Below, one piece after another: positions 1 through 42,963 of a DNA stretch of 42,963 nucleotides. Source of the DNA: a virus; IMG/VR virus record IMGVR_UViG_3300043787_000124, positions 1 to 42,963 of that record; one strand, written 5' to 3'. How positions within the stretch are numbered: the first letter of the stretch is position 1; every line of letters starts with the position of its first letter. The position numbers were made by a program, and so were the translations under genes. The notes under the pieces were generated by a model. It had not been told where the DNA came from, did no database searches, and saw nothing but the letters and a program-made list of their open reading frames with translations.

Positions 1-540
1 GCGAGCTGGAGCCGTACGCCACGGTGATCGGCGAGCTGGAGCCGTACGCCTCGGTGCGCGGCGAGCTGGAGCCGTACGCCTCGGTGCGCGGCGAGCTGGA
101 GCCGTACGCCACGGTGCGCGGCGAGCTGGAGCCGTACGCCACGGTGCGCGGCGAGCTGGAGCCGTACGCCTCGGTGATCGGCGAGCTGGAGTCGTACGCC
201 ACGGTGCGCGGCGAGCTGGAGTCGTACGCCTCGGTGCGCGGCGAGCTGGAGCCGTACGCCTCGGTGCGCGGCGAGCTGGAGTCGTACGCCTCGGTGCGCG
301 GCGAGCTGGAGCCGTACGCCTCGGTGATCGGCGAGCTGGAGCCGTACGCCTCGGTGCGCGGCGAGCTGGAGCCGTACGCCACGGTGCGCGGCGAGCTGGA
401 GCCGTACGCCACGGTGATCGGCGAGCTGGAGCCGTACGCCTCGGTGATCGGCGAGCTGGAGCCGTACGCCTCGGTGCGCGGCGAGCTGGAGTCGTACGCC
501 ACGGTGATCGGCGAGCTGGAGTCGTGCGCCACGAGGGTGG
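1..540. repeat. 30-bp tandem repeat tract, left end
   Basis: Seventeen regular 30-bp units begin at 1, 31, 61 and so on to 481, and a degenerate unit begins at 511. Units differ only at a few bases: c/t in the 12th position, a/t at the 21st and at/cg at positions 27-28. All other bases are identical between copies, which implies recent expansion or homogenisation. The tract codes for the decapeptides on the minus strand and has no spacers. Confidence 0.95.
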
Positions 541-688
541 GCCGGGCGGTCCCCTTCACCCTGATGACGTGGCCGGCCGGGATGTCGCGGATCTCGTAGC
601 GGCCGTCGGTCTCGATGACGGGGTAGTCGCCGGCCGCGATGGCCGCGTTGAATGCGGCCTGGTCGCTGACGGGGATGTCCTTGTACAC
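1..688 (-). CDS. Decapeptide-repeat protein, N-terminal part (continues across the window junction)
   Basis: The GTG start at 688-686 follows a GAAAGG ribosome site by 6 bases. About 50 non-repeated residues (beginning VYKDIPVSDQAAFNAAIAAG) are followed by tandem ten-residue units of the form T-[V/E]-A-[Y/H]-[G/D]-S-S-S-P-[I/R] to the window edge. No stop occurs, so the gene is cut by the edge. With the 64-base terminal overlap removed the frame joins exactly to the C-terminal part at 42094-42963, giving a protein of about 497 residues. Regular A-x-D/G-S-S decapeptides are known in actinophage proteins and are usually modelled as a beta-helix or fibre-like stack. The function is unknown and no catalytic motif is visible. 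It sits in the early leftward gene set, not among the tail genes. Confidence 0.8.
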   Translation of the reverse strand, partial: MYKDIPVSDQAAFNAAIAAGDYPVIETDGRYEIRDIPAGHVIRVKGTARPTLVAHDSSSPITVAYDSSSPRTEAYGSSSPITEAYGSSSPITVAYGSSSPRTVAYGSSSPRTEAYGSSSPITEAYGSSSPRTEAYDSSSPRTEAYGSSSPRTEAYDSSSPRTVAYDSSSPITEAYGSSSPRTVAYGSSSPRTVAYGSSSPRTEAYGSSSPRTEAYGSSSPITVAYGSSS

Positions 689-719
689 GGGTTGCCTTTC
701 GGGTTGGATGGGTGGTGCG

Positions 720-748
720 GTCCCGGCCCGATACCTGCGGGCCGGGAC
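720..748 (-). terminator. Hairpin terminator upstream of the repeat-protein gene
   Basis: Arms 720-730 and 738-748 are a perfect 11-bp GC-rich inverted repeat with a 7-base loop. It lies between the stop of the 762-1208 gene and the start of the repeat-protein gene. There is no U tract, as is common for actinobacterial terminators. It probably ends or attenuates transcription of the early cluster. Confidence 0.6.
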
Positions 749-761
749 GCTTGCGTGTCGG

Positions 762-1208
762 TCAGTGTTCGGAGGGCTCGTCCGCGTCGTCGGCGAACAG
801 GTCCTGCGCCAACTGCGTGAGGTCCGCGAGCTCGGCGCGGTGCGGTGCGAGGCGGCGGGTGACGTACAGGTCGGGCGCGTGCCGGATCGCGGTGATCCGC
901 CACGCGGGGGGACGGCGGCGCTCCGCAGCGATCCGGGCGCGCCGGGTGGTGCGGTGGTCGACCCACTCGCCGACCCGGACGACGCCCAGCGCGAGCAGCC
1001 CGATCAGCAGGAACGCGAGCAGCAGCCCGACCGCGGTCAGGCGGCTGTTCAAGTACGCGTCGTGCCACGTGCGCGCCGCGGCGTGGTCCAGGACGGTGGA
1101 GAACCGCTCCTGGTGGCCGACCGCGTACGCCTCAACTTCGAGGGCGGCGACCATGCCTAGGCCGGTGCAGCCGAGCACGACGACGGCGAACCGCGTACGC
1201 GCGCTCAC
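762..1208 (-). CDS. Membrane protein with two predicted TM segments (148 aa)
   Basis: The GTG start at 1208 follows GAGAGG and overlaps the preceding stop as GTGA, typical of coupled phage genes. An N-terminal hydrophobic segment (about residues 6-20) and a second one (about 58-75, rich in L, A and I) suggest two membrane passes with a long basic C-terminal cytoplasmic tail. It is the last gene of the cluster before the 720-748 hairpin. I do not recognise the family. A membrane-located early function such as superinfection exclusion is possible but nothing in the sequence proves it. Confidence 0.7.
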   Translation of the reverse strand: MSARTRFAVVVLGCTGLGMVAALEVEAYAVGHQERFSTVLDHAAARTWHDAYLNSRLTAVGLLLAFLLIGLLALGVVRVGEWVDHRTTRRARIAAERRRPPAWRITAIRHAPDLYVTRRLAPHRAELADLTQLAQDLFADDADEPSEH

Positions 1209-1486
1209 CGCTTGCCTCTCTTCGCGCGATGGGTGCGGGCGTACTCGCGGTGGTATTCGCGGTGCGCGGCCGCGCACGGCTCGCACGGCTCGCACGGCTC
1301 CTCGCTGTGGTACTGGTGCGCCATCCACCCGGCGCGGGTACCGCACCGGTCGCGCTGGATCGGTGCTGTCTTCAGGCCCTTCCCGAGCCTGCGCCCGGGG
1401 GGCGCCGCAGAGGGCTTGGGTGCGGGTGCGGCGGGGATGGGCTCGCTGGCGATGCGCACGATGCCGCCCGCGGTGATGGACTGCAT
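1205..1486 (-). CDS. Small Cys/His-containing protein (93 aa)
   Basis: The start is ATG 1486 and overlaps the upstream stop (ATGA). The C-terminal half has the pattern CGTRAG-x-H-x6-EEPCEPCEPC followed by a basic helix (HREYHREYARTHRAKRGKR). This CG..AG...H...E.PC..C..A pattern recurs in many actinobacterial and actinophage small proteins and probably binds zinc. The first 50 residues are low in complexity (Pro, Ala, Lys). A nucleic-acid-binding role is plausible from the basic tail but is inferred. Confidence 0.7.
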   Translation of the reverse strand: MQSITAGGIVRIASEPIPAAPAPKPSAAPPGRRLGKGLKTAPIQRDRCGTRAGWMAHQYHSEEPCEPCEPCAAAHREYHREYARTHRAKRGKR

Positions 1487-1692
1487 CAGGCACCCCTCTT
1501 CGCCGAGCACCGCTTGCACAGCGGGAGCGCCGCGACGCGGTCGTATTCGCGCTGTGAGCCGGTGCCGAGCCAGCCGGTCCCGAACGGGGGGGTCACGCCG
1601 CACAGGGCGGCCACGCGGTCGTTCGGGCCGTCGCCGAAGCCGAGCACGTGCACGCGGCGGGAGTGGGGGGACGTGTAGACGAGGTAGCTCAC
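1486..1692 (-). CDS. Small protein with possible zinc-binding cysteines (68 aa)
   Basis: The GTG start at 1692 is preceded by GAAGGGCGG and overlaps the upstream stop. A beta-rich N-terminus is followed by ALCGV and, near the end, LPLCKRC, a spaced Cys and CxxC arrangement that could hold one metal ion. The general layout resembles small actinobacterial proteins with a CG...W...LCxxC pattern. No enzymatic motif is visible. Confidence 0.65.
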   Translation of the reverse strand: MSYLVYTSPHSRRVHVLGFGDGPNDRVAALCGVTPPFGTGWLGTGSQREYDRVAALPLCKRCSAKRGA

Positions 1693-1841
1693 CGCACGCC
1701 GCCCTTCTCGCGCCGGGCCATGTGCCCGTCGGGTGTGCGGCGCCGGTAGGCGGGCGCTCGCAGTCCGGCACGGAACTGCACGGCGAGCAGGATCACGGCG
1801 GCGGCCACGGCTAGCGCTGCGGAGGTCGAGGTCTCGGCCAT
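1689..1841 (-). CDS. Single-pass membrane peptide (50 aa)
   Basis: The start is ATG 1841, one base downstream of the preceding gene's stop. Residues about 7-22 (SAALAVAAAVILLAVQF) form one transmembrane helix, followed by a basic C-terminus. It overlaps the next gene by 4 bases. Its position in the tightly packed early operon supports translation; the function is unknown. Confidence 0.6.
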   Translation of the reverse strand: MAETSTSAALAVAAAVILLAVQFRAGLRAPAYRRRTPDGHMARREKGGVR

Positions 1842-1842
1842 G

Positions 1843-1986
1843 TCAGTCACCCGCCTGTGGTTCGTCGACGTCGCGGCGGCCGGCCTCGGCGCCCTGGCGG
1901 ACCCACTCGCGCAGCTGCGCCCAGGCACCCGCGACCGCCAGCAACAGCAACGGCAGCACCAGCGCCGGGACCAGGCCGCGCGTCAC
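1843..1986 (-). CDS. Single-pass membrane peptide (47 aa)
   Basis: The GTG start at 1986 overlaps the upstream stop. The N-terminus (GLVPALVLPLLLLAVAGAWA) is a membrane helix or signal-like segment, followed by a short charged tail. It is the second of two consecutive tiny membrane proteins, and the pairing may be functional, but no homology is evident. Confidence 0.6.
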   Translation of the reverse strand: MTRGLVPALVLPLLLLAVAGAWAQLREWVRQGAEAGRRDVDEPQAGD

Positions 1987-2510
1987 GACGCCGACACCTC
2001 CTCGACGCGCTCGTACTCGCACTCCTGGTCGTAGTCGCCCTCGTAGTCGGGACCCGACCCGGACGCCCGCACCCGGTACGTGCCGGACTCCAGCGGACCG
2101 CCGTTGTAGTCGTAGTGTTCGTTCACTTCTTCCGCCGTCGGGCAGTGGTAGTACCGGTGCGCCTCCGGGCAGTCCGCGTGCTTGCCCACGGCGCACGCTG
2201 CGCACGGGGTGAACGGGTAGCACGCGCGGCAGGCGCAGCCGAGGAAGCCGCCGTGCGTCTGCAGGTGGACCGTGTCGCCGCGCTGGCGGTCGTGCTCGCA
2301 GCAGCACACGTCGTCCCCGTCCTTGGAATTGCGGCACTCGTCGGGGTGCGTCAGCTCCCGGTCGACCTCCGCCTCGGTGTCCTCCCCCGGCTGCGCGTGC
2401 CCGTTGCAGTGGCTGTTCGCGTCGAAGTCGGCGCACTGGTCGCTGACGTCGTCGTGGTAGTGCACGACGGTCACGACGAGCGTGTGCCACGGGTCGCGCC
2501 AATCGCTCAC
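1983..2510 (-). CDS. Cys- and His-rich acidic protein (175 aa)
   Basis: The GTG start at 2510 overlaps the stop of the annealing-protein gene. The protein has more than a dozen cysteines, including DVCCCEHD, CACRACYPFTPCAACAVG and KHADC, plus many His and Asp/Glu. This suggests binding of several metal ions. The C-terminus is strongly acidic (DYEGDYDQECEYERVEEVS). I do not recognise a family. Coupling to the recombination protein suggests a shared expression window but not necessarily a shared function. Confidence 0.7.
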   Translation of the reverse strand: MSDWRDPWHTLVVTVVHYHDDVSDQCADFDANSHCNGHAQPGEDTEAEVDRELTHPDECRNSKDGDDVCCCEHDRQRGDTVHLQTHGGFLGCACRACYPFTPCAACAVGKHADCPEAHRYYHCPTAEEVNEHYDYNGGPLESGTYRVRASGSGPDYEGDYDQECEYERVEEVSAS

Positions 2511-3619
2511 GCCGCCACCTGCTCCCGCTTCAGGTCCTGGAACCTCGCGGAGCCCATGTCGCCGAGCCGCTTCATCTGCGCCTCGTCCAGCAGCCCGTAC
2601 GACGCCGCCGTCTCGGCCTCGGCCCTGAGCGCGGCCAGCGCGTCCACAGTCGGGGCGTCGGCGATCAGCCGGTCCAGACGCCCGAGCTCCTTCTCGCGCG
2701 CCGCGTCCGGCGCGAGCTGCACCGGCGCCGCGTGCACCGGACCCGGCAGTTCGCCGGCCCCGTACACGGGCGCCGGGTTGCGCTGCCGCATCGGACGCGG
2801 CTCGAACTTCGACAACTCGTCGATAGCCGTCTTGCCCTCGACGTACGTGAGCTCCTTCAGCGACCCGATCGTGCGGCCGGTCAGCTGCGACGCCCACTCG
2901 TGCCGGGCGTCCCCGCTGACGTCGAGCCGTTCCCGCAGCATGGCGTTGACCTTGCGGACCATCGGGTCGGTGATGTACCCGTCGGCCGTCCGGTTCGGGG
3001 CCGTACGCTGCTGCGCAGGCGCAGGGGTCGACCACTCGTCCGGCGGCGGCGGCGCGCCCTGCTCGGCGCGCGCCTTGCGCTCGAACGCCGCCTGCGCGTC
3101 CTGGGCCGTCGGCTGCGCCTGCTGCGGCTCCTCAGACCCCTGCTTCTCGTGCAGGTCCGTCTTCGCCCAAAGGTTCAACGCCCACCCGAAACGCATCGCC
3201 GCATTGCGCAGCGCGTCCCCGATCACCTCCTTCACCAGGTCGCCCTTGGCCTTGTTCCCGGTGCCGTTCTCCGCCGAGCCGTAACCGAGCCGGGTCACCC
3301 CGCACACGGTCAACCTGATCCACAGGCCGCCGAACTGGTCGAACTTCGGCAGCCCGTCCCCGTCGAACGCCAGCGGCTCCCAGGACCACCCCGGGTCGGC
3401 GTCCAGCAGCGCGTCCGTGGTCTCGGCGTGCCCGACGTAGTCGAGGTGGATGTGCTGCGTGGACACCCACGCGGCGCACACGTGGCACTTGGCCTTGGCG
3501 TGCTTCTCGCACGTGCCCTTGTTTTTGGTGCAGTTGCCGCACGTGACGCGCGGCAGCTTGCCGACCAGGGTGGCCGGGACCTCCCGGCGCAGGAACGCCA
3601 GGCCCTCTTGCGGTGTCAT
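2507..3619 (-). CDS. Rad52-like single-strand annealing protein (370 aa)
   Basis: This is the likely recombination mediator that anneals complementary single strands during phage replication and repair. The ATG start at 3619 overlaps the upstream stop as ATGA. Residues about 55-160 carry the Rad52/Rad22-type core: HLDYVGHAETTDALLDADP, then PGWSWEPL, a beta-strand block ending in CGVTRLGYG, and a helix GDALRNAAMRFGWALNLW. An N-terminal Cys cluster (C27, C30, C37, C45, C48) interrupts the usual start of the fold and looks like a zinc knuckle. The C-terminal 200 residues are linker plus a helical region and may bind partners. The family call rests on pattern recognition. Confidence 0.75.
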   Translation of the reverse strand: MTPQEGLAFLRREVPATLVGKLPRVTCGNCTKNKGTCEKHAKAKCHVCAAWVSTQHIHLDYVGHAETTDALLDADPGWSWEPLAFDGDGLPKFDQFGGLWIRLTVCGVTRLGYGSAENGTGNKAKGDLVKEVIGDALRNAAMRFGWALNLWAKTDLHEKQGSEEPQQAQPTAQDAQAAFERKARAEQGAPPPPDEWSTPAPAQQRTAPNRTADGYITDPMVRKVNAMLRERLDVSGDARHEWASQLTGRTIGSLKELTYVEGKTAIDELSKFEPRPMRQRNPAPVYGAGELPGPVHAAPVQLAPDAAREKELGRLDRLIADAPTVDALAALRAEAETAASYGLLDEAQMKRLGDMGSARFQDLKREQVAA

Positions 3620-3921
3620 CGGTTCCCCTGCTGCCGGTTGGTCGGGACGTAGTAGAAGCGGATGCGCACCCCGTCGAAACGCCCGGACGTGGAGGTCGTG
3701 CCGTCCGGCGCCGTGTGCGCGGGCGTGTCCAACGCGGCGGCGATCCGCGCGACGCGGTCCGCGCCGAGCAGGTCCGATGTCGCGTACACCAGCACCGGGA
3801 TGACCGCCGGCACCGGGACCGCCGGGTGGTTTTCGAGCCATGCGGCCGCGGTGCGCAGCCCGCGGATGCGGTCCGCGCGCGCCTGCGCGCCGGCGACCGC
3901 GTCGTGGTCGGCGAAAGCCAT
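3616..3921 (-). CDS. Hypothetical protein (101 aa)
   Basis: The start is ATG 3921, which touches the stop of the upstream gene. An N-terminal helical region (AVAGAQARADRIRGLRTAAAWL) is followed by a compact alpha/beta stretch ending FDGVRIRFYYVPTNRQQGNR. It is 4-base coupled to the annealing protein. No recognised motif. Confidence 0.65.
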   Translation of the reverse strand: MAFADHDAVAGAQARADRIRGLRTAAAWLENHPAVPVPAVIPVLVYATSDLLGADRVARIAAALDTPAHTAPDGTTSTSGRFDGVRIRFYYVPTNRQQGNR

Positions 3922-4313
3922 CACGCACTCACCACCCGGCGCGGATCGACGTGGCAGCCCGCGCAACCGTCGGCGCACACCCCGTCGGGGCCGCGGTCGT
4001 GGACGACGGGCTCGCCGTGCACGGCTTCCAGGTACTCCAGCGGGGTACGCGCCTGCGACCGGCACCGGTGCGTCGCGTACACCGTCACCACGGCGTGCGG
4101 CTGCACGCTGCGGGCCCGGGAGTACCGCACGGAGTAGGCGGCGTCCAGGGGGCGTTCCTCGACCGCGGTCTCGCAGCCCAGGACCGCGGCCCAGGCGCGC
4201 ACGGCGCCCTCGTCGCGCACCCGGATCGCCAGGGACACCCTGGTCGCGGTGCGGTTCATGCCGAGGGCGAGGATCGGCGGGAGGTTCTCGGCGGCGATCG
4301 ACAGGATGCTCAC
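3921..4313 (-). CDS. Hypothetical protein with C-terminal Cys cluster (130 aa)
   Basis: The GTG start at 4313 overlaps the upstream stop. The N-terminal half looks alpha/beta (NLPPILALGMNRTATRVSLA then AVRAWAAVLG). The C-terminal region contains THRCRSQARTPLEYLEAVHG and DGVCADGCAGCHVDP, a possible small zinc site with H and C ligands. The family is not recognised. Confidence 0.65.
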   Translation of the reverse strand: MSILSIAAENLPPILALGMNRTATRVSLAIRVRDEGAVRAWAAVLGCETAVEERPLDAAYSVRYSRARSVQPHAVVTVYATHRCRSQARTPLEYLEAVHGEPVVHDRGPDGVCADGCAGCHVDPRRVVSA

Positions 4314-4639
4314 GCGGCCCGACCCCCTTCCGCGAAGTTCTCGTCGATGCCGTCGTCGAAGTCGCCGGGCGGCTCCTGCGTCGGCGCCCCCGCGTCGTCG
4401 TCGGGCGTCCACACGAGCGTGAACGGACCGTCCTCGAGCGCGGACTCGGCGTCCTCGTCGTCGGACAGGTCGAAGAACGCGTCGCTGCCGGTGACCATCA
4501 GCGCCGGGCAGTCCACCGGCGGGAGCGCCCCGGCATAGGTGCGGGCGGTGCGCATCTGCCACGCGTAGCCGCGGGCGTCCACCAGCACGGCCCGGTCCGG
4601 CAGGGCGCGCAGCCCCGAGACCGTCGTGATCGCGCTCAT
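4310..4639 (-). CDS. Acidic protein with shared DDGID-NFAEGG C-terminal tail (109 aa)
   Basis: The start is ATG 4639. The body is a small alpha/beta domain followed by an acidic linker (residues about 57-95). The last 15 residues (95-109) read DDGIDENFAEGGRAA and closely match the last residues of the unrelated Cys-rich protein at 41038-41529 (DDGIDDNFAEGGLPA). Both tails follow an EPP motif, and the DNA coding for 27 bases of the tail (4332-4358) differs from 41060-41086 at one base. The tail may be a docking or targeting peptide. The body is not recognised. Confidence 0.7.
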   Translation of the reverse strand: MSAITTVSGLRALPDRAVLVDARGYAWQMRTARTYAGALPPVDCPALMVTGSDAFFDLSDDEDAESALEDGPFTLVWTPDDDAGAPTQEPPGDFDDGIDENFAEGGRAA

Positions 4640-4902
4640 GCCGCCACCGCCCGGCGCTTGCCGCGGTACGACTCGCCGCGCGCGTCCTGCGCCACGCGGG
4701 TGACGCGCACCGACTCCAGCGGGCATACGTGCCCGTCGTCGTGGTCCGCGAGCACCGCCGTCGGCCGCGTGGGCGCGTCCCGGTAGGCGCGGATCGCCGC
4801 GGCGTCCGTGGCGAACGGCCCGACCTCCGCGCCGAGCCCGTCGGCGCCGGCGGTGCGCACCGCGTACGTGTGCGCCCGCAGGCACACCGTGTCGCCCGTC
4901 AT
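4636..4902 (-). CDS. Hypothetical protein (88 aa)
   Basis: The start is ATG 4902, coupled by ATGA overlap on both sides. It has mixed alpha/beta composition: TVCLRAHTYAVRTAGADG, then VGPFATDAAAIRAYRDA, DHDDGHVCPLESVRVTRVAQ and a basic tail RGESYRGKRRAVAA. The family is not recognised. The conserved 4-base overlaps support expression as part of the early operon. Confidence 0.6.
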   Translation of the reverse strand: MTGDTVCLRAHTYAVRTAGADGLGAEVGPFATDAAAIRAYRDAPTRPTAVLADHDDGHVCPLESVRVTRVAQDARGESYRGKRRAVAA

Positions 4903-5714
4903 GCCGCACCCCCGACCCACGCCAGGGGCACGTCCAGGCCCGGACCGGGCTCGCGCAGGCCGAACGACTGGCCCGGCTCGCGCCGCGGCAGCGGCTGACG
5001 CGAGTTCAACGACACCAGCGGCGCGGACTCCCATGCCGCCATCCACGCCCTGAACCGCTCGTGCGCCGCCTCCAGGAGCGTGAGGCGCCCGTCGTCCTCG
5101 GCGAGGCGCGCGTCGAGCCGGTGCGCCATCGTCGCCGCGGGCGCGGACTGCTCCCGCGCGGTCGCGTTCAACTCGGCGAGCAGCTCCGGGTCCCGCGTCC
5201 AGTCCGTCACCACGGGGCGCCCGGACAGGGTGTGCAGGACCGCGCGGGCCTGCGCGGCGGCGTGCCGCGGCCACGCGATGCGCGGCGACCGGCGCTCCAC
5301 CACTGCGGGCAGCACCTCCGTCGGACCGTCCGACGCCGACGCCGGCACAGGAACCGGGATCAGCCGCTCCTGCGACGGCGCGTTCGTGCGCCCGGTCACC
5401 TCGGACACCCGGACCGGCGCCAAGTACACGGGCAGCGCCGTGCGCCCGAACAGGGCACGCGAACGCGCCCCCGGCACGGGGCGCGGCGGCACCGGCTGCT
5501 CGACGCGCCGCAGTGCGCGCGGCGCCGTCGGGTCCGCAGCGGGCAGCGTCACCGTCCCCGCGAACCGCAACGACGCCGCAGCCGGCCGCAACGCCGCCAG
5601 CGCCGCCTGGTCCCGGACGTCGTTGACGTGGACGCCCGGCAGGTTGCTGCCGCGCACCGCCCGGTGCCTGTGGTGGTGGCGCTTGGGCCACCAGGCCCTT
5701 GTAGAATGAGACAC
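4899..5714 (-). CDS. Large hypothetical early protein (271 aa)
   Basis: First gene after the 5750-5777 terminator. AGGAG lies directly against an in-frame ATG at 5723, which is too close for use; the GTG at 5714 lies 9 bases beyond the site and is the better start. The N-terminus is basic and His-rich (WWPKRHHHRHRAVRG). A long Pro/Arg/Ala-rich middle precedes a helical region (about residues 165-230) and a short Gly/Pro-rich C-terminus. No catalytic motif is visible. A DNA-binding or regulatory role is possible from the basic N-terminus, but this is inference. Confidence 0.65.
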   Translation of the reverse strand: MSHSTRAWWPKRHHHRHRAVRGSNLPGVHVNDVRDQAALAALRPAAASLRFAGTVTLPAADPTAPRALRRVEQPVPPRPVPGARSRALFGRTALPVYLAPVRVSEVTGRTNAPSQERLIPVPVPASASDGPTEVLPAVVERRSPRIAWPRHAAAQARAVLHTLSGRPVVTDWTRDPELLAELNATAREQSAPAATMAHRLDARLAEDDGRLTLLEAAHERFRAWMAAWESAPLVSLNSRQPLPRREPGQSFGLREPGPGLDVPLAWVGGAA

Positions 5715-5749
5715 GAGGGTCATCTCCTCTGTAGTTGAGTGGGTGGGGT

Positions 5750-5777
5750 ACGCCGTCCCGTGGCAGCGGGACGGCGT
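5750..5777 (-). terminator. Strong hairpin terminator after the first leftward operon
   Basis: Arms 5750-5760 and 5767-5777 are a perfect 11-bp inverted repeat with a 6-base loop, beginning within the TAA stop of the 5777-6037 gene on the minus strand. It would stop leftward transcription from the immunity region unless antitermination or a second promoter acts downstream. Confidence 0.7.
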
Positions 5778-6037
5778 TATTGCTTCTTGCGGGCTTTCGC
5801 GGAACGCCGGGCCAGATCGGCGAAGTAGGCCCTGCGGGCCGAGACGGCGCGCTGTGCGCGCTCCGCCGGGGGGAGCAGGCCCTCGGGGTCGACCTGGCGC
5901 TCGAAGCGCGCGAGGAACGCGCGGGTGCCGTTGGCGGTGCGCGCGGCCCGGTCCTCGGTGTTGGCCCAGGAGGTGTGCGAGGCGCACCGGGCGCGCAGGG
6001 ACCGCTCGGCCGGGGTCATCGACTCGAAGACCGTCAC
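5777..6037 (-). CDS. Conserved actinobacterial small helical protein (86 aa)
   Basis: The GTG start at 6037 overlaps the stop of the HTH gene. It is highly charged and helical, with segments SLRARCASHTSWANTEDRAA, TRAFLARFERQVDPEGLLPP and a Lys/Arg-rich C-terminus. Proteins of this pattern (SWANT.DR..RT..AR..F..RFE..VDP.G.L.P..RA.RA) are widespread hypothetical proteins in Streptomyces chromosomes and phages. Function unknown. Co-transcription with the regulator suggests a role in the lysis-lysogeny switch or host takeover. Confidence 0.75.
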   Translation of the reverse strand: MTVFESMTPAERSLRARCASHTSWANTEDRAARTANGTRAFLARFERQVDPEGLLPPAERAQRAVSARRAYFADLARRSAKARKKQ

Positions 6038-6306
6038 GAAGCCACTCCCGCGCCATCGGCAGCAGCGAGCAGCTCTGTACGGTCCTGGACGTTGAGCGCG
6101 TCGCAGATCCGCTTGTACACAGCCGGGCTCATAGAGGCGCGAGTACCGCGTTCCAGGTGGCCGATGTAGCTGTAGCTGACGCCCGCGCGCTTCGCCAGCT
6201 GAGCCTGGTTGAAGCCGCTGAGCTGGCGCAGGCGGCGCAGCTTGCGCCGGTCGACACGCACCATGGGTGTCTCTTGCGCGATGTTCGGTGCCGGGTCACT
6301 GGCCAT
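6034..6306 (-). CDS. XRE-family HTH regulator, Cro-like candidate (90 aa)
   Basis: A helix-turn-helix occupies about residues 28-70 (NQAQLAKRAGVSYSYIGHLE, then MSPAVYKRICDALNV). It is divergently arranged with the 6417-6806 regulator and faces the leftward lytic genes, so a Cro-like role is favoured, but the two regulators could be swapped. The ATG at 6306 has no ribosome site and sits 6 bases from a good -10 box (minus-strand TACTGT, 6318-6313) with TTGACC 17 bases upstream. That predicts a leaderless transcript. An alternative internal ATG lies at 6264. Confidence 0.8.
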   Translation of the reverse strand: MASDPAPNIAQETPMVRVDRRKLRRLRQLSGFNQAQLAKRAGVSYSYIGHLERGTRASMSPAVYKRICDALNVQDRTELLAAADGAGVAS

Positions 6307-6366
6307 ACACGCACAGTACGACTCTGTACAACTTTGGTCAACCGTTCTGACACAAAACAGTACACT
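6307..6366. promoter_or_regulatory. Divergent immunity promoters with ACAGTAC operator repeats
   Basis: Minus strand: -35 TTGACC (6341-6336), a 17-base spacer, -10 TACTGT (6318-6313), start point near the ATG at 6306. Plus strand: a possible -10 TACACT (6361-6366), with no clear -35. The heptamer ACAGTAC occurs at 6313-6319 and 6357-6363, overlapping both -10 boxes, and a TGTACA palindrome lies at 6325-6330. The arrangement fits binding sites for one or both neighbouring HTH proteins. Which protein binds where cannot be read from the sequence. Confidence 0.6.
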
Positions 6367-6416
6367 GCTACCGGCGCTACTGGACTGGACGAAAATGGAC
6401 AGCCACGATAACGACC

Positions 6417-6806
6417 ATGGAGACCCTTCCCGACGCGATCAGGACGCGCCGCGAACGACTGGGCATCAGCCAGAGCCGCGCCGCCCGCGTCGCCGGCGTC
6501 TCGCGCACGACATGGGTCAACTGGGAGACGGGCGCCACGGTGCCCGAGCGCTTCAACTACGCGAAGATCGAGAATCCGCTCGAGTGGGAACCGGGCTCTG
6601 TCGAAGCCGTTCTCGGCGGTCGACCACCCGTCGTGCGCCGCTCAGAGCAGGGTCCTCCGCCCGAGCTCCCGCAAGTCACCGCGCGGGAGTGGGCCCGGTT
6701 CGACCCGGTCGACCAGGAGATGATCCTCAACGCGATCCGGATCGCCCGGGCGCGCCAGGACCCCGAACTACTGCGCGCCAGCAGGGGCCACACCCCGGAA
6801 ACGTGA
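6417..6806 (+). CDS. XRE-family HTH regulator, probable immunity repressor (129 aa)
   Basis: An N-terminal HTH spans about residues 5-55 (RRERLGISQSRAARVAGVSR, then TWVNWETG). The next block, NYAKIENPLEWEPGSVEAVL, is typical of actinophage and Streptomyces repressors of this type. The C-terminal half (FDPVDQEMILNAIRIARARQ) is helical and may mediate oligomerisation. It is transcribed rightward toward attP and the integrase, which fits a lysogeny-maintenance repressor. The ATG at 6417 lacks a clear ribosome site. An upstream ATG at 6395 is in a different frame. Confidence 0.75.
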   Translation: METLPDAIRTRRERLGISQSRAARVAGVSRTTWVNWETGATVPERFNYAKIENPLEWEPGSVEAVLGGRPPVVRRSEQGPPPELPQVTAREWARFDPVDQEMILNAIRIARARQDPELLRASRGHTPET

Positions 6807-6820
6807 GTACTTTGACGTGA

Positions 6821-6982
6821 ATGAGCGATGCGATACTCGCCGTCATCGCCGGGGGCGGCCTCACCATCACCACGGCCATCGTCTGGATAGGGCTCGCGCA
6901 GCGGCGCCTGCGACGACGCCTGAACGCCCAGGCGCTCGCCCTGCGGATCCTGCGGGAACGGCTCGCACCCCCGCACGACTGA
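6821..6982 (+). CDS. Small single-pass membrane protein (53 aa)
   Basis: ATG 6821 to TGA 6982. The N-terminal half (ILAVIAGGGLTITTAIVWIG) is a transmembrane helix; the rest is Arg-rich and helical (LAQRRLRRRLNAQALALRIL). It lies 14 bases after the repressor gene in the same direction, so it is probably expressed from the prophage. There is no strong ribosome site. Tiny membrane proteins in this position sometimes exclude superinfecting phages, but that is inference here. Confidence 0.55.
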   Translation: MSDAILAVIAGGGLTITTAIVWIGLAQRRLRRRLNAQALALRILRERLAPPHD

Positions 6983-7029
6983 CCCCGGGGATACAGCAAG
7001 CAACTTCCACCATCACGGTCTACCCGCGC

Positions 7030-7045
7030 CCTGCGAAAACGCAGG
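7030..7045. other. Perfect hairpin left of attP
   Basis: A perfect 6-bp inverted repeat (7030-7035 and 7040-7045) encloses an AAAA loop, between the small membrane gene and the tRNA-derived sequence. It could end transcription of the repressor operon or form part of an integrase or excisionase arm site. It has no U tract, so the terminator call is uncertain. Confidence 0.4.
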
Positions 7046-7068
7046 ATAGGATGCCGCTTAAGTCCACA

Positions 7069-7113
7069 CGCCTTCTAAGCGCTTGGTCGCAGGTTCGAGT
7101 CCTGCTGGGGGCA
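7069..7113 (+). other. Candidate attP core: 3' part of a tRNA-Arg(UCU) gene
   Basis: From the anticodon arm to the discriminator base this is tRNA sequence. The loop is 7072-7078 with anticodon TCT (7074-7076), the T stem-loop is 7089-7105 with perfect GCAGG/CCTGC arms, and the acceptor 3' strand is 7106-7112 followed by A 7113. The 5' half of the tRNA is missing: nothing upstream pairs with the acceptor strand. A 3' tRNA fragment 112 bases before a tyrosine integrase is the usual signature of an attP core that restores the host tRNA on integration. The exact crossover and identity length need the host sequence. Confidence 0.7.
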
Positions 7114-7192
7114 CAAACCCACTCCCACCTGCACAATCACGTGACAGTCCCCCGGGACGGAACTAGCATGCCGCCCATAGACCAAGCGCCTA

Positions 7193-7210
7193 TTCAAGAC
7201 CACTCTTGAA
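7193..7210 (+). promoter_or_regulatory. Hairpin abutting the integrase ribosome-binding site
   Basis: TTCAAGA (7193-7199) and TCTTGAA (7204-7210) form a perfect 7-bp inverted repeat with a CCAC loop. The ribosome site GGGAG (7211-7215) starts at the next base, and the GTG start is at 7225. It may be an operator or an RNA structure that modulates integrase translation. Confidence 0.5.
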
Positions 7211-7224
7211 GGGAGCTCCGCCCC

Positions 7225-8181
7225 GTGCCGCTACTCGCCCCGTACATACGATCCTGGACTCGCAGCCTGCGCTCCGCCAACAAGGCCGAATCCACACAGC
7301 GCGTCTACCTGTCCGCCGCCCGCACCCTCGACGAGTTCCTCGCCGCACTCCCCCACTCCTACCTCGCCGCGTTCCCCGACGACCCCCGCGACGAGACCGA
7401 CGACCTGCAGCCACCCGAAACCGTCGCCGAAATCACCCGCACCCACCTCGAGGCGTACATCGCCGTCACCGCACTGCGCACCAGCGCCGGCAACGCCGCC
7501 GTGAAATACCGCTCCATCCAACAGCTGTTCCGCTACCTCGCCGAGGAACAGGAGATCCCCGGGTCCCCGATGGTGAACATGACGTCGCCCATCATCCCGG
7601 ACGTGCCGGTGCCGGTCATCCCCGACGACGCCCTGCGCAAACTCTTCGCGGCCTGCCGCGGCCGCGGCTACACGCAGGTGCGCGACACCGCCATCATCAT
7701 GCTGTTCCTCGACACCGGCGTCCGCCTCTCCGAGCTGACGGTTCGTCAGCTCGGCGACGCGGACATGGACCAAGACGTGCTGCACATCGTCGCCAAGGGA
7801 CGCCGACCGCGGGCGGTGCCGTTCGGCAACAAGGCCGGCCTCGCGCTGGAGCGGTACCTGCGCGAGCGCGCGAAGCTCGGCGTGCCCGAGACGCAGACGG
7901 CATTGTGGATCTCGGCGCTGCGGCGCGACGCCCTGACGATCTGGGGCGTGGGCCAGATGCTGGGGCGCCGGTGCGCGCAGGCCGGGATCGAGAAGGTGCA
8001 CCCGCACCAGTTCCGCCACACGTTCAGCCACCTGTGGCTCGAGTCGGGCGGCGCCGAGACGGACCTGATGCGGCTGAACGGGTGGAAGTCGCGGCAGATG
8101 CTGTCGCGGTACGCCGCGGCCACGGCGGACAAGCGGGCACACGCGGCGCACCGGTCCAATTCCCCCGGCGACCGGTTCTGA
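7225..8181 (+). CDS. int: Tyrosine-type site-specific integrase (318 aa)
   Basis: Catalyses integration of the circular phage genome into the host attB. The N-terminal SAM-like core-binding domain is about residues 5-115; the catalytic domain is about 130-305. Visible catalytic residues are R167 (in GVRLSEL), K191 (AKGRRPR), H261 and R264 (HPHQFRHTF), W287 in place of the second His (LNGWKSRQ) and the nucleophile Y296 (MLSRYA). The length is normal for compact phage integrases without a large arm-binding domain. GAAGGGAG precedes the GTG start by 9 bases. It lies between the tRNA-Arg-derived attP candidate and the tRNA gene. Confidence 0.93.
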
Positions 8182-8200
8182 GCGGGGCTATCCTGGTGTC

Positions 8201-8274
8201 AGCAGGGTGGAGCAGTTCGGTAGCTCGTTGGGCTCATAACCCAGAGGTCGCGGGTTCGAATCCCGTCCCTGCCA
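8201..8274 (+). tRNA. Initiator-type tRNA-fMet (CAT)
   Basis: A full cloverleaf is present: acceptor 8201-8207 with 8267-8273, D stem 8210-8213 with 8223-8226, anticodon stem-loop 8228-8244 with CAT at 8235-8237, T arm 8250-8266, discriminator A 8274. Three initiator hallmarks are visible: a mismatch at 1:72 (A 8201, C 8273), an A11:U24 pair, and three consecutive G:C pairs at the base of the anticodon stem. CCA is not encoded. A -10-like TATCCT (8189-8194) lies 6 bases upstream. It could be a functional phage tRNA or host tRNA captured at an attachment site. Confidence 0.8.
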
Positions 8275-8340
8275 CGGTCGCCGGTTCGAGTCCGACCGGG
8301 TCTTCGGGCCTGTAGCTCGGTCGGGAGAGCAGCGCAGCGC
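8275..8340 (+). ncRNA. tRNA-like element with 3' half preceding 5' half
   Basis: A variable-loop and T-arm-like segment comes first (8275-8296), followed by a strand (8297-8302) that pairs with 8307-8312 across a UUCG loop, with C:G closure. Then UA and a D-arm-like stem-loop follow (8315-8318 pairing with 8327-8330). This is the order T arm, closed acceptor, D arm, as in a circularly permuted tRNA, or the junction of two degraded tandem tRNA genes. An anticodon arm cannot be completed convincingly: only three pairs form between 8334-8336 and 8270-8272. The role is unknown. Confidence 0.4.
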
Positions 8341-8367
8341 CCCTCGGGTTTCCCGGGGGGCGTTGCG
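8333..8367 (+). terminator. Long hairpin terminator downstream of int and tRNA
   Basis: A 16-bp stem (8333-8348 with 8352-8367, one G:T pair) has a TTT loop. It follows the integrase-tRNA unit and overlaps the end of the tRNA-like element. It probably terminates rightward transcription and 3' processing would follow. Confidence 0.7.
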
Positions 8368-8417
8368 TATTGTCGACCCGTCTTCCACCTGGAGACCGGG
8401 GCCGACCGCCGGCAGCG

Positions 8418-8457
8418 CAGAAGCGCCCCCTCCGCGAAAAGGGGGCGCTTCCATCTG
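8418..8457. terminator. Bidirectional hairpin terminator
   Basis: Arms 8421-8430 and 8441-8450 are a perfect 10-bp inverted repeat with a 10-base loop ending in AAAA. A further 3 bp (8418-8420 with 8455-8457) pair outside a short bulge. It sits between the tRNA region and the 8541 gene and insulates that gene from upstream transcription. Confidence 0.65.
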
Positions 8458-8540
8458 CCCAGCCGACCATACGGCCCGTGACCCTATTCAGGGTTCAGCG
8501 CTACCCTGCGCACATCACGTCTCACCGTGGGGGAGTACCC

Positions 8541-9017
8541 ATGCAACACCAAGCCGCCATCGGCCTGATCATGCTCATCGTCGGCCTGAGCGTCTTCGCG
8601 ATCCTCATCCGCGTGTTCATCCGCATGGGACGCCAGACCGACGCGCTCGACAAACGCGACCGCGTCCTGACCCGATACGACGACCTCGCCATCACCGCGA
8701 CACACCTCATCGTCGGTGAAGGGCGCCCGCGCGCCCGCTACCCGCTGGCCGGCGCCCACGCTGCCGTGGAGGACGTCGGCCAGCTCTCGCGCCGCATCAC
8801 CCTCACGCGCATGGCCGCGTTCGGCGTGTTCTCCCTCGCGCTCCGAAAGCGCGTCGACGACCGCAGTGTCTTCCTGTCCGTCACGGGGCCCGCGGTCGCG
8901 ACCGTGCGGGAGATAACCGTGCGTCACCACCCCGGCGCTCGGCTGCAAGCACGCCAGTTCGCCACCCGGCTCAACGCCCAGTCCAGCGCCCTCGCGCAGA
9001 GCGCACAGCGGACATGA
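8541..9017 (+). CDS. Membrane-anchored protein, PH-like domain suspected (158 aa)
   Basis: GTGGGGGAG lies 5 bases before ATG 8541. An N-terminal transmembrane helix (about residues 5-28: AIGLIMLIVGLSVFAILIRV) precedes a soluble domain with alternating beta strands (YPLAGAHAAVEDVGQLSRRI, then DDRSVFLSVTGPAVATVREI) and a C-terminal helix rich in Gln and Ala. The composition resembles bacterial PH-like or DUF4429-type domains, a weak resemblance. It is flanked by terminators and points away from the lytic genes, in the lysogeny module. It is therefore a good candidate for a lysogenic-conversion or superinfection-exclusion gene. Confidence 0.7.
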   Translation: MQHQAAIGLIMLIVGLSVFAILIRVFIRMGRQTDALDKRDRVLTRYDDLAITATHLIVGEGRPRARYPLAGAHAAVEDVGQLSRRITLTRMAAFGVFSLALRKRVDDRSVFLSVTGPAVATVREITVRHHPGARLQARQFATRLNAQSSALAQSAQRT

Positions 9018-9021
9018 CGAA

Positions 9022-9050
9022 AAGCCCCCACCCCGAAGGGTGAGGAGGGC
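9022..9050. terminator. Imperfect hairpin between convergent genes
   Basis: A CACCC/GGGTG stem (9029-9033 with 9038-9042) with a CGAA tetraloop extends as an imperfect GC-rich stem to about 9024 and 9050. It lies between the end of the rightward 8541 gene and the end of the leftward late operon, where a two-way terminator is expected. Confidence 0.5.
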
Positions 9051-9070
9051 CCACAGCCCGACCGGTGCGC

Positions 9071-9367
9071 CTACTCGTCGTCCGGGTGACGCACCACCAT
9101 CCCGCGGTACAACTCGATGAACCCCACCGCCCACAAGTTCACCGCGTAGTACCAGGTGAAGAACAGATTGGCCGTGCTCAACCCGAACACGTAATGCAGC
9201 GCGAGCGGCAGCAGCAGCATGAGCACCGCGATGCCCAGCGACGCCATCGCACGTCCCACCCGGTACCGCCACCAGTGCGCCCGGCGCGTGTACGTCCACA
9301 GGAAGTAGGTGCCGCACAGCCCCGCGAAGAAGACGCCGCACTGCATCGCGTCAGCCGCCGTGCGCAT
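9071..9367 (-). CDS. Three-TM membrane protein, holin candidate (98 aa)
   Basis: Last gene of the leftward late operon. The start is ATG 9367. Three hydrophobic segments lie at about residues 10-25, 43-62 and 66-86 (LGIAVLMLLLPLALHYVFGL, then NLFFTWYYAVNLWAVGFIEL), with basic loops and a charged C-terminus. Size, topology and position two genes from the holin-like 9559-9837 gene fit a holin or antiholin. It overlaps the next gene upstream by 17 bases. Confidence 0.6.
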   Translation of the reverse strand: MRTAADAMQCGVFFAGLCGTYFLWTYTRRAHWWRYRVGRAMASLGIAVLMLLLPLALHYVFGLSTANLFFTWYYAVNLWAVGFIELYRGMVVRHPDDE

Positions 9368-9575
9368 GTCCCCGATCCCTCTCCGCCGCCAGCATCGCCC
9401 TCACCCGCTCGGAGAAGTGGTTCTCGTGGCGTATGTCCTTGAGTTTACCCGCGACGAGCGACACCTCCTGGCCCCGCGCGACCACCCTCTCCAGGTGCTC
9501 GCGCGACGCCAGCACCGCGCGCTCCGCGGTCGTGATCTCCTCCTCGTCCCGCACGCGCCTACGCCACAGTCGCAT
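9351..9575 (-). CDS. Small coiled-coil protein of the lysis region (74 aa)
   Basis: The start is ATG 9575 after GAGGGTGG. It is highly charged and helical throughout (RRRVRDEEEITTAERAVLAS, then EHLERVVARGQEVSLVAGKL), with KDIRHENHFSERVRAMLAAE near the end. Short proteins with this VA..L..IR..NHF.E pattern occur beside lysis genes in many Streptomyces phages. It probably acts with the neighbouring holin-like proteins, but the role is unproved. Confidence 0.65.
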   Translation of the reverse strand: MRLWRRRVRDEEEITTAERAVLASREHLERVVARGQEVSLVAGKLKDIRHENHFSERVRAMLAAERDRGHAHGG

Positions 9576-9837
9576 CTCGTCCACCCTCGGCAGCGGACGC
9601 GGCGGGCAGGCTGGCCAGGACGTGATTGGCGGTACGCCCATACTCGAGCATCTCCTCCACCTGTTTATCGCTGCGTTCCCGCGCCTTGCGCTCGTGTTCG
9701 AAAGCCTCTTTGTACAGGTCTACCAGGCGTTCGCGGTCCCGCAGCGCGCTGCGCGGCACGAGCCGGCCGGAGACGAGCGCGCCGAGGACGACGACCACGA
9801 GACCCCACGGGCCAGCCTGGGAGAAGACGATTTCCAA
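9559..9837 (-). CDS. Single-TM holin-like protein, TTG start (92 aa)
   Basis: The only in-frame start that keeps the N-terminal membrane segment is TTG 9837, one base after the endolysin stop, which suggests coupled translation. A TM helix (residues about 8-25: AGPWGLVVVVLGALVSGRLV) is followed by an amphipathic charged helix (DRERLVDLYKEAFEHERKAR) and VEEMLEYGRTANHVLASL. This layout is common for small proteins next to endolysins in Streptomyces phages and is often annotated as a holin. Confidence 0.65.
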   Translation of the reverse strand: MEIVFSQAGPWGLVVVVLGALVSGRLVPRSALRDRERLVDLYKEAFEHERKARERSDKQVEEMLEYGRTANHVLASLPAASAAEGGRDATVA

Positions 9838-9838
9838 C

Positions 9839-10600
9839 TCAGGCCGAGGGCCCGTAGAGGGCGAGCAGGCGCGCGAGCTCCTTCTCGCTCACGTCCGCCT
9901 CCTTCACCCCGGCGGCGACGTAGCCGTCGTACGAGACGTGGTCGGCGATGCCGCCGATGCGGCCGCCGTACAGCAGGTAGACGGCGGCAGTCGTGCCGCC
10001 CTGGCGGATGAGCAGCATCTCGGTCTCCTCGAGGTCGGTGGGTGTTGCCGGGGGTGCAACAGGAGTCGGGCGCAGGTCCCACAGAGGTGCGACGGGCGTG
10101 AAATCGTTCAGGTCGTACGCGGCGAAACTTGCGAACTGGTCGGCGGTGTCCGCCGGTGCGTAGTCCGCACCGGTCCAGTCGGCCTCGTCGTAGCCGCCAT
10201 CGGGCCTGCTGTTCTTGACCACGTCGGCCTTGGAGCCGTACAGCAGTTCCAGGTCGCCGTCCCCGGCCCTGAGCGCGGCGGCGAACGCCAGCTCGTAGGC
10301 GGAGTCCCGGGCTGTCTCGTAGTCGACCTCGGTGAGCGTGCCGGAGGGCTGGCCGTAGGTCTTGGCCCAGGCGATTGCGACTGCGGCATCCGCGGCAGCG
10401 TCGGCGCCGACCGGGTTCGACCGGGTGAAAATGGGGACGATGTAGCGGCACCAGGGCAGCGCCTTCAGGTGCTCGATCTCAGCGGAAGTCCACGGGTGCG
10501 GGGTGTCGCCGCCGATGTAGACGCACCAGCCCACGATCGGCTTGCCGCCGAAACTCGTCGGGTAGGCGGCCGGCGGGTACGCCGAGTCTCCGATGAACAT
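9839..10600 (-). CDS. Endolysin, DUF1906-like glycoside-hydrolase fold (253 aa)
   Basis: Likely degrades peptidoglycan at lysis. Residues 1-180 show a TIM-barrel pattern of the Rv2525c/DUF1906 type: GWCVYIGGDTPHPWTSAEIE, a strand CRYIVPIFTRSN, then TEVDYETARDSAYELAFAAA and a late WDLRP. A Pro/Thr-rich linker (about 180-195) leads to a short C-terminal module (MLLIRQGGTTAAVYLLYGGR) seen in other actinophage lysins. There is no LysM, CHAP or amidase domain. ATG 10600 follows GGGGA. It is flanked by holin-like genes. Confidence 0.75.
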   Translation of the reverse strand: MFIGDSAYPPAAYPTSFGGKPIVGWCVYIGGDTPHPWTSAEIEHLKALPWCRYIVPIFTRSNPVGADAAADAAVAIAWAKTYGQPSGTLTEVDYETARDSAYELAFAAALRAGDGDLELLYGSKADVVKNSRPDGGYDEADWTGADYAPADTADQFASFAAYDLNDFTPVAPLWDLRPTPVAPPATPTDLEETEMLLIRQGGTTAAVYLLYGGRIGGIADHVSYDGYVAAGVKEADVSEKELARLLALYGPSA

Positions 10601-10610
10601 CGGTGTCCCC

Positions 10611-10877
10611 TCACTGCGCGTTGTAGACGGCGACCTGGACCACCGCGGGCAGCCAATCCGGCGGGAACTGCACGTACACGCTCCCCGTGAACGCGGTCAG
10701 CGGCTGCATTGCCCAGTCCGTGGGCTGCGTCCCGAGCGGCGAAGAGCTGACCTGCGGTATTAGGTCGTACTCGAAGGACGACAGCAACCCGAACTGAACG
10801 CTGGACGCGACTGCCGCGGACACGACCTCGTGGAACTCGCCGTCGTCGATCGTCACCGTGCTGAACGACAGGCTCAT
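10611..10877 (-). CDS. Hypothetical structural-region protein (88 aa)
   Basis: ATG 10877 overlaps the upstream stop by 4 bases. Beta-rich with few charges (SLSFSTVTIDDGEFHEVVSA, then FTGSVYVQFPPDWLPAVVQV), like small virion or tail-tip accessory proteins. It shares general layout (about 90 residues, WA..PL/PF.. then a VY strand) with the adjacent 10874-11176 product, so the two may be diverged paralogues. Confidence 0.55.
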   Translation of the reverse strand: MSLSFSTVTIDDGEFHEVVSAAVASSVQFGLLSSFEYDLIPQVSSSPLGTQPTDWAMQPLTAFTGSVYVQFPPDWLPAVVQVAVYNAQ

Positions 10878-11176
10878 GATTCATCCCACGCGAAGTAGTC
10901 GAGCTGCTGTGACGCGGCGCCGGACAGGTCCGTGCACCTGGCGTACACGGTCGCGGTGACCGGCTGCATCGGCTCGAAAGGCGGGAATGCCCATCCGGCG
11001 GCCGGGGTCAGCGCCCAGCCCCCGTCGGCGCCCGCGGGATCCGCGTAGAGCTCGAACGACGGCGTGCCCACCGAGCCGTTCCAGCCGACCTGTTGAATCG
11101 CACCGCCGACCAGGGCGACCATCTCGACGACGGTGGTGGTGTCGGTGAATGTGACCGTTCCGGTTTTCAGCGCCAT
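10874..11176 (-). CDS. Hypothetical structural-region protein (100 aa)
   Basis: ATG 11176 with GGAGAG 5 bases upstream. Beta-rich, Thr/Val/Gly-rich (ALKTGTVTFTDTTTVVEMVA, then EPMQPVTATVYARCTD), ending in an aromatic, acidic tail. Composition and position between tail and lysis genes suggest a minor virion component. No family is recognised. Confidence 0.55.
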   Translation of the reverse strand: MALKTGTVTFTDTTTVVEMVALVGGAIQQVGWNGSVGTPSFELYADPAGADGGWALTPAAGWAFPPFEPMQPVTATVYARCTDLSGAASQQLDYFAWDES

Positions 11177-11195
11177 GGCGCTCTCCAGGGGATAG

Positions 11196-11396
11196 TCAGG
11201 TCTGTGGCGGCGGCACCGTGCCGTCCGCCGCGGTCTCGCCGAAATGCGCCTTCAGCTCGCTGGTCTGCGCGTCCGTGGCCTGCCGTAGCTGCTCGGTCTG
11301 GCGCCCTAGCGCACGCCGGTTGGTGACGTACACGGTGGCCCACCCCGGCAGCGAGCCGATCGCGGCCGCGGCGATCGTCGCCAACGCGCCGCTCAC
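11196..11396 (-). CDS. Small membrane protein with coiled coil (66 aa)
   Basis: The GTG start at 11396 overlaps the upstream stop. A TM helix at about residues 2-22 (GALATIAAAAIGSLPGWATV) is followed by a helical region (RRALGRQTEQLRQATDAQTS). The topology resembles spanin-like or holin-accessory proteins. It is paired with the two-TM protein encoded just upstream. Confidence 0.6.
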   Translation of the reverse strand: MSGALATIAAAAIGSLPGWATVYVTNRRALGRQTEQLRQATDAQTSELKAHFGETAADGTVPPPQT

Positions 11397-11863
11397 GGGG
11401 AACCGCTCCCGCGACGGCCCGTCCCGGCCGCGGACAGCTCGGCGCGCAACTGCCCGACCACCGCGTCCTGCGCCGCGAGGTGCTCGGCGATCTGCGACTG
11501 GCCCTGCAGGATCGCCTCGGCGTCCAGGTAGGTCTGCTCGGCGCGCTTGTCGGCGCCGGCCGCCTGCAGGTTCTGCCCCACGATGATCACGGATAGCAGG
11601 GTGAGTTGCAGCAGGTCGCTGCTGAACCAGAACAGGAACCCGATGTTGCCCGGGGCGAGCGCCGTCGGCAGTCCCGCGAGCGCGAGGACCGCGAACAGCC
11701 ACGCGCACGTCATGGAGCCGACACCGGCCGTGATCCGGACCGCGAGCCGCGCGTTGACACGGGAGTACCAGCCGCCGGTCTTCATCTGGCCAGCGACCGT
11801 GACCGGGCCGCTGCGGCTCCGGGCGGCGGCGTGCGGGTGGGGGACGTGCTCGAAGACGGCCAT
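11393..11863 (-). CDS. Two-TM protein resembling DUF1003, holin candidate (156 aa)
   Basis: The start is ATG 11863. Two transmembrane segments at about residues 46-66 and 76-95 (TCAWLFAVLALAGLPTALAP, then FLFWFSSDLLQLTLLSVIIV) are followed by VGQNLQAAGADKRAEQTYLD and a coiled-coil tail. The VGQN.Q...A..RAE signature is that of DUF1003 and related small bacterial membrane proteins. In a late operon next to an endolysin it is a plausible holin. Residues 1-40 are His- and Arg-rich. Confidence 0.65.
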   Translation of the reverse strand: MAVFEHVPHPHAAARSRSGPVTVAGQMKTGGWYSRVNARLAVRITAGVGSMTCAWLFAVLALAGLPTALAPGNIGFLFWFSSDLLQLTLLSVIIVGQNLQAAGADKRAEQTYLDAEAILQGQSQIAEHLAAQDAVVGQLRAELSAAGTGRRGSGSP

Positions 11864-11892
11864 CGGTCTCCCGTCGGATATCTGCGGGACGG

Positions 11893-12246
11893 TCAGAGGG
11901 AAGTAGCGGGGACGCCTGCGCAGGTGCAGTGCCCGTGGCCGCCGCAGTCCGCGTCGTGCAGCCGGGCGCGCGCGTCGGCCCCGGCCTGCTTCGCCGCCGC
12001 GAGCGCGGCCGGCGACGGGTCGGCTGGCTGCGGCGACAGGTCGTGCCCGGCGCACCCGAAGACGCCCTCGCGCAGCACGCCGTAGCGCTCGGCGATGTAT
12101 TCGGGTGTCGCCGTGAAGCGCACGATCTCCTCGATGGCCGCCGTCTGCGCCGCGGCCTCCGCGTCGGTGGCGCGGCGCTGCCACTGCAAGGTCGCGGGCG
12201 CGACGCACGCATGGCACACCCGGGCAACGGCGACGGTCTCCGCCAT
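11893..12246 (-). CDS. Hypothetical protein with paired Cys motifs (117 aa)
   Basis: AGGAGG lies 5 bases before ATG 12246; the GTG immediately upstream is too close. An N-terminal CHAC and a C-terminal CGGHGHCTC flank a helical middle (EEIVRFTATPEYIAERYGVL) with GCAGHD. The cysteines could form one or two zinc sites. It sits between tail-tip and lysis genes. Family unknown. Confidence 0.6.
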   Translation of the reverse strand: MAETVAVARVCHACVAPATLQWQRRATDAEAAAQTAAIEEIVRFTATPEYIAERYGVLREGVFGCAGHDLSPQPADPSPAALAAAKQAGADARARLHDADCGGHGHCTCAGVPATSL

Positions 12247-12259
12247 CACGACCTCCTGT

Positions 12260-12799
12260 TCACGGCGACGCCAGCGACACGAGCTCGCCCTCGATGAAGC
12301 TGTTCTGCGCCGAGCCCACGTTCGTGGTCAGGGGTCCCCCGGAGTTCTGCCATGCGTACAAGGCGATCACGTCCCCGACATTGCATGGCACCGTGACGGT
12401 GACCTGCGTGCCGTTGGTAAGGGCGACGCCGGGCGTCGACGAGAACGCGCCGATGATCGCCGACCCGTTCTGGAAGATGAGCGTCTGGCGCGCGCCTGTC
12501 GCGCTGGTCGGCCACACGACCAGCCCCGTGATCCGCCACCTCCCGGCAAACGGGATCGTGTAGGAATAAGGACTCGACCCCGACCGCCCCGAGTCGGTGT
12601 CGTAAGAGCCGTTGTCGCACGTGATCTGCGTGTTGGCGCCGGAGGCCACCGACTGGCCGGCGGTCTGGTACATGCGAAACATCGGCGGGTCCGCCCAGAA
12701 CTGCTGGTACGCCGTCACGAGCGCCATCTGGGACGCGGTGACGACGACGCCCGTCTCGGCCGAGAAGGTCGGCAGCGACGGCAGGGTTCGTGCTGACAT
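12260..12799 (-). CDS. Minor tail protein with C1q-like beta-sandwich pattern (179 aa)
   Basis: Likely a tail-tip or receptor-binding component. After a helical N-terminus the rest has the rhythm of C1q/TNF-like phage tail domains: SPYSYTIPFAGRWRITGLVV, a strand RQTLIFQNGSAIIGAFSS, VTVTVPCNVGDVIALYAWQN and a final ELVSL strand. It directly follows the large minor tail gene, the usual place for adhesion proteins in Streptomyces siphophages. Start ATG 12799. Confidence 0.7.
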   Translation of the reverse strand: MSARTLPSLPTFSAETGVVVTASQMALVTAYQQFWADPPMFRMYQTAGQSVASGANTQITCDNGSYDTDSGRSGSSPYSYTIPFAGRWRITGLVVWPTSATGARQTLIFQNGSAIIGAFSSTPGVALTNGTQVTVTVPCNVGDVIALYAWQNSGGPLTTNVGSAQNSFIEGELVSLASP

Positions 12800-12811
12800 C
12801 GGCCGCCCTCC

Positions 12812-15800
12812 CTAGAACCCGAGCCGGGTGGACACGCCCAGGACCGAACGGCCGTCGTAGGCCGCCGGATTGGTCACGCCCGTCGGCAGCGGGGAGCATA
12901 CGATGGTGTTCGCGGCGTGCGTGAAGCCGAGCGCCGGTGTGACGGTGAGCGTCGCGGTCGTATAGCCCAGCGCGGTCGCGGGCAGCGGCGGCACGACGGT
13001 CACGGTCTCGGCCCGAGGGGTCCCGGGCTCGAAGGTGAGCTGCTGGTTCGGCAGCATCGACTGGTTCAGTTTGTTGACGGCCGCGTCGGGCAGCGCGTTG
13101 ATCGTCACCGAGTTCGACCCGGAATTGGCCGTCGCGTTCAGGGTGGTGTGCAGGGCTGCGAGCAGCCACGGCGAGTCGAGCGCCGCCGGGGACGCCTGGA
13201 TCGTCAGCTGCGCCGAGGGCACCGTCGGGTCGATGCGCCACGACAGGTTCTCCGTGAACGCCTCGATCGACAGCACGTCGGAGCCGAGCGGGCGCCGGTT
13301 GAGCGTCACCAGCTCGTCCAGGTCCAGGCCCAGGCACGCGGCCCAGATCCCCGCGGTGTGCGACGGCTGCACCACGAGCGTCGCGATGCGGTCGTACGGC
13401 TTGCCGGCGCAGTTCACGGTCCACTGGGCGAGGGAGAGCGCCTGGGCGTTCGTCGCCGGGTTGATGGTCTGCTGCATCGACTCCGGGTAGTACGAGTTCA
13501 CCGACCCGGTGTTGATCGCCCCGATGGGGATCGAGTCTGCGCCCGAGGTGCCGTTCGTGCAGTTGAAAAGCGCGATGTTGATCAGTTCGGCGGTGTCGTA
13601 GCCCGGACTGGCGTCGAAGTACGGCACCTCCCCGGCCGCGCCGACCGGCGCCCCCTCGCCGAACACCGCGACCGGGACCGCCTGCGTCTGGCGGTAGGTG
13701 CGGCCGTGGAACACGAACGGCGCGCCCGTGCCGGTGCCCGCGTCCGTGCCGGCGTACATCATGCCGTCCTCGAGCAGCACCACCGGTTGGAGCGCGGCCA
13801 GCGGGCTCGCCCCGGACCAGGGGCCCTGCGACGATCCGAGGCCGCCGGCCGGTCCCATCGTGGACAGGCCGGTGTCGATGGCGGTGGCCCCGGCCCAGCC
13901 GGCCCACGTCAGGTACCGCGCCGCCCGCGCCCCGGTCGTGTCGCCCGAGTACGCGGTCTGGAAGCTGGCCCACATGTCCGCGAACTGCGCCGAGGAGATC
14001 GCGAAGTCGTATTCGGTGACCGGCCCGAGCCAGCCGTTCATGCCCCACTGGACGGGCCCCGACCCGGACGGATACGTGTTGATCAAGGGTGCCCACGGGG
14101 CCCACCAGCAGCCGAGCATGTCCGTCTGATACGAGGTCGCCGAGGGCGCCCGGAAATCCACGCCGCCGGTTGAGATCGTGAACGAATACGTCGCGTCGGT
14201 GTTCGTGTCGCCGATCATCAGCGTGAACGTCTGCCCGTTGGCGCTAAGCGACAGCGCGATGAGTTTCCAGAAGCCGTCGTCCAGCCTGGCCGGGGTGTTG
14301 TTCACCCAGATCTGCTGGGTGATGTGCGTCCCCGCCGCCGACCAGGCCTCGAAAAGGACGTAGGGCGCGGCGTACGTCGCACCGCCCGACGACCAGGTGA
14401 TCGCCTGGTAGGCGCTCAGCGAAATCTGCGGATAGCCGTTCGGCGCCGGGCCGACCAGCGCGAAGGCGCAGCAGCGCAGCAGCGGCGAGCCGTTGTACGG
14501 GGCGCCCGGCTGGTCGAGAGTCGTCTCCACGGCCTCCATCTGCACCGCCATGACCCGCGTCCACGCGGACAGCGGCGGCGGCCCGACCTGCGCCGCCTGC
14601 GACGTCAGGCTCACGCCGCTGGACCACCACAGGCCGTTCGGCCCGAACGAGTCGAAGTCGGCGAGGGCGTTCGTGAGCGCGGTGACGGGCCCGTTCGTCC
14701 CGAAGAACTCGCCGTCGAAGGACGCGCCCGCAGTGGTGTTCCCCTTGTTGCCGGCCTGCACCCAGGTCACCTGGCCGCGCTGTCCGGTCCAGTCCTGCCA
14801 ATACTGCGTGCCCGTCGCATACGCCGGGTCGTTGAGCGGGTACAGGAAATCCGGCTGGTAGCCCAGCAACGTGTTCAGGAAGCAGTCGTTCAGTTTCCCG
14901 CCCGCGAGGATGCCGAGCACGTCCGTCGCGGTGACCCGCACCACGCCGCGGTTGCCGCCGGACAGCGTCACCCCGGCGCCCGAGAACGCCCGCGGCAACG
15001 CGTTCAGCGCCCCCGCCCAGATCCCGTACCAGGTGCCCGGCTGCGTCCACCCGGTCGGCGCCGCGGCCGCCTCCCACTGCAGGCCGTCCGCCTGGAAAGT
15101 CCACGCGGATGACGGGCCCGTCGCGGCCATCGCGACGGCCAGCTCGCCGTACACGGCGCCCGCGGGCGGTTGCCCCGACACCGACACCTCGGTCCACCCC
15201 GCGGTGCCGCTGCCGGTCAGCACCGACGTGGACCCCGTCGTCGTCGACACGGTGCCCCCCGTGTTGTTGAACCATTTGACCGCGGCGGCCATGCTCGGGT
15301 TCGCGCCGGACGTCAGCGACCGGATCTGGATCGACCAGGAGTACGTCGGCGTCGGCGCGGCCGGTGACGGGGTCTGCACCGGCACGTACTGCACGTCGAT
15401 CGCGAAAAACCCGGCCGTCGCGTTCGCGGGCATCGACACCTGGTAGACCTGCGTGCCCTGGTACGCGGTGCCGCTGGCGACGATCGTCGGCGTGGCGAGC
15501 GCGCCGCCGATGTTCATCGCCGCCGGGATCGCGCCCGGTGCGACCGGGGTCGCCTCGCCCGCGGTCGCCTGGTCGCCCGTGAGCAGGTTCTGCGTCTGCG
15601 GGTACTGGGCGCGGATCCGGATCGGCCGGTACAGGTCGATCCCCGAGTACGGCGACGACGCGTTCGAGGGGTCCAGGTAGCCGTCGACGTTGCGGTAGTT
15701 CACGTTCAGCGTCCCGGCCTGGGCCTGGGAGCGCTGGTACTGCTGCCCGCGCTGGCAGGTGTACGCGCCGGCGACGCGGTTGGTCAGGTCGGTCCAAAAA

Positions 15801-15877
15801 GGCTGCGACCCGGACCCGAAGCGCGTGTTGAACGCGGCCTCGTGGACGATGAGCGGCTGCCCCGGAATCCCCGTCAT
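12812..15877 (-). CDS. Large minor tail protein (1021 aa)
   Basis: The N-terminal 100 residues (YRNVDGYLDPSNASSPYSGI, then DLYRPIRIRAQ) are typical of the actinophage minor tail protein encoded next to the tape measure. A long beta-rich middle includes a LamG/concanavalin-like stretch at about residues 340-630 (YPLNDPAYATG, then FTLMIGDTNTDATYSF), suggesting surface or glycan contact. The C-terminal part resembles baseplate-hub segments (INPATNAQALSLAQWTVNCA). The ATG at 15877 overlaps the tape measure stop by 4 bases. Confidence 0.8.
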   Translation of the reverse strand: MTGIPGQPLIVHEAAFNTRFGSGSQPFWTDLTNRVAGAYTCQRGQQYQRSQAQAGTLNVNYRNVDGYLDPSNASSPYSGIDLYRPIRIRAQYPQTQNLLTGDQATAGEATPVAPGAIPAAMNIGGALATPTIVASGTAYQGTQVYQVSMPANATAGFFAIDVQYVPVQTPSPAAPTPTYSWSIQIRSLTSGANPSMAAAVKWFNNTGGTVSTTTGSTSVLTGSGTAGWTEVSVSGQPPAGAVYGELAVAMAATGPSSAWTFQADGLQWEAAAAPTGWTQPGTWYGIWAGALNALPRAFSGAGVTLSGGNRGVVRVTATDVLGILAGGKLNDCFLNTLLGYQPDFLYPLNDPAYATGTQYWQDWTGQRGQVTWVQAGNKGNTTAGASFDGEFFGTNGPVTALTNALADFDSFGPNGLWWSSGVSLTSQAAQVGPPPLSAWTRVMAVQMEAVETTLDQPGAPYNGSPLLRCCAFALVGPAPNGYPQISLSAYQAITWSSGGATYAAPYVLFEAWSAAGTHITQQIWVNNTPARLDDGFWKLIALSLSANGQTFTLMIGDTNTDATYSFTISTGGVDFRAPSATSYQTDMLGCWWAPWAPLINTYPSGSGPVQWGMNGWLGPVTEYDFAISSAQFADMWASFQTAYSGDTTGARAARYLTWAGWAGATAIDTGLSTMGPAGGLGSSQGPWSGASPLAALQPVVLLEDGMMYAGTDAGTGTGAPFVFHGRTYRQTQAVPVAVFGEGAPVGAAGEVPYFDASPGYDTAELINIALFNCTNGTSGADSIPIGAINTGSVNSYYPESMQQTINPATNAQALSLAQWTVNCAGKPYDRIATLVVQPSHTAGIWAACLGLDLDELVTLNRRPLGSDVLSIEAFTENLSWRIDPTVPSAQLTIQASPAALDSPWLLAALHTTLNATANSGSNSVTINALPDAAVNKLNQSMLPNQQLTFEPGTPRAETVTVVPPLPATALGYTTATLTVTPALGFTHAANTIVCSPLPTGVTNPAAYDGRSVLGVSTRLGF

Positions 15878-17952
15878 CGCCCCGCACCGCCCTTCACGCC
15901 GGAGTGGGCCGCCATGGTCACGCCGTTGAGCAGGTTGGAGTCCTGCAACGCGCTCGTGACCACCTGTGCGATCTCCGTCGACGAGGCGACCGAGAACGGC
16001 TGGGACGGGATGTTGATCGTGACGTACACCTGCACGGCGCCCTGGCCGCCGCCGCCGGACTGCGTGGGCGGGGCGTACGCGCCGGGCGACCCCGCGCCGG
16101 GGGATCCGAAACCGCCGCCCGCGGCCGACGCCAGCTGCAAGCCGGCGGCGCCCACCGCGCCGAGGGAGTCGGTGATGCCCAGCGCCAGCCCGGCGCCGAT
16201 CATCTGGCCGTGCTCCTGGAACACCCGCGACGGCGAGAAGATCCCCAGGACGCTGCCGAAGGTGGAGCTGATCCGGTGGCCCAGGTCCTCGATCGGGCCG
16301 AGGACCGCCTGCTCCATCTCCTGGATGCCTTGGATCAAGCCTTGGATCATGGATTCGCCGAAGTTGACCATGTCCTGGATCGCCTGCGGGAAGATCCCGG
16401 TGATCCCGGAGATCATGCCCTCGATCGTGCCGGGCACGTCGCCGGCCATCTGCTCGATGCCGCCGGTGATGTAGCCGCCGACCTGCGAGAAGAAGCTGGT
16501 GACGTCGGACCAGTGCTCGACCAGTTCGTAACCGGCGAGCGCCACGGCCGCGACGCCCGCGATGAGCGGCAGGAACTCCACGACGAGCGACGCGGCCGCC
16601 GCCGCCATGTCCAGCAGCGACACCGACGCGACATCGGCGGCGGCGGCCGAGGCCGCGTCTCCGACGGCCGACTCGTCCGCGGCCGCACCCTCCGCGGTCA
16701 AGGCCGTCGCGGCCGAGGCCGCGGCCCCGGCGTTGCCGGTCAGGGCGCCCGTCAGCCAGTTCACCCCGCTGGCCACCGCGTTGTACGCGTTGATCACGGT
16801 GCCGCTCAGGGCGTTGAGCTCACTCCAGCCCTTCGCGAGCAGTACCGCGGTGGCGATCGCCGTCGTGGCGCCCGGGCCGATGGCGTTCAGGCCGTCCACG
16901 AAGACCTCGATCATCGGCGTGAGCACCTGCACGACCGGCAGGAGCCCGGCGCCGATCTCGCCGACCAGTTCGCCGAGCACGGGGAGCAATTGCCCGATCT
17001 CCGCAGCGAACTGCCTCAGGCCCTGCTGGCCGCCGCCGGCCTCGAACGCCGCCGACATATCCTGGACAAACCCCGCCACGCCCACGAACAGCGGGCCGAG
17101 GTCCGCGCTGATCGACGCGATCAACGGTTCCATCTGCTCGATTGCCGGGACCAGGGCGTCCATGCCGTGGCCGATCGCGTCCGCCAGGCCCTGGCCGAAC
17201 GACTCCGCCGGACCGACCAGGGCCGTGAACAGGCTCTGCATGTCGGGCTCGATGTGCTGCGCCAGGCCCTGGAACTCGCCGACGATCGTGTTGATCGCCG
17301 GCTCGAACGCCTGCGACGCCACCCCGGCCGCGTTGCGGAACGCGTCCTCGATCCGGGTGAACGCGTCCTGCGCGTTGCCCCCCAGATCCGTGATCAGGTA
17401 ACCGACCCCGACGACGGCGGCCGACAAACCGAGGACGCCGGCGCCGGTGAGCATCGCCGCGCCCTCGACGACCCCCATGGTGACGACGAGGCCCTTGAAC
17501 GACTCGCCGAGCCCGTCGACCTTCTCCTTGGTGACCTCGGCGGTCTGTGCCTCCTTGTCGAGTTCCGCAGTGACGGCGGCGAGGTCCGCCGCGGCCTGGT
17601 CCGCGGACGCGCCGAGTTCCTCAGCCGCGGCGGTGAGTTCCTGGATGTCGCCGGCGAGCAGCTCCGCCTCGTACGCGGTGCGGGTGAGGTCCTCGGCGCT
17701 GACCGCCATGGGCTCGCTAATGGCGGCGGCGAGCTCCTCGGCGCTCATGGTCGCCGCGGTCTCGGCGGCGCCGAGCTCCTCGGCGCCGGCGGCCGCGTCG
17801 GTGAGGCCCGCGGCGGTCTCGGGCCCGAACTGCATCGCCGGCGCACTAGCGGCGAACCCCGACATCATGCCCTGCGAGTCCGCGATGGTCGCGGCGAGGC
17901 CGGAGTTGTCGCCGATGATCGTCGCTACGACCGGGTCGATCGGATCCGCCAT
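15874..17952 (-). CDS. Tape measure protein (692 aa)
   Basis: Sets tail length and helps DNA ejection. It is Ala/Gly/Leu-rich with long helical segments (GLTDAAAGAEELGAAETAAT and a Glu/Ala coiled coil to about residue 160), internal hydrophobic stretches (AMLTGAGVLGLSAAVVGVGY, SLVVEFLPLIAGVAAVALAG), and a C-terminal domain with SSTFGSVLGIFSPSRVFQEH. The GIFSPSRVF.EHG motif is characteristic of siphovirus tape measures. It follows the chaperone genes as expected. The length predicts a tail of roughly 100 nm by the usual 1.5 angstrom per residue rule. Confidence 0.92.
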   Translation of the reverse strand: MADPIDPVVATIIGDNSGLAATIADSQGMMSGFAASAPAMQFGPETAAGLTDAAAGAEELGAAETAATMSAEELAAAISEPMAVSAEDLTRTAYEAELLAGDIQELTAAAEELGASADQAAADLAAVTAELDKEAQTAEVTKEKVDGLGESFKGLVVTMGVVEGAAMLTGAGVLGLSAAVVGVGYLITDLGGNAQDAFTRIEDAFRNAAGVASQAFEPAINTIVGEFQGLAQHIEPDMQSLFTALVGPAESFGQGLADAIGHGMDALVPAIEQMEPLIASISADLGPLFVGVAGFVQDMSAAFEAGGGQQGLRQFAAEIGQLLPVLGELVGEIGAGLLPVVQVLTPMIEVFVDGLNAIGPGATTAIATAVLLAKGWSELNALSGTVINAYNAVASGVNWLTGALTGNAGAAASAATALTAEGAAADESAVGDAASAAAADVASVSLLDMAAAAASLVVEFLPLIAGVAAVALAGYELVEHWSDVTSFFSQVGGYITGGIEQMAGDVPGTIEGMISGITGIFPQAIQDMVNFGESMIQGLIQGIQEMEQAVLGPIEDLGHRISSTFGSVLGIFSPSRVFQEHGQMIGAGLALGITDSLGAVGAAGLQLASAAGGGFGSPGAGSPGAYAPPTQSGGGGQGAVQVYVTINIPSQPFSVASSTEIAQVVTSALQDSNLLNGVTMAAHSGVKGGAGR

Positions 17953-17967
17953 CGCCGCACCCCCGGT

Positions 17968-18474
17968 CTATGCGTCGGTGTGCAGGGCGCGGTTCCAGGC
18001 CCAGACGAAGTAGTCGAGGATCTCCTCGCGCGCCCCGTCGACGGCGGGGCGCATGTAGGGGCGCGGCGGGAGGGTGACGCTGTGCGCGAACACGCGGTCG
18101 CCGTCGGCGTCGAGCCAGCTCAGGGCTTTCGCGCGGACGGGGACGATGGTGCCGCCGACTTCTTGGATCCGCCCGTAGATGATCTTCGGTCCGATGCGGG
18201 CCTGGAACACCCCCGGCCCGGTCTGCTGCACCCGCTCCGCGCGGATCGAACGCCGCAACCCGCCGGAGATGAGAGCCGGCGGATAGCCCGGCGGAGAGGG
18301 CGTCCACGTGCCGCGCGGATGCGTGTACTGCGACAGCAGCGCCTGCGCGTCGTTCTGGACGATGCCCGCGCCGCGGTCCACGGCGCCCGCGGTCGCCCGG
18401 GTCAACGCCTCGAAGCGCGCCTGCAACTGCGCGTTCCAGGCGTCGACGCCGCGCACCTCCCAGTGCATCGCCAC
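17968..18474 (-). CDS. HK97 gp10-like tail/neck completion protein (168 aa)
   Basis: The GTG at 18474 follows GGGGGT by 5 bases; an ATG lies two codons later. The pattern fits HK97 gp10-like proteins: RATAGAVDRGAGIVQNDAQA, TPSPPGYPPALISGGLRRSI, IGPKIIYGRIQEVGGTI and the C-terminal PPRPYMRPAVDGAREEI. Such genes usually precede the major tail gene; here it lies between the chaperones and the tape measure, an altered order. Confidence 0.75.
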   Translation of the reverse strand: MAMHWEVRGVDAWNAQLQARFEALTRATAGAVDRGAGIVQNDAQALLSQYTHPRGTWTPSPPGYPPALISGGLRRSIRAERVQQTGPGVFQARIGPKIIYGRIQEVGGTIVPVRAKALSWLDADGDRVFAHSVTLPPRPYMRPAVDGAREEILDYFVWAWNRALHTDA

Positions 18475-18487
18475 GACGCACCCCCGG

Positions 18488-19068
18488 TCACAGGCCGCGG
18501 CGGCGCCGCTCGGCGTCGTAGTGCTCCGTGTACAGGCGCAGCCGCACGCGCAGGAAGTACGGCGTCGCGTCGAGCTGCGGCTTGGTCAGGCCGTGCCTGC
18601 ACAGCGCCCACAGATACGGTTCGGCGAGGTCCCAGTCGGTGACCGGGTAGGTGCCCGGTTCCGGCGGGTTGCCGGCCAGGACGGCCTTTACTCGCTCGAA
18701 CCCGCAGTAGGGGAAGCCGGGTCCTGGAAGGTGTGCTCGTCGAACACCGGGGCGACGTCCACGCCGTTGACCATCCGGTAGGCCGGGCGCACCGCGGCCA
18801 GCAGCTTCGCGAACGAGGCCGCGGGGATGAAACGGAAGCTGGCATCGGTCAGCGGGTAGGACAGGCCCGGGATGGACGTGTTCTTCACCAGGCGTTTGAT
18901 CAGCGCGAGGTGCATTTGGGAGCTGACGTTGCCGGCCGTGATGGCGAGCAGGATCTCGGCGGTGTCGGCGCCGTTCAGCTCGTGGTAGTCCTCCAGGACG
19001 GCCCAGTGGCCGTCGGCGAGGGGGATGGCGCCGGCGGGCAGGCCGGTCGGGTCGGCTGTGTCGGTCAC
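18488..19068 (-). CDS. Tail assembly chaperone, frameshifted long form (gpGT-like)
   Basis: An open frame in the -1 phase runs from within the short chaperone's end to TGA 18488-18490, with no start codon of its own. Its product (YCGFERVKAVLAGNPPEPGT, then TDWDLAEPYLWALCRHGLTK and a basic tail ERRRRGL) can only be made by a -1 frameshift near 18709-18715 (minus strand TTCCCCT). The total is about 193 residues. The long form normally recruits the major tail protein to the tape measure. The slip site is not a textbook X-XXY-YYZ heptamer; slippage of CCT to CCC is the simplest reading. Confidence 0.7.
18688..19068 (-). CDS. Tail assembly chaperone, short form (gpG-like, 126 aa)
   Basis: Lies between the major tail protein and the tape measure, the standard position. 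The start is GTG/ATG-type codon at 19068 (MTDTADPTGLPAGAIPLADG). It is helical and acidic, with EILLAITAGNVSSQMHLALI and SFRFIPAASFAKLLAAVRPA. It terminates at 18688 with TAA just past the presumed slip site. It coats the tape measure during tail assembly together with the longer frameshift product. Confidence 0.8.
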   Translation of the reverse strand: MTDTADPTGLPAGAIPLADGHWAVLEDYHELNGADTAEILLAITAGNVSSQMHLALIKRLVKNTSIPGLSYPLTDASFRFIPAASFAKLLAAVRPAYRMVNGVDVAPVFDEHTFQDPASPTAGSSE

Positions 19069-19090
19069 GGGTCTTCGGGTCCTTACGGGT

Positions 19091-20107
19091 CTAGACGTAT
19101 GCGCCGTTGACGGCGTTTGTGAGGGTGAACTTCGCCGGGCACTGGCCGCCGGACGCGCCGACGTTGGTCGTGTTGGCGACGAACTCGCCGCTGGTGCTCC
19201 ACTTCACGATCTTGCCGCCGTAGTTCGGTTTGGCGACCTGGAACGCCGTGAGCAGCGCGTCGATCTGGAGTGCGATCTGCGTGGCGCCCGAGCCGACGTT
19301 CCAGACGAACTGGGTCTGCGGCTGCGAATTGTTGATCATGTCGCTGTAGATGGCCTCGTTCGTGGTGATGAACACCAGGTCGGAGAACGACACCGTCAGG
19401 GCGCCGCGCACCATCGCGTAAGGGTTCTGCGTGGTCGCGCTGCCGTACTCCGGGCTGACCTCACGCTTGATCGTGATCTTCCCGGACTGGCACGTCGTGA
19501 TCGGCGCACCGACCGCCGTACCGCCCAGGCCCATCGCGATCTGCCACGACGGGATCGGCTTGACCGTCGACTGGGCGTCCACCGGCAGCGACGCCGCCGC
19601 CGTCGACGCCCACGAGTTCGCCTTCCCGGACCAGGTCAGCCACTTCTTCGCCACGTCCCACGCGATCGTGACCTCGGAGAACACCGACGCGGTGAACAGC
19701 CGGGAGCCGGATGTGGTGGTCGGCCCGTAGTACTGCTCGAACGTGTGCGTGGTCGGCTGCCCGACCGCGGTGTTCAGCAGCGCGAACGCGTTGGTGTACG
19801 GCGCCGCCCCCCCGGTGACCACCAGGTCGCCCATAATGTTGCCGAGCACGACCCCGAAACTGTCGCAGTACACCGGGGACTCCGGGAAGGTCAGCTCACC
19901 GAGGGTCACACCCGGCTGCACCCCGAACGGCCCCGTCGTCATGACACCCCGAAGCGACATGTCCTCGAGCCACGTGACCTTGTCGTTCCACTCCAGCGGC
20001 TTCTCCAGGCCGAGCGTGCCGGTCATCGGCACCGGCACACCCGGGGTGGCCTCCCTCGCCCAGCCGCAGAATACGTTCGGTACCGGGTAGACGGTCGGTC
20101 CAGCCAT
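19091..20107 (-). CDS. Major tail protein (338 aa)
   Basis: Forms the tail tube. The start is ATG 20107. The N-terminal WAREATPGVPVPMTGTLGLE and the repeated beta strands (WLEDMSLRGVMTTGPFGVQP, SDLVFITTNEAIYSDMINNS) are typical of Streptomyces siphophage tube proteins. Its place just upstream of the chaperone pair confirms the call. At 338 residues it is somewhat longer than the common 200-300; the final 60 residues may form an extra surface domain. Confidence 0.85.
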   Translation of the reverse strand: MAGPTVYPVPNVFCGWAREATPGVPVPMTGTLGLEKPLEWNDKVTWLEDMSLRGVMTTGPFGVQPGVTLGELTFPESPVYCDSFGVVLGNIMGDLVVTGGAAPYTNAFALLNTAVGQPTTHTFEQYYGPTTTSGSRLFTASVFSEVTIAWDVAKKWLTWSGKANSWASTAAASLPVDAQSTVKPIPSWQIAMGLGGTAVGAPITTCQSGKITIKREVSPEYGSATTQNPYAMVRGALTVSFSDLVFITTNEAIYSDMINNSQPQTQFVWNVGSGATQIALQIDALLTAFQVAKPNYGGKIVKWSTSGEFVANTTNVGASGGQCPAKFTLTNAVNGAYV

Positions 20108-20110
20108 GGC

Positions 20111-20518
20111 CTACGCCTCCTCGGTCTTCTCGGCCGCGGCCAGGGCGGCTTCCGCTTGGGCGGCCTGCTCGCGCATCGCGGCACCCGCGGCCACCGCCTC
20201 CTCGAGGCCGTCCGCCGCCTCGAGCTGGAACGGCACCGGGGCGCCGGAGCGAGGGTCGTCGTCCGGGTAGTGCGTGACGGGCTTGTCCGTGGGCTGCCAG
20301 CGCCCGTCGGTCGGCGTCCAGTCCAGCTCGTGCACGCTGCCCTGCACCGCGGTCACCGGCGGCAGGCCGCGCGGGGTGTAGACGTGCGGCTGCTCGTCGA
20401 GGAACTCGAACACGGCGCCGACGTCGACCGGCTCAGTCGCCGCCTCGTCCGGTGCCAGCGTGGGTTCCGATGGCGGCGCCGCGGCCGCCGAGGCGCTCGA
20501 AGCGCGCTGCCCTGCCAT
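20111..20518 (-). CDS. Hypothetical tail-region protein (135 aa)
   Basis: GGGAG lies 6 bases before ATG 20518; a longer start at 20548 would lie inside the upstream gene and is rejected. Low-complexity Ala/Pro/Glu-rich ends flank a central region VGAVFEFLDEQPHVYTPRGL and DWTPTDGRWQPTDKPVTHYP. The C-terminus is a coiled coil (AAGAAMREQAAQAEAALAAA). Position between tail terminator and major tail protein suggests a virion or assembly role. Confidence 0.65.
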   Translation of the reverse strand: MAGQRASSASAAAAPPSEPTLAPDEAATEPVDVGAVFEFLDEQPHVYTPRGLPPVTAVQGSVHELDWTPTDGRWQPTDKPVTHYPDDDPRSGAPVPFQLEAADGLEEAVAAGAAMREQAAQAEAALAAAEKTEEA

Positions 20519-20528
20519 CGATGGCTCC

Positions 20529-21029
20529 CTACGCGTTGATGACTTCATCGACTTCGAACGTGATCGTCGCCTCGGCCTGCATCGTGCCGCCGTTGAGCGC
20601 GACCGGTTCGTCGTTCTGCTGGTCGATTCCGATGTACTCGCCGACCGACACGAACAGGTCGGGGCGACCCGCGACCCGCGCGCCGGCCTCGAGCTGGCTC
20701 GTGACGTCCGCCGTGACGTCGTCGAACTGGTCCTGCGCGTCGAGCCACCCGGAGGGGTCCGTCGAGCGGAAGAACAGCACGAGCCGCACCGTCGCGACGA
20801 CGTTCTTCTGACCGGTCGGCGCGCCGTTCGCCAGCGGGTTACCGCCGGCGATCCGGTCGCGCCGGTAGCGCGGCACGAGGATCCAGCCCTGGCACATGTG
20901 CGTCGGGTCCGACTGGTGCTGCTCCCACGGGACCTCGTACAAGGGCCCCGGGTGCACGCGGTCCAGGCCCTTGATCTCGGCGGCGTTCAGCCAGTCCGCG
21001 AGCGCGTGCCGGACTGCCTTGCGGGTCAC
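20529..21029 (-). CDS. Tail terminator-like protein (166 aa)
   Basis: The GTG start at 21029 overlaps the connector stop. The layout (helix KAVRHALADWLNAAEIKGLD, YEVPWEQHQSD, strands VVATVRLVLFFRSTDPSGWL, then TMQAEATITFEVDEV) matches tail-completion/terminator proteins that cap the tube at the neck. Position before the major tail gene agrees. The assignment is by pattern and synteny. Confidence 0.65.
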   Translation of the reverse strand: MTRKAVRHALADWLNAAEIKGLDRVHPGPLYEVPWEQHQSDPTHMCQGWILVPRYRRDRIAGGNPLANGAPTGQKNVVATVRLVLFFRSTDPSGWLDAQDQFDDVTADVTSQLEAGARVAGRPDLFVSVGEYIGIDQQNDEPVALNGGTMQAEATITFEVDEVINA

Positions 21030-21937
21030 GACCGGCCGCCGACGGCCACGTAGTCGCCGTCCTCGAGGATCTTCTGCGCGGCCTCGATGTCGTCCGCGGC
21101 GCCGAACGGATCTTTCGAGTCCTTGGTGCCGGTGGTGCCGGCGACGAGGGCCCCGGCGCCGCGGCGCTTGACCAGCGCGGTGACGATCAGCTCGACGGCG
21201 TGCTCGGCGTCCGCGGGCAGCGCGGTGGTCCCGGCGCCGGTCTGGTGCGTGTTGGCCAGCGCGGCGACCGGGATGGTCGTACCGGTCGGTGGTCCGGTGA
21301 CGGTCAGGATTTCGCGGTTCGCGCCGTCCTCGATGCGCAGCTGCGGCCCGACCTGGTAGACGCCGGTCGCGTTTTTCACCGTGATCGACGTCGCACCCGC
21401 CGCAGCCGGAGCGGCGAGGGTGGTGACGGGCCAGCCGTTGCCGTACGTCCACCGGGCGTACGACGGGATCGGCGCCTGCGCAGCACCGAAAGACCCGAAC
21501 TCGATCGGCCCGGACGAGGAGACGAGCGGCCCGCTGCCGAAGTTCTGTGTGATCACGATGCGTTTCGGTTCGACCTCCACCGACGCCAGCGACGACACCT
21601 CCGTCAGAGTGCCCGGGTCGACGCCCGTCCACAGGTCGGTGACTTCGAGGATCGGGAAGAACCGCGGGTGGATCAGCAGCCTGCCCCACCGGTCGACCTC
21701 GAGCTCGTCCTGCTCCGTGTCGACCGTGGCGTACAGCAGCTGATGGCAGATCCCGTACACGATCGTCGACGCGTCCAGGATCAGCTTCGCGAGCGCCGCC
21801 TCCTGGTCCGCCGGGCTGCCGCGGGCCACCAACGAGTCGCAGTTCACCGGCGTCTGCGCGGCCCGGAACTGCGCGGTGGTGATGTACGGGATGTGAACGA
21901 TCGGGCTCGTGTTCGTCGCGACCGCAGTCAACGCCAC
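21026..21937 (-). CDS. Head-tail connector/adaptor (303 aa)
   Basis: GTG 21937 follows GGGGTGG. The N-terminal helical part (PADQEAALAKLILDASTIVY, then GICHQLL) and the strand-rich DRWGRLLIHPRFFPILEVTD resemble gp6-type head-completion adaptors. An added Thr/Gly-rich beta domain (AAAGATSITVKNATGVYQVG) interrupts the fold, and a last helical block (AEHAVELIVTALVKRRGAGA) ends the protein. It is longer than typical adaptors because of the insert. Confidence 0.65.
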   Translation of the reverse strand: MALTAVATNTSPIVHIPYITTAQFRAAQTPVNCDSLVARGSPADQEAALAKLILDASTIVYGICHQLLYATVDTEQDELEVDRWGRLLIHPRFFPILEVTDLWTGVDPGTLTEVSSLASVEVEPKRIVITQNFGSGPLVSSSGPIEFGSFGAAQAPIPSYARWTYGNGWPVTTLAAPAAAGATSITVKNATGVYQVGPQLRIEDGANREILTVTGPPTGTTIPVAALANTHQTGAGTTALPADAEHAVELIVTALVKRRGAGALVAGTTGTKDSKDPFGAADDIEAAQKILEDGDYVAVGGRS

Positions 21938-21947
21938 GCGGCCACCC

Positions 21948-22325
21948 CTATTCCATGACGATCGAGCCGATCTGCCGGATCACGTCCACCGGAGAGAGCG
22001 TCACCTGCACCCACACCCACCACACCCCCGCCGCCAGGGCGACCACACCGGACGAGCCGATCTCGCACTGCGCGACGTAGTCGCCGATCTCGTTGACGTC
22101 CCACGAACCCGCATACCAGGTGGAGGGCGGTAGCAGCGGCGAGGACGCGAACGCGAACTGCACCGTCCCACTCGTGGGGTTCACCAGTGCGCCGGCCTGG
22201 TAGGCGCGCACCGAGCACACCACCGGCTCGGACGGGGAGAGGGTGGAGAACCGCTGCTGCGAGCTCATCAGCGCCAGCCCCCACTTCGCCGCGGGCTGCC
22301 CGATCTCCAGGACGGGACCGGGCAC
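21948..22325 (-). CDS. Hypothetical neck or Ig-like structural protein (125 aa)
   Basis: The GTG at 22325 is 3 bases after the upstream stop, with GGCGGCGAG preceding. A beta-sandwich pattern is visible (FSTLSPSEPVVCSVRAYQAG, TVQFAFASSP, then WDVNEIGDYVAQCEIGSSGV), as in immunoglobulin-like phage structural domains. Position among connectors supports a virion protein. An internal ATG at 22268 is a possible alternative start. Confidence 0.6.
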   Translation of the reverse strand: MPGPVLEIGQPAAKWGLALMSSQQRFSTLSPSEPVVCSVRAYQAGALVNPTSGTVQFAFASSPLLPPSTWYAGSWDVNEIGDYVAQCEIGSSGVVALAAGVWWVWVQVTLSPVDVIRQIGSIVME

Positions 22326-22328
22326 CGG

Positions 22329-22784
22329 CTACTCGCCGCCGGTGGCGGTCTCGTCGCCGTCGCCCTCGTCGGTGTCCACGAGCGCCTGCACGAGCGTGGC
22401 CAGCTGGCGCACCTGCAGCTCGAGCGTGGCGATGCGCTCGTCGTGCGCGTTGACCTGGTCGACGAGCGGCTGGAGTGCCACGCCGTCCGCCAGGGCCGCG
22501 GCCTTGGCGGTGGGCTCGTGGTGGATGGAGCGGTCGTGCACCGTCTCCGGGCGCACGGACACGTCCGACGCGGGCTTGCGCCAGTGCTTCTCGGACACCT
22601 GGTAGGTGCCGTGCTCGCAGCCGACCGACACCGACCCCGGGGCGACGCCGCCGACGTGGCAGCCCTGGCCGCACAGGTCGTCCTCGAAGCCCTCCTCCTC
22701 GAGGCCGTCCGGCTCGACGGCGGTCGCCTCACCAGCCGGTGAGGACGACTGGCGGGAAGTCCTTGCGCGCGTTGCTGCTGCCAT
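22329..22784 (-). CDS. Hypothetical protein with Cys motif and C-terminal coiled coil (151 aa)
   Basis: GGAGGAG lies 7 bases before ATG 22784. A disordered Ser/Glu-rich N-terminus leads to DDLCGQGCHVGG and GCEHGTYQV, then a coiled coil (DERIATLELQVRQLATLVQA). It overlaps the next gene upstream by 56 bases. The coiled coil suggests oligomerisation; its location suggests a head or neck role. Confidence 0.65.
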   Translation of the reverse strand: MAAATRARTSRQSSSPAGEATAVEPDGLEEEGFEDDLCGQGCHVGGVAPGSVSVGCEHGTYQVSEKHWRKPASDVSVRPETVHDRSIHHEPTAKAAALADGVALQPLVDQVNAHDERIATLELQVRQLATLVQALVDTDEGDGDETATGGE

Positions 22785-23040
22785 CGGGGTTCTCCTCCCG
22801 GCGGCACTCGCCGCCGCACTTGGAACACTTCTTGAAGTAGGTGGCGAACCGGCACGGCTCGCACCAGTAGCCGTCGCGGGTGCGCCGCACCCCGGCCAGC
22901 GACAGCGCGGCCTGCCCGGTGGCCTTCAGGTACAGGCGGCCGTGCTCGTCCGGCATGTTGAAGATGCCGTCCTTGGCGACGAACGTGCGGTCGCCGACCT
23001 CGGTGCGCGTCACCATCGGCGACTCTGTGGTGACCCGCAT
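22729..23040 (-). CDS. Zinc-ribbon-like small protein in the head region (103 aa)
   Basis: ATG 23040 with GAGGCGG upstream. After a beta-rich N-terminus (VGDRTFVAKDGIFNMPDEHG) come two CxxC pairs and a further Cys (WCEPCRFATYFKKCSKCGGE, then C). This is a compact zinc-ribbon pattern. Its last 56 bases overlap the start of the next gene in another frame. Function unknown. Confidence 0.65.
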   Translation of the reverse strand: MRVTTESPMVTRTEVGDRTFVAKDGIFNMPDEHGRLYLKATGQAALSLAGVRRTRDGYWCEPCRFATYFKKCSKCGGECRREENPDGSSNARKDFPPVVLTGW

Positions 23041-23041
23041 G

Positions 23042-23299
23042 TCAGGCCGCCTCCATCCACGCGAGCGTGCCCCCGGCGCCGACCGCGTACAGGCCGCCGC
23101 CGGAACCGGCCGCCACCGGGAACACGATCGGCTGCGCGCCCGCGACCAGCGGCAGCCCGGTGGTCGTGCTGACGGTCTGGCCGCCGACGTACACGGTCGC
23201 GCCGATCGCGGCCAACGCGAGGTTGTAGCTGCCCGCCGGGATCGGGATCTGCTTGGCCGCGGCGCCCAGGGTCACCTGGTTGCCGTTGAACGCGGACAT
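23042..23299 (-). CDS. Small head-associated protein, decoration candidate (85 aa)
   Basis: GGAAGGGG lies 6 bases before ATG 23299. Neutral, Gly/Ala/Val-rich beta protein (GSYNLALAAIGATVYVGGQT, then VFPVAAGSGGGLYAVGAGGT). It is the first gene after the major capsid and its terminator hairpin. Small beta proteins here are often capsid decoration or fibre proteins; no specific family is certain. Confidence 0.6.
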   Translation of the reverse strand: MSAFNGNQVTLGAAAKQIPIPAGSYNLALAAIGATVYVGGQTVSTTTGLPLVAGAQPIVFPVAAGSGGGLYAVGAGGTLAWMEAA

Positions 23300-23323
23300 G
23301 CGCGCCCCTTCCTGCTGTCGGGC

Positions 23324-23360
23324 CCGGCGCCGCGCGGACCCGAATGTCACGCGGCGCCGG
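23324..23360 (-). terminator. Hairpin after the major capsid gene
   Basis: Arms 23324-23334 and 23350-23360 are a perfect 11-bp inverted repeat with a 15-base loop, 15 bases after the capsid stop. It probably terminates part of the transcription or protects the capsid mRNA, giving more capsid than downstream products. Confidence 0.65.
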
Positions 23361-23375
23361 AACTCAAGGGTCTGA

Positions 23376-25094
23376 CTACTGGACGCCGAGCAGCATCCCG
23401 TTCCAGCCGGGCGCCGCGTGGATGACGGTCCCGACCTGGTACGTCGAAATGTCGTAGCTCATCTGGATGTCCGGCCAGTCCACGCCCATGTACGGCTGCA
23501 CGTCGACCGCGTACATCGCCGCGGGCACGTTCGCGTCCTGGATCGGCACCGCGATCGTGCGCGCCCACACCGCCCCGGAGGGCATGTAGCGGTGCACCTC
23601 GATGTCGACGACCCGCGCCGTGTTCGGGTTCATGTACCCGGTCACGACCGTGGACATGGTGACGCCGTCGTCGCCGGTCACGACCGTGGTGCGGTACCCG
23701 GACGCCGCACCGAACGTGCCGCTCCCGGTGCCGCCGACGCGCATGAGCTGGTTCAGCTCCGCCCGGCGGGCGCCGTCCATCCAGAACTGCTCGGGGTCGG
23801 CCGCGTTGTTGACGTACATCGTCTGGAGCATCGTGTCGAACTCGACACCGGGGTTGGAGGTCGACCACTTGGCGTTGACGCGCTGCACGTACCCGGACTT
23901 CGTCGGGTCCGCGTAGGTGGTCAGCGCGCCGTCGTACGCGTTGGGGTCCGCGGTGGTGTCCGCCACCGGGTACGCGGCGCCGCCGGTGACGTACGCCGTC
24001 ATCACCGTCGAGTTGCCGACGAAGGTGTACTGGAACGTCTCGGTGTTGGTCGCGGTCCCGACGTACAGGGCGTAGTACAGGCCTCCCACCGGCTCAGTGC
24101 CCACCGTGAAGGTGGCCGACCCGTTGGGGCCGGTGATCGCACCGGTGTTGACCTCCGTGCTCGACACGGACTGGCCCAGGCCGGTCGCGGCGAACCCGGC
24201 CACGGCCGCGACGCGGGCGTAGTAGGTCGCGGACGCGAGCGACCCGCCGGTGTTGGAGCCGGCCGCGGTCACACCCGACGGCGCGGACACCGCGCCCTCG
24301 TACCCGGTCTGGGAGCCGCGGGCGAACAGCAGGCCCTGCTCCTCGCCGAGCAGGTGCGCCCACATCGACGCGGTGTGCGACAGGGCGCGCAGGTCCGTCA
24401 GGCCGAGCGCCTCGAACTGCGCGATCCACGCGACCGAGTCGGAGAAGCCGAGCTCGACGTACGGGACGGTGTCGAAGTCACCCGCGTAGGAGATCTTCGG
24501 GGGGCGGCGCAGACCCAGCGACCCGAACGTGGTGCTGACGGTCTGGCTGTTGAAGAACGGCGTCGCCGACGCCACGCCGCCGGAGCGGGAGTTCGTCCAA
24601 CCGGTGATGCGGAAGTACCGGCGCGCGTTGCCCTCGCCGTGCATCCGCATCAAGTCGTTGCGCAACGGGGTGTCACGCGGGACGAGCTGCTTGATCAGCG
24701 CCTCGAGGTCGTACGGCACGATCCCCGTCGAGATCGGGTTGGTCGGCGTCCAGTCCTTGCGCAGGTCCGCCTCGAGGTACCCGCGGACCGCGTCGAGGTC
24801 CCGCTCGAGGCCGGCCGACGCGCCGCCCGCGGACTTCGCCACCGACTGGCCCTCCGGGGAGGACAGCCAGTTCATGACGCGGCGCTTCTGCCCCGCGCCC
24901 TTGATCATGCGGTAGTGGCCGCCGCCGTCCTGGAAGCTGACGCGGCGCACCTCGTGGTCGCCGTTGTCCGTCGCCGCGATGGAGTCCGCCCACGCGGCCT
25001 TGAAGGCCTCGAGGCGGTCGGCCTGCTCGGCGCGGCTCATCTGCCGCGGGTCGAACATGGCGTCGAGCATGCTCGCTGTCGCCCGTGGTGCCAT
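23376..25094 (-). CDS. Major capsid protein, HK97 fold with inserted beta domain (572 aa)
   Basis: Forms the capsid shell. The N-terminal 100 residues are helical and charged (MSRAEQADRLEAFKAAWADS) and may be the delta domain. The core is recognisable in GNARRYFRITGWTNSRSGGV, the E-loop-like SGGVASATPFFNSQTVSTTF, and DTMLQTMYVNNAADPEQFWM. Residues about 265-400 are Gly/Thr/Ser-rich and beta-like (TYYARVAAVAGFAATGLGQS, then PVGGLYYALYVGTATNTETF), consistent with an Ig-like insertion. The C-terminus ends VIHAAPGWNGMLLGVQ. GGGAGGGG precedes ATG 25094. Confidence 0.88.
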   Translation of the reverse strand: MAPRATASMLDAMFDPRQMSRAEQADRLEAFKAAWADSIAATDNGDHEVRRVSFQDGGGHYRMIKGAGQKRRVMNWLSSPEGQSVAKSAGGASAGLERDLDAVRGYLEADLRKDWTPTNPISTGIVPYDLEALIKQLVPRDTPLRNDLMRMHGEGNARRYFRITGWTNSRSGGVASATPFFNSQTVSTTFGSLGLRRPPKISYAGDFDTVPYVELGFSDSVAWIAQFEALGLTDLRALSHTASMWAHLLGEEQGLLFARGSQTGYEGAVSAPSGVTAAGSNTGGSLASATYYARVAAVAGFAATGLGQSVSSTEVNTGAITGPNGSATFTVGTEPVGGLYYALYVGTATNTETFQYTFVGNSTVMTAYVTGGAAYPVADTTADPNAYDGALTTYADPTKSGYVQRVNAKWSTSNPGVEFDTMLQTMYVNNAADPEQFWMDGARRAELNQLMRVGGTGSGTFGAASGYRTTVVTGDDGVTMSTVVTGYMNPNTARVVDIEVHRYMPSGAVWARTIAVPIQDANVPAAMYAVDVQPYMGVDWPDIQMSYDISTYQVGTVIHAAPGWNGMLLGVQ

Positions 25095-25121
25095 TTCCCC
25101 TCCCGGGGTGGTCGTTGTCGG

Positions 25122-26660
25122 TTAGCGCTTCGCTTCCGCGTCGAGCTCTGCGGCCCGTGCGCGGTAGGCCGCGCGGACGGAGGGATCGGCCGACTTGTCG
25201 GCGATCGCCCGGTATTCCGCGGCCTTGTTCGCGGTGCCCGTGACCGCCAGCGCCGGGGGCGCGACGATGTAGGGACCGCCTGGAATCGCTGTCGACTTGA
25301 CCTGTGCCAGCTCGCCGCGCAGAGACTGAATCTCTGCCTGTGCGGCCTTCGTGGCCTCTGCCGCCGCCGCTTTCGCGATCTTCTGTACTGCCGCCTCGTC
25401 GAGGCCGGCCGTCTTCACGGTCTCGGGCTCGACGGTCTTGCCCTTGTTGTCGTCCGAGCCGTCCGCATCCCAGTCGTCCGGGAGCAGGCTGGTCTTGCCC
25501 AAGGCCTTGGCGCGCTTGATGATGTGCGCCTTCGCCGCGGCCTTGTCCCCGGTGTAGTTGCCGAGGTGCCCGATCGCCGAGGTGAGGTGGCCCTCGTCCG
25601 GGATCGGGAAGTCTCCGTTGGGCATCGCAATGCCCGACTTCGCGTACTCGTCGCGCTTGTCCTGCGACACGTACTTGAACAGCAGGCCGCGTGAGGCGCT
25701 CAGCCCGACGTAGACGATCGTGGTGTCGTCCTCGTCGTCCGGCGCGTACGGTGCCTCGGGCTCGTCGGCCGCGGCCTGCTCGCCCTTGATCCACCACTTC
25801 ACACAGTCAGTGGCCTGCACGAGCAGCGAGATGTCACAGGTCTCGTCCAAGTAGCCGGCCGCGAGCTCGGCCGCCTCCGCGGCGATGAGCTGGCCGAGCA
25901 GCGCGATGACCTGCTTGCCGGTCGCGATGTCCGGCGCCTCGTCCTGCAACCCGTCGGCCGCCACGGCCTTTGTGGTGAGCGGTGCGACGAGCTTGAGAGC
26001 GCCGGGCCGGTCCTTCTTCTGCACCGCGGCCGCGACCGCCAGGGCGAGCGACCGGTCGAACGCCGGCGCGCCGCCGTCCGGCTCGGCCAGGGCGGTCTTC
26101 TGGCTGCCGGCCGCGCCGCGGGGTTCGTCGAGCTTGACGGCCTTCGTCCAGATGACGTCGCCAGCCGACGAAACGGGCGCCCACTTGCCCTCCGCGGACT
26201 TCGCGGCGAGCCGTGTCGCATCCTGAATCGTGGCGGTGCTGTTGCAGGGCCGGTCGACCGCCGAGAACTCGATGATGTTGCCGTCGGTCAACCAGATGTT
26301 GCCCGCCGCATCCTTGTACGTCCGGGCATCGATCGCGCCCAGCGAGAGACCCTTGAGCGTCTTCGTCTCGATCTTGTGGGCGGTGACCGGATCCGTGATG
26401 AGCGCCTTGATGTACCAGTCGTCGCCCTCGTTGTTCAGCTCGATGCCGACGCCAGCTGCGACCTGGCCGTGCTGCTCGCGGATGTTGCCCCACTCGAACC
26501 ACGCCGGGACGGCCTTGCGCAGCCAGTTCGGGTCGCACCGCTCGCCGTCGAGGTCGAGATCGGGACCCGCTGCTTTCCCGTAGATGACGAGGTCGCCGTC
26601 GGCGGTCTTGTCCCACTTGGTGATGTCGCCGATGTACGCCCTTGTAATCGTGTCGTTCAC
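25122..26660 (-). CDS. Capsid maturation protease fused to scaffold-like region (512 aa)
   Basis: The protease domain (about residues 1-190) shows ERCDPNWLRKAVPAWFEWGN, NIREQHGQVAAGVGIELNN and LKGLSLGAIDARTYKD, with EFSAVDRPCN, a pattern common to actinophage prohead proteases; H64 and S104 are candidate catalytic residues. The long Ala/Lys/Glu-rich remainder, ending with a coiled coil (AAVQKIAKAAAAEATKAAQA), probably serves as the internal scaffold. The GTG at 26660 overlaps the portal stop. Confidence 0.8.
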   Translation of the reverse strand: MNDTITRAYIGDITKWDKTADGDLVIYGKAAGPDLDLDGERCDPNWLRKAVPAWFEWGNIREQHGQVAAGVGIELNNEGDDWYIKALITDPVTAHKIETKTLKGLSLGAIDARTYKDAAGNIWLTDGNIIEFSAVDRPCNSTATIQDATRLAAKSAEGKWAPVSSAGDVIWTKAVKLDEPRGAAGSQKTALAEPDGGAPAFDRSLALAVAAAVQKKDRPGALKLVAPLTTKAVAADGLQDEAPDIATGKQVIALLGQLIAAEAAELAAGYLDETCDISLLVQATDCVKWWIKGEQAAADEPEAPYAPDDEDDTTIVYVGLSASRGLLFKYVSQDKRDEYAKSGIAMPNGDFPIPDEGHLTSAIGHLGNYTGDKAAAKAHIIKRAKALGKTSLLPDDWDADGSDDNKGKTVEPETVKTAGLDEAAVQKIAKAAAAEATKAAQAEIQSLRGELAQVKSTAIPGGPYIVAPPALAVTGTANKAAEYRAIADKSADPSVRAAYRARAAELDAEAKR

Positions 26661-29503
26661 CGGGACTCCTCACGAACGATGTGGGCTATCAGGGCGCAGC
26701 GGCACCACGGGTGCGCCGGCGGATGCGGGTCGCCGGACGCGAACGGCTCGCCGAGCGGGATCGGACCCTCGGCCTCGTTGCCGCCGCACACCGGACACAC
26801 CCGGTCGTCGTCCGCGGTGGCCCACGAGGCGTCGGTGATGCCGCGCCGCCCGTAGTTGTTGACCGTGGCCGCGGAGACGGCGCGGTTCATCTCGGTGGTC
26901 GCGATCATCAGCGCGCGGGACTTGTTGGCCAGGACGCCGCGGATCGAGGCGGCGAGCGTGTCGGCCGAGTCGCCGCGCGCGATGCCCTGCGCGAGCAGCT
27001 GGCCGAGTTCCTCGAGCTTGGTGTCGACGACGGACTTGATCGTGATCCCGGCCTGGGTGAGCAGCGTGCGCAGACCGGACCCGTCGCCGAGGTCGGACAG
27101 CAGCAGCCGTGCGGCCTCGGTGTCGCCGACCGTCCACGCCCCGACGTCGATCGCGGTGCCGTCCACGACCGCGGTCGCCGCGGCGGAGCCGATGACGTAC
27201 CCGTCGGCGTAGACGCCCTGAAGGACGGTGGTCAGCGCGGCGGTGGCCGCGTCGCGCTCACGCTCGATCCACGTCGCCGCCGCCGTCGTCCAGCGGGCGA
27301 GCTGCTCGGCCTCATCCCCGCCGGCAACGCCGACGGTGGGTGCGTGTGCGATCCACGCCTCGGCGAGCTGCTGCGCGTCCACCGCACCCGACAGGGCTGC
27401 GGCGATCAGCGGCGCCCAATAGGCGGCGGCCGCCAGGTCGAGCGACCAACCGGGCCACTGCTCAGCCCCGTCGGGGGCTTGGCCTTTTGGGCCGTCATCA
27501 CCTGCGGCTTTGAAGGTGACGCGGCCCGGGTCGATGCCGTTGGCGTGCGCCTCGCCAGCGGACAGGGCCCGCAGCTCGAAGGTTTTGCCTGCGCGCGGCC
27601 GGTGGCGCAGCCAGTTGCGGTACGCCTCGAGCTCCGCCGACTTCGCCGCACGGTCGACCGGCGCGCCGGCCGCGGGCTTCGCGGCCGGCTTGCCCGGCTG
27701 CTTCGCATCGTCGGCCACGTCCGCGTCCGGGTCGTCGTCCGGCTCGAAATCCGCCGGGGCCGGCTGATCCGAGTTCGGAGGCGCCTGCGCCGGCATCACC
27801 AGCTCACCCGGGGGCGCCTGCTCGCTCGAACCCTCCAGGTACACCACACCGCGAGCGGTCTGGAGCATCGGCATGTCCGCCTCGGCGAAGCCGTAGCGCG
27901 GTCGGCCTTCCTCGTCGCGGGACTCGTTCAGCGTCATGCGGCCCGAGGCGACCTTCGCCTGGATGACCTCGTCCTGTGCGGCCTCGTCGTCGGAGTCCAG
28001 GCCGAAGACGCGGAACTCGAGCTCGGGCGGGCAGTGCTGGTACTTGCGCGCCAGGTTGGTGACGATCGTCTGGATGATGTCGATCGTGGGTTTCGTGCCG
28101 ACGCGCTCCTGCACGTCCTCCTGGCCCTCGTGGTACCCCGTCGACCCGAGGCCGCCCGGCTCCGTGAAGTTCAGCTCCGGCATCGTCACGCCCAGCGGCG
28201 CCGCCAGGATCCGTATCAAGAACATGTCGTAGTCGGGCTTGTACATCTGGTCGACCTGCGGCACGAAGTGCGGCTCCCACCCCGGCGGGGTGATCTGCGT
28301 CTCGTGGCGCTTGTCGGTGTTGCCCGACATCTCGTCGTTGTAAGCACGCTGCCATTCGCGGCGCTTCTGCACGTTGAACGGCTCACCGAGCGCCACGGCC
28401 GCGTCGAACGGCGGTGTGATCCACGCCATCGGGCTCGTGCCGCTGTCGTACTCGCTGATGATCCAGCCCTGCCGGTTCAGCCACATCCGGGATGCGACCA
28501 GGGCCTCTTCGACGGCTGAGATGCCATAGGGGCTGTCGGTGCGCGCATCGTCGCGGTAGTAGTACAGCTGGTCGGGCAGGTACGCGCCGGGAATGACGGT
28601 GTTGCCCTGGTCGTCGACGGCGAGCGACGCGGTGAACTCACCGCGCGGGAACCCGTACAGGATCTGTTGGAACGCGGGATACGGCGCTTTCGGGATCTCG
28701 CCCTTGATGTCCCGCAGCGGCTTGATCGTCGAACCGTCGATGATTTTGAAGTTGAGGACTTCGCCGCCGTACGTCATCTCCGGGTAGATCGCGATCGCGT
28801 CCAGGACGAGCCACTCCTCGACGAGCATCCCCATCCACTGCTTCAGGTCGATCTGGTTGCCCGACCACGGGGTGCGCCAGAACTCCGTCAGGCGGCTGAT
28901 CTCCGGCTGCAACTTCTGGCGCAGGTCCGCTTCGATGTCGTCGCGGGCGGACGCGCGCTGCTTCTTCGGCACGGCCTGGAGCTGGTCTTCGATCGTGTCG
29001 TCGGACACGACCCAGCCCCACCGCAGCGGCTTCAAATGCCCTTTGCGGATCTTGATGCAGCGGCGGATCAGGTTGACGTCCTTCGCCGCCCGGCGCAGCA
29101 GCTTCCAATCCAGCGGGCGGTCGGCGGCGAGCTGCACGTTCGACTGGATCGGGTACTCGGTGACGCGCGGTGTCGGGCGCCCGGTGTCGGGGCGCGGCCG
29201 GTCGATCGGCGCGATCGGCAGCGGGTTGCCGGGCCCGAACGGGTCGCGCTGCTCCGGGTCGACCGGCAGCGGCACGGACGTGGTCGAGCCGAGGGTCGCC
29301 CGGCTGGTGAGCGCGTTGATGACCTCGCTGAACGGGACCATCGTGGGTGTGTTGCCGCCGCGTGCGGCCGCGGCCTGGAGCGCGGGCGGTACGGCCTTCT
29401 CGGCGTCGCTCGACGCGATCTCTCCCGCGGTGGACCGGCGCACACCGCCACCGGTCGGCCGCGGCTGCTGGGCGCGGCGCCGGCTCTTGCTGCTGCGGCT
29501 CAC
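26657..29503 (-). CDS. Portal protein fused to MuF-type minor head protein (948 aa)
   Basis: The N-terminal 550 residues form the portal, the DNA channel at one capsid vertex: VNLIRRCIKIRKGHLKPLRW, FKIIDGSTIKPLRDIKGE and YGISAVEEALVASRMWLNRQ are portal signatures. After an acidic and Ala/Pro-rich linker (about 560-650), the C-terminal part is a MuF-like domain with KSRALMIATTEMNRAVSAAT and a terminal zinc-type site DRVCPVCGGNEAEGPIPLGE with HPWCRC. These are separate genes in many phages; here they are one polypeptide. The GTG start is at 29503. Confidence 0.85.
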   Translation of the reverse strand: MSRSSKSRRRAQQPRPTGGGVRRSTAGEIASSDAEKAVPPALQAAAARGGNTPTMVPFSEVINALTSRATLGSTTSVPLPVDPEQRDPFGPGNPLPIAPIDRPRPDTGRPTPRVTEYPIQSNVQLAADRPLDWKLLRRAAKDVNLIRRCIKIRKGHLKPLRWGWVVSDDTIEDQLQAVPKKQRASARDDIEADLRQKLQPEISRLTEFWRTPWSGNQIDLKQWMGMLVEEWLVLDAIAIYPEMTYGGEVLNFKIIDGSTIKPLRDIKGEIPKAPYPAFQQILYGFPRGEFTASLAVDDQGNTVIPGAYLPDQLYYYRDDARTDSPYGISAVEEALVASRMWLNRQGWIISEYDSGTSPMAWITPPFDAAVALGEPFNVQKRREWQRAYNDEMSGNTDKRHETQITPPGWEPHFVPQVDQMYKPDYDMFLIRILAAPLGVTMPELNFTEPGGLGSTGYHEGQEDVQERVGTKPTIDIIQTIVTNLARKYQHCPPELEFRVFGLDSDDEAAQDEVIQAKVASGRMTLNESRDEEGRPRYGFAEADMPMLQTARGVVYLEGSSEQAPPGELVMPAQAPPNSDQPAPADFEPDDDPDADVADDAKQPGKPAAKPAAGAPVDRAAKSAELEAYRNWLRHRPRAGKTFELRALSAGEAHANGIDPGRVTFKAAGDDGPKGQAPDGAEQWPGWSLDLAAAAYWAPLIAAALSGAVDAQQLAEAWIAHAPTVGVAGGDEAEQLARWTTAAATWIERERDAATAALTTVLQGVYADGYVIGSAAATAVVDGTAIDVGAWTVGDTEAARLLLSDLGDGSGLRTLLTQAGITIKSVVDTKLEELGQLLAQGIARGDSADTLAASIRGVLANKSRALMIATTEMNRAVSAATVNNYGRRGITDASWATADDDRVCPVCGGNEAEGPIPLGEPFASGDPHPPAHPWCRCALIAHIVREESR

Positions 29504-29506
29504 CGG

Positions 29507-31018
29507 TCAACCCCGGCCCACCAGGTTGAGCGGCATCCGGAGGGACTCGATCGGAACATCACCGGCGCGCCCCTCCCTCACCAACTCGTCCATGAAGTCG
29601 CCGCTCGCGTCGCCGCCGAGCAGCAGTCGTTCGAGGGCTTGGGTGGCCGTGTCGACCTGGTCGTCGTGGGTGCCGTTCGGGAAGCCGGCGCACTCGTCGA
29701 CGAATCCGGCGACCCACGGCGCGTGCGCGGGTGCGGGTAGCTCGACGTCGCCCCCTTCGATGAACGGGCTGACCGCGCTGGCGCGGGCTACCTTGCTGTC
29801 CTTCGGCGTGACCGGCACGATCCCGCCGATGACGCCGCGCAACGACTGGATGACCGCGGGCCCGTTCGCCTTGTCCTCGATCAACTTCAGTCGGGCCTGC
29901 GGCCACTTCGCCGACAAGGCCTTGATCGCGTCCAAGGTCGTCGGCAGGTCCATGTGGTCGCGGACCTGGTCGAGCAGCCACGCTTTGGAGCCGCGGCGCG
30001 CCCACACCTGCCCGACGACCCAGTCGGAGGTCTTGTTGTCCTTGAACGCGAGGTCCCAGGATTGGATGACCTGCGTCGCGCCGATCGCCCACCAGGAGCC
30101 GTCGGCCTTCTGGACGGCGCGCGGTACCGGCGAGTACTGCCACCAGCCGCGCTTGAGGATGTTGCCCTCGGCCGGCGACGGCTTGCCCTGGAACAGTGCG
30201 GCGAAGCCCCGGGCGCCGGCGTCCCGCTTGCGGCGCAGCCAGCCGCGAATCGTGCGGCCGCGCGCCGACGCCATCCACTCGCCCGGCTGACGTCCGAGCG
30301 GGTCGGTCTCGCCCTGCTCCGGCTTGTGCTCCGCCAGCGCGGGGATGTTGATGTACCGCCAGCCGTCCGGGTCCTCGGCGAGCTGCCAGCCGGTGAAGTC
30401 GTCCTCGTGCCAGCGGGTGCTGACCGAGACGACGGGCGCGTCCTCGGCGAGGCGCATCGAGCCGGTGGTGCGCCAGAAGTCCTTGACGTTCTCGCGCTCG
30501 ATCTCGCTGTCGGCTTCCTTGCGGCCTTTGAGCAGGTCGTCCAGAATGAGCGCTTCGAGGGGGCGACCGGTGAGCGAGCCGCCGATGCCGACGGTGACGA
30601 CTCCCCCGTCGTGGCCTTCGAGCTGCCATTCGTTCGCGGCACGTGTGTCGCGGCGAACGGTGAGGCCGAGTTCGGGGTGCGACTCGATGTCGTTGCGGAC
30701 CTGCCGCCCCCAACGCCTGGCGAGCGCGTCGGAGTAGGACACGATGCCGATGCGCAGGTCTGGGTTGCGCAGCAGCAGCCACAGCACGAACCAGCGGCTG
30801 ACGCGCTGTGACTTGCCCTCTTGCGGCGCCATCGTGAACAGCAGCCGCGGCGCGGTGCCGTCCGCGCTGTCGATGAGCGCCTGGTCGAGCAGGTCGAGCG
30901 CGGGAGTCTGGACGGTGCGCGGTTCGATCGCCCGGGCCAGCGCGCCGGGTGTCGGGTACCGGTCGGTGGTTTCGGTGAGCTGGTCGGCGAGCAGGTCGAG
31001 TTCATCGGCCACGGCCAC
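29507..31018 (-). CDS. Terminase large subunit (503 aa)
   Basis: Packaging motor ATPase and nuclease. ATPase motifs: Walker A variant APQEGKSQ (64-71), Walker B LILDD (157-161) and coupling motif STRWHEDD (200-207). The RNase H-like nuclease shows SWDLAFKD (320-327), IEDKANG (380-386) and HDDQVD (451-456), placing the metal-binding acidic residues. GAGGTGA precedes GTG 31018. It directly follows the small-subunit gene and precedes the portal, standard packaging order. Whether packaging is cos or headful cannot be told from the sequence. Confidence 0.93.
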   Translation of the reverse strand: MAVADELDLLADQLTETTDRYPTPGALARAIEPRTVQTPALDLLDQALIDSADGTAPRLLFTMAPQEGKSQRVSRWFVLWLLLRNPDLRIGIVSYSDALARRWGRQVRNDIESHPELGLTVRRDTRAANEWQLEGHDGGVVTVGIGGSLTGRPLEALILDDLLKGRKEADSEIERENVKDFWRTTGSMRLAEDAPVVSVSTRWHEDDFTGWQLAEDPDGWRYINIPALAEHKPEQGETDPLGRQPGEWMASARGRTIRGWLRRKRDAGARGFAALFQGKPSPAEGNILKRGWWQYSPVPRAVQKADGSWWAIGATQVIQSWDLAFKDNKTSDWVVGQVWARRGSKAWLLDQVRDHMDLPTTLDAIKALSAKWPQARLKLIEDKANGPAVIQSLRGVIGGIVPVTPKDSKVARASAVSPFIEGGDVELPAPAHAPWVAGFVDECAGFPNGTHDDQVDTATQALERLLLGGDASGDFMDELVREGRAGDVPIESLRMPLNLVGRG

Positions 31019-31026
31019 GGCTCACC

Positions 31027-31614
31027 TCAGGCTGTTTTCACGACCTTCAGGTGGCGTCCGGTGGCCTGCTTGATCGCGGCGGCTTGCGGGCCGCTGATGC
31101 CGTTCTCGGCCAGGCCGGCGTCCAGCGCGCGCAGCAGCATCGCGGCCTTCGCCTCGGACACGGCGACTTCGCGCTCGTCGAGGTTGAGCTTCGCGATCGT
31201 GCCGAGCAGCAGTGCGGCCCGGTCCATGGCGCGTTCGAACGTGGCGACTTCGCTGCGCAGCTGCTCGCCGCCTCGGATGTCCTCGTACCGGAACGACTTC
31301 AGGTGCGCGATCGTCTCCTCGCACGCCCCCAGCCAGGCCAGCGCGAGACCGCCGACGCGCCGCAGCTCCTTGAACGGGTCCTCGACGGTGGACTGCGCGC
31401 CGACGAGCTGCCCGAGCAGGTACCGGGTCTCCTCCTGCGCGGCGGAGGCCTGCTGGTTGCGGGTACTGCCACCGTGCAACTTGCACCGGCCGAAACCCGG
31501 ATGCGGCGTACCCCAGCCGGCGGGCCGCGTGCAGACGCCCGCGCTCTGGCGTTTCTGCGCACCACACAGCTGCCCGGTCCGTGCCCCCACTGCGATGACC
31601 TCCCGCGCTGCCAT
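31027..31614 (-). CDS. Terminase small subunit candidate (195 aa)
   Basis: The start is ATG 31614. An N-terminal Cys/His region (QLCGAQKRQSAGVCTRPAGW, then HPGFGRCKLHGG) looks like a zinc module; the rest is helical (RYEDIRGGEQLRSEVATFER, then LDAGLAENGISGPQAAAIKQ). Proteins of this kind directly precede the large terminase in many actinophages and are taken as the DNA-recognition subunit. The assignment rests on synteny and pattern. Confidence 0.7.
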   Translation of the reverse strand: MAAREVIAVGARTGQLCGAQKRQSAGVCTRPAGWGTPHPGFGRCKLHGGSTRNQQASAAQEETRYLLGQLVGAQSTVEDPFKELRRVGGLALAWLGACEETIAHLKSFRYEDIRGGEQLRSEVATFERAMDRAALLLGTIAKLNLDEREVAVSEAKAAMLLRALDAGLAENGISGPQAAAIKQATGRHLKVVKTA

Positions 31615-31633
31615 GAACCTCGGACGCGGCCGG

Positions 31634-31753
31634 TTAGTTCTGGTGGGTGGTGCGGTTCTTGCGCTTGCGCTTCTTGCGCGTCTTGCGTGCTTCCTTGGCG
31701 GTTTCGCGGGCGGTGCGTTCGACGGCTTTGCGGGCGAGCTTGGTCGGGGGCAT
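31634..31753 (-). CDS. Highly basic 39-residue peptide
   Basis: GGAG lies 6 bases before ATG 31753. Sixteen of 39 residues are Lys or Arg and three are Glu; the core KEARKTRKKRKRKNRTT is nearly all basic, as in nucleic-acid-binding or DNA-compacting peptides. It lies 19 bases upstream of the small terminase gene in the same direction. It has no detectable family. Confidence 0.55.
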   Translation of the reverse strand: MPPTKLARKAVERTARETAKEARKTRKKRKRKNRTTHQN

Positions 31754-31839
31754 CGCGTGCTCCGTGATTGGTGCCGTGCGGATCAGGCGGCACGGCGTCG
31801 CCTCCCGGTGCCGGTCTCCGGGCCATGCGGCGGTGTAGT

Positions 31840-32061
31840 TCAGTCGTCGTTGGGCTCGAACGTGAGCGTGTACTTGTCGCCCTGTTCGAACTCGGCTTCG
31901 ACGTCGCCCTTCACGGTCATGCTCAGCGACAGGGACGGCGTGGCCGCGGCCCACTGCTTGTTGCGGGCGTCGGCGTAGTCGGGGCTGAACGAGAGGTTCG
32001 CCGATCCGTCGCTCTGGACGGTCTTCGTCGTGCATACGATCTTCGCGGTGACTGCGGTCAT
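31840..32061 (-). CDS. Small conserved phage protein, beta-barrel-like (73 aa)
   Basis: The start is ATG 32061 with GAGAGGGAC upstream. Strands and turns: TAKIVCTTKTVQSDGSANLS, SPDYADARNKQWAAATPSLS, TVKGDVEAEFEQGDKYTLTF. Small proteins of this form, with YAD.RN..WA..TP.L, occur repeatedly in actinophages near the packaging or early boundary. Function unknown; a single-domain binding protein is likely. Confidence 0.65.
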   Translation of the reverse strand: MTAVTAKIVCTTKTVQSDGSANLSFSPDYADARNKQWAAATPSLSLSMTVKGDVEAEFEQGDKYTLTFEPNDD

Positions 32062-32079
32062 GCTGTTGTCCCTCTCTTG

Positions 32080-32364
32080 CTACTTCGGCAGTTCAAAGAT
32101 CACGCCGGTTTCGGTCGTCCACGGCTTGGACGGGGGTGCCGGAAGCGACGCGCGGACGAAGCAGTCCTTTGCTTCGAGCAGTTTGCGCAGTCCGGCCGTG
32201 AGCTCCGGGCTGTCTTCGAGCTTGTCGACTAGTGCGTGTGCGAGGTCGGCGCAGGCGTTCGAGATGAGCTGCTGCTCGGTGCGCAGGTGGCCGCTCTCGA
32301 AGTAGCGCATGATCGCCTGTGTTGACGGGTGGCGCTTCGACATGTCCACGGGGCGGTACGCCAC
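32080..32364 (-). CDS. Helical-hairpin protein, possible Acb2/Tad1-type nucleotide sponge (94 aa)
   Basis: The GTG at 32364 lies 2 bases after the upstream stop; an ATG at 32343 is the alternative. The core KRHPSTQAIMRYFESGHLRT, then DLAHALVDKLEDSPELTAGL and RKLLEAKDCFVRASL, predicts two long helices. This pattern (RYFE..HL, DLAH, PELT..LRKLLEAKD..VRA) is common in actinophages and resembles the Acb2/Tad1 hairpin family, whose members sequester cyclic nucleotide signals of CBASS and Thoeris defences. The family link is from memory and weak; only the helical hairpin itself is read from sequence. Confidence 0.6.
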   Translation of the reverse strand: MAYRPVDMSKRHPSTQAIMRYFESGHLRTEQQLISNACADLAHALVDKLEDSPELTAGLRKLLEAKDCFVRASLPAPPSKPWTTETGVIFELPK

Positions 32365-32366
32365 CG

Positions 32367-32609
32367 TCAGGCGGTGGGCGCGGCGGGTGTCGCGGGCGCG
32401 GTGGTGACGTCGGCGACGGCGGTGGCCGCGAGGCCGACCGCGTCGGTCTCGGCCTGGTGGACGGCGGCGTCGACGCCGCTCGTCTCGGCGGTTTCGACGA
32501 CCTTCGTGGCGTCGGTCTCGGCCTGTGCGGCGACGCCGGTGAGGTGGGCGCGAAGGGCCGCGTACGCGTTGTCGAAGTCCTCGACGAGGGCGTGCAGGAT
32601 GTCGCTCAT
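32367..32609 (-). CDS. Small helical Ala/Thr-rich protein (80 aa)
   Basis: GGAG lies 8 bases before ATG 32609. Helices DILHALVEDFDNAYAALRAH and an Ala/Glu/Thr repeat (AETDATKVVETAETSG and HQAETDAVGLAATAVADV) suggest an extended coiled coil. It is the first gene after the 32651-32683 terminator and is translationally coupled to the Acb2-like gene. Function unknown. Confidence 0.6.
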   Translation of the reverse strand: MSDILHALVEDFDNAYAALRAHLTGVAAQAETDATKVVETAETSGVDAAVHQAETDAVGLAATAVADVTTAPATPAAPTA

Positions 32610-32650
32610 GGTGATGCTCCGGGTCTGGTTGGGGGGTTCGGGGTATGCAG

Positions 32651-32683
32651 AAGCCCCGGGGCGCTGGGCGCTCTCCGGGGCTT
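32651..32683 (-). terminator. Hairpin terminator between gene blocks
   Basis: AAGCCCCGG (32651-32659) and CCGGGGCTT (32675-32683) are a perfect 9-bp inverted repeat with a 15-base loop. It ends the accessory block on the right (on the minus strand) just before the 32609 gene. Confidence 0.65.
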
Positions 32684-32697
32684 TGGGCACAAGTGTG

Positions 32698-32982
32698 CTA
32701 CTGCGAATGATGTGACAACGGGTCCGTGTGGTCAAGTTGCGCCAGTGCGGTGTCGGCGAGTTCGCGTTCGCGGCGTTGGCGTCGGGTGCGTTTTTCGGCG
32801 GCGAGGATGGCGGATTCGCGGTAGAGCGGATGCCCTGCGGGGTCGCGTCCGGCTGGGGTGATGTGGCCGCGTGTGTCCCATTGGCGGATGACGGTAGTGG
32901 TGACGTGCGCGGCCGTCGCGGACTCGGTGGTGGTGAGCAGGGTCTGTGCGGGGTCGTCGGGGTCAGTCACGTCACGCTCCAT
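32698..32982 (-). CDS. MerR-like HTH DNA-binding protein (94 aa)
   Basis: Winged HTH pattern of the MerR/excisionase kind: TESATAAHVTTTVIRQWDTR, then GHITPAGRDPAGHPLYRESA, followed by a charged helical tail (EKRTRRQRRERELADTALAQ). Start ATG 32982. Small proteins of this sort act as regulators or excisionases; the distance from int makes a regulator more likely. It overlaps the upstream gene by 16 bases. Confidence 0.65.
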   Translation of the reverse strand: MERDVTDPDDPAQTLLTTTESATAAHVTTTVIRQWDTRGHITPAGRDPAGHPLYRESAILAAEKRTRRQRRERELADTALAQLDHTDPLSHHSQ

Positions 32983-33332
32983 CTCGGGTTGTAGTCCGGG
33001 TGGTCGGCGTACGGGGCGGCGAGCCGCTTTAGGGCACGCCGCATGGAGATCGTGGGTACGTCTGTAGCATCCGCGATCAGTGCGCGCTTGGCCGCGACGT
33101 CGGCGAGGACGCGCGCCGGGTCGTGGCGGGCGACGTGGGCGCCGAGTTCGAGGCGCAGATAGCCGGACGGGCTGCCGATCAGGATGGCGGCGTCGCCGGA
33201 GTGGGCCTCGAAGACCCCGTAGTCGTCCGGGCAGCGCCAGCGTTCGCCCCTGCTCACGCGTGCGGCCGTGCGCGCCGCGATCTCGTCTTCGTCGAGCCGG
33301 GCGGTGAGGAACGCGACGATCGAGTCAGGCAT
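32967..33332 (-). CDS. DUF6221-like protein (121 aa)
   Basis: The start is ATG 33332. The FLTARLDEDEIAARTAARVS N-terminus, HVARHDPARVLADVAAKRAL middle and LKRLAAPYADHPDYNPRW C-terminus match a widespread Streptomyces and actinophage family of unknown function (DUF6221 by my recollection). It overlaps neighbours on both sides. No catalytic residues are known. Confidence 0.75.
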   Translation of the reverse strand: MPDSIVAFLTARLDEDEIAARTAARVSRGERWRCPDDYGVFEAHSGDAAILIGSPSGYLRLELGAHVARHDPARVLADVAAKRALIADATDVPTISMRRALKRLAAPYADHPDYNPRWSVT

Positions 33333-33669
33333 CGCGCATCATCGTCTTGCGGTGTTCGTGGATCTCCCGGCAACGCGGGCAGCCGTCCTCGCCGATGGTG
33401 AGCGCATGAAGGCTGCATTCGTTTCCGCGCGAGCCGTCGCGTCCGAACGGCGCCAGGTTCAGTGGACCCCAGTAGTCGAGGCTGTGCGGGTCCGTGCTGA
33501 GGATCAGCGTTGGCGGGGCGAGCAGGTCCATCGGCTGGACGAGCGCGGTATCGAGGTCGGGTTTGGCGGTGAGCCACTTGCGGAACTCGTAGCGGCCCGC
33601 TGCGGGTGCGACGAAGTGATCGTCCGTCACGCTGCCGTCGCCGTCTGGATGGTCATCCGGTCGTGCCAT
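33325..33669 (-). CDS. Hypothetical protein with C-terminal CxxC (114 aa)
   Basis: GGAGG lies 7 bases before ATG 33669. Acidic N-terminus, then GRYEFRKWLTAKPDLDTALV, LLAPPTLILSTDPHSLDYWG and C-terminal NECSLHALTIGEDGCPRCRE with HEHRKTMM, a possible zinc finger. Overlaps the upstream gene by 43 bases. The family is not recognised. Confidence 0.65.
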   Translation of the reverse strand: MARPDDHPDGDGSVTDDHFVAPAAGRYEFRKWLTAKPDLDTALVQPMDLLAPPTLILSTDPHSLDYWGPLNLAPFGRDGSRGNECSLHALTIGEDGCPRCREIHEHRKTMMRDA

Positions 33670-34259
33670 TTGCGCACCTCCCTGTCGTATCTGTACCAGG
33701 CGATCATCTCGCCGCATTCGCGGTTGCGGCATGTGACGCCGTCGTCTCCGCCGTAGAGCGAGAGGGTGAGCAGTCCGCAGCGCGGGCACGGCACCGGCAG
33801 GTCGCGTCGGCCGCGTTCCCAGGGTGCGAGGGCGTGTGCGGCTGCGCGCTGGTCGGAGAGTTCGGTGGCGAAGTCGCGGCACCAGCTCTGTTCGCTGATC
33901 CAGGGCAGTCGGATGCGCAGCCATGCGGTGAGGCCGGTGACGGTCTTGTCGGCGGGTCCGGCGAGGGCGCCCTCGTAGGCGACTGCGGTCACCCACGAGG
34001 ACAGGACGGCTTCGATCTGTTCGCGCTGGTCGTGGTATTGGAGTCCGTAGGGTGGTTGGGGTCCGGGGGCGCGGTGCAGTGTGCCGGGTTTCCAGCTGGT
34101 GCCGGGGGTGAGCATGGCGACGCCGAGCCAGGTGTGGGCCCATGCGAGGGTGTTCAGGTCGCCGCGGGTGCGGGCGTAGCAGCCGCCGCAGATGCCGGAG
34201 GGGTCGCGGGGTGGCCGCTGGTGGCAGATGGTGCAGGGGGCGGTGGGGTCGGTGGTCAT
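33627..34259 (-). CDS. Two-zinc-finger actinophage protein (210 aa)
   Basis: The start is ATG 34259. An N-terminal CTICHQRPPRDPSGICGGC finger and a C-terminal VPCPRCGLLTLSLYGG finger with CRNRECG flank a helical core (GLTAWLRIRLPWISEQSWCR, DFATELSDQRAAAHALAPWE). This arrangement (fingers around a PW..Q.W..FA.E..D....H.LAPW core) recurs in Streptomyces phages as a protein of unknown role, presumably nucleic-acid binding. Confidence 0.7.
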   Translation of the reverse strand: MTTDPTAPCTICHQRPPRDPSGICGGCYARTRGDLNTLAWAHTWLGVAMLTPGTSWKPGTLHRAPGPQPPYGLQYHDQREQIEAVLSSWVTAVAYEGALAGPADKTVTGLTAWLRIRLPWISEQSWCRDFATELSDQRAAAHALAPWERGRRDLPVPCPRCGLLTLSLYGGDDGVTCRNRECGEMIAWYRYDREVRKWHDRMTIQTATAA

Positions 34260-34266
34260 GGTCTCC

Positions 34267-34434
34267 TCACAGGTAGTTGCCGACGGGCGGCGGTTCGGGC
34301 GGCTTCGTGTCGGTGTCGTAGGTGGTGGTGCGGCGTTCGGTGACGAGTCGGCCTTGGCGGTCGTATTCGCGGGCGATGGTCACCCACTTGACGGTCGGGC
34401 CGGGCGGTCCGTCGGGCGGTTTGGTGCGGCTCAT
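34267..34434 (-). CDS. Small hypothetical protein (55 aa)
   Basis: The ATG at 34434 overlaps the upstream stop as ATGA. Basic N-terminus (SRTKPPDGPPGPTVKW), a predicted strand-turn-strand (VTIAREYDRQGRLVTERRTT) and a Pro-rich end. Function unknown; supported by coupling. Confidence 0.55.
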   Translation of the reverse strand: MSRTKPPDGPPGPTVKWVTIAREYDRQGRLVTERRTTTYDTDTKPPEPPPVGNYL

Positions 34435-34610
34435 GCGTGCCTTCGTGCGTGGGGCCGGTGGCCGACGTGGTAGCCGCCGCAGGCGCACTTGTAGATGTGG
34501 AGGCGTGGGCGGTGGGCGCCTTTGGCGATGAGGCGTTCGAGGTGGGCGCGGGCGTCGGCTTCGGTGGGGTGGCGTTTTTTGCGGCGGCAGGATTTCCAGG
34601 AGCTAGGCAT
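34431..34610 (-). CDS. Small zinc-finger-like protein (59 aa)
   Basis: The start is ATG 34610. SWKSCRRKKRHPTEADARAH, a helix, then LHIYKCACGGYHVGHRPHAR. One Cys at the start and CxC/H/H at the end form a plausible zinc site. Proteins with C.KK...A...L.......YKC.CGGYH.GH are common in actinobacteria and their phages. Confidence 0.65.
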   Translation of the reverse strand: MPSSWKSCRRKKRHPTEADARAHLERLIAKGAHRPRLHIYKCACGGYHVGHRPHARRHA

Positions 34611-34935
34611 GACCGCTCCGGTTGCGCAGCCAGACGGGGCAGGTGTGCGGCCGGCCGTGGATCCAGGTTCCGGTTTCGTGCCGGTGGCATCCGTTCTGCG
34701 TGCTTGTGGTGTGGAAGGTGGTGTCGCGTGGGGTGTCCTGGTGCGCGGCGGGGTCGACGCCGTATTTGCGCAGGAGTTTCTGCCGGAGCTCTTCGACGCC
34801 TTCGACGAGGGCGGCCGCGTGGGGGAAGGGCTCCGGTTTCCAGCCCGTGTCGGGCTGCGAGTACAGGGTCGAGAACGGCTTCCACGTGGCGGCGAGCATC
34901 GCGTCGATGCCGTAGGGCGGCTTGCCGTCAGGCAT
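34603..34935 (-). CDS. Hypothetical protein (110 aa)
   Basis: The start is ATG 34935, overlapping the upstream stop by 8 bases. PPYGIDAMLAATWKPFSTLY, then a helix VEGVEELRQKLLRKYGVDPA; the C-terminus is His/Thr-rich (GCHRHETGTWIHGRPHTCPV) with two Cys. Not recognised. Confidence 0.6.
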   Translation of the reverse strand: MPDGKPPYGIDAMLAATWKPFSTLYSQPDTGWKPEPFPHAAALVEGVEELRQKLLRKYGVDPAAHQDTPRDTTFHTTSTQNGCHRHETGTWIHGRPHTCPVWLRNRSGHA

Positions 34936-35587
34936 GGTCGCGGTCCGGTCGCATGATGCTGATCTCGTTGAGGGCGCCGTCCGCGTCGGTCCCGACTTCG
35001 ACGCGGGCGCCCGGACGGCGGAATGCCGCGCCGAGGGTGGGACCGGTGAACGGTTTCCCGGGGAAGGGGTGCTCGGCGGCGACCGGCGTCGACGTGCCGG
35101 TCTCGACGTACGGGGTCTGCGCCGGCTCGTCCTTCGGGGGCCACGGCAGGTCGGGGTGGTGCAGGCCCATGTGTGCGCGCAGCAGGATGTCGAGGCGCGC
35201 CTGGTCCGGTGCCTCGGCGAGGTAGTGGCACGGCAGTCCGCCGGCCAACTCGTACTCGCAGCAGTAGGAGACCGGGAGTCGGCCGGAGTATAGGGCTTCG
35301 CCGACGAGACGCGCGAGGTTGATGAACAGCGGCCCGGCGTCACGCTGGCTGACCTCGGCGAGCTTGCCGACGAGGTCGGCGCACAGCTGGCCGAAGACGA
35401 GCAGTGCGGCCCCGGCGTCGTGGACGGCCGCGTCGTCGGGGTAGTTCTTGGCGAACGCGGTCAGCATCTTCATCTCGACGTCTTCGAGTGCGACGACGTG
35501 CGGGTTGCGGCCCTTGCGGTCGTTCTGGAGCTGGCGGACGAGCTGCTCGAGGCCGGTGCGGCGGGAGCGGGAGGCGGGTGCGGTCAT
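34928..35587 (-). CDS. Hypothetical protein (219 aa)
   Basis: The start is ATG 35587. A basic N-terminus (SRSRRTGLEQLVRQLQNDRK) leads into a helical core (LTAFAKNYPDDAAVHDAGAA, FGQLCADLVGKLAEVSQR) and CCEYELAGGLPCHYLAEAPD. The C-terminus is Pro/Thr-rich. The family is not recognised. It is coupled to both neighbours. Confidence 0.6.
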   Translation of the reverse strand: MTAPASRSRRTGLEQLVRQLQNDRKGRNPHVVALEDVEMKMLTAFAKNYPDDAAVHDAGAALLVFGQLCADLVGKLAEVSQRDAGPLFINLARLVGEALYSGRLPVSYCCEYELAGGLPCHYLAEAPDQARLDILLRAHMGLHHPDLPWPPKDEPAQTPYVETGTSTPVAAEHPFPGKPFTGPTLGAAFRRPGARVEVGTDADGALNEISIMRPDRDHA

Positions 35588-35847
35588 GTGCGTGGTGTCC
35601 AATCGTCGGGGAGGTCGGCGCGGGTGGATTGCGGGAAGCCGAGGATGTAGTCGAGGTCGAAGGAGTCGGTCCAGAAGCGTTCGAGCCGGTCGAGGTCGTC
35701 GGCGTGGATCTCGATGTCGCAGGGGACCCATTCGCCCGTGATGGGGCTGCGGAGCTGGCGGATGCGGACGAAGCCGCTCGGCGCCCAGGGCCGGGACGCG
35801 CCGGTGCGGACGTCGATGTCGTGGGAGAGGGGTCCGAGTTCCACCAT
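35584..35847 (-). CDS. Small acidic alpha/beta protein (87 aa)
   Basis: The start is ATG 35847. GFVRIRQLRSPITGEWVPCD, IEIHADDLDRLERFWTDSFD and FPQSTRADLPDDWTPRT. Compact strand-helix layout without catalytic motifs; function unknown. It overlaps both neighbours (1 and 4 bases). Confidence 0.6.
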   Translation of the reverse strand: MVELGPLSHDIDVRTGASRPWAPSGFVRIRQLRSPITGEWVPCDIEIHADDLDRLERFWTDSFDLDYILGFPQSTRADLPDDWTPRT

Positions 35848-36071
35848 CAGCGCGGGCCGGGCGTTCGCCGCGCGGACCCGGTGTCGATCGGGCGCCGGCA
35901 TATCTCGGCGCAGCCCGCGCACTCGGGCAGCCGCCACCAGCCTTCGTTGCCGAGGCCGTCGTGCTGCGGGCTCGCGGTGTGCGAGAGGTACCGGTCTCCG
36001 GGCTTGATGCGGTGCGAGCAGCGGGAGCACCGGTGCGGCTTGCGCGCGGTCCGGGCGATGGTGCGGATCAC
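35847..36071 (-). CDS. Small zinc-binding protein (74 aa)
   Basis: GAAAGGA lies 7 bases before GTG 36071. HRCSRCSHRIKPGDRYLSHT and LPECAGCAEICRRP carry two CxxC pairs, a typical single zinc ribbon. Strands around the first CxxC resemble small actinobacterial zinc ribbons that accept a damaged or basic substrate, but function is unknown. Confidence 0.7.
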   Translation of the reverse strand: MIRTIARTARKPHRCSRCSHRIKPGDRYLSHTASPQHDGLGNEGWWRLPECAGCAEICRRPIDTGSARRTPGPR

Positions 36072-36244
36072 GTCGGGTCCTTTCGTCGGGCGTCGGTGTA
36101 GCTGGCTGCTGCTGCGGAGCCGAGCAGGACGAGGACGGTCGCGAGCGCGCTGGTGTCGGGCCGGGCGACGGCGATTGGCGCGATGAACGTCCAGGCGATG
36201 GTCGCGGTGATGGCGGCGAGCCGGTTGCGCCGGGTCGCGGGCAT
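36068..36244 (-). CDS. Small two-TM membrane protein (58 aa)
   Basis: ATG 36244 overlaps the upstream TGA by one base (TGATG). Two hydrophobic segments, AAITATIAWTFIAPIAVA and SALATVLVLLGSAAAASY, are joined by a short charged loop, with a basic N-terminus. The 4-base overlap with the next gene supports real translation. Role unknown. Confidence 0.6.
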   Translation of the reverse strand: MPATRRNRLAAITATIAWTFIAPIAVARPDTSALATVLVLLGSAAAASYTDARRKDPT

Positions 36245-36579
36245 CACGTGGGGCCCGGGGTGTCACGGGCGCCGTTTCGCCGGCAGTCGGGGCCGCAGGC
36301 GAGGTCGTGGACGGCGTCGCCGGTGGGGCGCCGGACGGGCGGCTCGGTCTCGGCGTCGGTGTGTGCGGCGTCGGCGGTTTCGGGCGTCGGCGCGCAGCGG
36401 CATGCCCGGTGCGGCGTCTGCGGCCCGGTGGCCGGTTGTTCCCGCGGGACGGGTGCGAGGTGGCTGCCGTTGCCGTTGATGTCGGCCCAGCGGGTGCCGG
36501 TCCAGAACACGCGTTGTCCGCAGTTGAGCAGGCCGCACTTGCGGCCGTTGTCGGGGTGGGGTTGGGCAAGCACGCTCAC
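36244..36579 (-). CDS. Cys-containing hypothetical protein (111 aa)
   Basis: The GTG at 36579 overlaps the nuclease stop. RKCGLLNCGQRVFWTGTRWA has a CxxxxC pair, and later CRCAPTPETADAA and CGPDCRRNG may contribute to metal binding; the middle is Thr/Pro/Glu-rich and probably disordered. Not recognised. Confidence 0.6.
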   Translation of the reverse strand: MSVLAQPHPDNGRKCGLLNCGQRVFWTGTRWADINGNGSHLAPVPREQPATGPQTPHRACRCAPTPETADAAHTDAETEPPVRRPTGDAVHDLACGPDCRRNGARDTPGPT

Positions 36580-37049
36580 GGGCTGTCCTGGGTGTCGGGG
36601 TCGGTGTGTCGTTCGGTGCGGTAGTCGAGGTGTCGGTCGCCGCGTAGGACGGCGGCGATGTCGGGTAGGTCGATGGGGCGCCAGAGGGCGACTTCGACGG
36701 TGGTCAGGGCGAGTGCGTCGAGCCACATGTCTTGGGCTGCGCTGGTGGTGTTGGTGTCGTCTTTGAGTTCGGCGAAGATGATGCGGGCGCGGCGCGGGGA
36801 GACGAGGACGAGGTCGGGGAAGCCGGCGCCGATGGATTTGCGGGAGTCTCGGCAGTGGAACATGAGCCAGCCGGTGAGTTTCGCGAGGCGGCGGATGGCT
36901 TCGAGGAGTTCGTCTTCGCTCATGCCGGTGCGGCGGCGGGCGGTCGGTGCGTCGACGAGGGTGAGTTGTTGCGCGGCTTGCTGCGCGGCGGACTGGCGGC
37001 GCACGGGAGGGCGGCGGCGGCGGGCCGACTGGCGCGGGACGGCGGTCAT
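36576..37049 (-). CDS. VRR-NUC-type nuclease (157 aa)
   Basis: Probable structure-specific DNA nuclease. The fold signature is clear: GFPD (76-79) with the metal-binding D79, E94-x-K96 in FAELKDD, and Q106 in AAQDMWLDAL. The N-terminal 40 residues are Arg-rich and may bind DNA. GGTGA lies near ATG 37049. Next to the primase-helicase and iteron cluster, it fits Holliday-junction or replication-intermediate cleavage. Confidence 0.8.
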   Translation of the reverse strand: MTAVPRQSARRRRPPVRRQSAAQQAAQQLTLVDAPTARRRTGMSEDELLEAIRRLAKLTGWLMFHCRDSRKSIGAGFPDLVLVSPRRARIIFAELKDDTNTTSAAQDMWLDALALTTVEVALWRPIDLPDIAAVLRGDRHLDYRTERHTDPDTQDSP

Positions 37050-37061
37050 TTGATCACCGCG

Positions 37062-37363
37062 CAGTGACGGCAGTGACAGCAAAACCGCATCTTCCGTATG
37101 AGCGCCCCTGTGCGTGCGCGCGTTTCAGGGGCCGATAGCTCCCGGACTGCTGTCACTGCTGTCACTGTTCGGCTCCTGGTCTGCGCTGATATGGGTTTCT
37201 TGCTGTCACTGTTGCTGTCACTGTTGCTGTCACTGCCGTGGGATGAAGCGGGACATGGCGGACAAGAGATTGGTCTAGACCGATTCAGTTCCACGGGTCC
37301 GGGTCCTCCGGCAGTGACAGCAACTCCTCGGATTCGGGCTCGTCCAGTGACAGCAGCGACAGC
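37062..37363. repeat. Iteron cluster, candidate replication origin
   Basis: The 10-mer CAGTGACAGC (or its complement GCTGTCACTG) occurs exactly at 37071, 37149, 37158, 37202, 37214, 37226, 37312 and 37345, with near copies at 37062 and 37354. Three copies repeat at a 12-base period. Both orientations occur. The cluster spans the 235-base gap after the primase-helicase gene and its last codons. Iterons beside a replication initiator-type helicase are the usual sign of an origin. Confidence 0.6.
37269..37284. promoter_or_regulatory. Near-perfect 16-bp palindrome beside the helicase stop
   Basis: ATTGGTCTAGACCGAT is symmetric except for one wobble pair and contains CTAG, which is rare in GC-rich actinobacterial DNA. 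It ends one base before the helicase stop codon and sits among the iterons. It may be an operator or an initiator-binding element of the origin. Confidence 0.5.
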
Positions 37364-38763
37364 CCGACGTAGAACCGCTTGCCGTTCGACTGGGTGCTGT
37401 CGATCCCGTGCAGGGATTTGAGGTCGCGGCCGAACGGCGACGGCGCGAGCGGCTGCTCCCCCTCGCCGTGGCACCACTGCTCGTACGCGGCGCGCAGGAT
37501 CGCCGTGTTCAGCTTCACCATCTGGCCGCCGCCGATGCGGCAGCGCTCCTCGAGGAAGCGGCCCAGGTGGTTCTCCTCGGCGGCGTAGGCGAGGGTCTGC
37601 TCGAGCACGGCCGCGGGTTCGCGCATGCCGTGCGCGAACAGGTCCACCGCGCCCGCGGCGATCCACGCGAGGATGCCCGGACCCTCCTCGTCGACCAGGA
37701 TCCGGGCGAGGTTGTCGACGCGGTTCTCGTCGGGGACGCGGTGCAGAAATGGCACCAGGCGCAGGCGCCGCCAGAACGAGTCGCCCCCGGACTTGACGGC
37801 GGGCTTGTAGTTGCCGGCCAGCCACAGGTGGTGTGTGGGCTCGAATGTGAAAAAGTCCTGGCGCATGAACCGTGCGGTCAGCGCGTCTGCGCCGGTGAGC
37901 TCCTTGACCTTGGCCTCGTCGAACTGGTGGTCTTGGTTGACCTCGGAGGCGATGACGAGCCGGAGACCTTGCAGCCGGGCGATCTCGGTTTCGTGGCCGC
38001 CGTAGCGCTGCGCCATGAGGAACTTGGGCGGTGCGGTGGCGGCGTAGTCGCCGAGCAGGGCGCGCAGCACCTCGGCGAGTACCGTCTTGCCGTTCTGCCC
38101 GGAGCCGTAGAGGAACGGCAGGACGTGGTGGCGCACGTCGCCGGACGCGGCGTAGCCGGCGAGCCGCTGCACGTACCCGGTCATGTCGGGGTCGCCGCAG
38201 AAGGTGTCCTTCAGGAACGCGTCCCAGCGCGGCGTGGGCATCTCGGGGTCCGGGGGGACGTGTGTGGATCGGGTGTGCAGCTGGGCGCGGTCCGGGTCGA
38301 CGCGTTCGCCCGTGAGCAGGTCCACGACGCCGGCGGGGGTGTTCAGGTGCAGGCGCTTGGAGTCGAGCTGCTGGGCGTGGGCGAGCACGCGGGGGTCGGA
38401 GGAGGCGAGTTGCAGCATGGCGTTGATGCGCCTGGCGTTCAGGCTGCTGCGGCGGTGTTTCTCGCCGTCCTCGTCGGGTGCGAGCCACTGGCGCATGGTC
38501 CAGCGGGCCGCTTCCTGGAGTTTGTTCTCCTCGTCCCAGCGCCAGCGGTGGGTGTCCCAGGTGAGCCATTTGCCGGCCTGGGGGACGTAGCGGATGTTCG
38601 CGCCGTATTTGGCGACGAGGCGTTGGGCGTTGCCGTCGTCGGTGTAGCTGTAGCGGTCGCCCGGGGTGGGGGTGAGGTGCGCGCGGATCTCCGTGTCGTC
38701 GAAGCCGTGGTCGCGCATCCACTCTTCGTCGGCGGCGCCGGGTGCGAGCGGGTCGGCCGTCAT
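37285..38763 (-). CDS. SF3-type primase-helicase (492 aa)
   Basis: Main replication enzyme. The ATPase core shows Walker A GSGQNGKT (220-227), a Walker B-like strand LRLVIASEVN (267-276), motif C HLWLAGNYKP with N318 and an arginine finger in WRRLRLVPF (331-339), as in D5/SF3 phage helicases. The N-terminal 180 residues lack a clear catalytic primase motif but have the D5-N-like region (WTMRQWLAPDEDGEKHRRSS). The start is ATG 38763. It sits directly above the iteron cluster. Confidence 0.88.
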   Translation of the reverse strand: MTADPLAPGAADEEWMRDHGFDDTEIRAHLTPTPGDRYSYTDDGNAQRLVAKYGANIRYVPQAGKWLTWDTHRWRWDEENKLQEAARWTMRQWLAPDEDGEKHRRSSLNARRINAMLQLASSDPRVLAHAQQLDSKRLHLNTPAGVVDLLTGERVDPDRAQLHTRSTHVPPDPEMPTPRWDAFLKDTFCGDPDMTGYVQRLAGYAASGDVRHHVLPFLYGSGQNGKTVLAEVLRALLGDYAATAPPKFLMAQRYGGHETEIARLQGLRLVIASEVNQDHQFDEAKVKELTGADALTARFMRQDFFTFEPTHHLWLAGNYKPAVKSGGDSFWRRLRLVPFLHRVPDENRVDNLARILVDEEGPGILAWIAAGAVDLFAHGMREPAAVLEQTLAYAAEENHLGRFLEERCRIGGGQMVKLNTAILRAAYEQWCHGEGEQPLAPSPFGRDLKSLHGIDSTQSNGKRFYVGLSLLSLDEPESEELLSLPEDPDPWN

Positions 38764-39122
38764 GCGGCGCGGCCCGTTGTGCCGTAGCGCTCCGCGTATT
38801 CGGTGGCGGTGAGGTGTCCGGTGTAGTCGCCTGGTTTCGGGCCGAGGGCCGCGAGTTCGCGGCGGCGGCGTTCTTTGAACGGGTTGCCGTGGCGTTCGGC
38901 GTCGACGCGCACGCGTCGGGCGAGCACCCGCCAGTCGGCGTCCATCGCGGCCTCGGCGTCGTGCCAGCCGCGGGCGTGGTACTCGGCTGCGGTCTGTTCG
39001 CGCACCTCGGCGAGTTCGTGTTCGTGTTCGCGGGTGATGCCCAGGACGTAGTCGGCGAGTTGCGCGATGGTCCAGCCGCACGCCACGTCGCGCGGGTTGG
39101 CTGGAGCGTTTGGTTGATCCAC
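38760..39122 (-). CDS. Helical hypothetical protein upstream of the helicase (120 aa)
   Basis: The GTG start is at 39122. GWTIAQLADYVLGITREHEH, then charged helices ELAEVREQTAAEYHARGWHD and RVDAERHGNPFKERRRRELA. The 4-base overlap with the helicase start suggests coordinated production, perhaps as a loader or accessory factor; no motif proves it. Confidence 0.65.
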   Translation of the reverse strand: MDQPNAPANPRDVACGWTIAQLADYVLGITREHEHELAEVREQTAAEYHARGWHDAEAAMDADWRVLARRVRVDAERHGNPFKERRRRELAALGPKPGDYTGHLTATEYAERYGTTGRAA

Positions 39123-39171
39123 CGTCGTCCCATCTGGTCGTTCCGGTCCTGGTGAATTGCGTGCTGGCCGC

Positions 39172-39336
39172 TCACGGGTCGCCTGCCGCCGCCGCGCGCC
39201 ATGGCCGCAGGCACCGCGCGTGCCACCACGTCACCGGACCGGGGCGCCCGAACGGACGCCACGACACCGCATGCGCTCCCAGCGGCCACGGCCAGATGCG
39301 GCGCCCGCACTCCCCGCACCGGCGGCACGCGTTCAC
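39172..39336 (-). CDS. Small zinc-finger-like protein (54 aa)
   Basis: The GTG at 39336 overlaps the upstream stop. NACRRCGECGRRIWPW and HARCLRPW give four candidate ligands. Trp- and Arg-rich. Too small for the usual search length cut-offs, but supported by the coupled overlap. Confidence 0.55.
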   Translation of the reverse strand: MNACRRCGECGRRIWPWPLGAHAVSWRPFGRPGPVTWWHARCLRPWRAAAAGDP

Positions 39337-39611
39337 GCCGCACCCCGCGTCGGCACGTAGTAGGAGCCCGGCTCCAGGTCGTGCAGGTGGGTGCAACAGC
39401 GGCAGTGGCTCGAGCGCCGCGCCGCGTTCGTGCGGTAGTGGTACAACTCGGTCTCCCACCTCGGGACGCCGCAGCGGAGGCACTCGCCGTAGATGCCGTG
39501 CTGCGGGTAGACGATCAGGGTGTCGGTGCGCGGCGGGAGGCAGTCGCACGTCTTGCAGTGCTTGCCGCCGCGCTGGACGGTGACGGTGGCGCCCGGTGTC
39601 GCGTCAGCCAT
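39333..39611 (-). CDS. Zinc-ribbon-like protein with three CxxC-type pairs (92 aa)
   Basis: The start is ATG 39611. HCKTCDCLPPRTDTLIVYPQ, ECLRCGVPRWE and SHCRCCTHLHD supply at least six cysteines and several His, enough for two zinc sites. A strand pair between them suggests a double zinc ribbon. The family is not recognised. Confidence 0.65.
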   Translation of the reverse strand: MADATPGATVTVQRGGKHCKTCDCLPPRTDTLIVYPQHGIYGECLRCGVPRWETELYHYRTNAARRSSHCRCCTHLHDLEPGSYYVPTRGAA

Positions 39612-39903
39612 CGCAGGCGCCCTTCGACACCTGTGCGGCGTCCCATCGGGCCTTGTACTCGGACAGGCGCCGCTCGGAGGCGCGCGGCATCGGGGCCGTG
39701 TCGTCCAGGGGGCCGCGCCGGGCCTGCGCGAGCTGGTCGCGCAGACCCCGGTTCTCCTGGTGTGCGCGCCCGAGGGCCTTCATCAGCTCCTCGCAGCTGG
39801 CCGTCAGGTCGTCGTAGGTGGGGCACGCGGGGCAGTGGCCGTGCGGCTGTACGCCGACGTCGTGCACGTCTGCGAACAGGCGCGCCAGCCAGCGCGGCGT
39901 CAC
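39604..39903 (-). CDS. Small protein with CxxC and coiled coil (99 aa)
   Basis: The GTG at 39903 overlaps the upstream stop. PRWLARLFADVHDVGVQPHG, CPACPTYDDLTASCEELMKA, then a coiled coil (GRAHQENRGLRDQLAQARRG) and a basic end. Possibly a DNA- or protein-binding adaptor. Unknown function. Confidence 0.6.
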   Translation of the reverse strand: MTPRWLARLFADVHDVGVQPHGHCPACPTYDDLTASCEELMKALGRAHQENRGLRDQLAQARRGPLDDTAPMPRASERRLSEYKARWDAAQVSKGACDG

Positions 39904-40307
39904 AGTGCACCGTCCTCGAGGACCGCGGCTGCGAGCACCAGCGCGTCCGGGTCGGCCGCCTCGCGCGTGCCGCAGTAGACGCAGTGGTGGTGCGTCGGCA
40001 GCCACAGGGCCGTGGGGTGCGCGCTGTCGGGGTCGGTCAGCGGGCACGGGTGGTATGCGGGGAACCAATCGCACTCGGTCAGGTCGCGTTTGGCGTCGGG
40101 GCAGTCGCAGGCGGGTTCGCAGCGTTCGCCGGGGCAGGCCTCGGCGCGGTCGGCCTCGGCGTCCAGGAAATCGGCCAGGGCGGCCAGTGCCGGGCCCGGT
40201 TCGGTGCGCCCGAGGCGGATGCGCTGGGCCGCGCGGGCGAGCAGCTCGGCGTCGGCCAGCCGGCCGTGGTCGGGTCGCGCGTAGCCGAGTATGACCGGCG
40301 CAATCAC
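39900..40307 (-). CDS. Cys-rich hypothetical protein (135 aa)
   Basis: The GTG start is at 40307. Helical N-terminus (ELLARAAQRIRLGRTEPGPA, LAALADFLDAEADRAEA), then CPGERCEPACDCPDAKRDLT and CDWFPAYHPCPLTD, HHHCVYCGTREAADPDALVL. Several C and H ligands, probably zinc-binding. Coupled by overlaps to both neighbours. Confidence 0.6.
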   Translation of the reverse strand: MIAPVILGYARPDHGRLADAELLARAAQRIRLGRTEPGPALAALADFLDAEADRAEACPGERCEPACDCPDAKRDLTECDWFPAYHPCPLTDPDSAHPTALWLPTHHHCVYCGTREAADPDALVLAAAVLEDGAL

Positions 40308-41041
40308 GACGCGCCCCCGTCGGCGGCCGTGTCGGCCTGGTCGGTTGCGAGCAGCTCGGCGCGGGCTTCGGCGAGTTCGCGTCGGTGGCGTTCCTCGGCG
40401 GTGCGGGCGAGCTGGAGGAGGGCGTCGTGCTCGCGGCTGAGGGTGCGCACGTGGTCGGCGTCCTCCGGGAGCCACCAGCCGTCGCGGACGATGCGCTCGT
40501 GGACGCGGTGTGCGGCGGGGCTGCGGCCGTCCGGGTCGCCGCCGTCGGTCCCGAGTTCGCTCAGGCGGGGGGTGTAGATGCCGGCGGCGACGGCGTCGCG
40601 GGCGATCGAGTGGGCGCAGGTGCTGCACAGGTCGATGCCGAGCGAGTTCGAGACCCACACGCAGCCGCCGTCGCAGGCCTCGTTGTCGGTGCAGCCGCAG
40701 ACGTGGCAGGTGGCTTCCATGCCGCCGTTCCATGCCGTGTCGTCGTCGACGTCCTCGACGCCGGATGCCTGTCCGTCGTCGTGGTGGGCCTGCTTGTCGA
40801 GTTCGATGATGAGCAGGTCGCGCGAGCCGATGGTGGCCGCGAGCTCCTTCATCGTCGATTCGAGGCGGTGGCGGTCGAGTTTGATCTGCTCGACGAGGGC
40901 GCGCAGTTGGGAAGCGGACACGGGCGGCAGAGTGGAGTGAGTCACCACGATCTCGTCGGGTCGCAGGCCAGCGCATGCGTCGGATGCCTCGAGCGCGTCG
41001 AGGAACGTCTCGACGGCCTCGATCGGGGTCTGGTCGCTCAT
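40304..41041 (-). CDS. Large Cys-containing coiled-coil protein (245 aa)
   Basis: The start is ATG 41041. Helical ends (EAVETFLDALEASDACAGLR and ALLQLARTAEERHRRELAEA) flank a central zinc-like region ATCHVCGCTDNEACDGGCVW with CSTCAHS. The centre has a CxxCxC...C...C plus CxxC pattern, as in small zinc domains. The coiled-coil ends suggest oligomerisation. Function unknown. Confidence 0.65.
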   Translation of the reverse strand: MSDQTPIEAVETFLDALEASDACAGLRPDEIVVTHSTLPPVSASQLRALVEQIKLDRHRLESTMKELAATIGSRDLLIIELDKQAHHDDGQASGVEDVDDDTAWNGGMEATCHVCGCTDNEACDGGCVWVSNSLGIDLCSTCAHSIARDAVAAGIYTPRLSELGTDGGDPDGRSPAAHRVHERIVRDGWWLPEDADHVRTLSREHDALLQLARTAEERHRRELAEARAELLATDQADTAADGGAS

Positions 41042-41529
41042 GCGGGCAGGCCTCCCTCGGCGAAGTTGTCGTCGATGCCGTCGTCGTCCTGGTCGTAGTA
41101 GCCGTCGGGCGGCTCCTCCATGGGCGGCATGGGGTCGTCGTCGATCTCCTCGTCGTCGGGGCGCGGCGGGTGCGGCTGGAGGACGCCGTCGACGAGGTAG
41201 GCGGTGGTTCCGTCGGCGCGTTCGACCGGGATCGGGCAGGAGCAGGTGCCGGCGTAGCCGCCGCAGGTGCTGCAGCAGTGGCAGTCGTATTCGCCGCCGC
41301 CGCAGTTGCAGCAGTGTTCGGGGATCTTCTCCCCTCTGCCTCCGCAGTGTTCGCAGCCTTCGTCGGTGCCGAAGTCCATGTCTTCGCCGGAGCCGTCGCA
41401 GTTGCCGCAGTCGACGCGCTCCTCGGCGCAGATCCCGCAGCGGTCGTCCTCGGCCGCGGAGGCCGCGGGGAGGTCCAGCGCGGTGTGGTTGACGGTCTCC
41501 GGGGCGGTGGTCGACTCAGGCATTCGCAT
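41038..41529 (-). CDS. DnaJ-type zinc-finger protein with shared C-terminal tail (163 aa)
   Basis: Two ATGs (41529 and 41523) are possible; neither has a strong ribosome site. The middle is a DnaJ-like CxxCxGxG series: CGICAEERVDCGNCDGSGED, CEHCGGRGEK, CCNCGGGEYDCHCC and STCGGYAGTCSC. After an acidic Pro-rich linker the protein ends DDGIDDNFAEGGLPA, almost the same as the tail of the 4310-4639 product. It lacks a J domain, so the chaperone role of DnaJ is not implied; a zinc-dependent scaffold is more likely. Confidence 0.75.
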   Translation of the reverse strand: MRMPESTTAPETVNHTALDLPAASAAEDDRCGICAEERVDCGNCDGSGEDMDFGTDEGCEHCGGRGEKIPEHCCNCGGGEYDCHCCSTCGGYAGTCSCPIPVERADGTTAYLVDGVLQPHPPRPDDEEIDDDPMPPMEEPPDGYYDQDDDGIDDNFAEGGLPA

Positions 41530-41764
41530 TCGCCGCCGTCCGGATGGCCTCGGCGCGGTGCCGGTCACGGCTGACGGCCAGCGACCCCTTCACCGGGAAC
41601 TCCTTGTGCCAGCCGCACGAGCACTTCGCGCAGTACATCTCGCGGCCCGTGCAGTCCTCCTCGAGCGGCTTACCGGTCGAGGTGACCCGGTGGGTGCACC
41701 TGGTGCCGTCGGCGTGCACCGGGATGATCGCGGGCATTTTGTGGGCCGCAGTCTGCTCAGGCAT
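41516..41764 (-). CDS. Small zinc-finger-like protein (82 aa)
   Basis: ATG 41764 overlaps the upstream stop. TRCTHRVTSTGKPLEEDCTG and REMYCAKCSCGWHKEFPVKG contain four to five cysteines, fitting one zinc site, with a helical tail (RDRHRAEAIRTAANANA). Pattern seen in other actinophage early regions. Function unknown. Confidence 0.65.
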   Translation of the reverse strand: MPEQTAAHKMPAIIPVHADGTRCTHRVTSTGKPLEEDCTGREMYCAKCSCGWHKEFPVKGSLAVSRDRHRAEAIRTAANANA

Positions 41765-41963
41765 CCTCGGCCTCCAGCGCGGCGCCCAGGTCTGCTTCCA
41801 GGTCCTCTATGTGCGCTGCCTGTGCGGCGACCTGCTCGGTCAGGTAGTCGATGTGCCCGCGCAGCTTGATGGCGTCTTCCTGCACGTCATTGATGGCTGC
41901 GGTTACCAGGTCGATGCGGCCGAACAGGCCGTCGATCTGCTGTCCGGTGAGCTCCGTGCCCAT
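41757..41963 (-). CDS. Small coiled-coil protein (68 aa)
   Basis: AGGAG lies about 7 bases before ATG 41963. An almost continuous amphipathic helix (QQIDGLFGRIDLVTAAINDV, IKLRGHIDYLTEQVAAQAAH, IEDLEADLGAALEAEDA). It is the first gene downstream of the 41992-42027 hairpin, leading this early operon. Probably oligomeric; otherwise unknown. Confidence 0.65.
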   Translation of the reverse strand: MGTELTGQQIDGLFGRIDLVTAAINDVQEDAIKLRGHIDYLTEQVAAQAAHIEDLEADLGAALEAEDA

Positions 41964-41991
41964 CGTGTGTCTCCTATCAGTGGTCGAAGGT

Positions 41992-42027
41992 GGCCGCCGC
42001 GCCCCGGGGAGATGGGACGCGGCGGCC
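41992..42027 (-). terminator. Hairpin terminator after the repeat-protein gene
   Basis: Arms 41992-42001 and 42018-42027 are a perfect 10-bp GC-only inverted repeat with a 16-base loop. It lies between the repeat-protein stop (42094) and the coiled-coil gene start (41963), separating the repeat protein from the next operon. Confidence 0.65.
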
Positions 42028-42093
42028 GTGGCCCGGCGCGGCAGGGGGATACCGCGACGAACCGGTCAGGGTGGTCAGGGGCCGGCGTCGCCG

Positions 42094-42963
42094 CTAGTCG
42101 TTGTCCGCAGGGTCCGGCTCGGCGTCGTCGCGGAACAGCTCGTCGGAGTGCTCCGTGCCGGGACGCGGGTCGCCGTCGGGCTCCTCGACGTCGACGGTCG
42201 CGGCGCCCCCGTCGGTCTGCGCGATCGTGAACGACGCCTCCGCGCAGATCTCACCCACCAGCTCCCGCAAGTCGTCCATCGAGTTGCTGCCGTGGAACAG
42301 CCGGTCGGCCGTCGGGCCGTCCACGCCCAGCACCGCCCGCGCACCGGCCGAGATCGCGACGTGCTCCCGCACGAACCGACTCCGCAGCGACTCCGGCAGC
42401 GACGCCACCTCGACCGTCTTCGCCGACACATCCATCCGCGCGCCGACAGTGAGCAGCGCGTGGCCGCCGAAGCAATACCGGGTGCCGCACGGCGACTCGT
42501 ACGCCCAGTCGCCCTGGTCCCACTCCTCCGGGTGCGCCTCGACGCGCGCGAGCGTGTCGAGCACCGCCTCCGGATTGGTGGTGAGCGGCACGCGGTGCGT
42601 CAGCGCGCCGCCGGTGGCGGTGACCTCCCCGTTGACGCGGACGGTGACGTGCTCGTCGGCGGTGACGGTGCCGCGGCCGGTGTGAAGAACACTCGAATAG
42701 TCGTGCGCCTCGGTGATCGGCGAGCTGGAGTCGTGCGCCTCGGTGATCGGCGAGCTGGAGCCGTACGCCACGGTGATCGGCGAGCTGGAGCCGTACGCCT
42801 CGGTGCGCGGCGAGCTGGAGCCGTACGCCACGGTGATCGGCGAGCTGGAGCCGTACGCCTCGGTGCGCGGCGAGCTGGAGCCGTACGCCACGGTGCGCGG
42901 CGAGCTGGAGCCGTACGCCACGGTGATCGGCGAGCTGGAGCCGTACGCCTCGGTGCGCGGCGA
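42094..42963 (-). CDS. Decapeptide-repeat protein, C-terminal part
   Basis: No start is needed at the edge: this frame is the in-phase continuation of the 1-688 gene once the 64-base overlap is removed. Eight regular decapeptides and a degenerate one end near residue 90 of this segment. Then a structured domain follows: TADEHVTVRVNGEVTATGGA, HPEEWDQGDWAYESPCGTRY, CFGGHALLTVGARMDVSAKT and LGVDGPTADRLFHGSNSMDD. The CGT..C..GHA and late LF...NS pattern recurs in actinophage proteins of unknown function. The tail is acidic (DELFRDDAEPDPADND). Stop TAG 42094-42096. Confidence 0.8.
   Translation of the reverse strand, partial: SPRTEAYGSSSPITVAYGSSSPRTVAYGSSSPRTEAYGSSSPITVAYGSSSPRTEAYGSSSPITVAYGSSSPITEAHDSSSPITEAHDYSSVLHTGRGTVTADEHVTVRVNGEVTATGGALTHRVPLTTNPEAVLDTLARVEAHPEEWDQGDWAYESPCGTRYCFGGHALLTVGARMDVSAKTVEVASLPESLRSRFVREHVAISAGARAVLGVDGPTADRLFHGSNSMDDLRELVGEICAEASFTIAQTDGGAATVDVEEPDGDPRPGTEHSDELFRDDAEPDPADND
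42690..42963. repeat. 30-bp tandem repeat tract, right end
   Basis: Eight full units start at 42720 and repeat every 30 bases, plus 4 bases of a ninth, preceded by a degenerate unit from about 42690. The last 64 bases (42900-42963) equal bases 1-64 exactly. Units alternate V/E and I/R codon types as at the left end. Confidence 0.95.

Follow-up and report, generated by a model that had tools for sequence, protein, structure and literature searches.

An early-region gene of a 42,963-nucleotide viral stretch (IMG/VR record IMGVR_UViG_3300043787_000124; the whole stretch is called the window below) encodes a protein of near-identical decapeptide units, which share every silent codon position and alternate between a few amino acids at fixed sites. 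With modest confidence, we favour the reading that recombination within the array, under diversifying selection, keeps reshuffling the exposed surface of this early protein, and that it is probably a tunable counter-defence factor.

Repeat gene and genomic neighbourhood

The repeat gene lies on the minus strand, starts with GTG at 686-688, runs across position 1/42963 and ends at 42094. A 30-bp array was reported by TRF at 1-530 (17.7 copies) and a second at 42702-42963 (8.7 copies). The contig ends (1-64 and 42900-42963) form an exact 64-bp terminal overlap within the repeat array, so the contig was opened inside one array and gene, and the genome is circular or terminally redundant. The array has 24 units if the ends are merged and 26 if they are abutted; positions 1-540, from which a previous interpretation of the letters (the sequence-only reading) counted more than 20 copies, hold its left part only, and the array extends further than that reading gave. 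Matches as long as two units are also found elsewhere in the array, so the terminal overlap may be a coincidence and the copy number is uncertain; at least 24 units are present, and more if the array was collapsed in assembly. The record IMGVR_UViG_3300025903_000008 (L019/L026) likewise breaks inside its own array, and the two broken contigs together indicate that such arrays split assemblies. The features of the gene and its neighbours are as follows (L017 and L021 are relatives described below).

1..538, minus strand: decapeptide array, N-terminal part, ~17.7 units of T[V/E]A[Y/H][G/D]SSSP[R/I] (TRF, codon table)
539..688, minus strand: N-terminal cap, ~50 aa (translation; 63% identical to L021 over 49 aligned residues; resembles the L017 N-terminus; folded in the L021 and L017 models)
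1205..1771, minus strand: WhiB-like regulator ORF (PHROGs phrog_22267/12112, E ~3e-5)
2507..3928, minus strand: single-strand annealing protein, recombination (PHROGs phrog_3290, E 6e-47)
42094..42699, minus strand: C-terminal globular domain and stop codon (hmmscan against PHROGs, phrog_889, E 5e-15)
42700..42963, minus strand: decapeptide array, C-terminal part, ~8.7 units, joining position 1 (TRF, overlap, codon table)

The PHROGs family phrog_889 is annotated as of unknown function, and the window domain is described as DUF6197-like. By its phrog_889 match, the window protein has the C-terminal CGT..C..GH domain of phrog_889/DUF6197 proteins; a match to DUF6197 itself was obtained for L021 only and was sub-threshold (E 0.006). 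No match to DUF7666 was found in the C-terminal half of the window protein or in L021. Pfam matches to CTD (Spt5), Prion_octapep, RT_RNaseH_2, HET-S and similar entries were rejected as low-complexity or weak chance matches.

The repeat gene comes after the WhiB-like ORF and the annealing protein gene, on the same strand as the PHROGs-identified phage genes of the window and far from the tail genes, in agreement with its earlier placement in the early region rather than at a tail locus. Most annotated relatives also have the repeat gene near WhiB, RecE or RecT genes. A PADLOC search gave nothing convincing. Elsewhere in the window, a tRNA-Met gene (8201-8275) was found on the plus strand, opposite to the PHROGs-identified phage genes, and a 765-aa ORF that has no database match contains a perfect 12-bp tandem repeat in three copies (TTGCTGTCACTG, 37200-37235).

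Unit states and codons

The window unit reads ACC G(T/A)G GCG TAC G(G/A)C TCC AGC TCG CCG (CGC/ATC), and its toggles are R (CGC) or I (ATC), E (GAG) or V (GTG), Y (TAC) or H (CAC), and G (GGC) or D (GAC). The Y/H toggle and a few further changes are confined to the array edges. Non-toggle codons (ACC, GCG, TCC, AGC, TCG, CCG) are invariant except for CTC in place of ACC in one edge unit, and the codon table of the whole array holds no synonymous difference among units. The I/R toggle is a two-base change whose intermediate codon is absent from the window units. Synonymous identity, the V/E, I/R and G/D toggles, Y/H at the edges and the missing I/R intermediate had all been described from the sequence alone, and each was recovered in the codon table. 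The same reading proposed recombination between a few parental unit types rather than drift. Recombination is upheld by the isolate comparisons given below (Redi, BabeRuth and Rebel; Raymond7), but 'few parental types' is too strong: of the eight combinations of the binary V/E, G/D and R/I sites seven occur in the window array, and no linkage was detected between the three sites (p = 0.22, 1 and 1). Sites thus reassort almost freely, and the reassorting element must be smaller than a unit.

Relatives carrying similar arrays

Relatives were obtained by pattern scans for the repeat skeleton and then by tblastn with L017; a search of viral and genome contigs with a repeat-poor query found none. 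At L010-L012, L014-L016 and L018 the DNA pattern was matched, but the reading frames hold unrelated sequence, and two genome-contig matches (L023, L024) contain no comparable array; these were set aside.

L021, from an uncultured phage, encodes a protein with the same cap, array and C-terminal domain as the window. The flanks of the two arrays are 60-63% identical in amino acids, and the same codon is used at 32 of 57 conserved four-fold residues and at a comparable 3 of 6 invariant array codons. The L021 array carries R/I, V/E, Y/H and G/D toggles with alternative codons identical to those of the window. The fixed silent codons are GCG-TCC-AGC-TCG in the window, GCC-TCG-TCG-TCG in L021 (uniform inside that array too) and GCC-TCG-TCC-CAG in L017; the silent-codon background is peculiar to each phage and, within its array, is uniform or in some near-uniform. 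Searches of the L021 phage genome with the window terminase, annealing protein and 765-aa ORF, run without a positive control, gave no match, and from this comparison the repeat gene seems to travel between phages as a module. Within L021 (L021:3227-4573), adjacent identical unit pairs numbered 8 against 1.8 expected (0 of 2000 shuffles reached 8), which suggests recent single-unit duplications.

A second group (L013, L017, L019/L026 and L020) has the unit [R/T]V[V/E]A[Y/N][G/D]SS[A/Q]P. Cultured mycobacteriophages, Gordonia phage Spooky, Dulem virus 38 and Manatee Spring podovirus were found by tblastn with L017; their units are of 8 residues, with the variable positions unchanged. In the group of Che8 gp59, a tandem 8-10 residue pattern x-V/T-[V/E]-A-[aromatic]-[G/D]-S is held in common with the window. 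The V/E toggle of Spooky is GTA/GAA, not GTG/GAG, so that the same alternative stands on a different fixed third base.

Predicted fold of the array

The array of L017 was modelled by AlphaFold with a pLDDT of 92-97 over most of its length and with one four-residue strand per ten residues, giving a parallel-strand solenoid of ~20 residues per coil, as in a right-handed beta-helix. By VIA-align, the L017 model matched TibA (4q1q; Z 18.4, rmsd 2.8 over 216 residues) and antigen 43 (Z 16-18), and phage tailspikes at lower scores; Foldseek alone gave no significant match for the L017 or L021 model. Strands are spaced alike in the prediction for L021, which has an array pLDDT of ~80, an unfolded C-terminal domain and one good model among five. 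A beta-solenoid fold of the array is thus well supported, as a prediction, in relatives, and the beta-helix stack that had been suggested for modelling is predicted for L017 with high confidence.

Within each unit the strand reads R/I-T-V/E-A-Y, with the conserved T and A standing between the toggles. This alternation would place the toggle residues on one face; because that face contains Glu and Arg, we infer that it is the outer, exposed one. A period-2 correlation of toggles along the array, as for two units per coil with face-specific states, was tested and not found.

Array changes between related isolates

Across a 1.5-kb stretch containing the repeat gene, Redi, Hanako, PhancyPhin, Nenae, Purgamenstris and ShrimpFriedEgg are identical, and BabeRuth and Rebel each differ at two bases. 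Over both genome halves (42.6 kb), Redi and BabeRuth are separated by one single-base indel and two substitutions in total, and both substitutions fall in unit 2 of their array, where E-A-S becomes the V-A-W that is found in unit 1. Rebel mirrors this event: its unit 2 is E-A-R, the state of unit 3, and its only 2 differences from Redi in a 3.46-kb core are both in unit 2. BabeRuth keeps the first codon of unit 2, so less than a whole unit was exchanged. The simplest reading of the Redi, BabeRuth and Rebel changes is copying from a neighbouring unit, its direction being read rather than proven. The two substitutions of BabeRuth may be a single event, and the chance of one event hitting the array is ~0.002.

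Arrays also differ in length. Raymond7 has one 24-bp unit fewer, and two environmental relatives (L020 and L019/L026) that are ~90-95% identical beside the array differ in array length and order. Recombination between units and array turnover in relatives are supported by these observations. The suggested comparison of unit order across related phages therefore gave differences in both order and length; of the variable protein that had been proposed, variation in length and order among related phages is confirmed, and on/off phase variation was not borne out. In EleanorGeorge, Soul22 and Nitzel (L035, L036, L037), 1 to 3 units are left and the downstream frame is lost, an apparent decay from which the repeat gene is probably dispensable. 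Block duplications of 7 units in Manatee Spring podovirus (L027:2387-3556) and of 5 units in Squirty (L029:2501-3571) were also observed; in Manatee Spring podovirus a rare silent TCT was copied along with the duplicated block.

Selection and alternative explanations

Segregating sites in 13 arrays were 75 nonsynonymous to 4 synonymous against 252:90 available, with a binomial p of ~1e-6 that somewhat overstates the case, as kinship among the mycobacteriophage arrays leaves the 13 not fully independent. Silent diversity was nil (piS = 0) in six arrays (window, L021, L017, L019/26, L020 and Spooky). Recombination by itself would erase the amino-acid differences as well, so that selection is needed to keep the toggles, a step absent from the sequence-only reading. 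Their persistence would be due to diversifying selection, and the evolutionary mechanism as a whole is well supported.

Neutral turnover, in which the array is a structural spacer rod made uniform by slippage and unequal exchange and the toggles are unselected leftovers, would make ordinary tandem turnover of the homogenised silent sites, the Squirty and Manatee Spring block duplications and the identical pairs of L021. Such a process should, however, hit silent and replacement sites equally, where 4 and 75 were seen, and neutral concerted evolution accounts for uniform silent sites but not for the same residues being polymorphic at the same positions on differing fixed silent codons; we regard it as improbable. 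Scarcely more probable is a virion or surface adhesin, a solenoid in the particle or secreted that varies to follow receptors. Its nearest folds are indeed the right-handed beta-helix adhesins TibA and antigen 43 and, at lower scores, phage tailspikes. A beta-helix in common shows no function, however, and in the window, as in most annotated relatives, the gene lies in the early region by recombination and WhiB genes, not by tail genes.

Directed hypermutation, by a diversity-generating retroelement or similar, could account for variation limited to a few codons, and BPP-1 has, besides a related repeat protein, a retroelement. That element has its annotated template and variable repeat at the mtd locus, not at VR2; the toggles (T/A, G/A, T/C, C/G and ATC/CGC) are not adenine-specific, and the new states of BabeRuth and Rebel copy an adjacent unit, so we consider this source of the toggles very improbable. 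Least probable of all is a mosaic made in assembly from short reads of a mixed metagenome. The window contig was opened within the array, which makes unit order and number there uncertain, but the codon states are secure, and sequenced isolates (Redi, BabeRuth, ThetaBob, Squirty and others) carry the same kind of mosaic.

Under the favoured reading of a selected, recombining surface, ~24 or more decapeptide segments of the protein would stack into a beta-solenoid rod, standing between the N-terminal cap and the C-terminal domain. The Thr and Ala of each strand would face the solenoid interior, and R/I, V/E and Y/H, with the adjacent G/D, would point outward as a combinatorial surface. Neighbouring copies would recombine, exchanging short tracts and gaining or losing units, plausibly aided by the phage's own annealing protein, and this exchange would keep silent sites uniform within each array. 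Selection for varied surfaces would preserve a few alternatives at the exposed positions, so that the same toggles recur in phages with different silent codons. The likeliest job would be to bind a variable bacterial partner, in counter-defence after the manner of Tweety gp54. This role, drawn by analogy from behaviour and gene location and not from homology, has at best an even chance of being right. A broader proposal is doubtful at present: that the arrays of unrelated phages make up one combinatorial recognition code, in which every solenoid unit supplies one of a few surface states, recombination within the array shuffles them and balancing selection holds them, so as to match or evade bacterial defence proteins as these change. 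If the array does tune counter-defence, it would offer a simple, readable system for phage adaptation to bacterial immunity in cultured Mycobacterium smegmatis phages.

Comparison with known repeat-variable proteins

TAL-effector arrays, which read DNA through helical units of 34 residues, resemble the window array in having variable residues at fixed positions in near-identical units; the likeness is one of analogy, and no homology is suggested.

Closer parallels are found in phages. In Tweety gp54, third codon positions are invariant and first and second positions vary, and selection for variation was described in 2007 (PMC2884959). Tweety escape mutants that beat the Phrann gp29/gp30 defence have an altered gp54 repeat number (2022 review, PMC9262239). 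The Tweety gp54 family (Che8 gp57, PMC gp51) is thus like the window protein in its invariant third positions; its repeat number differs among phages, and its tunable counter-defence is the role proposed here for the window protein. Unlike the window protein it has tetrapeptide AAxS repeats, reported to be typical of unstructured proteins (PMC2884959). The C-terminal half of the window protein showed no similarity to Che8 gp57 by BLASTP (best 14.6 bits, E 2.7).

The two families share a gene neighbourhood in cluster F phages; in Che8, gp59 is the second gene after gp57. Che8 gp59, ThetaBob gp59, Squirty gp51 and Redi gp44 are annotated as hypothetical, with a repeat and DUF7666, a domain found in Che8 gp59, ThetaBob gp59, Spooky gp76 and Dulem 38. 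Like the window protein, this group has a short N-terminal segment, toggles of V/E, aromatic-or-charged and G/D, near-uniform silent codons and an early location near WhiB and RecE/RecT; it differs in its 8-residue units and in a C-terminal DUF7666 in place of the phrog_889/DUF6197-like domain.

Tweety gp54 has also been likened to the VR2 region in bbp36 of Bordetella phage BMP-1, and work cited there describes repeat numbers that vary among isolates (PMC2884959). In BPP-1, a DUF7666 domain like that of the Che8 gp59 group was found in bbp36 (VR2, L059:32776-33705; E 1.7e-10), which lies beside exonuclease and annealing genes. Its 8-residue repeats toggle YR/ES/EK; it differs in its unit sequence (GTATAG..), in the reversed domain order (DUF7666 first) and in having fewer toggles. 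Repeat-variable phage proteins have so far been noted singly, as BPP-1 VR2 and Tweety gp54. The present comparison links VR2, the Che8 gp59 group and the window decapeptide protein by repeat architecture, early location and one mode of change, and DUF7666, present in many of these proteins though unmatched in the C-terminal half of the window protein, forms part of that link.

Follow-up and report, generated by a model that had tools for sequence, protein, structure and literature searches.

Two small virus genes encode dissimilar proteins that end in nearly the same peptide, which raises the question of whether the DNA of these gene ends or the peptide itself has been conserved, and what a peptide kept in this way might do. 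The window, that is, the whole stretch of DNA analysed, is a virus record 42,963 bases long, and the features considered here are collected in Table 1. The original prediction had offered two kinds of answer, a common docking, degradation or localisation signal, or a recently copied cassette.

Translation agreed with the prediction that both proteins end in the same peptide: immediately before their stop codons, the 4310-4639 product terminates in EPPGDFDDGIDENFAEGGRAA and the 41038-41529 product in EPPDGYYDQDDDGIDDNFAEGGLPA. A recount likewise reproduced the single difference in 27 bases between 4332-4358 and 41060-41086, and the protein bodies are, as claimed, dissimilar, with NFAEGG being the sole BLASTP match between the two proteins. 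The predicted tail is real, although it had been drawn too short, since DDD...P..EPP also aligns and the true span is about 30 residues. The complete tail is acidic (10 of 30 and 13 of 34 residues) and consists of DDDxxxPxxEPP, a linker with a four-residue indel, and DDGID[D/E]NFAEGG. At the DNA level the indel is of 12 nt, or four codons, and is in frame.

Table 1. Coordinates of the tail-bearing genes, their tails and junctions, and landmark genes in the window.
Feature	Position	Strand	Remarks
109-aa gene with tail	4310..4639	(-)	Body begins ITTVSGLRALP; early leftward operon
163-aa cysteine-rich gene with tail (CxxC, zinc-ribbon-like)	41038..41529	(-)	No family match
Tail 1, DDDAGAPTQEPPGDFDDGIDENFAEGGRAA	4313..4402	(-)	Model pLDDT below about 51
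Core of tail 1, DDGIDENFAEGG	4322..4357	(-)	
Tail 2, DDDPMPPMEEPPDGYYDQDDDGIDDNFAEGGLPA	41041..41142	(-)	Gapped alignment with tail 1
Core of tail 2, DDGIDDNFAEGG	41050..41085	(-)	
Junction behind tail 1	4310..4339	(-)	Shine-Dalgarno-like GAAGGGGG in EGG codons; 4-nt GTGA overlap with 3921-4313 start
Junction behind tail 2	41038..41064	(-)	Shine-Dalgarno-like GAGGGAGG in EGG codons; 4-nt ATGA overlap with 40304-41041 start
Gene downstream of tail 1 junction	3921..4313	(-)	Starts MSILSIAAENL
Gene downstream of tail 2 junction	40304..41041	(-)	Starts MSDQTPIEAVE; unrelated to 3921-4313 by inspection
Repeat gene, N-terminal part (10-residue tandem repeat AYGSSSPRTE...)	1..688	(-)	Exits at contig start
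Repeat gene, C-terminal part	42094..42963	(-)	Enters in phase from contig end; ends overlap by 4 nt (GCGA)
Single-strand annealing protein	2507-3619		Within leftward set
Cro-like regulator	6034-6306		Leftward gene set begins there
Repressor-like gene	6417-6806		Rightward, opposite leftward set
Integrase	7225-8181		
Primase-helicase	37285-38763		Within leftward set

Both tail-bearing genes sit in one leftward set of tightly packed genes, and from this position it is fair to infer that both are early genes of this temperate virus of high-GC, probably actinobacterial hosts. The contig ends interrupt the repeat gene within a 30-bp tandem array, and its 10-residue repeat (AYGSSSPRTE/V..) reads in from either side. 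This gene, split in phase across the contig ends, shows the genome to be circular or circularly permuted; on a circular map the tail-bearing genes are about 5.7 kb apart instead of 36.7 kb. The record is nevertheless labelled linear, and its number of repeats may be collapsed or wrong. Adjoining the integrase gene, a 46-bp stretch (7069-7114) is 91% identical to mycobacteriophage tRNA-Lys genes and is a possible attP core; a tRNA-Met gene lies just past the integrase (8201-8275). Separately, the two flanking genes at 762-1208 and 42094-42771 (minus) end in loosely alike acidic strings (QDLFADDADEPSEH and DELFRDDAEPDPADND), possibly by chance, with a DLF/ELF motif that recalls those binding sliding clamps.

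Part of the likeness between the tails is due to dual coding of the final EGG..A, which the original prediction had overlooked. The EGG codons of both tails form the Shine-Dalgarno sequence of the next gene, whose start overlaps the stop codon by 4 nt, so that EGGxxA-stop is expected at such junctions, and this end of the tail is largely explained by translation. The spacing from the Shine-Dalgarno sequence to the next start is equal at the two junctions, and 4-nt stop/start overlaps occur in 25 of the 67 minus-strand genes in the window. Neither DDGIDxNFA nor the upstream EPP is accounted for by the Shine-Dalgarno sequence of the junction.

Could two acidic tails have come to resemble each other by convergence or chance, their ends being forced by the Shine-Dalgarno sequence? 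The expected EGG..A-stop at GTGA/ATGA junctions speaks for this, as does a proteome-wide ungapped BLOSUM62 comparison in which the tail pair ranked best in the window but, with a score of 64, was not extreme, lying only about 2 sd above the shuffle maxima (mean 54.9, sd 4.2, highest 76). The case for homology consequently rests on near-identity, C-terminal register and the extended alignment. The gapped alignment of the tails scored 91, compared with a mean of 31 and a maximum of 67 in 20,000 shuffles; with the final EGG removed, it still scored 73 and surpassed all 20,000 shuffles (maximum 65). The tails also contain the sole pair of 12-mers with at most one mismatch in the predicted proteome, whereas none of 60 composition-preserving shuffles yielded any, and the DNA pattern of the core, present in exactly two copies in the window, was never reached in 100 dinucleotide shuffles. 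The homology of the tails exceeds chance, and convergence appears highly improbable. In the same proteome comparison, the third-ranking pair was LPAASAAE, common to the N-terminus of the 41038-41529 product and the C-terminus of a weakly supported ORF (9559-9798, minus), probably a chance match of low complexity.

When two gene ends look alike, codon choice can tell whether a DNA junction was copied or a peptide conserved. Across the tail, codons for the same residue were identical in 10 of 15 cases, as compared with 10.08 expected from the codon usage of the genome under independent synonymous choice. Within the 36-nt core, four of the five differences are synonymous, against approximately 20% expected for random changes (P = 0.0065, which presumes common ancestry and equal mutation rates), and the single difference in its first 26 nt is non-synonymous. 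The 26/27-base identity mostly reflects the peptide together with a strong GC codon bias, and it appears to be the peptide, not the DNA, that is conserved. With synonymous identity at background and the differences in the core mostly synonymous, any copying is old. These counts do not support the recently copied cassette of the original prediction, and we discarded a recently duplicated DNA cassette because synonymous positions are no more alike than codon usage predicts.

The main rival explanation also operates at the DNA level, but is not bound to recent copying: gene end, Shine-Dalgarno sequence and next start would have been copied as a unit that gives good coupled translation, leaving the peptide as a by-product. 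The likeness indeed continues past the Shine-Dalgarno sequence to the stop and start, covering 51 nt at 84%, and the two junctions share the 4-nt overlap and the spacing. There is a clear case of such a cassette in nine consecutive overlapping small genes of another locus (L044, described below), and start-associated repeats are found at ribosome-binding sites in Cluster K mycobacteriophages and Cluster EF Microbacterium phages (PMC3203893, PMC7302621). However, conservation in the window reaches far beyond the ribosome-binding site, to some 90 nt ahead of the next start, and it respects codon register, with an in-frame indel. Moreover, the synonymous differences fall in the Shine-Dalgarno part (GAAGGGGGT versus GAGGGAGGC), the opposite of what a DNA-level repeat should show, and the copies in L044 are near-identical at wobble positions, unlike those in the window. 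We thus regard a copied junction as possible, at well below even odds.

Alternatively, recombination could have swapped the body of one gene, together with the following gene, around an old shared end, so that the tail would be a leftover boundary without selected function. Phage gene ends are known exchange sites, and at the two tails both the upstream bodies and the downstream genes are unrelated. There is also a precedent in Cluster O mycobacteriophages, where imperfect repeats at a gene end, with mostly synonymous differences, border an inserted gene (PMC4351075). Nevertheless, a functionless leftover should not retain 11 of 12 residues while synonymous sites drift to background, making this an unlikely explanation.

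Structural models were informative for one protein of the pair. AlphaFold2 gave the 4310-4639 product a pLDDT near 80 in parts of the body and of about 44-51 for residues 81-109; the tail starts where the predicted fold stops, in keeping with an appended, disordered tail. The 41038-41529 model, with a mean pLDDT of 47, was uninformative. A fold search with the 4310-4639 model returned no match below E = 0.05, the top ones being mainly small uncharacterised actinophage proteins. For the 41038-41529 product no relatives were found, and a tblastn match of this cysteine-rich protein to a tape-measure region (E = 0.06) was dismissed as not meaningful.

Among the signals of the original prediction, docking or localisation gains from the conservation of peptide over DNA and from the appended position of the tail on the 4310-4639 product, whereas a simple degradation tag is unlikely, since the proteins end differently, in RAA and LPA. 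It could be argued that the conservation stops at GG precisely because the tag is for degradation, or is processed after GG with its variable last three residues trimmed. Yet the Shine-Dalgarno sequence and spacer account for this end, and the two proteins do not share a Pup-type GGE/GGQ or ssrA-type LAA terminus; we give a degradation or processed tag very little credence.

The original prediction could be tested by seeking the tail elsewhere, and this gave no outside support: strict back-translated patterns found no copy in IMG/VR or in 85,000 genomes (GTDB contigs), and relaxed patterns none in IMG/VR. In phage records, tblastn with whole proteins and with the tails produced no tail match, the tails of 23-25 residues being weak queries, and whole proteins found nothing in plasmids. 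A scan for DGIDxNFA returned 20 stretches, none at a comparable C-terminal place in a convincing gene. Likewise, FAEGGxxA-stop was found in six IMG/VR stretches, against a rough chance estimate of nine, and none was tail-like. A PDB match of tail 2 (5udm, E = 0.18) was rejected as chance-level. We also compared C-termini in parts of TM4, Anaya, phiC31, ToastyFinz and ZL12, using mechanical ORFs judged by eye only, and among annotated, unrelated genes recognised no comparable pair.

The operon has its best relative in a distant, syntenic locus (L003), which carries an annealing protein (48%), an integrase and a homologue of gene 5777-6037. At the expected place (L003:8877-9182), it encodes a protein whose N-terminus resembles that of the 4310-4639 product (14/34 identical; BLASTP E = 0.002 for a single comparison, a modest homology), and the tail is absent from this counterpart. 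The tail is so far confined to one genome, among collections that hold no close relatives of this phage.

Together, the most likely reading, to which we assign a probability of about one half, is that an old shared tail has been kept as a docking motif. A homologous, acidic and probably disordered tail would have spread once within the same early operon, when a gene end was duplicated or recombined long ago, and would then have been kept for its amino-acid sequence rather than for its DNA. DDDxxxPxxEPP, the variable linker and DDGID[D/E]NFA would act as a short docking motif through which one partner gathers two small early proteins that are otherwise unrelated. The bases of the final EGGxxA-stop also provide the next gene with its Shine-Dalgarno sequence and overlapping start codon. 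As the tail was found nowhere else, the phage itself most plausibly encodes the common partner. What we infer beyond the results is that the tail docks, onto which partner, and that a gene end was duplicated. More tentatively, DDGID[D/E]NFA might be an address tag of the phage's own, at the C-terminus of unrelated early proteins, which would recruit them to one phage-encoded hub while the end of the tag supplies the ribosome-binding site of the next gene.

Several observations count against docking. The tail is present in two copies in one genome, and the evidence of selection comes from five substitutions. The non-synonymous nature of the single difference in the first 26 nt of the core is compatible with a constraint on DNA too. 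Additionally, tail-bearing relatives would be expected if the motif mattered and none was found, in collections without a close relative of the phage. Most small early proteins of phages have no known function, and a tail common to two of them would provide a handle on a common partner and tie two orphan genes to one process.

Encapsulin cargo-loading peptides, which differ from the tails in sequence, offer a parallel for such an arrangement: these are short C-terminal peptides, carried by unrelated proteins, that dock them to one partner. The acidic C-terminal tip of E. coli SSB, which ends in EPPMDFDDDIPF, resembles the tails in being disordered and acidic, and a string of the type EPPxDFDDxI is present in the 4310-4639 product. 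However, SSB tips end in Phe, usually as PF, and use the free carboxylate in binding, whereas the tails carry seven residues past Phe, and the second tail reads EPPDGYYDQDDD. An SSB tip was rejected because, despite the acidic, low-confidence tail, the proteins end in NFAEGGRAA and NFAEGGLPA, not in Phe, with no OB-fold SSB match; neither protein has an SSB match in Pfam or PHROGs. A calcium loop (thrombospondin type 3 / EF-hand, DxDxDGxxD) was also rejected: DQDDDGIDD fits in tail 2 only, and GDFDDGIDE of tail 1 lacks the first two ligands. The termini RAA and LPA, instead of GGE/GGQ or LAA, led us to reject Pup and ssrA-type tags.

Start-associated sequences and gene-end repeats are the nearest described relatives of this kind of arrangement (PMC3203893, PMC7302621, PMC4351075). 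The Start Associated Sequences of Cluster K and Cluster EF phages are many-copy DNA repeats with a 13-bp consensus, associated with small non-structural genes (PMC3203893, PMC7302621). As in the window, where both repeats run on into the following gene's Shine-Dalgarno sequence and start, they coincide with the ribosome-binding site of the small gene that follows, in phages of actinobacteria. In contrast, the window repeat is one of peptide, in two copies, and the 13-bp sequence GGGATAGGAGCCC has a single match with two mismatches in the window (1.07 expected by chance), away from the tail junctions.

Scanning 148 loci for gene ends that resemble each other led to L044, a contig from a Holophagaceae MAG that also encodes a phage-type single-strand annealing protein. 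Here (L044:2379-5692), nine small genes in a row, all overlapping, have REAL-EGG(K), REAL-GRE(TK) or variants as their C-terminal peptides, most of them encoded by a near-identical GAAGCCCTGGRRRGGG that doubles as the Shine-Dalgarno sequence of the next gene. This run is the picture of a DNA-level junction cassette. As in the window, neighbouring genes that are otherwise unrelated end in one peptide whose codons take in the next gene's Shine-Dalgarno sequence; but L044 has some nine copies of near-identical DNA, with a short motif confined to the vicinity of the Shine-Dalgarno sequence, whereas the window has two copies of a longer peptide, with wobble positions that have drifted.
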